Shown piece after piece: positions 1 through 55,582 of a DNA stretch of 55,582 nucleotides. The first letter of the stretch is position 1, and every line of letters begins with the position of its first letter. Source of the stretch: Nesterenkonia salmonea (GTDB lineage: Bacteria > Actinomycetota > Actinomycetes > Actinomycetales > Micrococcaceae). Under the pieces are notes generated by a model. It saw only the letters and a program-made list of their open reading frames with translations. It ran no database searches and was not told where the DNA came from. The stretch lies in NCBI RefSeq assembly GCF_005771525.1, contig NZ_VAVZ01000006.1, forward strand, positions 55,984-111,565, written 5' to 3'. The position numbers and the translations under genes were made by a program.

Positions 1-2
1 CT

Positions 3-587
3 CCGCCGCTGAACTTCAACGTCTCTGACACCTACTTCGTCGTGGCTCACTTCCACTACGTGGTCTTCGGCACTGTGGTCTTCGCGATGTTCGCAGGCTT
101 CTACTTCTGGTGGCCCAAGTGGACCGGCAAGATGCTCAACGAACGTCTCGGTAAGATCAACTTCTGGATGCTCTTCATCGGTTTCCACGGCACCTTCATG
201 GTCCAGCACTGGCTCGGAGTCATGGGCATGCCGCGACGCTACGCCGACTACATGGTGGAAGACGGCTTCACTGCGATGAACCAGTTCTCCACAGTGTTCT
301 CCATGTTGTTGGGTGCCTCTCTGATTCCGTTCTTCTGGAACGTGTGGATCACCCACCGCAAGGGCAAGAAAGTCCTTGTGGACGATCCCTGGGGCTTCGG
401 CGGATCCTTGGAGTGGGCAACGAGCTGCCCGCCCCCACGGCACAACTTCTACTCCCTGCCCCGGATTCGGTCCGAGCGTCCTGCCTTGGATCTCCACCAC
501 CCGGAGCTCTCTGAACGGCACAGTGTCAATACTCCGGCTGGCAAGGTGTTCGGACCTGCTGACCAGAAAGATAAGGCGGGTATCTGA
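3..587 (+). CDS. ctaD: Cytochrome c oxidase subunit I, C-terminal part (5' truncated by window)
   Basis: This is the last 194 residues of the heme-copper oxidase catalytic subunit of the aa3 cytochrome c oxidase, which reduces oxygen in the membrane. The frame is open from base 3, before any start codon, so the gene begins outside the window. The first residues read [20 protein letters not shown], the conserved segment near the heme ligands, with the two adjacent His of HFHY visible. Two or three further membrane helices follow, then a cytosolic tail with the actinobacterial signature [15 protein letters not shown]. The stop overlaps the ctaF start by one base (TGATG), so the two are probably translationally coupled. 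Identity is secure; upstream ctaC is expected but not visible. Confidence 0.97.
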
Positions 588-988
588 TGAAGACCAACAT
601 CGTCATCTTCGGTGGAATCGGCCTTTTCTGCCTCATCGTCGCTTTCATCTATGGTTTCTTGACGGGCTTCGACGAGCTGGCAGGCTTCCCCCTGCTGCTG
701 CTGACTGCCGGTCTTGGATTTATGCTCTGGTGGTACCTGAGGTCCGCCAATAAGCACCATGGCGCCATGGACAGCGACAACCCAGAGGGCGAAGTGGCAG
801 ATATGGCCGGAAACTACGGCCAATTCTTCCCATGGAGCTGGTGGCCGCTTGGCCTAGGTTTCAGCTTGGCCTTCCTGTTCTTCGGCCTCGCGATCGACTG
901 GTGGGTGTTTCTGCTGGCCTGCATCCCTGCTGTGTTCTTCGTGACTGGATGGGTGATGGAAGGAAACCGCAAGACTTACGCCCACTGA
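587..988 (+). CDS. ctaF: Cytochrome c oxidase polypeptide 4, actinobacterial type
   Basis: A 133-residue small subunit of the actinobacterial aa3 oxidase, part of the cytochrome bcc-aa3 supercomplex. It has hydrophobic helices near residues 5-27 and 34-50, a polar acidic middle segment, and two more helices between about 80 and 125, matching the four-helix layout of CtaF. The tail EGNRKTYAH is typical. The ATG overlaps the ctaD stop. The family occurs essentially only in Actinobacteria, which supports the taxonomic reading. No other family fits this position and topology. Confidence 0.95.
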   Translation: MKTNIVIFGGIGLFCLIVAFIYGFLTGFDELAGFPLLLLTAGLGFMLWWYLRSANKHHGAMDSDNPEGEVADMAGNYGQFFPWSWWPLGLGFSLAFLFFGLAIDWWVFLLACIPAVFFVTGWVMEGNRKTYAH

Positions 989-1055
989 CAGGCCACTGTG
1001 TGGCTAGGCACGTACTTGCGAATTCCGAGCATACTTCACCGAGAGGATAGGCCCC

Positions 1056-1667
1056 ATGGGCGTGCGCCCGATCGTCATCTATGGCGAGCCGGTTCTCCAT
1101 CGTCGTGCCGAGGAAGTTCATACGATAGATGATGAATTACTTCGCATCATCAATGATATGGACGACACCCTCGACGCATCACATGGTGTCGGTTTGGCGG
1201 CTCCGCAAATCGGCATAGGTCTTCGAATATTCAACTGGAAGTACCCGGATACGGGCGAGGCTCCCCAGCGCGGAGTGCTGCTCAATCCCAGCTTGAGAAT
1301 CATTGGTCGCGTATCGCAGGAAGCGCCAGATCCAGACGATGAGGTCGAAGGCTGTCTCTCGGCACCGGGTTACACCTTCCCGCTGAAACGCAGCGATCAT
1401 GTGGAGATCACTGGGTTGAACCCCCACGGTGATGTGGTCAGATTCGAAGCATCCGGTTGGTTTGCCCGCATCCTCCAGCATGAGTACGACCACCTGGATG
1501 GTTGTCTCTATGTCAACCGTTTACGTGACCGCTACGCCAGACGGTGGAAGAAAGCCGTCAAACGTGAGGGATGGAACGTGCCCGGTAACTCATGGATGCC
1601 CGGCGTAGATCCCGACCCCTTTGGGCACGAGGACGACGCTGAGGAAACCCCCACGACCAACAACTGA
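1056..1667 (+). CDS. def: Peptide deformylase
   Basis: Removes the formyl group from N-terminal methionine of new proteins; cytosolic metalloenzyme. At 203 residues it shows all three family motifs: GVGLAAPQIG (about residues 44-53), EGCLSAPG (98-105, metal ligand Cys100) and HEYDHLDG (142-149, ligands His142 and His146, catalytic Glu143). The ATG is preceded by GAGAGGA with about 9 bases spacing. The C-terminal tail after residue 165 is charged and extended. The gene lies alone between ctaF and the reverse-strand trpD and is not next to fmt. Function is secure; a second def elsewhere is possible. Confidence 0.97.
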   Translation: MGVRPIVIYGEPVLHRRAEEVHTIDDELLRIINDMDDTLDASHGVGLAAPQIGIGLRIFNWKYPDTGEAPQRGVLLNPSLRIIGRVSQEAPDPDDEVEGCLSAPGYTFPLKRSDHVEITGLNPHGDVVRFEASGWFARILQHEYDHLDGCLYVNRLRDRYARRWKKAVKREGWNVPGNSWMPGVDPDPFGHEDDAEETPTTNN

Positions 1668-1673
1668 AGCTGC

Positions 1674-2714
1674 TCAGGACAGGGAGAACGTCACCCACTC
1701 GCGCAGCACTTGAGAAGCCGCACCAGAGTCGATCGATTCGGCTGCGCTCTCCATATGAGCCCTGAGTCGGCTGACCAAGTCACCCTCGGGAGAGACCTCA
1801 AGTGCAGCAAGCCCAGCCGCCGTGTTGAGCAGCACAGCGTCACGGATGGGCCCCTCAGCTCCTCCAAGGACATCGCGCACAATGCGGGCGTTATGGGCGG
1901 CATCGCCACCCCGGAGGTCCGATACGGTGCTCCTAGGGACTCCAGCGTCCTCTGGCCGAAGTTCAGTGTGGGTGATGGAACCGTCCCGTACTTCCCAGAC
2001 ATCAGTCGCCGCAGAAGTCGTGATCTTGTCGCGGCCGTCCTGCCCCCGAAAGACCAGCGCCCTGGTACCCCGCGCGGCCAAAGACTGAGCCATCTGTGGG
2101 GCAAGCCGCTCACTGGCGCATCCAAGCGCCTGAGCGGTGGGACGCGCAGGGTTGGATATGGGTCCCAAGAAGTTGAAGACAGTCCTGATACCCAGGGCAC
2201 GTCGGCTTTTCATCACGTGCCGCATCGCAGGATGAAACTGCTGGGCGAACAGAAACGTGATGCCCAGTTCTTCGGCGGCAGCAGCAACTTTCGCCGTTGA
2301 CACATCGAGGTTGACCCCGAGAGCTTCGATCACATCAGCTGCTCCGGCCGTTGTGGAGGCCCCACGGTTGCCGTGTTTGATGACCTTGGCGCCAGCACCC
2401 ACAGCCACTAGCGAGCTCATCGTGGAGATGTTGACCGTGCCCAACTTGTCTCCTCCAGTTCCCACGATGTCCAGAGTGGGACCGCTGACGGAAATCTGTA
2501 CTGCTTTGCTCATCATTGACTCTGAGAGTCCCAGCAACTCGGCGCCCGACTCTCCTTTGGCGCGCAGGGCGACCAAGAAACCAGCGATTTGAGCCTCGTC
2601 GAGTTCGCCACTCATGAGTTGGTCCATAGCCCAGCTCGCCGTCTCAGAAGTGAGGTCATTTCCGGCAAGCAACGTTTCAAGAAGTTCAGGCCAAGTCAGC
2701 TCGTCAACAGTCAT
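1674..2714 (-). CDS. trpD: Anthranilate phosphoribosyltransferase
   Basis: Transfers phosphoribosyl from PRPP to anthranilate, the second step of tryptophan synthesis. The 346-residue product starting at the ATG whose complement is 2712-2714 begins MTVDELTWPELL and has the usual family length. It carries the PRPP-loop GTGGD (residues 85-89), NISTMSS, and KHGNRGAS (113-120). The frame is open upstream to 2954, but that extension is low-quality sequence reaching beyond the ctaE start, so I reject it. No Shine-Dalgarno is seen; a TATTGT hexamer ends 7 bases before the ATG, suggesting a leaderless mRNA. No other trp genes are nearby. It sits opposite to the surrounding respiratory genes. Confidence 0.95.
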   Translation of the reverse strand: MTVDELTWPELLETLLAGNDLTSETASWAMDQLMSGELDEAQIAGFLVALRAKGESGAELLGLSESMMSKAVQISVSGPTLDIVGTGGDKLGTVNISTMSSLVAVGAGAKVIKHGNRGASTTAGAADVIEALGVNLDVSTAKVAAAAEELGITFLFAQQFHPAMRHVMKSRRALGIRTVFNFLGPISNPARPTAQALGCASERLAPQMAQSLAARGTRALVFRGQDGRDKITTSAATDVWEVRDGSITHTELRPEDAGVPRSTVSDLRGGDAAHNARIVRDVLGGAEGPIRDAVLLNTAAGLAALEVSPEGDLVSRLRAHMESAAESIDSGAASQVLREWVTFSLS

Positions 2715-2721
2715 AGTGACC

Positions 2722-2727
2722 ACAATA
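2722..2727 (-). promoter_or_regulatory. Putative -10 hexamer of trpD (leaderless)
   Basis: On the reverse strand the hexamer TATTGT (TANNNT) ends exactly 7 bases before the trpD ATG, and no purine-rich ribosome binding site lies between. In Actinobacteria this spacing places the transcription start at or next to the start codon. No good -35 match was found. Confidence 0.45.
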
Positions 2728-2905
2728 GTCAGGTCCCGGCACTCACGTACGAGTCGTTTTTCGACACGCTGTAGAAATATTTGTGCAACTTTCATCTCTC
2801 CTGGTTGCCGCCGATCCCAGGAATCACGCGGAACCAGCAGAAATCCGGCGATGACAGAGCACGCCACACCATCGACCCAGCATGCGAACGGCGATGATTT
2901 CAGGC

Positions 2906-2911
2906 CATAAT
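2906..2911 (+). promoter_or_regulatory. Putative -10 hexamer of ctaE (leaderless)
   Basis: CATAAT matches the TATAAT consensus at five of six positions and ends 6 bases before a GTG at 2918 that is the natural start of CtaE. This gives a leaderless arrangement divergent from the similarly leaderless trpD in the same 203-base gap. Confidence 0.5.
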
Positions 2912-2917
2912 AGGACT

Positions 2918-3565
2918 GTGACGTCTGCAACCCAAGCCCCCGCCGCGCCGGCAAGAAGTCTGCCGAACCGCCCGAACATGGTCTCTGTGGGAACCATGGT
3001 GTGGTTGACCAGTGAGCTGATGTTCTTCGCTGGTCTCTTCGCCATGTTTTTCACTTTGCGTTCCTCCCAGCCCGCTATGTGGGCTGAATACAGCGGACGC
3101 CTGGACATCCTGCTAGCCACGATCATCACCGTGATTCTGGTGGCGAGCTCCGTGACCGCTCAGTTCGGCGTCTTTGCAGCCGAACGCCACCAGCCCCGCC
3201 GAACCGGTGGGTTGTTGAGCATGAAGTCCTGGGGCATGGTCGAGTGGTACATCCTGTCGTTCCTCATGGGATCCGTGTTCATCGCCGGTCAGTCCTACGA
3301 GTTCGCCGTCTTGGTCTCTCATGGAGTATCCATCCAGACCAACGCGTTCGGATCGGCGTTCTACATCACCACCGGCTTTCACGGCCTCCACGTGCTGGGA
3401 GGCCTGTTCGGCTTCCTCTACGTGATTGCACGGGCCTACTTCAGCGTGAAGTTCACGCATAAGGAAGCCTCTGCCGCCGTCGTGGTCTCCTACTACTGGC
3501 ACTTTGTCGACGTTGTATGGATCGCACTGTTCGCCGTGGTCTACATCCTGCCGCTGCTGGTCTGA
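2918..3565 (+). CDS. ctaE: Cytochrome c oxidase subunit III
   Basis: Structural membrane subunit of the aa3 oxidase. From the GTG at 2918 it is 215 residues, beginning VTSATQAP and reaching the conserved NRPNMVSVGTMVWLTSELMFFAGLFAMFFTLR, then four more helices including TTGFHGLHVLGGL and the C-terminal YYWHFVDVVWIALF. An in-frame ATG 36 bases upstream is possible, but the GTG agrees with family starts and with a -10 hexamer 6 bases before it. It leads into qcrC, qcrA and qcrB in the standard actinobacterial ctaE-qcrCAB order. The split of ctaE from ctaD/ctaF is usual in Actinobacteria. Confidence 0.96.
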   Translation: MTSATQAPAAPARSLPNRPNMVSVGTMVWLTSELMFFAGLFAMFFTLRSSQPAMWAEYSGRLDILLATIITVILVASSVTAQFGVFAAERHQPRRTGGLLSMKSWGMVEWYILSFLMGSVFIAGQSYEFAVLVSHGVSIQTNAFGSAFYITTGFHGLHVLGGLFGFLYVIARAYFSVKFTHKEASAAVVVSYYWHFVDVVWIALFAVVYILPLLV

Positions 3566-3625
3566 CCCGCCTGTAAACCACCGAAGACTCGCACACCGCA
3601 CCGAGAAGAAAAGGAACCGGCTGAA

Positions 3626-4423
3626 GTGAAGGCACTCTCTCAGAAGCGACGCCACCCGTTCGCGTTCGTGGCGCTGCTCCTCCTCGGCCTGCTACTCACT
3701 GGCGGGCTGTACGCAGCAGCAACCACTGTGAACCAGGCCCAGGCGTCCAACACCCCAGATGGGTTCAGTTCCGAGCAGGTTGACGAAGGTGAGCGACTGT
3801 TCGTTGCCAACTGCGCCTCCTGCCACGGAATGAACGCTGAAGGCTCAGACGCCGGACCATCACTAGTCGGTGTGGGTGCGGCCTCCGTCGAGTTCCAAGT
3901 CGGCACGGGACGCATGCCGATGCAGATGTCAGGTCCGCAGGCACAGCAGAAGCCACCCCAGTTCAATGAAGAACAGACCAGCCAGCTGGCTGCTTATGTC
4001 GCATCCCTCGGTGCCGGTCCAGGGATCCCAGATGACGAGTGGCTTGATATAGATCAAGGTGACCCCGCTCGTGGTGGGGAGCTCTTCCGCATCAACTGCG
4101 CAATGTGCCATAACGCAGCAGGTGCCGGTGGTGCGCTCACCGAGGGTAAGTACGCACCGAGCCTCCACGGTGTCGATGCGGTTCACATTTACACGGCTAT
4201 GACCACTGGACCGCAGAACATGCCGGTGTTCAACGACTCGAACATTCCTCCTGAGGACAAGCGCGACATCATCGCGTTCCTCAAGACATACGAGCAACAG
4301 GGCTCACCGGGCGGTTTCTCTCTAGGCTTCCTTGGACCAGTGTCCGAAGGCCTGTTGATTTGGACCCTTGGCCTTGCCCTACTAATCGGTTCCATGGTCT
4401 GGCTGACCTCGCGGTCCTCCTAA
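3626..4423 (+). CDS. qcrC: Cytochrome bc1 complex diheme cytochrome c subunit
   Basis: Diheme cytochrome c of the bcc complex; it passes electrons directly to the oxidase, replacing a soluble cytochrome c. The 265-residue protein has an N-terminal signal-anchor (about residues 12-32), two heme-binding motifs CASCH (Cys63, Cys66, His67) and CAMCH (Cys158, Cys161, His162), and a C-terminal membrane anchor near 240-260. The start is GTG preceded by AAAAGGAA. The gap from ctaE is 60 bases with no promoter I can defend, so cotranscription is likely. The two-heme layout is diagnostic for the actinobacterial form. Confidence 0.96.
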   Translation: MKALSQKRRHPFAFVALLLLGLLLTGGLYAAATTVNQAQASNTPDGFSSEQVDEGERLFVANCASCHGMNAEGSDAGPSLVGVGAASVEFQVGTGRMPMQMSGPQAQQKPPQFNEEQTSQLAAYVASLGAGPGIPDDEWLDIDQGDPARGGELFRINCAMCHNAAGAGGALTEGKYAPSLHGVDAVHIYTAMTTGPQNMPVFNDSNIPPEDKRDIIAFLKTYEQQGSPGGFSLGFLGPVSEGLLIWTLGLALLIGSMVWLTSRSS

Positions 4424-4484
4424 GAGCCTGACCACCCACAAGCACCCATACCGCACTTGAGACACAGCAAAGGACGAAAACCAT

Positions 4485-5579
4485 ATGGCCGAGCACGGTA
4501 ACGGCGACTCAACCGCCGTCGTCAAAGCCGGTGACGGGGCGTCAGAGGGCTATGCCATCGACAACCCAGGCCTGCCGCCGCACCGACCTCGTTTGGCCGA
4601 TGTAGATGAGAAGGCCGCCAAGCGTAGTGAACGCCAGGTAGCCGCGCTGTTTTTCATTTCAATCATCGGCACCGTGATGTTCTTCGTCGGCTACTTCGCC
4701 GTCGCAAGAATGGACCAGTTCGACGACTACTTCGAAGGTATGAGTGCACTGCGTGTCCAGAACACGCTTATCGGAGTAGGCACCGCACTGGCGATGCTCG
4801 GCATTGGTCTCGGCATCGTCCACTGGGCGAAGACGCTGATGCCCGATCACGAGGTCACCGAGGACCGCAAACCTCTGCGCACCGAGGAGGACCGGGCTGA
4901 AGCGGAGAAGATCGTCACCGAAGTAGTGGACGAGACTCAGATCAAGCGTCGCCCTCTGCTGCGGAACACCATGATTGCTGCTGCTTTACTGGCCCCGCTC
5001 CCAGCAGTCGTGCTATTCCGCGACTTGGACCGCACAGGTGACTTCGGCGTTGAGCGCATGCGTCACTCGTTGTGGGATGAAGGTGTTCGTCTGGTCCGGG
5101 ACCCCACTGGCACGCCCATCCGCGCAGCTGATCTGACCATTGGGTCAGCGATGCACGTGATCCCGGAGAACCTCCGTGAGGTCTCTGGCCACGGTGATCG
5201 ACTTGCCGAAAAAGCAAAAGCTGTTGTTCTGCTTATGCGACTGAACCCTGATGACCTCCACGCCCCGACGCCAGGACGGGAGAACTGGAGCTACGACGGC
5301 ATCATTGCCTGTTCCAAAGTCTGCACCCACGTGGGTTGCCCGGTTGCTCTGTACGAGCGGCATACCCATCACCTGCTGTGCCCCTGCCACCAATCCACAT
5401 TCGATGCCTCCGAAGAATTCAAGGTGACCTTCGGACCTGCCGGTCGTCCGCTGCCTCAGCTGCCGATCACTGTTGATGATGAAGGCTTCCTGATCGCCCG
5501 CAGTGACTTTACTGAACCTGTCGGACCGACCTACTGGGAGCGCGGCCACACTGATCCGGAAGGTGACTTTCCAGCATGA
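4485..5579 (+). CDS. qcrA: Cytochrome bc1 complex Rieske iron-sulfur subunit
   Basis: Carries the 2Fe-2S cluster that accepts electrons from menaquinol. The 364-residue protein has a charged N-terminus, membrane helices near residues 52-74, 93-115 and 161-180, and a C-terminal Rieske domain with CTHVGC (ligands Cys280, His282) and CPCHQSTFD (ligands Cys299, His302); Cys285 and Cys301 would form the usual disulfide. The three-helix N-terminus is the actinobacterial form. The ATG follows AAAGGA. The stop overlaps the qcrB ATG by four bases (ATGA at 5576-5579), indicating coupling. Confidence 0.97.
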   Translation: MAEHGNGDSTAVVKAGDGASEGYAIDNPGLPPHRPRLADVDEKAAKRSERQVAALFFISIIGTVMFFVGYFAVARMDQFDDYFEGMSALRVQNTLIGVGTALAMLGIGLGIVHWAKTLMPDHEVTEDRKPLRTEEDRAEAEKIVTEVVDETQIKRRPLLRNTMIAAALLAPLPAVVLFRDLDRTGDFGVERMRHSLWDEGVRLVRDPTGTPIRAADLTIGSAMHVIPENLREVSGHGDRLAEKAKAVVLLMRLNPDDLHAPTPGRENWSYDGIIACSKVCTHVGCPVALYERHTHHLLCPCHQSTFDASEEFKVTFGPAGRPLPQLPITVDDEGFLIARSDFTEPVGPTYWERGHTDPEGDFPA

Positions 5580-7309
5580 GCGCCTCTAAAGAAAAATACA
5601 CCGAGGCCCAGTACCTCGAAGCAACCGAGTATGAGCCGAAGACCGGGACTGGCAAGATCGCCAACTACGTGGACACACGCGTTGGTGGGACGAGCATCGT
5701 CCGTGAGTTCGGACGTAAGGTCTTTCCAGACCACTGGACCTTCATGTTCGGTGAAGTTGCTCTCTACAGCTTCATCATCACAGTCGTCTCGGGCGCGTTC
5801 TTGACATTCTGGTTCGACCCATCAATGTCGACCACCCGGTACTCCGGTTCCTACGCCCCGCTTCAGGGACTTGAGATGTCGATGGCTTACGCCACGTCCC
5901 TGGAACTGAGCTTCGATGTCCGCGGTGGGCTCTTCATGCGTCAGCTCCACCACTGGGGCGCGCTGATGTTCGTGCTCGCGATGAGCGTCCACATGATCCG
6001 CGTGTTCTTCACCGGAGCGTTCCGCAAACCTCGTGAACTCAACTGGGTTGTCGGGGCGACACTGCTGGTCCTCGGCCTCGCCGCAGGTTTCACCGGTTAC
6101 TCGCTGCCAGATGAGGTGCTGTCCGGTAACGGTCTGCGCATTATCGACGGAATGCTCAAGGCGATCCCTGTTGTGGGAACGTACATCTCCTTCTTCCTGT
6201 TCGGCGGAGAATTCCCCGGCAACGAGGTCATTCCGCGGCTCTATGCTCTGCACATCTTCGTCATTCCAGCCCTGATCCTGATTCTCATTGCCGTCCACCT
6301 GTTCCTGGTCGTGATGCACAAGCACACCCAGTACCCAGGCCCTGGACGTACCCAACGCAATGTTGTCGGGTATCCTGTCGGACCTGTGTACGCGGCCAAA
6401 GCTGGCGGTTTCTTCTTCATCGTTCTCGGTGTCTTGAGTCTGCTGGCCGGCACATTCCAGATCAACGCACTGTGGAACTACGGGCCCTACGATCCTTCGC
6501 CGGTCCAAGCTGGTACACAGCCGGACTGGTATATCGGCTGGTTCGATGGGGTCTTGCGCATCATGCCTGGGTTCATCGGGAATATACCGCTGGAATTCGT
6601 TCTCCCGACGCCGTGGGGAGGGAACTCGATAGCCACGCCGGTACTTGTGCCGATGATCCCGATTACCCTCCTGCTGCTGGGAGTGTTCGTCTGGCCATGG
6701 TTGGAAAACTGGATCACCGGTGACAAGCGAGAGCACCACCTGCTGGACCGCCCACGCAATGCGCCGACTCGCACGGCCTTCGGCGTCGCCATGGTCGTGT
6801 GGTACCTGGTGATGTGGGGTGCTGCGTCCTCAGACCTCATGGCCACACACTTCGCTCTGTCTCTGAATGACGTCATCTACTGGCTGAGAGCAGCGTTCTT
6901 CCTTGGGCCGATAATCGCCTACCTGCTGACCAAGCGTATTTGTTTGGCCCTGCAGCGGAAGGATCGGGAGATTGCACTCCACGGTCACGAGGCTGGTGTC
7001 ATTGAGGTCAGTGCCGATGGTGAGTTCCATGAGCAGCACAAGCTCCCCAATGAACACGAGCTGTGGACCCTGGTCTCCTACGAGGCGCCAGCACCGAGTG
7101 GCCCTCGGCCAAACGCCAAGGGCAAGATTACGGCCGTGGAGAAGGTTCGCGCCCGTCTCAACCGCATTTGGTTCGAAGATCGTGTCGAGCCTGTTTCGCG
7201 CGAAGAGTACCTAGAAGTGCTCGGCCACCATGGGGAAAGCCCTGCCGGACTGGAAGCCGCTCAGTCCCGCGAGGCCATTACCTCTGGAGCCTCATCGGAT
7301 AATCGATAG
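5576..7309 (+). CDS. qcrB: Cytochrome bc1 complex cytochrome b subunit
   Basis: Quinol-oxidising cytochrome b. The 577-residue protein shows two pairs of heme-binding His: the QLHHWGALMF...SVHMIRVF segment and the ALHIFV...VHLFLVVMHKH segment. Membrane helices fill the middle, and a soluble C-terminal extension of roughly 115 residues follows the last helix, as in other actinobacterial QcrB. Tryptophan-rich WNYGPYDPSPVQAGTQPDWYIGW is a family signature near the quinol site. The ATG overlaps the qcrA stop (ATGA). A strong hairpin 11 bases after the stop ends the operon. Confidence 0.97.
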   Translation: MSASKEKYTEAQYLEATEYEPKTGTGKIANYVDTRVGGTSIVREFGRKVFPDHWTFMFGEVALYSFIITVVSGAFLTFWFDPSMSTTRYSGSYAPLQGLEMSMAYATSLELSFDVRGGLFMRQLHHWGALMFVLAMSVHMIRVFFTGAFRKPRELNWVVGATLLVLGLAAGFTGYSLPDEVLSGNGLRIIDGMLKAIPVVGTYISFFLFGGEFPGNEVIPRLYALHIFVIPALILILIAVHLFLVVMHKHTQYPGPGRTQRNVVGYPVGPVYAAKAGGFFFIVLGVLSLLAGTFQINALWNYGPYDPSPVQAGTQPDWYIGWFDGVLRIMPGFIGNIPLEFVLPTPWGGNSIATPVLVPMIPITLLLLGVFVWPWLENWITGDKREHHLLDRPRNAPTRTAFGVAMVVWYLVMWGAASSDLMATHFALSLNDVIYWLRAAFFLGPIIAYLLTKRICLALQRKDREIALHGHEAGVIEVSADGEFHEQHKLPNEHELWTLVSYEAPAPSGPRPNAKGKITAVEKVRARLNRIWFEDRVEPVSREEYLEVLGHHGESPAGLEAAQSREAITSGASSDNR

Positions 7310-7320
7310 ACAAGTAACAA

Positions 7321-7360
7321 CGAGCGAGGGTCCTCTCCCAAATGGGGGGACCCTCGCTCG
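7321..7360. terminator. Bidirectional hairpin terminator between qcrB and rarA
   Basis: Perfect 13-bp inverted repeat: left arm 7321-7333 (CGAGCGAGGGTCC), right arm 7348-7360, with a 14-base loop that itself can pair CCC with GGG. It lies between the convergent ends of qcrB and rarA, 11 and 6 bases from the two stops. No long T tract follows on either side, so the mechanism may not be purely intrinsic, but the stem is very stable. Confidence 0.85.
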
Positions 7361-7366
7361 CTTCTG

Positions 7367-8740
7367 TCAGTTCTTGGTTCCCCGAACGATGCTCCGGAGG
7401 CGCTGAAGCCGTTCACCAACTGAACGTTCATTGCCGTTCTGTGTAGGTATGTAGTAATCGACACCTACCAGATCATCGGGCGGATACTGCTGCGCGGCCA
7501 CATGATGCGGCTGATCATGGGCATAGACATACTCTTTGCCGTGGCCCAACCTCGGCGCACCTGCATAGTGGTTATCGCGCAGGTGCGGTGGCACGGAATT
7601 TCCGCTTCCGGACCGCACATCCGCAATGGCAGCGTCGAGGGCCTTATAGGAGGCGTTCGACTTTGGGGCCGTGGCGATATGCACAGTGGCCTGAGCCAAC
7701 AGTATGCGGGCTTCCGGCATACCTATTCTCTGCACTGCATCGGCTGCGGCAACGGCGGTCTGCAGCGCTGAAGGATCCGCCATAGCAACCTCCTCGCCAG
7801 CGGCAATGACGAGCCGACGAGCAATAAACCTCGGATCCTCACCAGCGACGATCATTCTGGCGAGGTAGTGCAACGCGGCGTCGACATCCGAACCACGAAG
7901 GGATTTGATAAATGCTGAAATGACGTCATAGTGCTGATCGCCATCCTTGTCATACCGTTGAACAGCAAAGTCAGCGGCCTGCTGAGCGTCATCGACTCCA
8001 ATTTCCTCCGACTCGCGCCCACGGGCTACGGCTGCGGCTGCCTCCAGCGTCGTCAACACACGTCTGGCGTCACCACCGGATACCCGAAGCATATGATCCC
8101 GGGCCGCATCGTCGAGGCGGAAGGCTCCCCCCAGGCCACGTTCCGACTCAAGTGCACGATCTACGAGCCCATCCAAGTCATCTCTGGTGAGCGAGGTCAG
8201 TGTGAGCAGAAGTGAGCGTGAGAGCAAAGGCGCGACCACGCTGAAGGAGGGGTTCTCAGTCGTCGCTGCGATCAGAATCACCCATCCGTTCTCTACTCCT
8301 GGGAGCAGGGCGTCCTGTTGGGCTTTATTGAAGCGGTGGATTTCGTCGAGAAACAGCACCGTTGTCAATGACCTCAGATCCCTATCCTCCAGGGCCTGGT
8401 CCATGACCTGACGGACGTCCTTAACACCGGCGCGAATAGCGGAGAGCTCCACGAACTTCCGGGTCCCGCCCCGAGCGACTACGTGCGCAATGGTCGTCTT
8501 GCCGGTTCCTGGAGGGCCGTAGAGAATGACAGAGCTCGCCCCGGCTGGCCCACTCGTGCCCTCTGTGAGGACCCTGAGAGGTGATCCGTCCTTCAGCAGA
8601 TGCTGTTGACCCACCACCTCATCGAGAGTTCGCGGTCGCATCCTTACTGCTAGTGGAGTGTGGCGCCGCCTTGCTGAGCTGTGGGAGGTGGCGGGTGCAT
8701 CGTCGTGATCCTCAGGTTCCGTGAAGAGGTCGCCAGTCAT
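7367..8740 (-). CDS. rarA: Replication-associated recombination protein A (AAA+ ATPase)
   Basis: RarA/MgsA acts at stalled replication forks. The 457-residue protein begins [14 protein letters not shown] and contains [15 protein letters not shown], Walker [10 protein letters not shown] (residues 75-83), Walker [12 protein letters not shown] (128-136), the sensor segment AATTENPSF, and the C-terminal RarA domain with [15 protein letters not shown] and [10 protein letters not shown]. The frame stays open upstream to 9136, but that overlaps another real gene. A TAATCT hexamer ends 7 bases before the ATG, inside the end of the preceding gene, so a private leaderless transcript is likely besides readthrough from hisS-aspS. 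Confidence 0.95.
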
Positions 8741-8747
8741 GTTTCCC

Positions 8748-8753
8748 AGATTA
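8748..8753 (-). promoter_or_regulatory. Putative -10 hexamer of rarA (leaderless)
   Basis: TAATCT on the reverse strand ends 7 bases before the rarA ATG. It overlaps the stop codon of the upstream DUF4287 gene. No Shine-Dalgarno separates it from the ATG, so a leaderless transcript is inferred. Confidence 0.4.
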
Positions 8754-9434
8754 CTCGCCAGGTCCCTGTGGTTCTGCTGCCAGCTCCTCAAGCCACACTG
8801 CCCAGAACTGCTTCCACGCCTTCGCTGCGTGGAGGTGAGGAAGCTTCTCATGCGTGACAACAAGCCGGGTACCTGATGCGGTGGTGTCACCGCGGAACTG
8901 CAGAACCCCGAGGTCTGTGCCGGTCTCAGGGTCTGAGATCGAAAACTTTGGTGCCTTGACTCCAGGTTTGGAGCGTTCGGTCGAATCAATACGGGGGAGT
9001 ACGGCTGACCTCGCCACCGGATCATCGAGCAGAAGGCGAAGCTCAGACCAGTCCATGGAAACCGACTTGGAACGAGAGACGGAGAACGTGCCATCGGGCA
9101 TCTGCCCGGGCAGACGCAGCCCAGTAATCCGCTCATACCCGACGGTCACTGTCTGCGCCCACCAGCCATCCACCTCGTGCTCGTCGCTGACCCAAGCAGC
9201 GATAGCGGCATGCCCGGCGTTCCGGCCAGGGCCAGCGTCAATCAGAGCTACCCACTCGTCCCATCCTCTTCCGGTCTTGGCACGAGTGGTCTCGTCGGTC
9301 ATTTCCGGGACAGAAGCCCATACCTTGGCACTGCCGTGACCCTGATGCGGTTCGGCGAAAAGCTCGTCGCGGAGGTCATCAAAGCGCTGCCCAGCGCCAG
9401 CCATTCGGTCGCGGAGATTGTCGACTCGTGACAT
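8751..9434 (-). CDS. DUF4287-like / SRPBCC (START-like) domain protein
   Basis: A 227-residue soluble protein without signal or membrane segment. Residues about 40-105 ([26 protein letters not shown]...[18 protein letters not shown]) look like the DUF4287 domain, and the rest ([15 protein letters not shown]...[21 protein letters not shown]) resembles an SRPBCC or Hsp90-activator-like ligand-binding fold. The exact function is unknown. It sits between aspS and rarA, 62 bases after aspS and 10 bases before rarA, with a GAGGAG ribosome binding site. The domain calls come from recalled patterns and are moderately sure; the reality of the gene is well supported by codon use and spacing. Confidence 0.8.
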
Positions 9435-9496
9435 CCTGACTCCTCAAACTCGATAGCAGGCTTCAGCTGGGCAGGGGTGGCTCCAGTGAGACCAGC

Positions 9497-11275
9497 TTAT
9501 GAGCCCGCTTCTGCTTTGACCACTGGTTTGGCGTCCACACCTGCTTCTTTGCGCTGCTGAGGGGTAATGGGAGCAGGTGCCGCAGTCAACGGGTCATAAC
9601 CTGCACCCGTCTTCGGAAAGGCGATCACTTCCCGGATGGACTCCTCGCCGGCAAGAAGAGCGACGACTCGATCCCAACCGAAGGCGAATCCGCCGTGCGG
9701 GGGAGCGCCGTACTTGAACGCGTCCAAGAGGAATCCGAACTTTTCCCTCGCCTCCTCCTGAGAGACACCCATGACCTTGAAGACTCGCTCCTGCATGTCT
9801 TGACTATGGATACGAATGGAGCCGCCCCCAATCTCGTTTCCGTTGCAGACGAGGTCATAGGCGTAGGCCAAAGCCTCTCCTGGGTCGGAGTCGAAGGTGT
9901 CGGCGAACTCAGGTTTTGGTGCGGTGAACGCGTGGTGCACGGCCGTCCACGCGCCCGACCCGACTGCGACGTCGCCGGCGGCCTGAGCATCGTCGGCGGG
10001 CTCGAACATCGGGGCATCCACCACCCAGACGAAGGACCAGCTTCCCGGTGTGACGAGTTTCAGCCGCTGAGCAATCTCATTGCGGGCTGCGCCCAGGAGC
10101 CCACGAGCCGGACCCGGCTTGTCTGCAGCGAAGAAGATGCAATCACCGGGCTTTGCGCCCACGGTCTCAGCGAGGTGGGCCTTCTCATTGTCAGAGAGGT
10201 TCTTGGCCACCGGTCCGCCTAGTTCGCCGTCTTCCTGAACCAAGACATAGGCCAAGCCTTTAGCCCCGCGCTGTTTGGCCCATTCCTGCCACGCGTCGAG
10301 AGTACGCCTTGGTTGGGACGCGCCACCGGGCATCACCACGGCACCGACATATGGTGCCTTGAACACACGGAAGGGTGTGTCTTTGAAGTACTCAGTCAGT
10401 TCGGTCAGTTCCAGGCCGAAACGCAGATCCGGTTTGTCTGTTCCGTACTTTTCCATAGCGTCGCGGTACGTAATATGGAGGATCGGCATCTCGATGTTCA
10501 CATCGATCAGTGACCACAGCTGGCGGGTGACTTCCTCAACTAGCGTGATGACATCGTGCTGCTCGACGAAGCTGGCCTCAATGTCCAACTGGGTGAACTC
10601 AGGCTGCCGGTCTGCCCGGAAGTCCTCGTCACGGTAACAGCGGGCCAGCTGGTAGTACTTCTCCACTCCGCCGACCTGAAGCAGCTGCTTGAACAGTTGC
10701 GGGGACTGGGGGAGCGCGTACCACGACCCAGGGTTCAGCCGTGCCGGCACCACGAAGTCACGGGCGCCTTCAGGGGTGGAACGGGTCAGGGTGGGGGTCT
10801 CGACCTCGAGGTAGCCGTGGCGGTGGAGGACGTCCCTCGCGATGCGGTTGGCCTCGGATCGAAGTCTCATAGCCTTGGCTGGACCACTTCTGCGCAGGTC
10901 CAGGTAGCGGTGGCGCAGGCGCGCCTCCTCACCGACTTCGACGTGATCATCGATCTGGAACGGCAGCGCTGCGGCTGAGTTCAGCACTTCCGTGGTCTCA
11001 GCAATGACCTCAACGTCACCGGAACTCAGGTTCGGGTTCTCGTTGCCCTCAGGTCGGCGTTCGACGACGCCTGTGATTCTGAGGACGAACTCATTGCGCA
11101 GTGGGTCGAAGTCCTCCTCATCCCTGACCACCACTTGGGCCACGCCATGGGCATCGCGCAGATCGAGGAAGGCGACACCTCCGTGATCCCGGCGGCGGGC
11201 AACCCAGCCGGTCAATGTGACGGTTTGGCCAATGAGCTCGGCGTTGATTTCGCCGGTGGTGTGGGTGCGGAGCAC
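9497..11275 (-). CDS. aspS: Aspartate-tRNA ligase (bacterial type)
   Basis: Class II synthetase charging tRNA-Asp. At 592 residues it has the bacterial layout: N-terminal OB fold ([23 protein letters not shown]), class II motif 1 region with [10 protein letters not shown], motif 2 [15 protein letters not shown], the bacterial-only GAD insertion, and motif 3 ending [13 protein letters not shown]. The start is GTG behind AAGGAAGGA. It lies 11 bases after hisS, so the two synthetases form an operon, an order common in Actinobacteria. Whether it also charges tRNA-Asn cannot be told here. Confidence 0.97.
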
Positions 11276-11286
11276 AGCGTCCTTCC

Positions 11287-12633
11287 TTAGAGGTTCTCAG
11301 TCTTGCGAATGATCTGGGGGTTCAGGTCCTCAGCTGGCGGAGCCCAGTGACTGGGGTGGGCTTCGGACTGTTCGCCTGAGCGGATATCTTTGACTTCATG
11401 GCGGCCATCGTCGTCAGTGAACCATACGAACGGGATGCCTCGCCTGTCCGCGTATTTGATCTGCTTGCCGAACTTCTCCGCGCTCAACGCCACCTCGGCA
11501 CTGATGCCGCGGCTGCGGAGCTTATCAGCAATATCCTGTGCGGCCCCCCAGTCTTCGGCGGAGCGCAGGGTCACATACACAACAGTGGGTACCGAGCGCG
11601 ACGCCGCCAGCTCACCTGAGTTCAGCAGCGCCGACAGCAGCCGGGTGACTCCGATGGAGAGCCCTACACCGGGGAATACTCGTTTGCCTTTGGACGCCAG
11701 TGACTCGTACCTACCACCAGAGCAGACGGACCCGAGCTCCTCATGTCCGTGCAGGGTCGTTTCGATCACCGTTCCGGTGTAGTAGTCCAGACCACGGGCG
11801 ATAGACAGATCGGCAACGGCCCGGCCGGGCACCCGGGCATTGAGCTCGCTCATCAACTCAGAGAGTTCCGTGAGTCCCTCATTCAATAGGGCAGTGACGT
11901 CTTCGCCGACCAGCTCGCGCACTTTCGCGGCGAAGGATCCGTCGACGGTCCGGATCTGCGCCAGGTCCAGAGCGCTCTGAGCCTGCCGTGGGGAGGCACC
12001 GAGGGTGTCGATAAGCTCCTGAGCCACTCGGTCGGGCCCAATCTTCTCCAGCTTGTCAACAATCCGGAGCACAGCTGCCGTGTCATTAATTCCTATGGTC
12101 CGGTAAAACCCTTCCGACAGCTTGCGGTTGTTGACTCGCAGTGTGAAATCACCAATCGGCAGAGCTTCCAGGGCGCGGGCCATGACGACTGCAATTTCGA
12201 CGTCGCAGCGGAAGGGGAGAGCGCCGTCGCCGACGATGTCAATATCAGCCTGAGAGAACTCTCGGAAGCGGCCGGCCTGGGGACGTTCTCCCCGCCAGAC
12301 TTTCTGAATCTGATACCTGCGGAAGGGGAAAGCGAGGTGCCCAGCGTTCTCAGTGACATAGCGGGCGAATGGCACGGTGTTGTCGAACCGGAGTGCCAAT
12401 TTAGCTTCTTTGCCGGCACGTTCATCCTGATGAATTCTGGAGACGGCGTAGATCTCCTTGTCGATCTCACCCTTCTGCAGCAGAGTATCCATTGTCTCAA
12501 CGGCCCTGGTCTCCAACGATGAGAAGCCATGGATCTCGAAGACGTGACGAAGCGTGTCGAGCACATGCAGCTCGGTCAGCCGCTCAGTGGGAAGAAACTC
12601 GAGGTATCCCGAGAGAGAGGCATTGCGTGCCAT
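11287..12633 (-). CDS. hisS: Histidine-tRNA ligase
   Basis: Class II synthetase charging tRNA-His. The 448-residue protein has motif 2 [29 protein letters not shown] split around residues 105-135, the histidine-specific [13 protein letters not shown] segment, and a C-terminal anticodon-binding domain ([16 protein letters not shown] onward). It is the first gene of the reverse-strand hisS-aspS unit. The ATG follows AAGAAGGAG. A reverse-strand TATGAT hexamer about 46 bases upstream is the likely -10. It diverges from the DUF349 gene. Confidence 0.96.
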
Positions 12634-12678
12634 GGGTGCTCAATACTCCTTCTTAAGGGGGTCTTGCCAAACCACACC

Positions 12679-12684
12679 ATCATA
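12679..12684 (-). promoter_or_regulatory. Putative -10 hexamer of hisS-aspS
   Basis: TATGAT (five of six to TATAAT) on the reverse strand, about 46 bases upstream of the hisS ATG, leaving a short leader with an AAGAAGGAG ribosome binding site. No convincing -35 was found. Confidence 0.4.
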
Positions 12685-12715
12685 CGGGTACGGCACAGAG
12701 AACGGCCTGTCACGG

Positions 12716-12721
12716 TAACCT
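12716..12721 (+). promoter_or_regulatory. Putative -10 hexamer of the DUF349 gene (leaderless)
   Basis: TAACCT fits TANNNT and ends 6 bases before the ATG at 12728. The intervening GGTGGC is too close to act as a Shine-Dalgarno, so a leaderless transcript is inferred. Confidence 0.4.
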
Positions 12722-12727
12722 GGTGGC

Positions 12728-14014
12728 ATGAGTCCTGCAATCAAGCCGAACTACCATCAAACCCCACTCGATGAGGTCCGGGAGCGGACACGCGTGGATG
12801 AGGAAGGTCACGTCTACGTTCTGCCCGCCACTGAAGGCGGAGAAGAGACATACGTGGGCCAGTTCTCCGCTGGTGACGCCGAGGCTGCTTTGCAGTACTT
12901 CACCCGAAAATTTGACGAGCTGTACAACAGAGCACTCCTGCTCCGCGCCCGGGTAGCGACCCAAGCGGACTCTGCCGGTTCTCTCCGATCCAGCCAGGCC
13001 ACGCTCAGCAAGGAGCTGGAGGCCGGAACCTGGGTCGGTGACGTCGTCGGCCTTAGGAGCATTCTGAACGAAATCAGTCAGGGGATTGACGCCGTCGCCG
13101 CTGAGGAAAAACGGCAAAACCAAGAAGCAGTGACCGCGAAAATAGCGGTGCGTGAGGACATCGTACGAGCGGCCGAGGAGCTTGCTGCCGTAGAACCTGA
13201 TCGCCAGCACTGGAAGTCAGCTCAGGAACGGATGAATGAGTTGTTCGACCAGTGGAAGTCCGAACAGCGTACGCCACCTCGGCTGTCGAAATCCCAGGAA
13301 GACCCCCTCTGGAAACGATTCCGCGAGGCTCGCAGCACCTTTGAACGGCACCGGAAGGCTTTCTTCGTTCGCCGTGACAAAGAAGCAGCTGAGGTTAAAA
13401 AAGCCAAAGAAGAGCTGATTGCTGAGGCAGAGAAGCTCCAGCATTCCACAGAATTTGGTCCGACCACCAAGGCCTACCACCGCCTCATGGACCAGTGGAA
13501 AGAGCTGGGCAGAGGGCCGCGAAAGACAGAAGACGCCCAATGGGCCAGGTTCCGCGCCGCGCAGGATGTGTTCTTCTCCGCCCGCGATCAGGCCAATGCC
13601 CAGATCGACGCCGAATATGGCGAAAACCTCAAGAAGAAGGAAGAGATCCTCGGAAAGCTCCGCGAGCTCATGCCCTTCACGAAGCCAGAGGCCGTACGTG
13701 AACGCTACCTCGCGCTGATAGCGGCGTGGGACGCGGCCGGCAAAGTTCCGCGCACCGATATCAAGCGAATGGAACGCGCCATCGGTGAGGTTCAGGATGC
13801 GTTCCGCGAAGCAGAAGGAGCCACTCGAAGCCCCCGAGAAGCTGCCCGCAATGATCGTCAATCGGAGATGATCGAGCAGCTCGAGGACACCATCGCCCAG
13901 TTGGAGAGGGAACGAGACCAGGCAGCGTCACAAGGCGATGACAAGGGCAAACGCGAAGCTGAAGAGGCTCTTGCGGCGCGCCGGAGTTGGTTGAAGATGC
14001 TCACATCGAGCTGA
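12728..14014 (+). CDS. DUF349 repeat protein
   Basis: A 428-residue, highly charged, soluble alpha-helical protein with repeated W-K-x-x-x-R segments characteristic of DUF349: for example HWKSAQERMNELFDQWKS, LWKRFREARSTFERHRKAFF, HRLMDQWKELGRGPRKTEDA and LWARF-like repeats, spaced about 70 residues. A coiled coil of EQLEDTIAQLERERDQ type forms the C-terminus. The biochemical role of the family is not settled. The gene diverges from hisS and precedes mltG by 92 bases. Family assignment is firm, function unknown. Confidence 0.88.
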   Translation: MSPAIKPNYHQTPLDEVRERTRVDEEGHVYVLPATEGGEETYVGQFSAGDAEAALQYFTRKFDELYNRALLLRARVATQADSAGSLRSSQATLSKELEAGTWVGDVVGLRSILNEISQGIDAVAAEEKRQNQEAVTAKIAVREDIVRAAEELAAVEPDRQHWKSAQERMNELFDQWKSEQRTPPRLSKSQEDPLWKRFREARSTFERHRKAFFVRRDKEAAEVKKAKEELIAEAEKLQHSTEFGPTTKAYHRLMDQWKELGRGPRKTEDAQWARFRAAQDVFFSARDQANAQIDAEYGENLKKKEEILGKLRELMPFTKPEAVRERYLALIAAWDAAGKVPRTDIKRMERAIGEVQDAFREAEGATRSPREAARNDRQSEMIEQLEDTIAQLERERDQAASQGDDKGKREAEEALAARRSWLKMLTSS

Positions 14015-14049
14015 GGTAACAGATAGATTACACTTGCTAGGTCTGCAAA

Positions 14050-14065
14050 CTAGACTTTCGTCTAG
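14050..14065 (+). repeat. Short inverted repeat before mltG
   Basis: CTAGAC-TTTC-GTCTAG, a perfect 6-bp stem with a 4-base loop, lies 35 bases after the DUF349 stop and 41 bases before the mltG start. No T tract follows. It could be a weak terminator or operator; TAGACT within it could also serve as a -10. Role unresolved. Confidence 0.3.
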
Positions 14066-14106
14066 CCCGACCCGTCCTGCCGTCAACCTGTCCAGCGAGG
14101 AACTGC

Positions 14107-16059
14107 GTGAGCGATGAACAACCCCCGGAACTGGGGTCTCGCCGTCGTCGCCGAGAGATACGCGAAGCTCGGGAGCGGGAGCGTGCTGCCCAGCGGGAGC
14201 GTGAATCAGCGGTCCGCCGGCTGAGTAACTCATCGACAGCAGACACAACCTCGGCAGGACGCCGCAGCGGTGCAGATGGCGCTCCCGACCTTTTTGACCA
14301 GGAAACAACCACTCCCAAAGATCAGCGGCGCAGTTCGCCTCCCAAAGCCACGCGCAGCGGCTCGACCCGCTCGGCCACCTCAGCCGGCTCACCGATCGCT
14401 GACCAGGGATTCACCTCGCGGCGTGAGCGACGTCTGCAGACTCAGCAGCAGCAGACTGTCGCTCCTGCTCAGTCTGCCCAGAGTGCCCCGTCTTCCCATT
14501 CAGCGGCAACGGCCGAGCCCCAAGAAAAAACGCAGAGCCACCACGAGCCCGCCACCCAAGCGATCTCTGTACCTCCGCAAGCCTCACCTGAACCTGCAGA
14601 ACGGGCTTCTCGGGAGAGAAGCGCTGAAGAGTATGCGGTACCTAGTCCGGCGCCCACTTCTCCGAGCGCATCACCGTCTACACCCTTCGAAGACGTCGTC
14701 GCCCCAAAATCACCCGCCTCCCCGATGCCGGAGCAGCCGGAGCCGGCGTACGAATATGAGGACCACGACGAATTTGACTGGGACGGCGCCTACGACGATG
14801 AGTACTACGACCATGATGAGAACGGTGCCCCCGTCCTGGTCGGAGCCTCCGGCTACGGCCGCGGTTACCAGACGGTCGCTCCAATGGAGGGCCACGTGAA
14901 TCGGGATCTTCTGATGAAGAGAAGATCAAAGCGCCGCCGCAGGAACATCACCCTGACCGTCGCGCTGGGTGGGTTTGCGGCACTCATGATCGCCTTTGTC
15001 ATGATCCTCCAGTCGCTACTTGGCGGTGATGAAGTAACTGATTACGAGACCGTTGCTGGCGAAGAGGTTGAGTTTGAGATTTTTGAGGAAGAAGGGCTTG
15101 CCTCAGTGCAGAACCGGCTGGTGGATCAGGGGATAGTCGCCAGCGCTGATGCTTTTCAGTCAGCCTTGGAAGACCTAGACGCTGGTGTAGCGCACCATGC
15201 GGGCACATATGAGTTGTACGAGCAGATGCCCGCGGAAGACGCTGTTGAAGTTATCTTCGCTGAGGGGGTTCGTGTCGGCTACGTCAACATCAATGCTGGA
15301 TTCCGCTTGGATGAGACGCTGGAAGCTGTCGCTGCGGGCGCAGAGATCCCTCTGGAGGAACTGGAGGAGCTCAATCAGAATCCGCAACAATTCGGTCTAC
15401 CCGAACAAGCTGAGAACCTTGAAGGCTTCTTAGCGCCCGGTGAGTACCAGCCCGGCGTTGACGCCAGCGCAGAGGACGTTCTCCAATCCATGGTCGACCC
15501 CACTCTGGAGCGACTCGAAGAACTTGGAATCACCGACTCAGACGAGCAGTGGGACACCATGATTGTCGCCTCCCTCATCACCGCTGAAGCGAACAACACC
15601 ATCAGCGAAGAGCGGACCCGTGACGAACGGCTGGAAGACTACCGGATCATGGCCGGCGCGATTGAAAACCGTCTAGAGCCAGATCAAACAGAGACAGATG
15701 GTCTGCTGCAGATTGACGCGGCTGTTAACTATGGGCTCGGTCTCTCGGGGGATCTGCACTTCCCTGAGGAGGAACGGCTGAACCCCGACAATGACTACAA
15801 CACCTACGTTCATCCTGGACTGCCGCCAGGGCCGATCGGAGTGCCGGTAGCGGACACTGTAGAGGCCGCCGCCAATCCCACCGAAACCGACGCCTTCTAC
15901 TGGGTCACTGTTAACCCGGTCACCGGTGAAACGCGTTTCAACGCCACACTGGCAGAGCACGAAGAGGACACCCAAGAATTCCTGCAGTTCTGCCAAGAGA
16001 ATGAAGGAGCGTGTGGGCCCGGGGATGTAGACGCGGCAGAAGACGAGCTCGACGGATGA
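14107..16059 (+). CDS. mltG: Endolytic murein transglycosylase MltG-like (YceG family)
   Basis: Membrane-anchored lytic transglycosylase thought to cut nascent glycan strands. The 650-residue protein has a long cytosolic N-terminus (about 278 residues) rich in Ser, Pro, Gln and Arg with an acidic Tyr/Asp patch, one membrane helix near 280-302, then a LysM-like segment and the YceG domain. The conserved VASLITAEAN carries the catalytic Glu position, followed by AGAIENRLE, LLQIDAAVNYGLG, and DYNTYVHPGLPPGPIG. The start is GTG after AGCGAGG. The stop overlaps the aroE ATG (ATGA, 16056-16059). The long disordered N-terminus exceeds that of the E. coli enzyme. Confidence 0.92.
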   Translation: MSDEQPPELGSRRRRREIREARERERAAQRERESAVRRLSNSSTADTTSAGRRSGADGAPDLFDQETTTPKDQRRSSPPKATRSGSTRSATSAGSPIADQGFTSRRERRLQTQQQQTVAPAQSAQSAPSSHSAATAEPQEKTQSHHEPATQAISVPPQASPEPAERASRERSAEEYAVPSPAPTSPSASPSTPFEDVVAPKSPASPMPEQPEPAYEYEDHDEFDWDGAYDDEYYDHDENGAPVLVGASGYGRGYQTVAPMEGHVNRDLLMKRRSKRRRRNITLTVALGGFAALMIAFVMILQSLLGGDEVTDYETVAGEEVEFEIFEEEGLASVQNRLVDQGIVASADAFQSALEDLDAGVAHHAGTYELYEQMPAEDAVEVIFAEGVRVGYVNINAGFRLDETLEAVAAGAEIPLEELEELNQNPQQFGLPEQAENLEGFLAPGEYQPGVDASAEDVLQSMVDPTLERLEELGITDSDEQWDTMIVASLITAEANNTISEERTRDERLEDYRIMAGAIENRLEPDQTETDGLLQIDAAVNYGLGLSGDLHFPEEERLNPDNDYNTYVHPGLPPGPIGVPVADTVEAAANPTETDAFYWVTVNPVTGETRFNATLAEHEEDTQEFLQFCQENEGACGPGDVDAAEDELDG

Positions 16060-16985
16060 GCGAGGCTCACGCGGCGGCCCGAGCCGCAGTGCTGGGATCA
16101 CCCATCAGCCACTCGAAGTCGCCCCTCCTTCACACTGCTGCCTATAGGCACCTTGGTGTCGACATCAGCTACACGCGTGTGGAAGTTGCCGAGCACGAGG
16201 TCCGAAGCTTTCTTACGCAGCAGGGCCAAGAGCCTGGATGGGTCGGATGGTCAGTCACGATGCCGCTCAAAGCGGCCATGGTCCCGCAAATGACATCGAC
16301 CTCACGTCGAGTTCAAACCCTCGGGGTGCTCAATACCGTGGTCGTTACCGAAGAAGTAGACGGCGGGCGCTCTTTCCACGGTGAGAACACCGATGTTGAC
16401 GGCATCGTCGCAGCACTCCAGCATCAAGGAATCACCCGAGATGAGGCGCCTTCCGGAACTTTCGCTGTGCTCGGTTCTGGTGGAACCTCAACGGCTGCCC
16501 TCGCCGCCGCCGCCGAGCTGCACTTCGCTGAGGCTGTCATGTACGCCCGCAATGAGGAAAAGGCCGCCGCGAGTGAGCCGGTCGCGCAACGTCTGGGGCT
16601 AGCGCTGACAGTCAAGCCGTTGTCATCTCTCGGTGACGACATCCGCGCAGGGCTCCTTGACGTCGTCGTCTCCACTCTTCCTCCGCGGGCCGCAGACCAT
16701 CTGGTGCCCCAACTGCCAACCAGCCACGATTCCCCGCCTGTGCTGCTCGACGTCGCGTACGACCCCTGGCCATCCGAATTAGCGCGGGCCTGGTCGGAGC
16801 GCAGCTGGTCGGTGACAAGTGGACTGGAAATGCTGCTGCATCAGGCCGTTCGGCAAGTGGAGCTCTTCACCGAAAACATGTGGAACCCTGCAGCGCTTCA
16901 AAACGACGCAGACCACTTCCTCATGGTGAGAAAGATGCGTTCAGCGATCGGCCTCCATGAGGGAGCTGAGGCACTCGACCGTTAG
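16056..16985 (+). CDS. aroE: Shikimate dehydrogenase (NADP)
   Basis: Reduces 3-dehydroshikimate to shikimate. The 309-residue product starts at the ATG overlapping the mltG stop; an upstream open extension to 16011 is arginine-rich and overlaps mltG. It shows the substrate motif [13 protein letters not shown], the catalytic Lys region [18 protein letters not shown], and the NADP-binding [13 protein letters not shown]. It is the first aro gene of the mltG-aroE-aroC-aroK-aroB run. The C-terminal tail is a little longer than usual. Confidence 0.93.
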
Positions 16986-16995
16986 GATGAACCCC

Positions 16996-18243
16996 ATGTT
17001 GCGTTGGCTCACTTCCGGAGAATCCCACGGCAAGTCCTTAGTTGGCATTATTGAAGGTCTGCCCGCTGGGATCGAACTCACCACATCTCATATTCAGGAC
17101 GCTCTGGCACGTCGACGGCTCGGTTACGGCCGCGGCGCGCGCATGAAATTCGAGCAGGACCAGGTTCAGCTCCTCGGAGGCGTACGGCACGGCGTCACCA
17201 TGGGAGGACCGGTTGCTATCGAAATCGCCAATACCGAGTGGCCAAAATGGGACAAAGTCATGTCAGCTGACCCAGTGGATCCTGAGGAGATCGCTGGTCT
17301 GGCGCGCAACGCCCCACTCACCAGGCCCCGACCGGGGCACGCTGACTTCACCGGGATGCAGAAGTACGGCTTCACAGAAGCTCGCCCGGTCCTAGAGAGG
17401 GCGTCGGCCCGGGAGACTGCCACCAGAGTCGCTCTCGGCACTGCCGCCAACCAGCTGCTGGCCTCCCTTGGCATTACGACCGTCGCCCACACTGTGGCGA
17501 TCGGATCCGTCTCCACACCAGAAGACTCACCAGTGCCTTCGGCTGCGAACGTTGAAGCGTTGGACGCAGATCCGCTGCGGTGTTTCCACGATGAGACCTC
17601 CCAGGCAATGGTCGCCGAAGTGGACGCCGCCCATAAGGCAGGAGAAACGCTCGGCGGCGTCGTCGAAGTTGTGGTGGACGGTTTGCCTCCGGGGCTGGGC
17701 AGCTACGTGCACTGGGATCGGCGCCTCGACGCGCGCCTAGCCGGGGCGCTCATGGGGATCCAAGCCATCAAGGGCGTCGAGGTCGGCGACGGATTCCGCA
17801 CTGCCGCCCGCAGAGGCTCCGAAGCACATGATGAGATCGAACTCAACGCTGAAGGCCAAGTCATTCGAGCCACCAACCGGGCAGGTGGTATAGAGAGCGG
17901 CATGAGTATCGGGGGGACCCTCCGGGTCCGCGCCGGGATGAAACCGATTGCCACAGTGCCCAAGGCATTGCGGACAGTCGACGTCGCCAGCGGAGAGAGC
18001 ACGACCGCCCACCACCAGCGCAGCGACGTATGCGCCGTGCCGGCCGCAGGTGTGGTCGCAGAGGCAATGGTGCAGCTCATCCTGGCTCAGGCAGTCCTGG
18101 AGAAGTTCGGTGGAGACAGCGTCTATGAGGTTTCCCGAAACCTGCGCACATACCTCGAAGCGCTTCCTGACATCGGCGCCAATCCGGAGGCCGCGGGGCA
18201 TCACGGCGACCCGCTGCAGGCCCCGGCGGCCATGCAGCCCTGA
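16996..18243 (+). CDS. aroC: Chorismate synthase
   Basis: FMN-dependent enzyme making chorismate from EPSP. I place the start at the ATG at 16996 ([13 protein letters not shown]), 8 bases after an AGGA; an ATG three codons earlier and further upstream codons fit less well. This gives 415 residues. Family signatures include [19 protein letters not shown], the GxxxGGPV-type segment, RPGHADFTG, and [27 protein letters not shown]. The stop overlaps the aroK start (TGATG at 18241-18245), a pattern repeated along this operon. Confidence 0.96.
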
Positions 18244-18761
18244 TGAGCAATATTGTGCTGATCGGCCCCATGGGGTCGGGTAAGTCCACTGTCGGGGCGG
18301 CACTTGCCCGGCGTTTGGGAAGGCCACATGTGGATACGGACCACTTCTTTGTCGCCCGGAACGGTCCTATCCCGGAGTACTTCTCCGCTCACGGGGAAGC
18401 AGCATTCCGGGCAGAAGAGGCCCGAATCGTCGCTGAACTGCTCGACGCGCCTCGACCCTCGGTGGTGAGCCTAGGAGGCGGATCAGTCGTCTCGGCCGAG
18501 ATCCGTGCACTCCTGAAGAGCCAGTTCGTGGTGATGCTGGACGTCACAGAAGCTCAGGCAGAAGCCAGAATCGGCGATGCTGCGACTCGACCCATGCTCA
18601 CCGCTGGTACCTCAGCACCGCCCATAGAACGCTGGAAGCGTATCTACGCCGAGCGTGAGCCGCTGTACCGCGAGTGTGCCGACCTGATCGTCAGCGCCGC
18701 TGAGGCAACAATCGAAGACCGAGCCGAAACTATTATTCAGGCCATGAGGAGAGAACGATGA
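18243..18761 (+). CDS. aroK: Shikimate kinase
   Basis: Phosphorylates shikimate at the 3-hydroxyl using ATP. The 172-residue protein has Walker A GPMGSGKST (residues 7-15), the shikimate-binding Asp in DTDHFF, the GGGSVV loop, and the lid region with R-P-M-L. It overlaps both neighbours: one base with aroC and four (ATGA) with aroB, implying tight translational coupling. The length is typical for the family. Confidence 0.95.
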   Translation: MSNIVLIGPMGSGKSTVGAALARRLGRPHVDTDHFFVARNGPIPEYFSAHGEAAFRAEEARIVAELLDAPRPSVVSLGGGSVVSAEIRALLKSQFVVMLDVTEAQAEARIGDAATRPMLTAGTSAPPIERWKRIYAEREPLYRECADLIVSAAEATIEDRAETIIQAMRRER

Positions 18762-19888
18762 GTACGGAACCCACTGTCATTCAAGTCGGCGAAGGAACAG
18801 GTGCTGGCGGGCAGGAACTCGGCTACAGCGTCGTCGTCGGAAACGGGCTGCTGGCCCATTTACCCGGACTTGTAGGCACGCAAGCCGAGCGTGTCCTCGT
18901 CATCCACCCCCGGGCACTGCGAGCAACTGGTGATGTCGTTCGTGAAGACCTGGAGAAGGCGGGCTACCAGGCGGTGACCGCAGAGATACCTGACGCGGAA
19001 GAGGGCAAGCACATCCAGGTCGCCGCGTTCTGCTGGCAGGTTCTCGGGCAGAATGACCTGACTCGCTCCGATGCCATCGTGTCAGTCGGAGGGGGAGCGG
19101 TCACAGATATTGCCGGGTTCGTTGCCGCAACCTGGCTCCGAGGTATCAGGATCGTCCACATGCCTACGACTCTGCTGGGCATGGTCGACGCCGCAGTCGG
19201 AGGAAAAACCGGCATCAACACTGCGGAGGGCAAGAACCTTGTCGGGTCATTCCACCAGCCAGCAGGTGTGCTGGCAGACCTCGACACACTGGCAACACTG
19301 CCCCGAAACGAACTCGTCGCAGGGCTTGCCGAGGTGGTCAAATGCGGGTTCATCGCTGATGAGGAGATTCTTCGCATCATCGAACGCTCTCCCGAAGAAG
19401 TGCAGAGATGGGACTCGGCTGAGCTACGTGACCTCATAGAGCGATCCATCAGGGTCAAAGCCGCGGTCGTCGGACAAGACGTTCGTGAGGCCGGCCTGCG
19501 TGAGTCGCTCAACTACGGGCACACACTTGGCCACGCGATTGAACTTGCTGAGCGCTACCAATGGAGGCACGGAGCCGCCATTTCAGTCGGTATGGTATTC
19601 GCCGCGGAACTTGCCCGCAGCCTGGGGCGCCTCTCCGATGCAGAAGCGGACCGACACCGAGAAATTCTCTCCAGTCTGGGGCTGCCGACTAGCTACCGCG
19701 ACGATCGGTGGAACCAGCTTCTGGAAGGCATCAGACGAGATAAGAAGAACCGGGGTGAGACGCTCAGGTTCGTGCTGCTGAACTCCATCGGCTCGCCGGC
19801 CACTGTGGAGATCCCCGACCCCTCGATTCTCTTCGCGACCTACCAGGAAATTGGGGAGCCAGTCTCCGGCACCACTATCTCCCTATAA
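18758..19888 (+). CDS. aroB: 3-Dehydroquinate synthase
   Basis: NAD-dependent, zinc-containing enzyme converting DAHP to 3-dehydroquinate. The 376-residue protein contains SVGGGAVTDIAGFVAATWLRG, the MPTTLLGMVDAAVGGKTGIN signature split across about residues 135-155, GLAEVVKCG and NYGHTLGHAIE with zinc-ligand His. The last gene of the overlapped aro block, it is followed by 91 bases before efp, where a new promoter is likely. No aroD-type dehydroquinase lies in the window. Confidence 0.96.
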   Translation: MSTEPTVIQVGEGTGAGGQELGYSVVVGNGLLAHLPGLVGTQAERVLVIHPRALRATGDVVREDLEKAGYQAVTAEIPDAEEGKHIQVAAFCWQVLGQNDLTRSDAIVSVGGGAVTDIAGFVAATWLRGIRIVHMPTTLLGMVDAAVGGKTGINTAEGKNLVGSFHQPAGVLADLDTLATLPRNELVAGLAEVVKCGFIADEEILRIIERSPEEVQRWDSAELRDLIERSIRVKAAVVGQDVREAGLRESLNYGHTLGHAIELAERYQWRHGAAISVGMVFAAELARSLGRLSDAEADRHREILSSLGLPTSYRDDRWNQLLEGIRRDKKNRGETLRFVLLNSIGSPATVEIPDPSILFATYQEIGEPVSGTTISL

Positions 19889-19933
19889 GAGGAGCCACCG
19901 GGTGAGCCTGTAGGATAGGGCGCTGATATCCGG

Positions 19934-19961
19934 TTGACCGAGACCATCACGCTGTGACAAT
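19934..19961 (+). promoter_or_regulatory. Putative efp-nusB promoter
   Basis: TTGACC (19934-19939, five of six to the -35 consensus), a 16-base spacer, and GACAAT (19956-19961) precede the efp start by 18 bases. It would let efp-nusB be transcribed separately from the aro operon. Confidence 0.5.
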
Positions 19962-19979
19962 AGAAGGTAAGACGAACCC

Positions 19980-20543
19980 GTGGCAACTTCCAATGACATT
20001 AAGAACGGCTCCGTGCTCAAGCTGGAGGGCCAGCTGTGGAACACTCTCGAGTTCCAGCACGTAAAGCCCGGCAAGGGCGGAGCATTCATCCGCACCAAGC
20101 TCAGGAACATCACCTCAGGCAAGGTCGTCGATAAGACGTTCAATGCGGGCGCCAAGATCGAATTGGCCACAGTGGATCGTTCTGACTACCAATACCTCTA
20201 CCAGGACGGTGAGGACTTCATCTTCATGGACCTCCGCGACTATGACCAGATCACGGTCCCGGCCGCCACGGTCGGCGACGCCGCCAACTTCCTGTTGGAA
20301 TCTCAGCAGGTCTCCATCGCCATCAATGAAGGCACACCGCTCTACCTGGAGATGCCTCCCTCAGTGGTGCTGGAAGTCACGCAGACTGACCCTGGCCTCC
20401 AGGGCGACCGGTCTAAAGCAGGAACAAAGCCCGCCACCCTTGAGACCGGCCACGAAATTCAGGTGCCGCTCTTCGTAGACCAGGGCACCAAAGTCAAAGT
20501 CGATACTCGCAGCTCCGAGTATCTCGGCCGCGTCAACGACTAG
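19980..20543 (+). CDS. efp: Elongation factor P
   Basis: Relieves ribosome stalling at polyproline stretches. The 187-residue protein has the three-domain size and starts [20 protein letters not shown] from a GTG. The tip of the domain I loop reads KPGKGGAF with Lys32. In many Actinobacteria this loop is PGKGP and unmodified; here the second Pro is Gly. The C-terminal domain ends [14 protein letters not shown] as expected. It lies 4 bases before nusB, so the two are cotranscribed. Confidence 0.97.
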
Positions 20544-20547
20544 CACT

Positions 20548-20955
20548 GTGGCGAAGCGTAGCAAAGCCCGGCAACGGGCACTAGAGATTCTCTTTGAGGC
20601 CGAGCAACGCGGGATCAACCCGCTGCAGGTGCTCACCACCCGTGTTGAGAAGGCCGATATGGTCGTCAATGAATATGTCCGCACTCTCATTGACGGGGTC
20701 ACAGAGCATCGCGAGGAAATCGATGAGCTCCTAGCTACCTATGCGCGGGGCTGGACCCTCGACCGGATGCCGCCAGTGGACCTCATGGCCCTGCGCATCG
20801 GGACCTGGGAGCTGCTGCACAACGAGGAGATCCCCGACTCCGTGGCGGTGTCCGAGGCGGTGACTCTGGTACGGAAGCTCTCCACTGACGAGTCCCCAGG
20901 TTTCGTCAACGGAGTGCTCGGCAGACTCCAGAAACTGAAACCCACACTGGGCTGA
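20548..20955 (+). CDS. nusB: Transcription antitermination factor NusB
   Basis: Small all-helical RNA-binding protein that works with NusE (S10) at boxA, mainly in rRNA antitermination. The 135-residue product from a GTG start begins AKRSKARQRALEILFEAEQRG, the conserved arginine-rich helix, and has LDRMPPVDLMALRIGTWELL and VAVSEAVTLVRKLSTDESPGFVNGVLG. The efp-nusB neighbourhood and the following pyrR are usual in Actinobacteria. Confidence 0.96.
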   Translation: MAKRSKARQRALEILFEAEQRGINPLQVLTTRVEKADMVVNEYVRTLIDGVTEHREEIDELLATYARGWTLDRMPPVDLMALRIGTWELLHNEEIPDSVAVSEAVTLVRKLSTDESPGFVNGVLGRLQKLKPTLG

Positions 20956-20973
20956 GCCCTCGCGACCACCTGA

Positions 20974-20979
20974 TAGGCT
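20974..20979 (+). promoter_or_regulatory. Putative extended -10 of the pyr operon
   Basis: TGATAGGCT carries TAGGCT (TANNNT) with an upstream TG, about 16 bases before the PyrR-binding hairpin. Transcription from about 20986 would give a leader of some 53 bases containing the whole RNA element. The -35 is weak. Confidence 0.35.
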
Positions 20980-20995
20980 GGCGCAGACAATTCAA

Positions 20996-21031
20996 CTCCT
21001 TTAAACGTCGTCCTGTGAGGCGAGGAAGGAG
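20996..21031 (+). promoter_or_regulatory. PyrR-binding RNA element overlapping the pyrR ribosome binding site
   Basis: The leader can fold into a hairpin with a lower stem CUCCUU (20996-21001) pairing AAGGAG (21026-21031), an internal loop, and an upper stem capped by CUGUGA. The apical part UCCUGUGAGG matches the known PyrR consensus UCCNGNGAGG exactly, and the flanking A-U pair of the consensus is replaced by a compensated C-G. The 3' arm AAGGAG is also the Shine-Dalgarno for the GTG at 21039. So uridine-nucleotide-loaded PyrR would block translation, as described for Mycobacterium smegmatis, rather than act on a terminator; no terminator is visible here. Confidence 0.85.
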
Positions 21032-21038
21032 TCGCAGA

Positions 21039-21602
21039 GTGACACACTCACCTGAGACCGCAACGGTAATGACCGCGGCTGATATAGACCGCGCGCTGAC
21101 CCGTATTGCACATGAAATAGTCGAGGCCCAACGAGGCACCGACAAGCTGATCTTATGCGGCATTCCGCGCCGCGGCGTTCCGCTGGCTCAACGCCTGGGC
21201 GCCAAACTTGCAAATATTGACGCCTCGTTCGACCCCGCGACATCTCTGGGTTCACTCGATGTGACCATGTACAGGGACGATCTGCGGACCTCGGGGGCTC
21301 GGACGCCTGAACCTACTCAGCTGCCCACCACTGGGATCGATGGCAGCACCGTGGTGCTGGTGGACGATGTCCTCTACTCTGGCCGCACAATTCGGGCCGC
21401 ACTCGACGCACTCTCCGACTATGGACGTCCCCAAGCTGTCAGACTCGCTGTGCTGGTCGACCGCGGACACCGTGAGCTGCCCATTCGCGCCGATCACGTG
21501 GGGAAGAACATACCTACATCCAGGAACGAACGCGTCGGGGTTCGCCTGGCTGACATCGACGGGTTAGCTGCTGACGCGGAACAGGTCGTGATCATCCGAT
21601 GA
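21039..21602 (+). CDS. pyrR: Bifunctional pyr operon regulator / uracil phosphoribosyltransferase
   Basis: RNA-binding regulator of pyrimidine synthesis with uracil phosphoribosyltransferase fold. From the GTG at 21039, 8 bases after GGAAGGAG, it is 187 residues. An in-frame GTG at 21015 lies inside the regulatory hairpin and is rejected. It has [15 protein letters not shown] and the PRPP motif [18 protein letters not shown] (about 105-120). The stop overlaps pyrB by ATGA. It heads pyrR-pyrB-pyrC-(membrane protein)-carA-carB-pyrF, matching the M. tuberculosis order. Confidence 0.96.
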
Positions 21603-22594
21603 AGCACCTACTCGATACCCAAGGGCTTGGGTACGACGACGCCCTGGCCATCTTGGACACCGCGGAGGAGATGACGGCAGTGTCTTCCCGGGAGGTCAAG
21701 AAACTCCCCACCCTGCGCGGACGCACGGTGGTGAACCTGTTCTACGAGGATTCCACCAGAACGCGAATTTCTTTCGAAGCGGCTGCCAAACGTCTCTCCG
21801 CAGATGTCATGAACTTCTCCGCGAAAGGTTCCTCCGTCTCCAAGGGCGAATCGCTGAAGGATACCGTTCAGACACTCGACGCCATGGGCGCGGACGCTAT
21901 CGTCATCCGGCACAGTGCCTCGGGAGCGGCTGCGCAACTGGCGGCTTCAGACTGGTCTGAGGCAGCCGTGGTCAACGCTGGAGACGGCACCCACGAGCAT
22001 CCGACCCAAGCTCTGCTGGATGCACTCACGCTGCGTCGCGGGTGGAGCTCAGCGCACAGCAGCAGCCCACGCGGTACCGACCTATCCGGTATGAAAGTGC
22101 TCATTGTCGGCGATATTGTGCACTCCCGTGTTGCGCGATCCAATGTCTGGCTCCTGCGCACTCTGGGTGCCGAAGTTCACCTTGCTGCCCCGGCAACTTT
22201 ACTTCCCTATGGTGTGGAGTCCTGGCCAGTGACCGTTCACTACAGTCTCGACGAGGCTCTCAGTGCAGCGCCGGACGCCGTCATGATGCTTCGTGTTCAG
22301 GCCGAACGCATGGGCGGTGTTTTCTTCCCCACGGCGGCTGAATACACTCGGCGCTGGGGACTGACGGATGAACGGCTCGTCGTCGTGGAGCGCCTTCAGC
22401 TCGGTGACACAGAGGCACCGGCGCTGATACTGCACCCGGGTCCTATGAACCGAGGAGTGGAGATTTCCTCCGCCGCGGCAGACTCGCCGCAGGCCAAGAT
22501 CCTGGACCAGGTGGCCCATGGCGTGGCAGTTCGCATGGCCGTGCTGCACCTTCTACTGTCACAACGTCAACACGATGGGAATCATGATGAGTGA
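21599..22594 (+). CDS. pyrB: Aspartate carbamoyltransferase, catalytic chain
   Basis: Joins carbamoyl phosphate and aspartate, the committed step of pyrimidine synthesis. The 331-residue protein has the carbamoyl-phosphate loop [13 protein letters not shown] (STRTR at 52-56), [36 protein letters not shown], and [12 protein letters not shown]. No regulatory pyrI is present, as usual in Actinobacteria. The ATG overlaps the pyrR stop. The C-terminus ends in a His/Gln-rich tail. Confidence 0.97.
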
Positions 22595-22642
22595 GAACAG
22601 AACCTGCCGGTCAGGTGCTGCGCCGCAGGAAGAGAGCACTTC

Positions 22643-23983
22643 ATGACGGACTACCTCATTCGCGGTGCCAACATCCTCGGGGACGCTCCAGCTGACGTCC
22701 TTCTCCGTGACGGCCGCATCCACAGCATGGGCTCAGAGACCGCGCAGTCGCGTGACGGTGTTCCTCTGGCGACCATTGATGCCTCCGGCCTCATAGCACT
22801 GCCGGGCATGGTGGACCTCCATGTGCACCTGCGAGAGCCGGGCCGCGAGGACGCCGAAACAGTGGAAACAGGAAGCCGAGCAGCCGCTAAGGGGGGATTC
22901 ACCGCCGTTCACGCCATGGCTAATTCGTCTCCAGTTGCTGACACGGCTGGAGTGGTGGAGCAGGTGCATCGCCTCGGACTGGAATCGGGCTGGACAGAGG
23001 TCTACCCAGTGGGGGCGGTCACCAAGGGCCTCGGCGGGAAGGTTCTCGCTGAGTTGGGAGCTATGGCAGAGTCCTCGGCCCGGGTGCGAATGTTCTCCGA
23101 CGACGGTCACTGCGTCAATAATGCGCAGCTGATGCGCAGGGCCATGGAATACGTGAAGACGATCGACGGGTTCGTCGCCCAACATGCTCAGGACGCCGAT
23201 CTCACCGGCTGGGATACTGAGTACGCTGCTCAAATGAACGAGGGCAAGGTCTCCGCCACGCTGGGGCTCCCCGGATGGCCAGCGGTGGCAGAAGAGGCGA
23301 TTATCGCCCGTGACGTGCTACTGGCTGACTATGTGGGTTCCAGGGTCCACATCTGTCATGTATCCACCAAAGGGTCGGTGGAGATCATTCGCTGGGCCAA
23401 GCAGCGCGGCATCCAGGTGACCGCCGAGGTCACCCCGCATCACCTGATGCTTACTGATGACCTGGTGAAGTCCTATAACCCTGTGTACAAGGTCAACCCG
23501 CCGCTGCGTACAGAAGCGGACACGCAGGCACTGCGTGAAGCACTTGCTGAAGGAATCATCGACGTCATTGGCACTGACCACGCCCCGCATCCGGACCAGG
23601 CTAAGGAGTGTGAGTGGAACCAGGCAGCGATGGGCATGACCGGTCTGGAGACTGCACTTCCGGTAGTCCAACATGCCATGATCGAAACTGGCCTGATCAC
23701 CTGGCAACGCTTTGCCGAGATCACATCCGTTCGACCGTCCGAGATCTACGGCCACGATCATCAAGGTCGCCCACTCGCAGAAGGTGAGCCGGCCAACATC
23801 ATCCTGGTTGACCCTGCCGCCAAGACCACTGTCCGCCCGGAGGGTCACGCCACTAAGGGACGCAACTCGCCATTCCGCGGAATCGAACTTCCCGGCCAAG
23901 TGCGTCACACGTTCCTTGGCGGACACCAGGTTGTTCTCGATGGTGAGCTGACAACATCGCGGACTATGGGGAACACCGCATGA
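22643..23983 (+). CDS. pyrC: Dihydroorotase
   Basis: Zinc amidohydrolase cyclising carbamoyl aspartate to dihydroorotate. The 446-residue protein is a class I dihydroorotase with metal ligands in MVDLHVHLREPG (His60, His62), the lysine/aspartate region, HICHVSTKGSVEIIRWA, AEVTPHHL, and catalytic Asp in VIGTDHAPHP. The ATG follows AGGAAGAGAG. It is 48 bases after pyrB, the largest gap inside the operon, and overlaps the next gene by ATGA. Confidence 0.96.
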   Translation: MTDYLIRGANILGDAPADVLLRDGRIHSMGSETAQSRDGVPLATIDASGLIALPGMVDLHVHLREPGREDAETVETGSRAAAKGGFTAVHAMANSSPVADTAGVVEQVHRLGLESGWTEVYPVGAVTKGLGGKVLAELGAMAESSARVRMFSDDGHCVNNAQLMRRAMEYVKTIDGFVAQHAQDADLTGWDTEYAAQMNEGKVSATLGLPGWPAVAEEAIIARDVLLADYVGSRVHICHVSTKGSVEIIRWAKQRGIQVTAEVTPHHLMLTDDLVKSYNPVYKVNPPLRTEADTQALREALAEGIIDVIGTDHAPHPDQAKECEWNQAAMGMTGLETALPVVQHAMIETGLITWQRFAEITSVRPSEIYGHDHQGRPLAEGEPANIILVDPAAKTTVRPEGHATKGRNSPFRGIELPGQVRHTFLGGHQVVLDGELTTSRTMGNTA

Positions 23984-24543
23984 ACGCCCTAGTGGCCCAC
24001 TTTTCGCCCACTTTGACACGGGCGCCGGAGATGACCGGGACATATCTGAACTACCTGTGGGGAGCCCTCGGCGTCGTCGCTGTCTTCTGTGTTCTCATCT
24101 GGCTGGGCTGGCGCAACAGGAAACGCCGCCAAGCGGATGTTCAGGCGCCTCAAGACGTTCCGGGTGACCTGTTGGACTCACTACCCCAAGCCGCAGCTGA
24201 AGGAATGGTCATTGGCACCGTCAAGGGCGGTGAGTACTTGGAGCGGATCGCCGTCCACGAGCTTGGGCTGCGCACAACAGGTCGCATCGAAGTGCATCCG
24301 CTGGGCGTGGCGATATTCCGCTCCGGAGTGCGCAACATCTTCATCCCCGCTGCGGATCTGGCCTATGCACGAACTGACCGAGGAATGGTTGGAAAATTCG
24401 TCGAGAAGGACGGAGCCATCATTCTCGGTTGGAGACTGGGTGAAACAGTCGTTGATACCGGCTTTAGGCCACGCCGTGCCGATGAGGGGCGGGCGCTGGT
24501 CCAGGCGTTAAATGACCTGACTGAAGGAGAGACCACCGAATGA
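23980..24543 (+). CDS. Conserved membrane protein of the pyr operon (Rv1382-like position)
   Basis: A 187-residue protein with one membrane helix (about residues 22-44, [20 protein letters not shown]), an Arg/Lys-rich stop-transfer stretch, and a cytosolic beta-rich domain of about 130 residues ([24 protein letters not shown]...). A second ATG at 24031 just before the helix could be the true start. A small membrane protein occupies the same slot between pyrC and carA in M. tuberculosis (Rv1382). It overlaps both neighbours by ATGA. Function is unknown; the tight coupling hints at a link to pyrimidine or carbamoyl phosphate metabolism, which is inference. Confidence 0.85.
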
Positions 24544-25784
24544 GTGATCCACGATTTGAAGGTTTCCAGGCAGGCGCAGGCCAGCCGAGAGAAACCAGGG
24601 CTCAGCGCCCCACCGTTGACAACAGCGTGGCACTGCTTGTCCTGGAGGACGGCACAGTCTACGAAGGCACTGCCTACGGAGCTCGCGGCACCACCCTGGG
24701 CGAGGCTGTCTTCTCCACCGGTATGACCGGCTACCAGGAAACACTCACCGACCCCAGCTACGCCAGGCAGATTGTTGTCCAGACCGCCCCGCATATCGGA
24801 AACACCGGCGTCAATGACGAAGATCCGGAGTCGCGGCGAATCTGGGTTGCCGGCTATGCAGTGCGTGACGCCGCCCGCATCCCATCAAACTGGCGATCCG
24901 TCCGCACCTTGGAACAGGAGCTCGCCGACCAAGGGATTATTGGGATCAAGGACATCGACACCCGCGCGGTGACCCGCCGACTGCGGGACCAGGGAGCGAT
25001 GAGAGCCGGGATCTTCTCAGCAGAAGCGCTTTACGACGACGTCGGTAACCGTAAGGCCCCCCACGAGTTCCTGGAGGCTGTGCGGTCCCAACCGGATATG
25101 CTCGGCGCCCGCCTCGCAGAGGAAGTCACGTCAGCCGATCCGTATGTGATCGACCCAGCCGACCATGGATGGGAAGGCGAACCCATCGCGACGGTGGCCG
25201 CCATCGACCTCGGTATCAAGACGATGACCCCAGTAAGGATGGCTGAACGGGGACTGCGCGTCCATGTGCTGCCAGCTACGACCACCTTTGCTGATATTGA
25301 GCAGCTCAAACCCCAAGGAGTGTTCCTGTCCAACGGGCCGGGAGACCCTGCCACCGCCAGCACACAGGTCGGCCTGCTCCGTGAAGTTCTGAATTCTGGG
25401 ACCCCTTTCTTCGGGATCTGCTTCGGCAACCAGATTCTGGGACGGGCCCTGGGATTCGACACCTACAAGCTGCCCTTCGGACACCGCGGTATCAACCAGC
25501 CAGTGATGGACCATGCCACCGGCAAGGTAGAAATCACCAGCCAAAATCACGGTTTCGCCGTCGACGCCCCCGTAGGGGAAACAGTCACCGCCCCAGAGTC
25601 GCGCTACGGACGGGTTCAAGTCAGCCACTCCAGTCTCAATGATGGCGTTGTTGAGGGCTTGCGCTGCATGGATATTCCAGCGTTCAGCGTCCAGTACCAC
25701 CCAGAGGCCGCAGCCGGACCCCACGACTCTGCCTACCTTTTTGACCGCTTCGTGGACCTGATGAAGGAGCACCAGAATGCCTAA
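24540..25784 (+). CDS. carA: Carbamoyl-phosphate synthase, small (glutaminase) subunit
   Basis: Releases ammonia from glutamine for carbamoyl phosphate synthesis. The 414-residue protein has an N-terminal extension of about 28 residues, the CarA N-domain ([18 protein letters not shown]), and a class I glutaminase domain with nucleophile Cys294 in [16 protein letters not shown] and the His387/Glu389 pair in [14 protein letters not shown]. The ATG overlaps the upstream gene by four bases; the 3' end overlaps carB by eight. Confidence 0.97.
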
Positions 25785-28700
25785 ACGCACTGACCTGAAA
25801 TCCGTGCTGGTGATCGGATCCGGTCCGATTGTGATTGGCCAAGCCGCAGAGTTCGACTATTCCGGCACCCAGGCGCTGCGCGTGCTCAAAGAAGAGGGCA
25901 TTCGCGTGATCCTGGTCAACTCCAATCCCGCGACGATCATGACTGACCCCGAGTTCGCAGATGCCACGTATGTGGAGCCGATCAGCCCTGAGGTGATCAC
26001 CAAGATCATCGCCAAGGAACGGCCCGACGCGTTGCTCCCCACCCTGGGCGGACAGACTGCGCTCAATGCTGCCATCGCTTTGGATAAGCAGGGAGTCCTC
26101 GAAGAATATGACGTGGAGCTGATCGGTGCGAACATCGCGGCGATCGAACTCGGTGAGGACCGCCAGAAGTTCAAGGGAGTGGTAGAACGTTCCGGGGGAG
26201 AGTCCGCCAGCAGCCGGATCGTGCACTCTATGGAAGAGGCCCTCGAAGTCGCCGATGAGCTGGGCTACCCCATGGTGGTCCGCCCCAGCTTCACCATGGG
26301 CGGTCTGGGATCCGGTATGGCCTACAACGAACAGGATCTGCACCGCATCGCCGGCGCGGGACTGCAGTATTCCCCCACCACGGAAGTCCTCTTGGAGGAA
26401 TCTATCCTCGGGTGGAAAGAGTACGAGTTGGAGATGATGCGTGATGCCAACGACAACGTCGTGGTCGTCTGCACCATCGAAAACTTGGATCCGGTCGGTG
26501 TGCACACCGGCGACTCCATTACGGTGGCACCGTCCATGACACTCACCGACCGTGAGTACCAGAAGCTGCGCAACATTTCCATCAACATCATTCGTGAAGT
26601 CGGTGTGGCTACCGGCGGATGCAATATCCAGTTCGCCATTGATCCTGAAACCGGCCGTGTGGTGGTGATTGAGATGAACCCACGCGTCAGCAGGTCCTCC
26701 GCCCTGGCGTCAAAAGCCACAGGTTTCGCCATCGCTAAAATCGCCACGAAACTCGCGGTGGGTTACACCCTGGATGAGATTCCCAACGACATCACCAAGA
26801 AGACCCCTGCCAGCTTCGAACCCACCCTTGACTACGTCGTGGTGAAAGTGCCGCGATTCGCGTTCGAGAAGTTCCCAGCCGCTGACCCGACTCTCACCAC
26901 CACGATGAAGTCTGTCGGTGAAGCCATGGCGATCGGCCGGAACTTCACCGAAGCGCTGCAGAAGGCACTGCGGTCCCTGGAACAACGCGGCAGCGAGTTC
27001 AGTTTCGAGCCCAGCGACGACGCCGCGGTGACTCAGCTGCTTGACGGAATGGCCACCGCCACCACAGACCGCATCTACCAGGTGCAGCAGGCACTCCTCG
27101 ACGGAGTGGAGCTGGAAGAGATTCACCGGATCACCGGCATTGACCCCTGGTACCTTGATCAGCTGGCGCTGATCAATGAGACCGCCCAAGGCGTCAAGAA
27201 CGCAGAGAATCTTGACGTGCAGGTCCTCAAGACAGCTAAACGGCATGGGTTCTCCGATGAGCAGATCGGTCAGCTTCGGGCAATGGACCCCGCCGTGGTC
27301 CGCGGGGTTCGTCATGCTCTGGGTATTCGACCGGTCTACAAGACAGTGGACACCTGTGCCGCTGAGTTTCCGGCCTACACTCCGTATCACTACTCCAGCT
27401 ACGACCAAGAGGATGAGATCGCCGAGCACCAGACCCCATCGGTGATCATTCTCGGCTCCGGCCCGAACCGGATCGGACAGGGAATCGAGTTCGACTACTC
27501 CTGCGTGCACGCCACCATGGCGCTGCGCGAGGCAGGGTACGAAACAGTCATGATCAACTGCAATCCCGAGACGGTCTCCACTGACTATGATGTCTCCACT
27601 CGGCTCTACTTTGAGCCGCTGACCCTGGAGGATGTTCTCGAGGTCATCGCAGCGGAGGAGCGCACCGGGGGAGTGGCCGGAGTATTCGTCCAGCTCGGCG
27701 GCCAAACCCCACTCAAGCTGGCCCAGAAACTAGCCGACGCTGGGGTCCCTGTGCTGGGCACCAGCCCGGAAGCCATCGACCTGGCCGAGCACCGCGGTGC
27801 CTTCGACCAAGTCCTCAAATCGGCCGGTTTGATTGCGCCCAAGAACGGCACAGCAGTCAGCTTCGAGGATGCAAAGGCGGTTGCTGACTCGATCGGCTAC
27901 CCCGTCCTGGTGCGACCCAGCTATGTCTTGGGTGGCCGCGGTATGGAAATTGTGTACGACGAGACCGGTCTTGAGCGCTATATTGCCAATGCCACAGAAG
28001 TTACGCCGGAACATCCGGTGTTGGTGGACCGTTTCTTGGAAGACGCCATTGAGGTGGACGTAGACGCCCTGTACGACGGTGAAGACCTCTACATGGGCGG
28101 CATTATGGAGCACATTGAGGAGGCCGGGATCCACTCCGGCGACTCAGCCTGTGTTCTTCCGCCCATTACTCTGGGCCCTGACATGCTCCAGCGGGTCCGC
28201 GAAGCGACCGCCGCTATTGCCGCTGGAGTTGGAGTTCGGGGCCTGATCAATATCCAGTTCGCGGTCGCTTCAGATGTGCTCTACGTGATTGAGGCGAATC
28301 CACGAGCTTCCCGTACGGTTCCATTCGTCTCCAAAGCGACCGGCGTACAACTGGCCAAAGCTGCCGCACTCATCGGGATGGGCGTCAGCGTCAAGGAGCT
28401 CAAGGGCGGAATTCTGCCTGAGCAGGGTGATGGTTCGCTCTTGCCTCCCTCAGCCCCGGTTGCGGTCAAAGAGGCTGTGCTGCCCTTCGCGCGCTTCCGC
28501 ACGGTCGAAGGCCGCGTCGTGGATTCCCTGCTGGGACCAGAGATGCGTTCCACAGGCGAAGTGATGGGGATCGACACTCACTTCGACACGGCATTCGCCA
28601 AATCCCAGCTTGCCGCCAACAACCCGCTTCCCACCTCTGGAAGAGCTTTCGTCTCAGTGGCCAACCGCGATAAACGTGGGGTCATCATGCCCGTCAAGCG

Positions 28701-29079
28701 ACTCGCCGACCTCGGCTTTTCCATAGTGTCCACCGGCGGCACCGCGGATGTGCTGCGCCGCAACGGCATCGCCTGTGAGGTTGTCGACAAGATCGCTGCC
28801 ACACCGGAAAGTGAAGGGACAGTTCTTCCCCTCGTGGAGTCTGGTGAGATCGCCCTGATCATCAATACCCCATCGGGTGGAGATGCACGCAGCGATGGCT
28901 ATGAAATCAGGGCTGCAGCTACGAGTTTGGGCGTACCCGTCATTACCACCATTGCTGAGTTCGGCGCTGCGCTGCAGGCCATTGAAGCTCAGCGCACGCA
29001 CACCTGGTCCGTCGCTTCCCTCCAAGAACATGCAGCGGCGTTGCACAGCGCAGGCTTGGCTGTCGCCGGTGCCTCATGA
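25777..29079 (+). CDS. carB: Carbamoyl-phosphate synthase, large subunit
   Basis: Makes carbamoyl phosphate from bicarbonate, ammonia and two ATP. At 1100 residues it has full length, with the duplicated ATP-grasp halves: [21 protein letters not shown] in the first and [21 protein letters not shown] in the second, each followed by the MNPR or ANPR metal-binding segments. The C-terminal MGS-like allosteric domain starts near residue 950 ([20 protein letters not shown]). It overlaps carA by 8 bases and pyrF by ATGA. UMP inhibition through the C-domain is expected from the family. Confidence 0.98.
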
Positions 29080-29915
29080 TGTCGTTCGGCGCGAGACTCG
29101 CTGAGGCATTCACCTCCTACGGTCACCTATGCGTCGGCATTGACCCGCATCCCGCCATTCTCGATGACTGGGGGCTTGCCCAGGACGCTAGCGGTCTCAG
29201 GGAGTGCGGTATGCGGGTCGTTGAGGCCGCTGCGGGCCGAGTGGGCGTGGTGAAGCCACAGGTGGCGTTCTTCGAACGCTACGGCGTAGCGGGACTCCAG
29301 GCGCTGTCTGAGGTGATCGCCGCAGCCAAGCAGGCGGGCCTTCTGGTCATCGCTGATGCTAAACGGGGAGATATCGGCTCAACGATGGAGGCATACGCGG
29401 AGGCGTGGCTGAACCCGGTGAGAGACTTCGCGGTGGACGCGCTGACCGTGAGTCCGTTCTTGGGCTTCGAGTCTCTTGAACCGGCGGTTCGGCTTTCAGA
29501 GCGTTACGGGACTGGGCTGTTCGTGCTGGCACTGACGTCCAATCCTGAGGGGCAGCAGGTCCAGCTGGCCCATGGTGACAATAAAGAGACTGTGGCCGGG
29601 TCCATCGTGCGGGCCGTCGCGGCGTCGAACGCTGCTGCGGCCGAACCGGCTCCGCTGGGAAGTATTGGGCTGGTCGTCGGAGCCACCACAGCTCACCTGG
29701 CTGAGGATAACGGTATAGATCTCGTGGCCGGGAAGCCGCCGATTCTGGCACCGGGCTACGGCGCTCAGGGAGCTTCGGCAGCGAGCATTCAGAGCAGTTT
29801 CGCCACGGCCTGGGACCAGGTGCTTGTCAACTCCTCGAGGGCAGTTCTCTCTGCCGGCCCTACTGTGGCCGGAATCGTCTCACATATTGAGCAATCGTGC
29901 GCCGACCTGGAGTGA
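29076..29915 (+). CDS. pyrF: Orotidine 5'-phosphate decarboxylase (type 2)
   Basis: Decarboxylates OMP to UMP. The 279-residue product is the longer type 2 form found in Actinobacteria, with CVGIDPHP near the N-terminus and the catalytic [10 protein letters not shown] (Lys96). Two consecutive ATG codons (29076, 29079) are possible starts; the first gives the ATGA overlap with carB. pyrD and pyrE are not in the window. After it comes a 116-base gap with a new promoter. Confidence 0.96.
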
Positions 29916-29951
29916 CACCGTCTATTTGGGGGGTGCACATGTCACGTCCTA

Positions 29952-29980
29952 TTGCCCCTGACGCCGATTGCGACTAGATT
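29952..29980 (+). promoter_or_regulatory. Putative mihF-gmk promoter
   Basis: TTGCCC (29952-29957), a 17-base spacer, and TAGATT (29975-29980) form a good actinobacterial housekeeping promoter. The leader before the mihF GTG would be about 45 bases with a GAAGGAGAGG ribosome binding site. Confidence 0.6.
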
Positions 29981-30031
29981 CTGCCCCAGGAGCAAAAACA
30001 ACAGGGGACGACGCGTGAAGGAGAGGACCCG

Positions 30032-30352
30032 GTGGCACTGCGAGAATTAACCCAGGAGGAGCGTGACACCGCCCGGCAGAAAGCACTGGCGGCTCGCGCA
30101 GAACGCGCTGAAGTGAAGCGAGGCTTTGGGGCTGGCACGCTCAGCTTCGACCAGGTCCTGGAGCGCGCAGGTGCCTCGGAGGCTGTGGCGCGGCTCAAGA
30201 CGATTGAACTGCTTGAGGCCCTACCAGGCGTCGGCCGGGTGACTGCCACGAAGATCATGGAGGATCTTGGGGTTTCGACCAGCCGTCGGCTCGGTGGGCT
30301 CGGAGTCAAGCAGCGGCGAGCCCTGACGGAGCATCTGGCACAATTGGGCTGA
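30032..30352 (+). CDS. mihF: Integration host factor, actinobacterial type
   Basis: Nucleoid-associated DNA-binding protein unrelated in sequence to E. coli IHF. The 106-residue protein begins ALRELTQEERDTARQKALAARAERAEVKR and contains the helix-hairpin-helix-like GVGRVTATKIMEDLGVSTSRRLGGLG. It starts with GTG after GGAGAGGA. It sits directly before gmk with a one-base overlap, the conserved actinobacterial order. Expected role: chromosome compaction and DNA bending. Confidence 0.95.
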   Translation: MALRELTQEERDTARQKALAARAERAEVKRGFGAGTLSFDQVLERAGASEAVARLKTIELLEALPGVGRVTATKIMEDLGVSTSRRLGGLGVKQRRALTEHLAQLG

Positions 30353-30936
30353 TGTCTTCAGAAGCCTCCGCGCCACAGGTCACAGTTCTCGCTGGTCCCA
30401 CCTCCGTGGGTAAGTCCACACTGAGTCGCTACATCCGCGCCACCTACCCGCAGGTGCATTTCTCTGTATCGGCAACCACGAGGCCTGCACGGCCGGGAGA
30501 GGTCCACGGTGAGGACTACCTGTTCATCAGTGACCAAAGGTTCGACGAACTTCTCGCCGAAGACGCCTTTCTCGAGTGGGCCGTCGTCCACCAGAAGCAC
30601 CGGTACGGGACGCTTATCGCCACGGTGGAAGCGGCTCTGGGGGACGGAAAGAACGTCCTGTTGGAGATCGATCTCCAAGGTGCGCGCCAGGTCCGAGACA
30701 AGCTCCGCGGAGCGCAGTTCGTGTTCCTAGCGCCCCCGAGCTTCGATGATCTGGTTCACCGGCTCGTCGGACGGGGAACCGAATCTGACGAGGAACAGCA
30801 GCGCAGGCTGGAAACCGCTAGAATAGAGCTTGCGGCAGAATCAGAGTTCGATGTCACGATCATCAATGACGACATCGACAGGGCCGCACGTGAACTTATT
30901 GCCTATATGGGCATTGAACTGACGACCAACGCGTAA
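30352..30936 (+). CDS. gmk: Guanylate kinase
   Basis: Phosphorylates GMP to GDP. The 194-residue protein has Walker A GPTSVGKST (residues 15-23), the GMP-binding SVSATTRPARPGEVHGEDY, and LLEIDLQGARQVR. The ATG overlaps the mihF stop by one base. In the well-conserved mihF-gmk-rpoZ-coaBC cluster it is followed by rpoZ after 9 bases. The P-loop has KST where KGT is more common; this is conservative. Confidence 0.96.
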   Translation: MSSEASAPQVTVLAGPTSVGKSTLSRYIRATYPQVHFSVSATTRPARPGEVHGEDYLFISDQRFDELLAEDAFLEWAVVHQKHRYGTLIATVEAALGDGKNVLLEIDLQGARQVRDKLRGAQFVFLAPPSFDDLVHRLVGRGTESDEEQQRRLETARIELAAESEFDVTIINDDIDRAARELIAYMGIELTTNA

Positions 30937-30945
30937 GGAACTTGA

Positions 30946-31212
30946 GTGACTGAGCAGCTCGAAGGCATCATCAACCCGCGGATCGACGACCTCATGAAGA
31001 AGGCCGATTCCAAGTACTCGCTGGTGCTTTTCGCCTCTAAGCGTGCACGCCAGATCAACAACTACTACGCGCAGCTCCATGAAGGTCTCTTCGAGCATAT
31101 TGGTCCTCTGGTTGAGACCAAGCTCAATGAGAAGCCCCTGTCGATCTCTCTGCGCGAGATCAATGAGGACCTGCTGGTGCAGAAGCCTGCCGCTGAGGCA
31201 CCGGCAGCCTGA
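30946..31212 (+). CDS. rpoZ: RNA polymerase omega subunit
   Basis: Assists assembly of beta' into RNA polymerase. The 88-residue protein from a GTG start reads [40 protein letters not shown], with the highly conserved actinobacterial omega core, and ends in an Ala/Pro-rich tail. The upstream ribosome binding site is AAGGAA. The spacing to coaBC is 14 bases. Confidence 0.96.
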
Positions 31213-31226
31213 CCCGGCGCGCCACG

Positions 31227-32468
31227 ATGCGCATAGTTCTCGGAGTCTCCGCAGGCATCGCCGCCTATAAGGCGGTCTACCTCGCCCGGCTCCTCAAGGA
31301 GGACGGCCACCAGGTCGATGTCATCCCCACGGAGAGCTCCTTGGAGTTCGTCGGAAACGCCACCTGGGAAGCCGTGAGTGGGCGCCCTGTCAGCACAAGC
31401 GTCTTCGAAGGTGTTGAAGAGGTTCGGCATGTCCGCTTAGGGCAAGAAGCAGACCTCATTGTGGTGGCTCCTGCCACGGCAGATTTCCTGGCTCGGGTGC
31501 GCGCGGGTATGGCCAGTGACCTCCTGACAACGACCCTCCTGGCGACCGAGGCGCCCATACTTCTGGTCCCTGCCATGCACACAGAAATGTGGCGCAATGC
31601 AGCTACCCAAGACAATGTGGCAGTCCTCCGAGACCGCGGTATTGATGTCATGGAACCAGCCGTGGGCAGGCTGACCGGTGCAGACTCAGGTCCGGGCCGG
31701 ATGCCTGAGCCGGACCAGATCAGAGCCGAGGTAGATCTTCTGCTGCACCAAGAGGGTGGACCTTTAGCGGGTAGAAGAGTGCTGATCACCGCTGGCGGCA
31801 CTCGTGAACCGCTCGACCCCGTCAGGTACTTGGGCAATCGATCCTCCGGAAAGCAGGGACTCGCATTGGCGGACGCCGCCCGGTCAGCGGGAGCGCAGGT
31901 CACACTCATTGCCGGATCCATGGAGCAGCAGCCTGGTCCCGAACTCGCCTGCATTGAGGTGGTCTCAGTTGGGACTACGGAGCAGATGCATGCAGCCGTG
32001 ATGTCGAGAGCCGAGCAAGCCGATGCCCTCATCATGTCTGCGGCCGTGGCTGATTTTCGGCCTGCCGACTACGCTCATACCAAGATCAAGAAGTCCGACA
32101 ACGGTGCCAGCCCAATCATCACGCTTGAACGAAACCCCGATATCCTCGCCGAAACAGTTGCAAGGCGCAACCACCGGGGCACCGGGCCAAAAGTCATCGT
32201 CGGCTTCGCGGCTGAGACCGGTGACGAAAAGAGCGACCCGTTGGAACTGGCCCAGCTGAAACTCCAACGCAAGGGCTGTGAGCTGTTGGTGCTTAATCGA
32301 GTTGGGGAGAACCTGGTCTTCGGTCTGGACAGTACGGAAATCCACATTTTAGCCTCGGACGCCGCGCAGCAGCAGCTTCAAGGTTTTGAACCTGACCACG
32401 TGATCGGCTCCAAGCGTGAAGCCGCGGCATTGGTGATCCAACGTCTTCATCAACTGCTAGCGACCTAA
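31227..32468 (+). CDS. coaBC: Bifunctional phosphopantothenoylcysteine decarboxylase / synthetase
   Basis: Carries out two successive steps of coenzyme A synthesis. The 413-residue protein has the FMN-binding CoaC half (LGVSAGIAAYKAVYLARLL, VVAPATADFLARVRAGMASDLL, PAMHTEMW) and the CoaB half starting near residue 185 with VLITAGGTREPLDPVRYLGNRSSGKQG. It is the last gene of the long forward block. The next forward gene in related genomes is metK, but here 13 kb of other genes intervene. A small ACCAG/CTGGT hairpin at 32468-32479 sits between this gene and the convergent thiolase gene. Confidence 0.96.
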   Translation: MRIVLGVSAGIAAYKAVYLARLLKEDGHQVDVIPTESSLEFVGNATWEAVSGRPVSTSVFEGVEEVRHVRLGQEADLIVVAPATADFLARVRAGMASDLLTTTLLATEAPILLVPAMHTEMWRNAATQDNVAVLRDRGIDVMEPAVGRLTGADSGPGRMPEPDQIRAEVDLLLHQEGGPLAGRRVLITAGGTREPLDPVRYLGNRSSGKQGLALADAARSAGAQVTLIAGSMEQQPGPELACIEVVSVGTTEQMHAAVMSRAEQADALIMSAAVADFRPADYAHTKIKKSDNGASPIITLERNPDILAETVARRNHRGTGPKVIVGFAAETGDEKSDPLELAQLKLQRKGCELLVLNRVGENLVFGLDSTEIHILASDAAQQQLQGFEPDHVIGSKREAAALVIQRLHQLLAT

Positions 32469-32482
32469 CCAGTGCTGGTCGA

Positions 32483-33706
32483 TCAGACCCGTTCGAGCAG
32501 CATCGCTGCTCCTTGACCCATGCCTATGCACATAGTCGCCAACCCACGTGCTGCGCCCTCGTCCTCCATCCGGCGTAGGAGGGTGACGACGATCCTGCAC
32601 CCCGAGGAGCCCAGGGGATGCCCCAGGGCGATGGCACCTCCGTCAGCGTTGACAACCCCCTGATCCAAACCTAGACGCCGAATGCACGCAAGAGACTGTG
32701 AAGCAAACGCCTCGTTGATTTCGACGGCCCCAATGTCATCGAGGTCCCAGCCAGTGCGTTCCAGTACTTTCTGAGTCGCGGGCACGGGACCGAGCCCCAT
32801 GACTTCTGGTGCGATACCGGCGTTGGTTCTGCCCACCACACGCGCTCGGGCAGCCAGGCCGTATTTTTCGACCGCACGTTCTGAAGCCACCAGGACTGCC
32901 GAAGCGCCGTCGTTGAGACTTGACGCATTGCCGGCGGTTACCACTGATCCGCCTGGGACTACTGTTCGGAGCTGAGACAGCGCCCCAAGAGAACTGTCCG
33001 GGCGGGGTCCCTGGTCAGCCGCCACGACGCTGACTTGGCCCTTCCGATTCGATACCTCAACAGGTGTGATCTCGCGCCCCAACCTACCGGCGTTGTGGGC
33101 GGCCACAGCACGCTGGTGGGACTGAAGGGCAAAGACATCAGCGTCATTCCTGCTAATTCTGTCGATCCGGGCAACCTCCTCAGCTGTTTCCGGCATCGAA
33201 AACATACGCTTCTCGTGCTTGAGATGTTCTGGATTGACGAACCGTGCGCCGATGGATGTATCGGCAACTTCGCCCGGACGAGGAAAAGCAGTTGTCGGCT
33301 TGGCCATGACCCACGGGGCGCGAGACATCGACTCCACACCGCCAGCCACCACCAAGTCGGCATCTCCGGCTGCGATCATCTGCGAGGCGATGGCAATCGC
33401 TGACATTCCCGAGGCGCAGAGACGATTGACGGTGACCCCTGGGACCGTCTCGGGAAAGCCAGCGAGCAACCAAGACATACGGGCGACATTACGATTCTCT
33501 TCTCCGGCACCGTTCGCGTTGCCGAGGATTACTTCATCCACGTCTGTAGGGTCGATGCCGGCATCCTCTATAGTCTGCTTGACGACCAAGGCTGCAAGAT
33601 CATCGGGGCGTACAGGCGACAGCGAACCTGCATAGCGGCCAACGGGTGTTCGGGTGCCCCCGACTAAGAATGCCGCCGGTGAGATGAAGGGAGTTGCGGC
33701 TACCAT
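32483..33706 (-). CDS. Acetyl-CoA acyltransferase (thiolase), beta-ketoadipyl-CoA thiolase-like
   Basis: Cleaves a 3-oxoacyl-CoA with free CoA. The 407-residue protein has the thiolase catalytic residues Cys97 (NRLCASGMSA), His363 (GGAIALGHPLGSSG) and Cys393 (CIGMGQGA). The segment GNANGAGEENRNVARMSWLLAGFP resembles the PcaF/PaaJ class, which acts on 3-oxoadipyl-CoA, so a dicarboxylyl substrate is possible. The ATG follows a GGAGG. It is the last gene of the reverse operon with CoA-transferase, thioesterase and acyl-CoA dehydrogenase, 53 bases after the latter. No pca genes lie nearby. Substrate is inferred, fold is secure. Confidence 0.9.
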   Translation of the reverse strand: MVAATPFISPAAFLVGGTRTPVGRYAGSLSPVRPDDLAALVVKQTIEDAGIDPTDVDEVILGNANGAGEENRNVARMSWLLAGFPETVPGVTVNRLCASGMSAIAIASQMIAAGDADLVVAGGVESMSRAPWVMAKPTTAFPRPGEVADTSIGARFVNPEHLKHEKRMFSMPETAEEVARIDRISRNDADVFALQSHQRAVAAHNAGRLGREITPVEVSNRKGQVSVVAADQGPRPDSSLGALSQLRTVVPGGSVVTAGNASSLNDGASAVLVASERAVEKYGLAARARVVGRTNAGIAPEVMGLGPVPATQKVLERTGWDLDDIGAVEINEAFASQSLACIRRLGLDQGVVNADGGAIALGHPLGSSGCRIVVTLLRRMEDEGAARGLATMCIGMGQGAAMLLERV

Positions 33707-33759
33707 GATGCGACCTCCAGGTTTTTGGGAAAATTAGAGGAGACGATTACTACCTGCGT

Positions 33760-34962
33760 TCAGCGGCGACTCCGGGCGAAAGCCGAGATGCCTGTGATGT
33801 CCCGCCCGACGATTAGGGCCTGCATCGAGTCTGTTCCCTCGTAGGTGGAGACCACTTCCATGTCGGTCAAGTGGCGGGAGATGTGGTTTTCCAGCAGCAG
33901 CCCGTTACCAGCCAGGATGTCCCGCGCCTCACGGCACATGGCCAACGCCTTTCGCGATGTAGTCATCTTCACCAGGGAAGCCATGCCATCAGTCAGTCGA
34001 TCTGCTTCAGCGAGCTCCGACATGCGTGTGCACATCAGCTGCATAGCGGTGAGGTCAGAGAGCATCGTGGCCAATTTCTCCTGGATCAGCTGGTAGCTCC
34101 CTATAGGCGCACCGAACTGCTCGCGCCTGAGAGCGTAGTCGGCGGCGATCTCCATTGCCGCCATGCCGTGGCCAACTGCCTCCCAGGACGCCCCACCTCG
34201 GGTTGCTCGCAGTACCCGGTTGACGCCCTTGAAGCTGTGGCAGTCAGCCAGTCGGTTCTCCGACGGTATCTTGAGGTTGTCGATGACAATATCGGCCTGG
34301 TTGATGGAACGCTTGCCTATCTTTCCAGTGATGACCTCGGGGCGGTAACCCTGTGGATAGGTCCCGTCGGGCTGACGTTCCAAAACGAAGGCTTTCACCT
34401 GCGAGTCGGCCTCGTCGCGCGCAAAGATCACAACGACGTCGGCGGCATGTCCGTTGCCGATCCACCGCTTATGGCCGTTGAGAATCCATGACTCACCCAC
34501 TTGGCGGGCACTGGTCTCTAGGGAGACGGAGTCGGAACCATGGTCAGGCTCCGTAAGCGCAAACGCTCCGGTGCGCTTCAATGTGGCCATGCTGGGCAGC
34601 CACCGTTTCCGCTGCTCCTCGTTTCCCAGCATGTAGATGCTTCCCATGCAGAGATTGGAATGGACTCCGAAGAAGGTGTTGACGGAGCCGTCGATCCGTC
34701 CCATTTCCCTGGCCACGACACCGGCTGCTCGTCGGGAGAGTCCTGGGCATCCATAGTCTGGAATGAAGCCGCCGACGATGCCTATGTCGGCCAAGGGGCT
34801 CAGCACCGGCTCCGGAAACTCTCCTCGCTCCCAGTATTTGTTGATGACAGGCAGCACATGCTGGATACCGAATTCACGGACCTCGTCGCGCAGGTGAAGT
34901 TCCTCGTCAGTAAGACCTTCATCGAGCAGAAAATAGTCAGGGTGTTCGATGACCGATGTCAT
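33760..34962 (-). CDS. Acyl-CoA dehydrogenase of the glutaryl-CoA dehydrogenase / ACOX4 clade
   Basis: FAD enzyme introducing the alpha-beta double bond in an acyl-CoA. The 400-residue protein has TEPDHGSDSVSLET, LNGHKRWIGNGHAADVVVIFARD, RREQFGAPIGSYQLIQEKLA, and the catalytic Glu375 in STYEGTDSMQALIVGRDITGI. This C-terminus and the KRWIGN segment resemble glutaryl-CoA dehydrogenase and plant ACOX4. The Arg-Ser that binds the glutarate carboxylate is replaced by Asn95-Thr96 (DGSVNTFFGVHSN), so true glutaryl-CoA decarboxylation is unlikely. The ATG overlaps the upstream thioesterase stop by ATGA. An oxidase rather than ETF-linked activity cannot be excluded. Confidence 0.9.
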   Translation of the reverse strand: MTSVIEHPDYFLLDEGLTDEELHLRDEVREFGIQHVLPVINKYWERGEFPEPVLSPLADIGIVGGFIPDYGCPGLSRRAAGVVAREMGRIDGSVNTFFGVHSNLCMGSIYMLGNEEQRKRWLPSMATLKRTGAFALTEPDHGSDSVSLETSARQVGESWILNGHKRWIGNGHAADVVVIFARDEADSQVKAFVLERQPDGTYPQGYRPEVITGKIGKRSINQADIVIDNLKIPSENRLADCHSFKGVNRVLRATRGGASWEAVGHGMAAMEIAADYALRREQFGAPIGSYQLIQEKLATMLSDLTAMQLMCTRMSELAEADRLTDGMASLVKMTTSRKALAMCREARDILAGNGLLLENHISRHLTDMEVVSTYEGTDSMQALIVGRDITGISAFARSRR

Positions 34963-35402
34963 AGTGAACCTTTCGCATCGTGAGAGAGGGCTTTGTGAAG
35001 GCCGGCTCGAAGGGACATGGTTGGAGGGGAGGGCCGACCGGTGGTGGGGTCGACGAGAACCATCGCCGCCTCTCCGGCCACGCAGAGAGCACCGTGTTGA
35101 ATCAGCTCATGGCGAATTGTGAATGACGTGTTCCCGATGCGAGTGACCCAGACGTAGGCGCTCAGCGTTGGGATGTAGTGCACTGGCTGGTGGAAAGCCA
35201 CCGACATGCTGCGCACCACCCTGACGAGGTCACTGTGATCCGCAGAGCCTGCGCTCCAACTCCGGGTGGCCTCAATGCGGGCTTCTTCGAGCAGCGTGAT
35301 GACCCGGGCGTTGTTGACGTGGCCGTTGAGATCCTGATCGGACCAGCGGACCTGCAGCGTTGTCTGGAATGCCACCGCTGGCGGGCTGTAGGCGGAGGTC
35401 AT
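34959..35402 (-). CDS. Acyl-CoA thioesterase, 4HBT hotdog family
   Basis: Hydrolyses acyl-CoA thioesters; the 147-residue protein from the ATG at 35402 has the 4-hydroxybenzoyl-CoA thioesterase-type motif RWSDQDLNGHVNNARVITLLEEAR near the N-terminus and a hotdog-fold beta pattern after it. The longer open frame to 35447 overlaps the upstream CoA-transferase and is rejected. It overlaps both neighbours by ATGA (35399-35402 and 34959-34962), so it is translationally coupled inside the operon. It may rescue CoA from dead-end thioesters. Confidence 0.88.
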   Translation of the reverse strand: MTSAYSPPAVAFQTTLQVRWSDQDLNGHVNNARVITLLEEARIEATRSWSAGSADHSDLVRVVRSMSVAFHQPVHYIPTLSAYVWVTRIGNTSFTIRHELIQHGALCVAGEAAMVLVDPTTGRPSPPTMSLRAGLHKALSHDAKGSL

Positions 35403-36628
35403 ACTGATGTTTCCTGTGCGGAGTCCCTGCTTCGGCTGAGGAGCCACTCTCGCACCTGCTCGCTGTCGGCTCCCAACCGCGGTGGAGCTTTTCCGTAGTG
35501 GGCCGGTGTCCTGCTGAACTGCACTGGATGTTTGATGGTGGGTACCTCCTCACTCTGCTGACCGGCGGTGACCACTGGGTTCAGCCCCAGGCGCTCCGCA
35601 AACTGGACTCCTTCCCCAATGTTGAGAATTGGGGCACATGGAATCCCCTCCTCCTGAAGAACTTCGAACCAGTGTTCCGCGGAATTCTGACTGAGGGCCT
35701 CAACCAGCAGCTCTCTCAGGGTGCTGCGATTTTGGTTTCGTTCCTCCATCGTCGCGAACCGTGGGTCCTCAGCGGCCCAGCCGAATCCCAGGTTGGAGAC
35801 GAGGCGGGCAAATTGCCGGTCATTGCCCGCGCAGATGATAAGATCCTTCTCGGCGGTGGGAAAAGGCCCATAGGGGTAGAGACTGGGATGGTCATTGCCC
35901 AGCCGCTGCGGGACGTTGCCACAGGCAGCGTAGCCCGCCGTCTGGTTGACGAGGCCCGAGAGCGCGGAGGAGAGCAGGTCCAGTTCCACATGCTGCCCCT
36001 GCCCCGAGACGCCCCGTTCGTGCAGCGCGGCGAGAATGCCGGTCGCTGCGTGAAGGCCCGTAATGACGTCGAACATTGCTACCCCAGCCCGTTGAGGATC
36101 CCGCTCAGGGGAGCCGGTCACCGACATGAGTCCAGAGAGACCCTGGACCAGGAGGTCGTAACCAGGCATGTTCTTCCCACCACCGCTGCCGAAGCCGGTG
36201 ATACTGGTATGAATCAGTTCGGGATGGGCTTCGGTCGTCTGCGAGGCATCCAGTCCGTAGCGGAGGAGCCCCCCGGGTTTGAAGTTCTCGATCAGGACAT
36301 CAGCCTGATCCACGATTTCGTGTGCGGTTTCGAGATCCGCAGGGTCACGAAGATCGAGCACAATTGAGTGCTTATTGCGATTCACCGCTAAGTAATAGGT
36401 GCTGACACCTTCACGTGCGGGCGGTATCCAGGTGCGCGAATCGTCCCCCGAGGGAGCTTCGACCTTGATAACGGTCGCACCCATGTCTGCAAGCAGCATT
36501 GTGCAGTATGGGCCGGCCAGAATGCGGGTGAAGTCGGCAACGACGACGCCGCTCAGGGGCCCCGGCGAGATGTCCTTCCGGTCGTGAGCAGAAGTTGGAA
36601 TAGTCACGTGAGGGGGTGCATCCGGCAT
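35399..36628 (-). CDS. Class III CoA-transferase (CaiB/BaiF; SUGCT-like)
   Basis: Moves CoA between organic acids, here probably activating the imported acid. The 409-residue protein starts at the ATG 36626-36628 after GAAAGAGG; upstream extension is spurious. It shows VADFTRILAGPYCTMLLADMGATVIKVEAPSGDDSRTW, VLIENFKPGGLLRYGL, and the catalytic Asp158 in NMPGYDLLVQGLSGLMSVTG. It resembles mitochondrial SUGCT, which uses succinyl-CoA and dicarboxylic acids. First gene of a four-gene reverse operon, divergent from a LysR gene across a dyad-rich gap. Confidence 0.9.
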   Translation of the reverse strand: MPDAPPHVTIPTSAHDRKDISPGPLSGVVVADFTRILAGPYCTMLLADMGATVIKVEAPSGDDSRTWIPPAREGVSTYYLAVNRNKHSIVLDLRDPADLETAHEIVDQADVLIENFKPGGLLRYGLDASQTTEAHPELIHTSITGFGSGGGKNMPGYDLLVQGLSGLMSVTGSPERDPQRAGVAMFDVITGLHAATGILAALHERGVSGQGQHVELDLLSSALSGLVNQTAGYAACGNVPQRLGNDHPSLYPYGPFPTAEKDLIICAGNDRQFARLVSNLGFGWAAEDPRFATMEERNQNRSTLRELLVEALSQNSAEHWFEVLQEEGIPCAPILNIGEGVQFAERLGLNPVVTAGQQSEEVPTIKHPVQFSRTPAHYGKAPPRLGADSEQVREWLLSRSRDSAQETSV

Positions 36629-36659
36629 GATTCCTCTTTCAATCAGTGTGCTGTAAACC

Positions 36660-36685
36660 ACAGAACCATTACTATTGAGTTCTGT
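36660..36685. promoter_or_regulatory. Candidate LysR operator (7-bp dyad, 12-base spacer)
   Basis: ACAGAAC (36660-36666) and GTTCTGT (36679-36685) form a perfect inverted repeat in the gap between the CoA-transferase and LysR genes. LysR regulators usually recognise such interrupted dyads upstream of divergent targets. Confidence 0.5.
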
Positions 36686-36700
36686 CCAATACAAAATGAT

Positions 36701-36721
36701 GGGTACTCTGATACCCGAGTA
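36701..36721. promoter_or_regulatory. Second candidate LysR site with interleaved dyads
   Basis: GGGTA-N6-TACCC (36701-36716) and TACTC-N8-GAGTA (36704-36721) are two interleaved inverted repeats about 40 bases from the first dyad (centre to centre) and just before the LysR gene. Paired recognition and activation sites are common for this family. Confidence 0.4.
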
Positions 36722-36738
36722 GAAATAGTGGGAGTGGC

Positions 36739-37653
36739 ATGGAAGTCAATCAAGCGCGGGCGTTTCTTGCCGTCGCGGAAGAACTGCACTTTGGTCGTGC
36801 CGCCGCGCGTCTTCGAATGGCTCAGCCACCTCTGAGTCGCCTGATCCGCCAGCTTGAGCGCACCATGGGGGCTACTCTGTTCGAGCGCAGCACACGCCAT
36901 GTTGCTCTCACCTCCGCGGGACAGGCTCTGCTGGAAGACGCGCAGACTCTCGTGTCTGTTTCGGAGAGTGCGAAGCAGTCGGTTCGCAGCGCCATGGTGG
37001 GGGAGACCGGCAAAGTGCGCCTGGGTTTCGCCGGGGCTTCCATCAACCGCCAGGTCGGACAACTGGCTCGCAATATCCGGGCAGCGCGCCCGGGCATCAG
37101 TCTCGAACTCTATAGTTCCCAGTTCTCTCATCTCGGTCTCCAACGGGTAGTTGACGAATCCCTCGACTTGGTCATCGGGCGCTGGGATTTTCTGCCGGCT
37201 GGAATCGACTCGGCGGTCATCGGGTTGGAACAGCTCTTGGTGGCACTTCCCGAATCACACCCGCTCGCTGGCAGAGAACAGTTGAGCATGGCGGAACTTG
37301 CAGAAGACCCCTGGATCGTTCTGCCGGCCGGTGCTGGCGCAGCGCTCCAGAACCGGCTCAACTCCCTAGCCATGGCCGCCGGTTTTGTGCCACGTGTCGT
37401 CCAGACCGCGCCCGACTCTTGGACGCTGGTGGTGCTGGTGGGTGCTGGTTTGGGCTGTTCTCTTACGCTGGACTCCGTTCGGGACAATATTGCTTCCGAC
37501 GGCGTCTCCTTCGTGCCACTGGCCAGAGGCGGCAAACCTCTGGAGGTGCGCATGATATGGCGAGGCGCTGATGCCAGTTCAGCTCTGCGTGCTGTGGTCG
37601 AGCTGGCGGAACGGATGTTTCCTGATCCCCGCTCAGAGAGTCAGCTCTCATAG
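36739..37653 (+). CDS. LysR-family transcriptional regulator
   Basis: Likely controls the divergent CoA-transferase operon and perhaps the TRAP operon. The 304-residue protein has the N-terminal winged helix-turn-helix (QARAFLAVAEELHFGRAAARLRMAQPPLSRLIRQLERTMG), typical of the BenM/CbnR-like subgroup that often senses aromatic or organic acid intermediates, then an inducer-binding domain (about 90-295). The ATG follows GGGAGTGG. Its 3' end overlaps the convergent hydroxyacyl-CoA dehydrogenase gene by 13 bases with no terminator between. The effector is unknown. Confidence 0.92.
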   Translation: MEVNQARAFLAVAEELHFGRAAARLRMAQPPLSRLIRQLERTMGATLFERSTRHVALTSAGQALLEDAQTLVSVSESAKQSVRSAMVGETGKVRLGFAGASINRQVGQLARNIRAARPGISLELYSSQFSHLGLQRVVDESLDLVIGRWDFLPAGIDSAVIGLEQLLVALPESHPLAGREQLSMAELAEDPWIVLPAGAGAALQNRLNSLAMAAGFVPRVVQTAPDSWTLVVLVGAGLGCSLTLDSVRDNIASDGVSFVPLARGGKPLEVRMIWRGADASSALRAVVELAERMFPDPRSESQLS

Positions 37654-38528
37654 GTGTACCAACCGCGGCCGCTTTTCCTGCCGTATCGCCCCGCCTCGTA
37701 GAGCTCTCTGATGGCGGGATCTGGGAGTGACTCGGGGTCTCCGGTCTGCTCATACTCAGCCATACGAATCAGGTAGGCCACGTCGATTCCAACCAGATCC
37801 ATCAGTTCGAAGGGCCCCATGGGATGCCTCAGTGCGGTTCGCGCAGCCGTGTCGATGTCCTCGAAACCAGCTACGCCCTGGTTGTAGAGGCTGAGAGCTT
37901 CCTTGCGTATGGCATTGAGCAGCCGGTTGGCAACGAAACCGGGCACCTCTTTGCGGAGTCGAACCGGATCCTTACCCAAAGCTTCAGCGAGAGCCGCCGT
38001 TTTCTCCAGTGTTTCTTCGGAGGTCCCGGTATGGGGGACAACCTCCACACACTTCATGATGAGTGCGGGGTTGAAGAAATGCATATTGCACACTCGGTCA
38101 GGTCTGGCTGTCGCCTCTGCGATGCGGGAGGAGACAATATTGGATGAGTTGGTGGAGAGGATGGCATGCACCGGAGCTAGTTCGTCAAGTTCGGCGAAAA
38201 GCTGCTTCTTCACCGGAAGATCCTCCACCGCCGCTTCGATGACGAAATCGGTGCGCGATACGGCGCTCGCCCGGTCGGTGCTGAGGTGAAGTCTCTGCCA
38301 CGCAGCATCGACAGTCTGCTGACTCCGACGGCCCTTTTCCACGTCTCGATCCATCAGTTTGGCCAGCGAACTCTGTGCCTGTCCCAACTGCTCTTCCTTG
38401 ATGTCGATCAGATCAGTCTGAAAACCGCAGAGTGCTGCTTGCATGGCAATCTGGGCACCCATCGTGCCAGCTCCGATGACGGTTATTCGGGCGATGTCGG
38501 GCTCCCATGAAGTTGGGACTTCAGGCAT
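37641..38528 (-). CDS. 3-Hydroxyacyl-CoA dehydrogenase
   Basis: Oxidises 3-hydroxyacyl-CoA to 3-oxoacyl-CoA with NAD. The 295-residue protein, from an ATG behind AAGGAGA, has the Rossmann motif VIGAGTMGAQIA (GxGxxG at 19-24), STNSSN, the catalytic His150/Glu162 pair in NMHFFNPALIMKCVEVV, and the C-terminal domain DTAARTALRHPMGPFELMDLVGIDV ending GRKSGRGWYTY. It is a single-function PaaH/Hbd-type enzyme. It overlaps the upstream hydratase by 8 bases and ends the TRAP operon. It would supply substrate for the thiolase encoded 4 kb away. Confidence 0.93.
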   Translation of the reverse strand: MPEVPTSWEPDIARITVIGAGTMGAQIAMQAALCGFQTDLIDIKEEQLGQAQSSLAKLMDRDVEKGRRSQQTVDAAWQRLHLSTDRASAVSRTDFVIEAAVEDLPVKKQLFAELDELAPVHAILSTNSSNIVSSRIAEATARPDRVCNMHFFNPALIMKCVEVVPHTGTSEETLEKTAALAEALGKDPVRLRKEVPGFVANRLLNAIRKEALSLYNQGVAGFEDIDTAARTALRHPMGPFELMDLVGIDVAYLIRMAEYEQTGDPESLPDPAIRELYEAGRYGRKSGRGWYTYES

Positions 38529-39363
38529 GCGGATTCTCCTTGTTCTGTGTTGGGGTCGCGGATGCTGTGCGGAAGTCGGGGCGTCTCTTCTCGAGGAAGG
38601 CCTGTGTTCCTTCTGCCTTCTCATCTGTGCTGTAGAGCACCGCTTGCGCAAGCCGCTCAAGCAGCATTCCGGTGCTGGCATCGACGGTGAAACCATGCTG
38701 GACCACGGTTTTTGCCAGCTGCAGAGCCAGCGGGCCACGGGCAAGGATATTCTCAGCGCACCGCCGTGCAGCATCTGTGAGATCTGCTGGTTCCACCACC
38801 TCTGAGACGAGGCCCCAGGACAATGCTTCCTCAGCGCTGACCCGCCGCCCGGTAAGGATGACTTCAGTTGCCCGGCCAGTGCCGACGATCTTGGCTAGGC
38901 GCTGCGTGCCCCCGGCGGCAGGCAGCACCCCCAAGCCGGTTTCCGGGAGCGCGAACTGTGCATTGGTCGAAGCGATACGAATATCGCAGCTCAGTGCCAG
39001 TTCGTGTCCACCGCCAAAGGCATAGCCGTTGACTGCAGCAATGGTGGGTTTGGGGAACTTCTCAATTCTTTCGTAGAGGCGCTGCATGGTGGCAGTCAGG
39101 CCATCTGCGGGAGTCCGGCGGGCGAGCTCATTGATATCGGCCCCGGCGACGAAGGCCTTTTCTCCGGCGCCGGTGAAGATCAGGAGCTGGGCATCGTCAT
39201 CGTCATACAGTTCATCCAAAGATGCGGACACCTCAGCCAATACTTGGCTGTTCATGGCGTTGCGGGAGTCAGGGCGGTTGATAGTGACCCAGGCAATACC
39301 TTGGGTGTTCTCCACCTTGATCAACTCAGGGGAGCTCCTCGAGGGGCTGGGTGACGTATTCAT
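38521..39363 (-). CDS. Enoyl-CoA hydratase
   Basis: Adds water across the double bond of enoyl-CoA. The 280-residue crotonase-fold protein keeps both catalytic glutamates: Glu121 in AFGGGHELALSCD and Glu141 in FALPETGLGVLPAAGGTQRL, plus the oxyanion-hole segment EKAFVAGADINELA. The ATG overlaps the TRAP permease stop by ATGA, and the 3' end overlaps the dehydrogenase start. A longer open frame to 39570 lies inside the permease gene and is rejected. Confidence 0.93.
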   Translation of the reverse strand: MNTSPSPSRSSPELIKVENTQGIAWVTINRPDSRNAMNSQVLAEVSASLDELYDDDDAQLLIFTGAGEKAFVAGADINELARRTPADGLTATMQRLYERIEKFPKPTIAAVNGYAFGGGHELALSCDIRIASTNAQFALPETGLGVLPAAGGTQRLAKIVGTGRATEVILTGRRVSAEEALSWGLVSEVVEPADLTDAARRCAENILARGPLALQLAKTVVQHGFTVDASTGMLLERLAQAVLYSTDEKAEGTQAFLEKRRPDFRTASATPTQNKENPHA

Positions 39364-41423
39364 ACTTTGTCCTCCTGCAGTGTTTTGGGGGTTGACAGTG
39401 AGGCCGCGCCAGCAGAACGCTTGGCCAGGTATGTGAGGGCGATGGCCGCAGCAATGAGGGCCAGTCCGGTGATCGCCGCCCAAAGGGTCGGAAGAAACAG
39501 CAGGACGCCGCCGGCACCCAACAGCGGTCGGGCGATCCAGGCAGGTTGATGCTCCACCAACGGCAGCCATCCGTTGATGGCGGTCGCAATGGCTATGACG
39601 GCAATGATGCTCAGAGCAAAGGCAGTCAGGACCTCAGTCAGTGTGCCCTGGGCAACCAGCGCGGGGTTGAGCGCGAACCCGAAAGGAACGATGTACTTCG
39701 CAGCCCCCAGCTTCATAGCGGTCAAGCACGTGCCCATAGCCGAGGCTTTGGAAATGCTGGCCGCGGCGAAGGCCGCCAGACCCACGGGAGGCGTGATGTA
39801 TGACACGGATGCCCAGTAGATGACGAAGAGATGTGCAGCGATGGGATTTACGCCGAGCGCTGTCACCGCTGGAACCATCACGATGGCTAGGAAGACGTAG
39901 GCGGCCGAGATTGTCAGACCCATGCCGAGAATAAAGCAGACCACTGCTCCGGCAATGAGGATCAGGATGAGGTTGTCACCGACCAGCGCAACCAGGTCGC
40001 GAGACAGGGACAGGGCGACCCCGGTCGCTGAAAGACCTCCCAGAATCAGCCCTACGCCGGCGATCAGCCCGATAATCTGTCCAAGAGTCTTGCCGGCATC
40101 CAACAGCATCGCTGTGAATTCCTTGGGCCCAAAGCGCAGATTGGGCTTCAGAAAGGCGATGACCATAAGTATCGCGACGATCCAGTAGGGCACCTGGGCC
40201 TCAGATCCTGTGCTGAAAAGCATGGCAGTAAGCACAATCAGTGAGCCGATGTAGGGCCACCCGGAGATGAGGGCTGCGCTGACCCGCGGTAGCAGATGCT
40301 TCGACGTCCCTGCAAGATTCTGCCGAGCGGCATAGCCATCGATCTGAACAAAGATGCAGAGAAAGTACAGAACTGCCGGGATTGTGGCGGCGATCAGCAC
40401 TTCCGTGTAGGAGACGCCGACGAATGAAACCATCAGGAAGGCCACAGTGCCCATGATGGGTGGCGTGATGGATCCCCCGGAAGCGGCCGTCGCTTCCACT
40501 GCACCCGCCATGCGAGGGCTGAAGCCGGACTTCTTCATTGCTGGAATAGTCATGGGGCCCGTGGTGAGCACATTGGACACCGCAGACCCGCTCATCATTC
40601 CCAGAGTCGCGGAGCTCGCCACCGAAACCTTGGCAGAACCTCCGCGGTACCGGCCGAAGATGGCCATAGAGAGTCGGTGGAAAAATTCTGCCCCGCCGGT
40701 GTGCTGCAGCACAATTCCGAACAGCAGAAAGCCGATCAGGATGCTGCCTACGGTTTCCATAGGAAGTCCGAGAATGCTTTCTGGACCCATCGCGTGGACC
40801 TGAGCGACGGTGATGAGGTCATATGGGATTCCCTGCAAGATGGCAAAGGGGATTCCTTCGGCAGTCAGGGGATAGAGGGAGAGAGCTAAGGCTAGTACCG
40901 CCACGATCCAGCTTGAGCTTCTGCGCAGAGCTTCCAGCACAACCAACCACAGCACGAAGCTGAGAATCGTGGCCGGCACTGGAGCGATGAATTCCCAGCC
41001 GTACTCCTGAATCTCTACGCCGTTGACGGCGAAGTACAGGCAGGTGAGGATCGTCAGGACAACTATGGCGGCGTCATACCAGGGCACGCCGGAGGTTCCA
41101 GGCGGGTCGTTGTCCTCATCTCTCTTCCGCAACGGCCACACGATGAAGACAATCGGAAGGAAGCAGGCCAGGAGAAGATACAGATAGGCGTTGGTCAGAA
41201 TCGCCAGCCCACCAAGATTCCAAAAGAAGACTTGATTCATGGAGAGTAGAATCCCGACAACGGTGAGTACGATCACCACTGCGCTCCAGAAGCGAGTCAG
41301 CCGATGATTCCGCGTGGCAGTTGTCGCGATGAGCTGCTGCATGTCGTCCTCATTGGGTGATTCCAAGGAGGGCTCATCTCCGATGCCCCGTTGAGAGTGA
41401 TCCTCACGTGTAGCTGTTCTCAT
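39360..41423 (-). CDS. TRAP transporter fused permease (DctQM, 4TM/12TM type)
   Basis: Sodium-coupled secondary transporter membrane subunit of a TAXI-type TRAP system. The 687-residue protein has a charged N-terminus (about 45 residues), roughly sixteen or more membrane segments, a small DctQ-like front part, and a large DctM part with GGAEFFHRLSMAIFGRYRGGSAKVSVASSATLG divided over two helices, the conserved SGSAVSNVLTTGPMTIPAM, and ATAASGGSITPPIMG repeated later as SYITPPVGLAAFAAASIS. ATGA overlaps join it to the binding protein upstream and the hydratase downstream. Substrate unknown; organic acid is likely. Confidence 0.92.
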   Translation of the reverse strand: MRTATREDHSQRGIGDEPSLESPNEDDMQQLIATTATRNHRLTRFWSAVVIVLTVVGILLSMNQVFFWNLGGLAILTNAYLYLLLACFLPIVFIVWPLRKRDEDNDPPGTSGVPWYDAAIVVLTILTCLYFAVNGVEIQEYGWEFIAPVPATILSFVLWLVVLEALRRSSSWIVAVLALALSLYPLTAEGIPFAILQGIPYDLITVAQVHAMGPESILGLPMETVGSILIGFLLFGIVLQHTGGAEFFHRLSMAIFGRYRGGSAKVSVASSATLGMMSGSAVSNVLTTGPMTIPAMKKSGFSPRMAGAVEATAASGGSITPPIMGTVAFLMVSFVGVSYTEVLIAATIPAVLYFLCIFVQIDGYAARQNLAGTSKHLLPRVSAALISGWPYIGSLIVLTAMLFSTGSEAQVPYWIVAILMVIAFLKPNLRFGPKEFTAMLLDAGKTLGQIIGLIAGVGLILGGLSATGVALSLSRDLVALVGDNLILILIAGAVVCFILGMGLTISAAYVFLAIVMVPAVTALGVNPIAAHLFVIYWASVSYITPPVGLAAFAAASISKASAMGTCLTAMKLGAAKYIVPFGFALNPALVAQGTLTEVLTAFALSIIAVIAIATAINGWLPLVEHQPAWIARPLLGAGGVLLFLPTLWAAITGLALIAAAIALTYLAKRSAGAASLSTPKTLQEDKV

Positions 41424-42634
41424 GAGGAAGCTCCATTCTCGTCTGGGTCATCACTTGGTTCATCGCCGGGATCCGGGACATCCTCGATGGTGGGAAGCTC
41501 AGGCAGATTTTCGGCCTTCCAGTCCACCCAGCGGAGGGAGAGCTCCTCGACTTCTGAGTTGCTTTCGAGAAAGGGCGGCCAAGCGTCAGCCATCAGCTCC
41601 TCACGCTCCAGTAGAGCCTGTTGGCGGGCTTCGAGGTCTGGCGTCCAGCGACCCACGGCCTCTAAGAAATCCACTGAGCCGTCATGAAAAGGAACCACCA
41701 TGGGGTCCAGCAGGATCGCGTCCCGGGCGAAGTTAGGCGCATCTGGAGTGACGTCCTTGAACTGGTCGTAGTAGTGGTCGATGTAATCAATGAGCGTCGA
41801 AACCTCTTCGACCGGGCGGTCGGCCAGTGTGGTGAGAGGGATGGTGTACTGCATATTGACGGCGGACTCTCCCGGTTCCATGCCTGCAGCCTCGGTGAAT
41901 TCGCCGGGCCGGACCATTGGCGCGAGCTCCTCCCACGTGTCGTAGCGGGAAGGATCGTCACCGCCGAGGTCCAGCCAGCGGATCGGATGTTGAGAAGCCA
42001 ACTCCTCGATATTCGAACCAACCGTATTGTGGTAGAGAGCGTCAAGCTGTCCGGTGCGCAGCGCCTCAACCTGTTCGGCGTAGGAGATATCGACCTGAAC
42101 CACGTCATCGCCTGTCAGCCCGTCATAGTTGAGGATGGCTTCGAGCTTTCGGTTCATCGACGTGCTGGCCGTCAGGCGGGGGTAGCGCCGGCCCTCCAAA
42201 TCGCCGACAGTTTCAATTCCGCTGTCTTCGCGGACAAGGACGCCATAGTTCCCCGGAGGTGTCCACACCTGACGGAGTCTCTGTGGGCCCCACATTTCAG
42301 AGGCAAACTCATCATTGCCTTCGAAGGCGTAGTAATACTCGTCGCCTGCTCGCGCGTAGTCCGCAGTGCCATTGATCAGGGGGGCCAGACGGCCGATTCC
42401 CGTATCGGACGTCATTAGCCTGACTGGCACGCCAACTTCACTGGTGAGAGTGTTCGCAATTGCCGCCAGGTCGTTGTACGTCCCCGTGCCTATCCCGTAG
42501 GTGGACCAAACCAACTGACGGGGCAGAGCTGAATTCACGTTCGTTGACGCAGGTGAGCAGCCGCTGAGATATCCGGCCGCGGTCAAGCTTGCCGTACCTG
42601 CCAGAAAACTGCGGCGGCTGATGTGTTTCGTCAA
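41420..42634 (-). CDS. TAXI-family TRAP solute-binding lipoprotein
   Basis: Extracytoplasmic substrate receptor of the TRAP system. The 404-residue protein starts with TTG after a GGGAGAG, has a Tat signal (SRRSFLAGTASLTAAGYL) followed by an LSGC lipobox with Cys26, and a TAXI fold: LVWSTYGIGTGTYNDLAAIAN and QVEALRTGQLDALYHN. The C-terminus is an acidic Asp/Pro/Glu tail (about 30 residues). It heads a four-gene ATGA-linked operon with permease, hydratase and dehydrogenase. Export in folded form by Tat suggests a cofactor or fast folding; the ligand cannot be deduced. Confidence 0.92.
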   Translation of the reverse strand: MTKHISRRSFLAGTASLTAAGYLSGCSPASTNVNSALPRQLVWSTYGIGTGTYNDLAAIANTLTSEVGVPVRLMTSDTGIGRLAPLINGTADYARAGDEYYYAFEGNDEFASEMWGPQRLRQVWTPPGNYGVLVREDSGIETVGDLEGRRYPRLTASTSMNRKLEAILNYDGLTGDDVVQVDISYAEQVEALRTGQLDALYHNTVGSNIEELASQHPIRWLDLGGDDPSRYDTWEELAPMVRPGEFTEAAGMEPGESAVNMQYTIPLTTLADRPVEEVSTLIDYIDHYYDQFKDVTPDAPNFARDAILLDPMVVPFHDGSVDFLEAVGRWTPDLEARQQALLEREELMADAWPPFLESNSEVEELSLRWVDWKAENLPELPTIEDVPDPGDEPSDDPDENGASS

Positions 42635-42897
42635 GATGCTCTCCCGTGACGTTGCCGGTTGTCTGTCATGTGAGCCCAGTCACTCAGGGCGTTCCACCGC
42701 AATTTATACCTGTTGTTGCATGACGCACACCACTAAATCGGGATAGTAATACTCATGCGGTATGAAAACATGAGGTGTCCAGTAATAGCGCCTTGTGGTT
42801 ATTGCGATGCCCACAAGACGGTGATTACGTGTTGTCCGTCACGCAATGATGGAGGTTGGCTCCCAGGTCCGGCCCAGCCCTGCACGAAGGAGCAGCA
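42635..42897. other. Divergent intergenic regulatory region
   Basis: The largest gap of the window (263 bases), between the reverse TRAP operon and the forward ligase-MFS operon. It is AT-richer than its surroundings at 42700-42800 and holds one clear dyad. No credible small gene or tRNA was seen. Promoters for both directions must lie here, but I could not fix them. Confidence 0.6.
42752..42774. promoter_or_regulatory. Candidate operator dyad between TRAP and ligase operons
   Basis: CTCATG (42752-42757) and CATGAG (42769-42774) are a perfect 6-bp inverted repeat with an 11-base AT-rich spacer, in the middle of the divergent gap. It differs from the dyads next to the LysR gene, so a different regulator may bind. 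Role is inferred. Confidence 0.4.
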
Positions 42898-44466
42898 ATG
42901 TTCGATCTGTCCACGATGGTGGCCCAGTCTGCCCGCAGATACCCTGAGAAGATAGCTCTGATAGAAGGAGCCGAGCGGTGGACGTTCGCCGAACTGGACC
43001 ACGCGATATCTGAAGTGGCACACGGCCTTGCGGAGCAGGGTTTCCATCCTGGAGAGGCAGTTGGTCTTCAACTGAAGAACACGGCTCCGTTCGTCATCAC
43101 CTACTATGCCGTGCTGCGTGCCGGGATGATCGTCGTTCCCTTCAACCCCTTGGCCGTAGAACGGGAAGTGGAGCATATCCTCTCTGCTGCAGGCTGCCGT
43201 GGTGCAGTTGTCCCTGCGTCCACGGCGGGGACCGTGATGGACGCAGCCACCAAGATCGAGGACTTCCTGCTGATCGTCGATACGGATGACGAGGGCGCAC
43301 AGGACACCATCACAGCCCAGGTCAGCTCCTCAGGAGCTCGAGACTTCCTCGCATTCAGCGAATTGCTCAGACGAGCTGACCAGCGGGCGCCTCAGCCAGC
43401 CGTCGTGAGCCGCGCTGATGACGATGCAGTGGTGATATTCACATCAGGCACGACCGGCATGCCGAAGGGCGCTGCTCTGAGCCACTTCAACCTCTGGATG
43501 AGCTGCACTGCCCTCACCACACGCAGCGACCCGTCATCGGAAGAGGTTGCGCTCGCCTGTCTTCCGCTGTTCCACGTCTTCGGAATGTCCGGGATCCTGA
43601 ACGTCTCGATGGCTTGGGGCATGACCCTGGTACTCGCTCAGAAAGCTGACCCTGAGACAGTTCTGGGGCTGATCGAAGAACACGGCGTCACACGCTTCTC
43701 TGCCGTTCCCACCATGCTCAGCGACTTCATACAGGCAGGTGCTCAGGGTCGGGATCTGAGTTCGGTTCGCCGCGTCACTTCGGGGGGATCCACGCTGCGT
43801 CCGGGTGTCATCTCGCAGTTCGAGGAGATGTTCCCGGAGGCCGCGCTCCTGGAGGGATACGGCGCCTCGGAGACGACGTCCTCAGTCTGCGTCAACCAGA
43901 GCCGCAGCGAGCGCAGGCCTGGCTCTGTGGGAACGCCCTCTTGGGGCGTCGAGATGCGCATCGCAGATGAGGATGGTTCGGTTCTCCCCCCCCCCGGTGC
44001 GGGCCACGTGGGGGAGCTGCATGTCAGGAGTCCGACGTTGTTCAACGGCTATGTGGGTGAACCGGATGAGACTGAAGCCACTTTCGATGGCGAGTGGTTC
44101 CGCACCGGGGATATGGCTCGTATCGACCAGGACGGCTATGTATATATCGTCGACCGCATCAAAGATGTGATCATCCGCGCTGGCTACAACGTTTACCCGT
44201 CCGAGGTTGAGCAGGTGCTTCAGAACCATCCAGGAGTTGCGCAAGCGGTCGTGGTGGGGCTGCCCGACGACCGTGTGGGCCAAGAGATCGCCGCGCTGGT
44301 GGTACCCAGTCCGGAGGAACAGGTGACGGAGGAGCTCATCAAGGCCTACGCCAGGGATCAGCTGTCAGCCTATAAACATCCACGCATTGTGAAGATCTGC
44401 CAGGAACTGCCTCACTCATCTACGGGGAAAGTGCTCCGTCGGCACGTTGCATCCGCGTTCTCGTGA
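42898..44466 (+). CDS. Acyl-CoA ligase (AMP-forming, ANL family)
   Basis: Activates a carboxylic acid through an acyl-adenylate. From the ATG at 42898, 7 bases after GAAGGAG, it is 522 residues. It has the P-loop IFTSGTTGMPKGAALSH, GYGASETTSSVCVNQ, the hinge region WFRTGDMARIDQDGYVYIVDRIKDVIIRAGYNVYPSEVE, and the catalytic Lys in STGKVLRR. Medium- or short-chain acids are likely by resemblance; the chain length is not fixed. A run of nine C lies at 43986-43994 inside the gene, in frame. It overlaps the MFS gene by GTGA. Confidence 0.92.
   Translation: MFDLSTMVAQSARRYPEKIALIEGAERWTFAELDHAISEVAHGLAEQGFHPGEAVGLQLKNTAPFVITYYAVLRAGMIVVPFNPLAVEREVEHILSAAGCRGAVVPASTAGTVMDAATKIEDFLLIVDTDDEGAQDTITAQVSSSGARDFLAFSELLRRADQRAPQPAVVSRADDDAVVIFTSGTTGMPKGAALSHFNLWMSCTALTTRSDPSSEEVALACLPLFHVFGMSGILNVSMAWGMTLVLAQKADPETVLGLIEEHGVTRFSAVPTMLSDFIQAGAQGRDLSSVRRVTSGGSTLRPGVISQFEEMFPEAALLEGYGASETTSSVCVNQSRSERRPGSVGTPSWGVEMRIADEDGSVLPPPGAGHVGELHVRSPTLFNGYVGEPDETEATFDGEWFRTGDMARIDQDGYVYIVDRIKDVIIRAGYNVYPSEVEQVLQNHPGVAQAVVVGLPDDRVGQEIAALVVPSPEEQVTEELIKAYARDQLSAYKHPRIVKICQELPHSSTGKVLRRHVASAFS
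43986..43994 (+). repeat. C9 homopolymer inside the acyl-CoA ligase gene
   Basis: Nine consecutive C encode part of the LPPPGAG stretch. The reading frame is intact with nine. Slippage by one base would truncate the C-terminal domain with the catalytic Lys. Confidence 0.9.
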
Positions 44467-45698
44467 GCCGATCCTCCGGGAGGAGCAGGCCCTCCACCAC
44501 TAGGTGGCTCTGGCTGCTCGTGGCCGTGGCAGTGCTCAGCCAGGCAGCGATTCACCTGATCCGTCCCACCACCACCTATAAACTAATCGACCTCGGTGCC
44601 GATGGCATGACCGTCGGCCTAGTCACCGCGCTATATTCCCTCCTGCCAGTCCTTTTCGCCCTTGCCACCGCTTCTCGTGCTCAGCGCGCGTCGTCTCTTC
44701 GGCCTCTTCTGCTGCTTGGGACAGCATTGATGAGTCTTGGGGCGGCAGGAACGGCTGCGGCTCCACATGTGGCCGGGATCGCGGCAGCCAGCGCGCTGCT
44801 GGGAGTCGGTCAGATCGTCGTGGTCATCGCGGGTCAAGCAGCCATTGCTCGATTCGCAGGCAATGATCAATTGGATTTCGCCTTCGGATGGTTCACCGCA
44901 GGGTTTGCGGCCGGGCAGATGGTTGGCCCTCTGGTGGCCGGTGCCATCCTAGACCCAGCTGCCGGTGCCGCTGGTGCCACCCTGGCGATTGATCGCACCC
45001 TCTGGTGGGGGACGAGTCTCACCGGCATCATCGCGGTTCTCCTGCTTATATCCGGTCGCACCTTTCACAGTCACCGCCGGGCCGATGACTCCGTCCTACC
45101 GTCATCGCAGGTACCTCATCAGGGTGGGATCTCACATGCGGTGCAGATCATCCGCACCCCGCGAGTGAAGTCACATTTCTTCGCATCCATCGCACTGATC
45201 GGCATGATGGACCTGTTGGCCGCGTTCCTTCCTCTGGTCGGCGACGAAGCAGGTATCTCTCCACTGTGGGTCGGAGTGCTCTTGGCAGCCCGCGCCGCCG
45301 CCTCGATGCTCTCCCGCGTGCTGCTTCCGCTGCTGCGGCGATGGTTCTCACGGCATGTGCTGGTGGTGACTGCGCTGTGGGGTGCTGGCAGCATGCTGGG
45401 TGCATCCACTTCGGTGACCCAGTACTTTCCCTGGGCACTACTGACGATCGCCCTGGGTGGGTTCTTCCTCGGGTTGGGGCAGCCACTGACCATGTCTGCC
45501 ATAGCGGAAGCTGTGCCGCTGCATTGCCGGTCCTCAGCTTTGGCGCTGAGCCTCGTGGGGAACCGCGTCGGTCAAGTCTTGGTCCCGATGGCCGCTGGTG
45601 GTCTGACCGGCGTGGTCGGCGCTTCGGGAGGCGTGTGGCTGGGCTGCCTGCTTCTTCTGGGATCAGGGGTGGAGAAGACTGTCTTCTGGAAGAAATAG
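44463..45698 (+). CDS. Major facilitator superfamily transporter
   Basis: A 411-residue integral membrane protein with about twelve hydrophobic helices and MFS character (DLGADGMTVGLVTALYSLLPVLFALATASRAQR in the loop 2-3 region). The GTG start overlaps the ligase stop (GTGA), so it is coupled to acid activation and may import or export the acid or a product. The family is clear, substrate unknown. It is the last gene of the accessory island; 40 bases separate it from metK, and its C-terminus ends with a short Lys tail. Confidence 0.85.
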   Translation: MSRSSGRSRPSTTRWLWLLVAVAVLSQAAIHLIRPTTTYKLIDLGADGMTVGLVTALYSLLPVLFALATASRAQRASSLRPLLLLGTALMSLGAAGTAAAPHVAGIAAASALLGVGQIVVVIAGQAAIARFAGNDQLDFAFGWFTAGFAAGQMVGPLVAGAILDPAAGAAGATLAIDRTLWWGTSLTGIIAVLLLISGRTFHSHRRADDSVLPSSQVPHQGGISHAVQIIRTPRVKSHFFASIALIGMMDLLAAFLPLVGDEAGISPLWVGVLLAARAAASMLSRVLLPLLRRWFSRHVLVVTALWGAGSMLGASTSVTQYFPWALLTIALGGFFLGLGQPLTMSAIAEAVPLHCRSSALALSLVGNRVGQVLVPMAAGGLTGVVGASGGVWLGCLLLLGSGVEKTVFWKK

Positions 45699-45726
45699 AC
45701 CTCTCCGCAGTTGGTCGACCGCGCGG

Positions 45727-45732
45727 TAGGAT
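45727..45732 (+). promoter_or_regulatory. Putative -10 hexamer of metK (leaderless)
   Basis: TAGGAT (TANNNT) ends 6 bases before the metK GTG at 45739, with no room for a Shine-Dalgarno. It gives metK its own promoter just past the island. Confidence 0.5.
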
Positions 45733-45738
45733 AACCCG

Positions 45739-46932
45739 GTGACCTCAACCAACCCCCTTCGCCTGTTCTCCTCCGAGTCGGTGACTATTGGCCATCCAGA
45801 CAAGATCTGTGACCAGGTCTCTGACGCCATACTTGATGCGCTGCTAGCTGTTGACCCCGACTCACGGGTCGCCGTGGAGGCGTTGACAACCACCGGTCTG
45901 ATGCATGTGGCAGGTGAGGTCACCACAAACGGTTATGTTGAAATTCCGCAGATCGTCCGATCGACCCTCCTGGGCATCGGATACGACTCCTCAGCCAATG
46001 GCTTCGACGGGGCCCGCTGCGGAGTGTCCATATCTATCGGTCAGCAGTCACCGGACATCGCCGGGGGAGTGTTCAACTCCCTAGAAGCGCGATCAGGAGC
46101 GCAGGACCCACGCGAGGCTCAAGGTGCCGGTGACCAGGGAATCATGTTCGGGTATGCCACCAATGAGACCGAAACCTTCATGCCCACTCCGATCGCTCTG
46201 GCTCACCGGCTCTCGGCGCAGCTGACCAAAGTGCGCCAGGACGGTACCCTCGCCTACCTAAGACCCGACGGCAAGACGCAGGTCACCATCGGCTACGACG
46301 GCCCGAATCCCGTCTCACTCGATGCAGTAGTGGTCTCGACTCAGCACACCCAGGAAACATCCCAGCAGCAGCTGCACGCGGACATCTCAGAATCCGTCAT
46401 CGCCCCGGTGGTCGCTGAGGCCGGATTGGACCTCGGGGCAATGGAAGAAATCATCAACCCTTCAGGCCCGTTCGTGGTCGGGGGCCCCGTCGGTGATGCT
46501 GGTCTGACGGGCAGGAAGATCATTGTCGACACCTACGGAGGATTCGCCCGCCACGGCGGGGGCGCCTTCTCCGGCAAAGACCCATCCAAAGTGGACCGCT
46601 CTGCCGCCTACGCCATGCGCTGGGTGGCAAAGAACGTCGTCGCGGCGGGCCTTGCCGACCGCGCCGAGATCCAAATCGCTTACGCGATAGGCCGGGCACA
46701 TCCGGTGGGGATCTACGTCGAGACCTTCGGCACGGAGCACGTCGACCCCGTCGCGATTTCCGCAGCCATTCGTGAAGTGTTCGATCTGCGCCCCCTGGGC
46801 ATTATCGAGGATCTGGATCTGAAAAGGCCCATCTATGCGGAGACTGCCAAGAACGGTCACTTCGGACGCCCAGAATTCCCCTGGGAAGAGCTCAATCGTG
46901 TCGAGGCTCTCCGTTCGCAGTTCAACGCGTGA
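45739..46932 (+). CDS. metK: S-adenosylmethionine synthetase
   Basis: Makes S-adenosylmethionine from methionine and ATP. The 397-residue protein has [37 protein letters not shown] (ATP loop), and [19 protein letters not shown]. The start GTG is preceded by a -10 hexamer and no ribosome binding site. No SAM riboswitch is possible in the 40-base gap upstream. In related genomes it follows coaBC; here it follows the island. Confidence 0.97.
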
Positions 46933-47014
46933 TCACACCCACCTGATCTCAGCATAAGCTGCGCACTGACGTACCCGTTTCATTTCAACCCAGAGCATCT
47001 TCCGCGCATCAGGA

Positions 47015-47040
47015 TACGATCGCTGGCGTGAAGGAGGTGA
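47015..47040 (+). promoter_or_regulatory. Putative priA -10 and strong ribosome binding site
   Basis: TACGAT (47015-47020) fits TANNNT. AAGGAGGTGA (47031-47040) is a full-length Shine-Dalgarno, 6 bases before the GTG at 47047, and fixes that start. The leader would be very short. Confidence 0.5.
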
Positions 47041-47046
47041 GCGGAA

Positions 47047-49029
47047 GTGACTGAGCGTGACGGGGATCAGCCCGCACTTCTGGACGCACTTGCGCCGGCC
47101 CCGGCGCCGAAGCTGCCCGCTGGAGCCACAGGTAACCTGCCGATCGCGCATGTTCTCTTGGAATCGCCGGTGCCACACTTGGACCGGATTTTTGACTACG
47201 CGGTCCCGGTAGACCTTGACGATCAGGTCGTCCCCGGTGCCCGGGTAAAAGTACGCTTCTCCTCGCGGGATATGTCCGGATACGTTCTGGAAAGAACCCA
47301 AACGACGACTGCCCCCAGACTCACGCTGATCAGCAAAGTCATCACCCCGCTGCCACTGCTCTCCGCCGAGGTGCTCAGACTATGTCGAGGCGTAGCAGAA
47401 CGCTACGCGGGGGTGACCGCAGATGTGCTGCGCGCCGCTATTCCACAGCGCGCAGCTCGCGTTGAGAAAGAGTTCATTGGCCACGAGGCACCTGTTCCTG
47501 AGCCGGTACCGAGCCAGCCTGGGCCGCGTGAGACCGCCCTCGCATTAAAATCATTTGGTGCCGACGGCTGGCCCCACCTCGTTCTGGCAGCTGCTCAAGA
47601 AGCTCGTACTGCCGGAAAACGCGTCATCGTTGCCGTACCAGACCAGCGAGACGTCGACCGGCTGAGGCCACTGCTGGAGCAGCAGCTCGGCATTGACGTG
47701 GTCGCTCAACTCACCGCTGAGATGGGCCCGACTCCGCGCTACAGGTCTTACCTTCGGCTTCGCTACGGGCAGGCACAGGTGGCACTGGGAACTCGCTCTG
47801 CGGTGTTTGCACCCGTTCATGGACCAGCGCAGATCATTGTCCTGGACGACCAGGATCCCAGCCACCAGGAACCCCGTGCACCGTATCACCACACCCGTGA
47901 GGTGGCGCTTCTGCGCAGCGTTCAGACCGGTGCGGGAATACGGTTCATCTCGACTTCTCGGAGCCTGGAGGTTCAGCGACTCGTTGAACGTGGCTGGCTG
48001 ACGGACCTCAGTCCACCCCGCCATGAGCGAACCACAGCTTCGCCCTTGGTCACAGCCTCCAGCGACTCCTACCAGCAGGAGCGCGATCCCACCCTCCAGC
48101 GCGCCAGACTCCCCGGTGTGGCATACAAAACCGCTCGAGAGGGTCTTGAACGGGGTCCAGTGCTGGTCCAAGTGGGGCGTACCGGATTCATCCCGGCGGT
48201 GCTGTGCGAGCGCTGCAGGTCACGGCAAGTGTGCCCTGAATGTCACGGGCCGCTGGCGCTGCCGGGCCACTACGGACAGTCTGATTCGCTGCGTTGCCGC
48301 TGGTGCGGATTACACCAGCGCGGTCACCGCTGCCCCGAATGCGGTGCAGGCAGTTTCCGGGCAGGGGCCATAGGCGCCGACCGGACAGCCCAGGAACTTG
48401 GCAGAGCCTTCCCCAACATTCCCGTGATCTCTTCCACGAGCGACCACCCCGTTGATGAGGTGACGAACAAACCTTCGCTCATCATCAGCACACCGGGGGT
48501 CGAACCGGTGGTTGCTGAGGGCTATGCGGCGGCCCTGATCCTCGATGGAGACGCCCAACTGGCCAGGGAGGGCCTTGATGTGCCACGAGGGGTGCTATCC
48601 CGGTGGTTCAACGCCGCATCACTGGTCCGGACGCGAAGCGAGCGCGGAGCCGTCGTCGTCACGGCAGAGGACACGGAATTGACCGGCGCGCTTGTCCGCT
48701 GGGACCCAGCAGGCTATGCCAGACGAGAGCTCTACAGACGATTGGAACTGAACCTGCCGCCAGCAGTGCGCATGCTCACCATCACTGGTGAGGCCCGGGA
48801 GGCTGAGGCGTTCGTAGCTGAGGTGAACCTTCCAGAAGGGCTTGACTGGGTTGGGCCGGCCCCGATGGATCAGGGAGCGCACCGCTGGATGCTGTTCTTC
48901 AGCTACGCCCAGGCGGGAGGCATCATTTCAGAGATATCTCGGGTCCGGCGAACCGGGTCTGCCTATTCCGCCGGGCAGGGACGGGCACTGCGCATCGCCG
49001 TCGACGACACCTCTGCGCTGCAGTTCTAG
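47047..49029 (+). CDS. priA: Primosomal protein N' (PriA), actinobacterial form without Walker A
   Basis: Replication restart protein, by homology. The 660-residue protein has the N-terminal DNA-binding domain (VPHLDRIFDYAVPVDLDDQVVPGARVKVRF), a degenerate helicase core and the zinc-binding Cys cluster (CERCRSRQVCPECHGPL and CRWCGLHQRGHRCPECG). The GSGKT-type Walker A is absent, the DEEH box reads LDDQDPSHQEP, so ATP hydrolysis is unlikely; such PriA-like proteins are usual in Actinobacteria. The gene is alone after metK, with no fmt directly behind it. Confidence 0.9.
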   Translation: MTERDGDQPALLDALAPAPAPKLPAGATGNLPIAHVLLESPVPHLDRIFDYAVPVDLDDQVVPGARVKVRFSSRDMSGYVLERTQTTTAPRLTLISKVITPLPLLSAEVLRLCRGVAERYAGVTADVLRAAIPQRAARVEKEFIGHEAPVPEPVPSQPGPRETALALKSFGADGWPHLVLAAAQEARTAGKRVIVAVPDQRDVDRLRPLLEQQLGIDVVAQLTAEMGPTPRYRSYLRLRYGQAQVALGTRSAVFAPVHGPAQIIVLDDQDPSHQEPRAPYHHTREVALLRSVQTGAGIRFISTSRSLEVQRLVERGWLTDLSPPRHERTTASPLVTASSDSYQQERDPTLQRARLPGVAYKTAREGLERGPVLVQVGRTGFIPAVLCERCRSRQVCPECHGPLALPGHYGQSDSLRCRWCGLHQRGHRCPECGAGSFRAGAIGADRTAQELGRAFPNIPVISSTSDHPVDEVTNKPSLIISTPGVEPVVAEGYAAALILDGDAQLAREGLDVPRGVLSRWFNAASLVRTRSERGAVVVTAEDTELTGALVRWDPAGYARRELYRRLELNLPPAVRMLTITGEAREAEAFVAEVNLPEGLDWVGPAPMDQGAHRWMLFFSYAQAGGIISEISRVRRTGSAYSAGQGRALRIAVDDTSALQF

Positions 49030-49053
49030 AACACGTTCAGTGCCCACAGCGAC

Positions 49054-50067
49054 TTACGGCGCCGTGCGGGTCACCTCAGCGACGAACCTGCGAATTGACC
49101 GTGCCAGCTGAGCTGGCTTTTCGTAGTGCACCAGATGTCCGGATCCGCGGATCACCTCCAACTGCCCCTGCGGGAGCAAGTCGCGCAACTGCCGCAACCC
49201 TTTCACTGTGCTGAGATTATCGAGGGCTCCAGGCAGCAGCAGTGTCGGCACTCTGACTGCTGAAGCGAACTGCGTCGCCGTATGTCGACTGGAAGCCCAG
49301 TACGACTCCAGCAGTGTCCTCCGATCCGAATATCCGCCGAAGAACTGACGGTGTTGGTCTTTCACGAAAGCGGCCAACTTGTGATCCCATCCCACGCCCA
49401 GCGTGAGATTCATCACTTCAAGAATGGTGGCTGAGCGTAGTACGGTGTCACCTGCACGTTCAGGAAGAATCTGAGTGAGGCGGTAGTAGAGCTCGACCAG
49501 AGCTGCCCCCGGGAGAAGCCTGCCGCGGAAGATGCTATTGCTGATGGGTGCGCTGAGCACCAGACCTGACCAGTCTCGGCTGGACCGAGCACAGTGTGCT
49601 GAGCAGATGATCGTCCCGAACGAATGTCCCACCAGACAATCGTTCTGACCGAGGTCCATGGCATCGGCCAAGGCTTCAACGAACGCGGCATAGAGGCCGA
49701 GTGTGTGCTCAACATGCCTACCGTTCTGCGCCTTCAGGGGCGGGGACTGTCCGTATCCGGGCAGGTCTGGCACCAGCACTTCGAACTCGGGAAGACCGTC
49801 AGTGATCAGCTGCAAGCCATGGTGGTCGCCCCGGAAGCCGTGGACAAGCAGAAGGCGTGCCGAAGCAGGTGCCTCCACGGTAGGGCGATACCGCCAGACC
49901 GTAGTCTCGGCACGTATGTGCTGGCCGTCAAGCTCACAATGAATCGGGACGGTGAGCTGCTCAGGTTCCCGTCGCGAATACTCCGCCCAAGGCGCAGGGA
50001 GGAAGCGAGGCTGCGTCGTCGTCTGTATTTTTCCCACGAACCACAGCGTAGCGAGTCCGATAACCAT
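49054..50067 (-). CDS. Alpha/beta hydrolase
   Basis: A 337-residue alpha/beta-hydrolase fold protein. The nucleophile Ser is in GHSFGT, the oxyanion strand reads LLLVHGFRGDHHG, the acid is probably Asp in LLPGALDNLS and the His is in GSGHLVHYEKP. A weak hydrophobic N-terminus (about residues 2-12) may be a membrane anchor. It starts with an ATG behind AGGA. It lies convergent to priA (24-base gap) and divergent from leuS (49-base gap). Substrate unknown; esterase or lipase activity possible. Confidence 0.85.
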   Translation of the reverse strand: MVIGLATLWFVGKIQTTTQPRFLPAPWAEYSRREPEQLTVPIHCELDGQHIRAETTVWRYRPTVEAPASARLLLVHGFRGDHHGLQLITDGLPEFEVLVPDLPGYGQSPPLKAQNGRHVEHTLGLYAAFVEALADAMDLGQNDCLVGHSFGTIICSAHCARSSRDWSGLVLSAPISNSIFRGRLLPGAALVELYYRLTQILPERAGDTVLRSATILEVMNLTLGVGWDHKLAAFVKDQHRQFFGGYSDRRTLLESYWASSRHTATQFASAVRVPTLLLPGALDNLSTVKGLRQLRDLLPQGQLEVIRGSGHLVHYEKPAQLARSIRRFVAEVTRTAP

Positions 50068-50104
50068 CTAGACTGTCCTGAGTCGAATTTTCCGTGAACT
50101 GTTG

Positions 50105-50116
50105 AGGTGCGCACCT
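50105..50116. repeat. 12-base palindrome touching the leuS start
   Basis: AGGTGCGCACCT is perfectly self-complementary and ends one base before the GTG of leuS. It overlaps the AGG that would serve as ribosome binding site. It may be an operator or a chance palindrome. Confidence 0.5.
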
Positions 50117-52591
50117 GTGAGCGAAACCGCTGAAAAGCAGTCCTACGACTTCCGAACGATTGAAGCCACATGGCTTCCGTTCTGGGAGCAGGACGGGACC
50201 TTTGTGGCCGACTCTGCCGACGATCGGCCCAAGAAGTATGTCTGCGATATGTTCCCCTACCCATCCGGTGACCTGCACATGGGTCACGCCGAGGCCTTTG
50301 CCATCGGGGACGTGCCTGCGCGCTATTGGAGGCTGCGCGGATACAACGTGCTGCACCCAGTCGGTTGGGATTCCTTCGGGCTGCCCGCAGAGAATGCCGC
50401 CATCAAGAACAACGCGCACCCTGCAGAGTGGACCTACCGCAACATCGAGACTCAGGCCACCAGCTTCAAGCGCTATGCCATCAGCACCGACTGGACCCGG
50501 CGGCTGCACACCTCGGATGAGCTGTACTACCGGTGGACCCAGTGGCTGTTCCTGAAGCTCTACGAACAGGGCCTGGCCTACCGGAAGGACTCCCCGGTTA
50601 ACTGGTGCCCCTCCTGCCAGACTGTGCTGGCCAATGAGCAGGTCGTCTCCGGAGCCTGCGAACGATGCGGCACGATGGTGACCAAGAAGGCGCTGAATCA
50701 GTGGTACTTCAAAATCACCGACTACGCTGACCGGCTGTTGGAGGATATGAGCCAGTTGGAAGGCTCATGGCCGGAGCGCGTGCTGGCCATGCAGCGCAAC
50801 TGGATCGGACGGTCCGAAGGAGCTTATGTCGACTTCGCCGTAGATGGGGGACACACCGTCACTGTGTTCACCACCCGCCCGGACACACTCTTCGGTGCCA
50901 CCTTCTTCGTGGTGGCAGCGGACGCGCAGTTGGCCGGTGAACTCGTCACGGACGAGCAGCGGGCTGAGTTGGAGTCCTACCGGGAGCAGCTGAAGTCAGT
51001 CTCAGACATCGAACGTCAGGCCACTGACCGGAAGAAGACCGGCGTTTTCCTCGGCGTCTACGCGACTAATCCCGCCACCGGAGCCGAAATGCCGGTCTAC
51101 GCGACCGACTATGTGCTGGCGGACTATGGGACAGGCGCTGTGATGGGTGTGCCCGGTCAGGACCAACGTGACTGGGAGTTCGCCAAGACCTTCGATCTGC
51201 CGATCGTGCGGACAGTTCAGCCCCCAGAGGACTTCGACGGTGAGGCGTACACCGGCGCAGGGGCGGCTATCAACTCCTCCCACGGTGACATCTCACTGGA
51301 CGGGTTGGAGGTGGAGGAGGCCAAGGCCACCATCATCGATTGGCTCAATCGCAAAGGGGCCGGGCGCAGCACTGTCAATTTCCGGTTGCGCGATTGGCTC
51401 GTCTCACGCCAGCGTTTCTGGGGAGCACCCATTCCCATCATCCACTGTGCCGAGTGCGGAGAGGTGCCTGTTCCCGAGGATCAGCTGCCGGTGGTGCTGC
51501 CGACTGATATGCGCGGCGAGCAGCTGGCCCCCAAGGGTAAGTCGCCGCTGGCTGCCAACGCTGCTTGGGTGAACGTAGTCTGCCCGCGCTGCGGAGAGTC
51601 CGCCACCCGGGACACAGACACCATGGACACCTTCGTGGACTCTTCCTGGTACTACATCCGCTATATCGATCCCACATCGAGCCAAGTGATTTTCCCAACT
51701 GATGAGGCGAATCAATGGTTGCCCGTCGATCAGTATGTTGGCGGCGTGGAGCACGCGATTCTGCACCTGCTCTACTCCCGTTTCATCACCAAGGTGCTCC
51801 ACGATATGGGGCTGGTCAACTTTGTGGAACCCTTCCGCGCACTACTCAATCAGGGACAGGTGCTCAACGGCGGTAAGGCGATGTCAAAGTCGCTGGGCAA
51901 CGGCGTGCACTTGGGTGAACAGCTGGACGAGTTTGGTGTCGACGCCATCCGACTGACAATGGTCTTTGCCTCACCACCGGAAGACGACGTCGACTGGGCC
52001 GACGTCAGCCCCGCTGCCAGCCAGAAATTCTTGGCCAGAGCCTGGCGTCTGGCGCAGGATGTCACAAGTGCACCCGGCGTGGACCCTGCGGACGGAGCCA
52101 AGAAGCTGCGGGCTGTGACTCACCGAACGATCGCTGATGCTCAATCATTATTGGACGATCAGAAGTACAACGTGGTGATAGCCCGCATCATGGAGCTGGT
52201 CAACGCCGCTCGAAAAGAACTCGACTCAGGGGCCGGTTCGGATGACCCTGCTGTTCGTGAAGCCGCCGAATTCACCTCCCAGGTTCTCTCCCTGGTCGCG
52301 CCCTATACAGCGGAGGACATGTGGGCCAAACTGGGCCATGAGCCGTCGGTGGCGAACTCTGCCTGGCCATCCGTTGATGAAGCTCTGCTGGTCCAGCACA
52401 CCATCACAGCTGTCGTACAGGTCAAGGGCAAACTGCGCGATAAGCTCGAGGTGCCGGCGGACATCACGGAAGAGGAGTTGGAGCAGCAGGCGCTGGCTCT
52501 TCCCAAGATTCAGAAGTACATCGCTGATGACGGAGGGATCCGCAAGGTGATTGTCCGGGCGCCAAAGCTTGTGAATGTTGTGACAGGGTAG
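50117..52591 (+). CDS. leuS: Leucine-tRNA ligase
   Basis: Class I synthetase charging tRNA-Leu with an editing domain. From the GTG at 50117 it is 824 residues. It shows HIGH-type HMGH (54-57) in [12 protein letters not shown], the zinc-like CPSCQTVL...CERCG pair, the CP1 editing insertion ([32 protein letters not shown] segment), and the KMSKS loop reading AMSKS in [14 protein letters not shown], with the second Lys kept. An upstream in-frame TTG at 50102 is unlikely. It diverges from the alpha/beta hydrolase. Close after it comes degV (26 bases). Confidence 0.97.
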
Positions 52592-52617
52592 AACCCCCTA
52601 TTCAGTCAGAGGCGGCA

Positions 52618-53592
52618 ATGGACACTGTCAGCTGGGTGCAGTCCCTGGACTCCGAGCTGCTCTCCAGGCGCTCCGCAGTGCCGGGACGTAAACCCGTCTT
52701 GCGGCGGAGCCGCGGGCGCATCGCAGTGGTCACCGATGCCGCCTGCGGCCTTCCCGTGGACCCGTCAACAGGACATCTTCAGCTGGGTGTGCTCGGTGAT
52801 CACATAAGAGTTGTGCCCATTCCGGTGATGATCGATTCGACCCCTCAGCAGGGTCAGATTTACCCTGAAGCTTCGGATGAGCTCACCCGGGACTTGCCGC
52901 TGGCGTTAGCTCAGGGGCTTCCGGTGCGCACTTCACGTCCCTCACCCGGACGCATCGCCGAGACATACCAGCAGTTGCATGAGGCCGGTTTCGCCGGGGC
53001 AGTGTCCATCCATCTCTCTGCGAAGCTCTCAGGAACTGTGGACGCAGCCCGGCTCGCGGCGAGGGACGCGCCTTTCCCGGTCACCGTTGTCGACTCGGAG
53101 CAGGCCGGTTTGGGCCTCGGTCACGCTGTGATAGCTTCTGCGCTGACGGCGCGCCTCGGAGGGAGCGCGAACGAAGTCGCGCAGACGGCGAAGACTGTGG
53201 CATCCGGCTCACGTTCCTTTTTTGCGGTCCCAAGCCTGGAACAGCTGCGCCGCGGAGGAAGAATCAATCGGGTGGCTTCTCTGGTGGGGTCAGTGATGCG
53301 CATCAAACCGCTCTTGGCTCTCCGAAGCGGGGAGATAGTGATGGTGGAGCGGACCCACTCCATGCCTCGGGCTGTCGCTCGCATGTCCGAGGCAGCCATT
53401 GAGCATGCCGAGACCTTGCCGAATCCACAGCTGGGCGTTCAATGTTGCGGCAATCCCGAAGACGCCGCCGAACTCGCGGCACAGGTCCGGCCATATTCTG
53501 CGCAGCCTGTACCTGTGATTGAGCTGCCCCCCGGATTGGCTGCTCATCTCGGTTTAGGGGCCTTGGGTATCAGCGTCAGCGGCAGCAGCTAG
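52618..53592 (+). CDS. DegV-family protein
   Basis: Fatty-acid-binding protein of the DegV fold. The 324-residue protein shows the N-terminal IAVVTDAACGLP, the conserved TSRPSPG loop, SIHLSAKLSGTVDAARLAA, and VVDSEQAGLGLG, then LEQLRRGGRINR and the C-terminal domain. The first 30 residues are an extra tail relative to the usual start. The ATG follows GAGGCGGCA. It lies between leuS and comEA, an order seen in many Actinobacteria. The cellular role is not settled. Confidence 0.9.
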   Translation: MDTVSWVQSLDSELLSRRSAVPGRKPVLRRSRGRIAVVTDAACGLPVDPSTGHLQLGVLGDHIRVVPIPVMIDSTPQQGQIYPEASDELTRDLPLALAQGLPVRTSRPSPGRIAETYQQLHEAGFAGAVSIHLSAKLSGTVDAARLAARDAPFPVTVVDSEQAGLGLGHAVIASALTARLGGSANEVAQTAKTVASGSRSFFAVPSLEQLRRGGRINRVASLVGSVMRIKPLLALRSGEIVMVERTHSMPRAVARMSEAAIEHAETLPNPQLGVQCCGNPEDAAELAAQVRPYSAQPVPVIELPPGLAAHLGLGALGISVSGSS

Positions 53593-53687
53593 CCCGCCCA
53601 ACTTGCAGCACCCTGCGGAGTTATCCCCAGCAGCTGCTCTCTGAACAACGACCCTCCGGTCCCTCCACACAATGCGGCTATCGGGGG

Positions 53688-54461
53688 ATGCAAACGACTG
53701 AAGAACCTAGCCTGAAGTCCATGGAACAGCAGGACGCGGGGTCTCCAGCTGAGGAGCTGGTAACCCGTCGAGAACATCTTAGGGCGCAGCGGAAGGCAGA
53801 ACACGCCACGCCAGCGCGATTCGGTTTGCGGCTGGGAGCCGTCACCGTTTTTCTGGTGGTGATGGTGACCTGGGCGGCCGTCTCCTGGTTCACCTCGCGG
53901 CCTTCTGCGCGCGCTCTGCCCGAGCCGCCATCGCTTGAGGAAACGTTGGAAAGTCGCCCGCAGGAGGCACCTAGTCAGGAGCCCGAGGATCAGGCAGAAG
54001 CTTCTGAGTCGCCTGAGATTGTGGTGGTTCACGTCGCGGGGGCCGTGCATGAGCCGCAGGTAGTCCACATGGCCGCCGACGATCGAGCAATAGATGCCGT
54101 GGAGGCCGCTGGCGGGCTCACCGCAGACGCCGCCCCTGAGGGTGCAAACCTTGCCGCACCGGTAGTTGACGGGGACATGATCTATGTACCGACAGTAGAG
54201 GAATTGGAGGCTGGGCACGGACCGCCGGCCGGATCTGGGTCGCATGAGCTCAACGGGAACGGTGAGGGCACGCCAGTGAATCTGAATTCGGCGCCAGCTG
54301 ACGAACTGGAGCAGCTTCCAGGTATCGGTCCAGCGCTGGCGGACAGAATCGTCACGTACCGCGAAGCCAACGGAGGATTCGGATCCTTGGAGGAACTCGC
54401 CGCAGTCAGTGGGATCGGTCCGGCCATTATTGAAAGCATCGCGGACGATGTCACGTGGTGA
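53688..54461 (+). CDS. comEA: ComEA-like DNA-binding competence protein
   Basis: DNA receptor for competence by homology. The 257-residue protein has a Lys/Arg-rich cytosolic start, one membrane helix (about 46-67, LGAVTVFLVVMVTWAAVSWF), a Pro/Glu-rich spacer, an SLBB-like domain (VVVHVAGAVHEPQVVHM), and two helix-hairpin-helix segments (LEQLPGIGPALADRIVTYRE, LAAVSGIGPAIIESI). The start is uncertain: ATG 53688 has only GGGGG directly in front, while ATG 53721 has TAGCCT ending 7 bases before it and could be leaderless. It overlaps comEC by GTGA. Confidence 0.88.
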   Translation: MQTTEEPSLKSMEQQDAGSPAEELVTRREHLRAQRKAEHATPARFGLRLGAVTVFLVVMVTWAAVSWFTSRPSARALPEPPSLEETLESRPQEAPSQEPEDQAEASESPEIVVVHVAGAVHEPQVVHMAADDRAIDAVEAAGGLTADAAPEGANLAAPVVDGDMIYVPTVEELEAGHGPPAGSGSHELNGNGEGTPVNLNSAPADELEQLPGIGPALADRIVTYREANGGFGSLEELAAVSGIGPAIIESIADDVTW

Positions 54462-55582
54462 CCATGACTGAGCAGCGCCAGGCTCTCGATCTGCGGCTTG
54501 TTCCTGCATCTCTCGCCGGTTGGGCAACAGCCCTTGTGGTGGTGCACAGCGGGTTTCCCATTTCGCTGCACGTTGGGTCGTGGCTGTTCGCAGGCGCACT
54601 GCTTGCCACTGTTGGTGTGTTTGCGCTGAGGGGAGCGAGGTCTTCAGCACAAGCGACCACTACGGCCACCCCAAGCTGGTGGCGCCGCACAGAGGTACTG
54701 ATACTCCACATGGCGCTGAGCGCTGGAGTAGCGTCGGGTGTGGCCTTGTCGGCTGCGCAGACTCAGCACAGTCACCAGGAGTCCGGTTGGGCCGATGCGG
54801 TGACCTCTGAGGTGCCGGTCAGTGTCACCTTTCGGGTCACGAGAGATGCTCTCCCGGTTCAACAGCTCAGCGGAGACGGCTATAGGAGCCAGGCAATTGT
54901 GACGAGTTGGGGTGAAAATCCCCACCCGGTCAGGGCGGAAGTCGTGATCTTCACCGATACTGAGCTAGAGGCCGGGCATCGGTATACGGCGACAATGCGT
55001 CTCTCCAGCACAGCCGCCGCCGAACGTGCCACGGCTGTCCTGCGCCCCTTCGGATCCGATGAGCCGCGTCAGCGGAGTCCGGACCGGTGGGCTCACATAT
55101 CCGGTGTTTTCAACAGTCTCCGCGATGCCACCGCTCATCAAGCCTCGTATGCCGTGGGGGAGTCGCCTGCACTGTTGCCCGGCGTCATATTGGGGGACCG
55201 CTCCGCTCAGAGTGCTGAACTTACCGAAGCTATGCGAGTCTCCGGGCTGACGCATATGACGGTGGTTTCCGGAACCCACTGCGCCTTAGTGATGGGTGCG
55301 CTGCTGGGACTTTCACGCATGCTGCGCATGCCGCGTTGGAGCACACTGCCCATGCTGGTCTGTGGGCTTGTGCTGTTCGTGATGCTTGTTCAACCTGCAC
55401 CGAGCGTAATTCGCGCTGCCGTAATGGGATCGATCGGGGCCTTGGCTGTGTTCGCTGGACGTGGACGGGCTTCCTCAGCGCTGCTGTGTCTATGCGTGAT
55501 CCTGCTTCTGGTCTTGGTCAAGTCCCGTGTAGTGGTGTAGCTGGCCCTGTTGTTCTTCGAGGCTTTCGTTGGTCAGCCAGGG
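54458..55582 (+). CDS. comEC: ComEC-like DNA-uptake channel, N-terminal part, cut by the window edge and perhaps frameshifted
   Basis: Membrane channel for single-stranded DNA uptake by homology. From the GTG overlapping the comEA stop (54458-54461) the frame runs to a TAG at 55538-55540, giving about 360 residues. It has two N-terminal helices, a soluble OB-like domain, and the ComEC core with LLPGVILGDRS, GLTHMTVVSGTHCALVMG and VQPAPSVIRAAVMG. Family members are normally 700 or more residues, and the next transmembrane part should follow directly. The stop therefore interrupts the core; a one-base change would join GPVVLRGF in another frame. Only 42 bases remain in the window. Confidence 0.8.

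Follow-up and report, generated by a model that had tools for sequence, protein, structure and literature searches.

An accessory catabolic block at the coaBC–metK junction of Nesterenkonia salmonea, probably assembled at the site and exchanged among relatives through its flanking genes

The genome of Nesterenkonia salmonea harbors, between the essential genes coaBC and metK, eleven genes predicted to take up, activate and beta-oxidize an organic acid. With a probability of roughly three in four, these constitute an accessory, presence/absence-variable catabolic block that was assembled at this junction and has been exchanged by way of its flanks. The sister genome and most of the relatives examined have an empty junction, and two other members of the genus carry the block or a remnant of it at the same place. 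In a distant member, the block lies on an IS-bearing contig, flanked by fragments of an additional metK and coaBC.

Gene content and organization of the block

The window analyzed is the whole stretch of 55,582 nucleotides from contig NZ_VAVZ01000006.1. Open reading frames and Pfam matches confirmed that eleven open genes fill positions 32483–45698, between coaBC (31227–32468, plus strand; Pfam Flavoprotein and DFP) and metK (45739–46932, plus strand; S-AdoMet synthetase domains), with gaps of 14 bp on the coaBC side and 40 bp on the metK side. The flanks checked comprised OMP decarboxylase, an H2TH protein (presumably mihF-like), gmk and coaBC on the left and metK, priA and leuS on the right. 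Each of the eleven had a Pfam match to a family concerned with acyl-CoA catabolism, with transport or with regulation, in agreement with the uptake, activation and beta-oxidation content predicted by an earlier sequence-only reading. That reading had described three transcription units; four were found.

The first unit (minus strand) encodes a thiolase (32483–33706), an acyl-CoA dehydrogenase (ACAD) of the glutaryl-CoA dehydrogenase/ACX4 group by profile match and residue alignment (33760–34962), a 4HBT hot-dog acyl-CoA thioesterase (34959–35447; PF13279) and a class III (CaiB/BaiF) CoA-transferase (35399–36694; PF02515, 376 bits). The second (plus strand) consists of a LysR-type regulator (36739–37653; PF00126/PF03466) divergent from the CoA-transferase unit. 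The third (minus strand) encodes a 3-hydroxyacyl-CoA dehydrogenase (HCDH; 37641–38774, PF02737/PF00725, with homology starting near 38501), an enoyl-CoA hydratase (ECH; 38521–39570, PF00378, with homology starting near 39327), a TRAP transporter fused permease (39360–41423) and a TAXI solute-binding protein (41420–42634). The permease (TIGR02123, 573.7 bits; cut-off 320.65) and the binding protein (TIGR02122, 188.6 bits; cut-off 84.35) both scored above curated cut-offs and were assigned to the TAXI-type TRAP transporters. The fourth unit (plus strand) carries an AMP-dependent acyl-CoA ligase (42856–44466; PF00501/PF13193) and an MFS transporter (44463–45698; PF07690). A promoter and terminator scan performed no better than it did on shuffled sequences.

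The coaBC–metK junction in the genus and family

The junction was compared in 30 genomes of the genus, including this one (G000); 29 contain both coaBC and metK, and G028 contains neither. The spacer measures 54–276 bp in 24 of the 29, and 13,270 bp in G000, about 12.2 kb in G020 and 1,842 bp in G025. The sister genome G007, whose MetK is 96% identical to that of G000, has an empty site with a 71-bp spacer. The two genes lie apart in 2/29 genomes, G015 (62% complete) and G016; about 500 kb separates them in G016 (L062, L063), which breaks an otherwise conserved order. Outside the genus, coaBC was matched in 58 family genomes, and in the 46 of these with a place for metK also among the matches listed, the two genes were neighbors without exception (46/46), one pair overlapping and the others being 21–233 bp apart. 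Most relatives thus do not have these genes here, as an ancestral arrangement would require: the block is present in 2/29 genomes (G000 and G020) and a remnant in 1/29 (G025). A generic integration hot spot with varied cargo was also considered and found no support, as each of the three filled sites in the genus contains this cluster or what is left of it, and none of the remaining 24 spacers exceeds 276 bp.

The spacer before metK (45699–45738, plus strand) contains a TAGGAT box at 45727–45732. In the sequences listed, this box is present just 5′ of metK in 26 of the 27 genomes in which metK lies downstream of coaBC, G014 having TAAGAT. As the box is kept before metK, the insertions sit upstream of it. 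We take it to be a −10 element, and its location a few bases 5′ of the metK start suggests a near-leaderless metK transcript. In the literature searched, no paper linking coaBC and metK to a genomic island was found; among the papers listed for adipate/TRAP/CoA-transferase, glutaryl-CoA dehydrogenase residues, islands and flanking recombination, and Micrococcaceae catabolism, there was none on this module.

Same-site relatives, composition and age

The G020 block (L015) matches that of G000 in gene order and strands for ten of the eleven genes, which are 55–90% identical. The missing one is the MFS gene, for which L015 gave no match and which occurs at this site in G000 only. The nearest MFS homologue found (69–71%) belongs to a related, partly broken cluster with a truncated CoA-transferase elsewhere in G016; hence, the G000 block looks assembled in steps. 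The remnant in G025 comprises ACAD (87%) and the thioesterase (55%) only.

The sequence-only reading had also proposed that base and codon composition be compared with the flanks, and here no difference emerged. GC content was 0.581–0.631 for the eleven island genes vs 0.586–0.637 for 23 flanking genes, and the codon scores of the two sets overlapped. Protein identity between G000 and G020 was 56–90% for the block vs 67–85% for seven core genes, and fourfold sites were near background (30–50%) between these two genomes, as they were between most members of the genus. Owing to this native composition and core-like divergence, a recent foreign arrival of the block in G000 was rejected. The best fit is an old insertion that was lost in some lineages and was also exchanged between relatives.

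A rearranged copy in a distant member of the genus

The search for the island elsewhere, likewise proposed in that reading, was productive: the block was found on contig C18 of G005, and related modules were found at other loci in the family and on plasmids. G005 has an intact, adjacent coaBC–metK pair on its 431-kb contig C2. On the 27.4-kb, IS-bearing contig C18 (L020/L021), the block is located between a metK fragment (about codons 7–225) and pieces of coaBC. C18 matches G020 at 91.4% over 13.2 kb; the matching stretch starts in the 3′ end of coaBC, spans the entire block and ends some 680 bp inside metK, and it is far closer to G020 than is G005's own coaBC–metK pair. Similarly, the metK fragment on C18 shares 89% identity with metK of G020 vs 78% with G005's own metK. 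An ORF with IS481-type transposase domains reaches and enters the metK fragment, and the coaBC fragment is split by an insertion of ∼1.5 kb carrying an ISL3-type transposase, with nine identical bases on each side. A second CoA-transferase cluster on C18 matches contig C34 of G020 at 92.6% over 5.5 kb. By name only, the contig also encodes an aminoglycoside-adenylyltransferase-like protein and a hexapeptide-repeat protein. In the core tree, G005 (39% of columns filled) groups with G011, far from G020. The simplest reading of the C18 copy is a lateral transfer from a G020-like lineage in which pieces of the essential flanks would have been carried along. C18 may be a contaminant, being a 27-kb contig from a draft assembly; the rearranged structure would then exist in another organism.

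Recombination in the flanking genes

Comparison of coaBC between G000 and its sister G007 showed that the first 176 codons are 89% identical at the amino acid level and 58% at fourfold sites, whereas the remainder is 64% and 30% identical, the latter close to background. The tree of the CoaC half joins G000 with G007 (support 98, starred). The CoaB half rejects their sisterhood in an AU test (log-likelihood lower by 48.5, p-AU 0.0007), a test for which the pair was chosen only after the drop in identity had been noticed; in this half, G000 is placed beside G020 with weak support (65). It appears from these alignments and trees that coaBC from about codons 150–177 onward lies in a recombination tract, in either G000 or G007: either G000 gained the CoaB half along with the block, or G007 gained the CoaB half along with an empty spacer. 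The coaBC sequences of G020 and C18 show a comparable abrupt shift, with 53–84% identity in windows before approximately position 1656 of L015 and 85–98% after it. In the ACAD tree, G025 groups with G020 and C18 (99/96, starred), against the order of the core tree, which joins G020 with the group of G000 (100, starred). The view that the block was acquired or assembled at one site is backed by these tree conflicts and the mosaic coaBC, together with the flank fragments of the G005 copy and the MFS gene confined to G000.

The main alternative for the history of the site is a block that was inserted once, long ago, in the subclade ancestor and then inherited vertically, with several independent losses (in G007, G027, G014, G003/G006 and G010), with no exchange at the site. 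It would explain why G000 and G020 share the site and the gene order while diverging as core genes do, and it would also suit the native composition and, as decay, the G025 remnant; it is nevertheless improbable in view of the conflict between the ACAD and core trees, the mosaic coaBC and the G005 copy, which looks laterally transferred. Far less probable still is a classical genomic island driven by an integrase or transposon, for although related modules are tied to plasmids and IS elements and transposases occur at the G005 copy, the window contains no tRNA or Rfam RNA, the eleven block genes include no integrase or transposase, and the repeat search returned only short, imperfect, chance-like pairs, none convincingly bracketing the block. 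Hence, the block is not called a classical integrative element; taken with the native composition, these negative results indicate an insertion that is old or derived from relatives, probably through recombination in the flanking genes.

As a sequence of events, the block would have been assembled at the site in the subclade ancestor or in a donor lineage, and later exchanges and losses would have come about mainly through homologous recombination within coaBC and metK. Such recombination would explain why integrase and repeats are missing, why coaBC is mosaic and why fragments of the flanks travelled with the block. We tentatively propose that coaBC and metK may serve as recombination arms for a natural uptake-plus-beta-oxidation cassette, which ordinary homologous recombination would swap in and out across the genus; the scars would be chimaeric CoaBC and, where the cassette lands elsewhere, dead copies of the essential genes that record the donor.

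Predicted pathway and substrate

The enzyme families of the block make CoA-transferase-primed beta-oxidation of an organic acid likely. The TAXI-TRAP transporter would import the acid, and the class III CoA-transferase would charge it from an acyl-CoA donor such as succinyl-CoA; alternatively, the ligase could do so using ATP. ACAD, hydratase, hydroxyacyl dehydrogenase and thiolase would together perform one turn of beta-oxidation, while the LysR protein may sense the substrate and the thioesterase may free stalled CoA. From an adipate-like acid, the products would be acetyl-CoA and succinyl-CoA, and the succinyl-CoA could prime the transferase again.

The thiolase scored best with the 3-oxoadipyl-CoA thiolase models PRK09050 (522.6 bits; cut-off 605) and pcaF TIGR02430 (517.3 bits; cut-off 597), reaching neither cut-off; among the 25 models shown, it passed only the broad TIGR01930 (443.3 bits; cut-off 240.55), and the next other type scored 384.1. 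The CoA-transferase matches PF02515 over its full length and aligns at the GYD motif, the Asp of which is the catalytic residue in class III CoA-transferases, and it was placed in this class. Its best NCBIfam model is succinate-glutarate CoA-transferase, at 321 bits against a cut-off of 750. Thus, both enzymes fall below every substrate-specific cut-off. An adipate-like C6 dicarboxylate is the best single guess for the substrate, and a tentative one.

Another acid, such as a longer or branched fatty acid or a ring-cleavage acid derived from a cyclic ketone or an aromatic compound, is a serious possibility short of even odds. The extra AMP ligase in the block would suit it, and a related module on a Kocuria plasmid lies near genes for a Baeyer-Villiger-like monooxygenase (mainly an N-terminal match), an alpha/beta hydrolase and SDRs, a set that could equally feed adipate. 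This monooxygenase set is no more than a hint: a transposase and a TetR gene separate it from the Kocuria module, and nothing ties it to the window.

Glutarate, which would be converted through glutaryl-CoA and crotonyl-CoA to two acetyl-CoA, is an unlikely substrate. It is favored by the nearest model of the CoA-transferase and by the ACAD, which falls with glutaryl-CoA dehydrogenase (GCDH) and plant ACX4 and keeps the Tyr-Glu pair that includes the catalytic Glu. However, the ACAD has Gly at the position of Glu87, a residue with a role in human GCDH, and the thiolase is nearest to PcaF rather than to acetoacetyl-CoA thiolase. Furthermore, Asn occupies the position of human GCDH Arg94 in 14/14 compared proteins, and the ACAD was not classed as a GCDH. 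In the part of the source consulted, which deals with the role of Arg94 and Tyr369, Arg94 meets the distal carboxylate of glutaryl-CoA (PMC3169403). The replacement of Arg94 by Asn makes glutarate unlikely and does not thereby indicate adipate. As a separate point, glutamate was weakly disfavored as the TAXI ligand, since the residues mapped to Q93 and E125 of VcGluP, as given in an excerpt of PMC11574862, are not kept, in an alignment that is weak (E 4e-7) and with a numbering offset that we set ourselves.

Related modules on plasmids and comparison with known systems

A close CoA-transferase was detected in 28 of the 197 genomes searched, four in the genus and 24 in the family outside it. 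For 15 of these 24, coaBC or metK was also among the matches listed, and the CoA-transferase was far off, on the same contig in seven and on another contig in eight. The CoA-transferase tree (42 rows) was built by a quick method, with warnings and several long branches, and only the starred groups in it are relied on here. It places the genus in several separate groups: G000 with G020 and C18 (100, starred), G029 with G001 (99, starred), G013 and G014 apart, and G022 with G004 beside a Kocuria flava plasmid (100, starred).

Modules of this type travel, as is evident from plasmids of Kocuria flava, Brevibacterium and Citricoccus. Plasmid 1 of Kocuria flava HO-9041 (NZ_CP013255.1; L035 1–37878) is mobilizable, has type IV secretion genes and resembles the block in carrying TAXI, TRAP, ECH, HCDH, CoA-transferase, thioesterase, ACAD, thiolase and LysR genes, with 63–67% protein identity for CoA-transferase (63%), TRAP (65%) and ACAD. 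It differs in having an extra ACAD, ECH and HCDH, an MFS gene inside the operon and transposases nearby, the module adjoining an IS256-type and another transposase gene. Brevibacterium pAP13 and the Citricoccus plasmid unnamed2 share with the block LysR, MFS, CoA-transferase (59%), ACAD, ECH, HCDH and thioesterase genes, whereas no TRAP or thiolase is annotated in the stretches shown, for which the PLSDB annotation is incomplete. The same acyl-CoA dehydrogenase, WP_023164840.1, is common to both (L089 12845–14074 and L090 13238–14467), suggesting recent plasmid spread of a related module across two families. On two Rhodococcus plasmids (L091 9971–12006 and L092 9980–12051), a homologous CoA-transferase is followed by a citryl-CoA lyase gene, in a different pathway context. 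Taken together, the analysis points to an acid-degradation module that travels on plasmids in Micrococcales and includes a TAXI transporter. It follows the passage of a metabolic module from one species to another; in the host, no mobile element belonging to the module was seen, and scars in the flanks allow the donor and the direction to be traced.

The layout of the block resembles that reported in the portion of PMC12543098 consulted, where dicarboxylate phenotypes are described for beta-proteobacterial LysR regulators encoded next to hydratase and dehydrogenase genes, although the hosts are unrelated. Succinate-hydroxymethylglutarate CoA-transferase (PDB 9br6/9br7) belongs to the same class III family as the block enzyme (237 bits); the block enzyme does not reach the cut-off of the related NCBIfam model. 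In the adipate (Dca) system of Acinetobacter baylyi, DcaIJ is a two-subunit CoA-transferase and the transporters differ from TAXI-TRAP, whereas the block encodes a single-chain class III CoA-transferase, with TAXI-TRAP as its carrier. According to the section of PMC12337976 consulted, the dca genes (dcaAKIJP) serve adipate uptake and its initial conversion to 2,3-didehydroadipyl-CoA; the TRAP transporter, CoA-transferase and dehydrogenase of the block would match these steps, followed by a hydratase, a dehydrogenase and a thiolase nearest to the 3-oxoadipyl-CoA type. Accessory catabolic islands are of a known kind; in the present block, the record of transfer is unusually readable.
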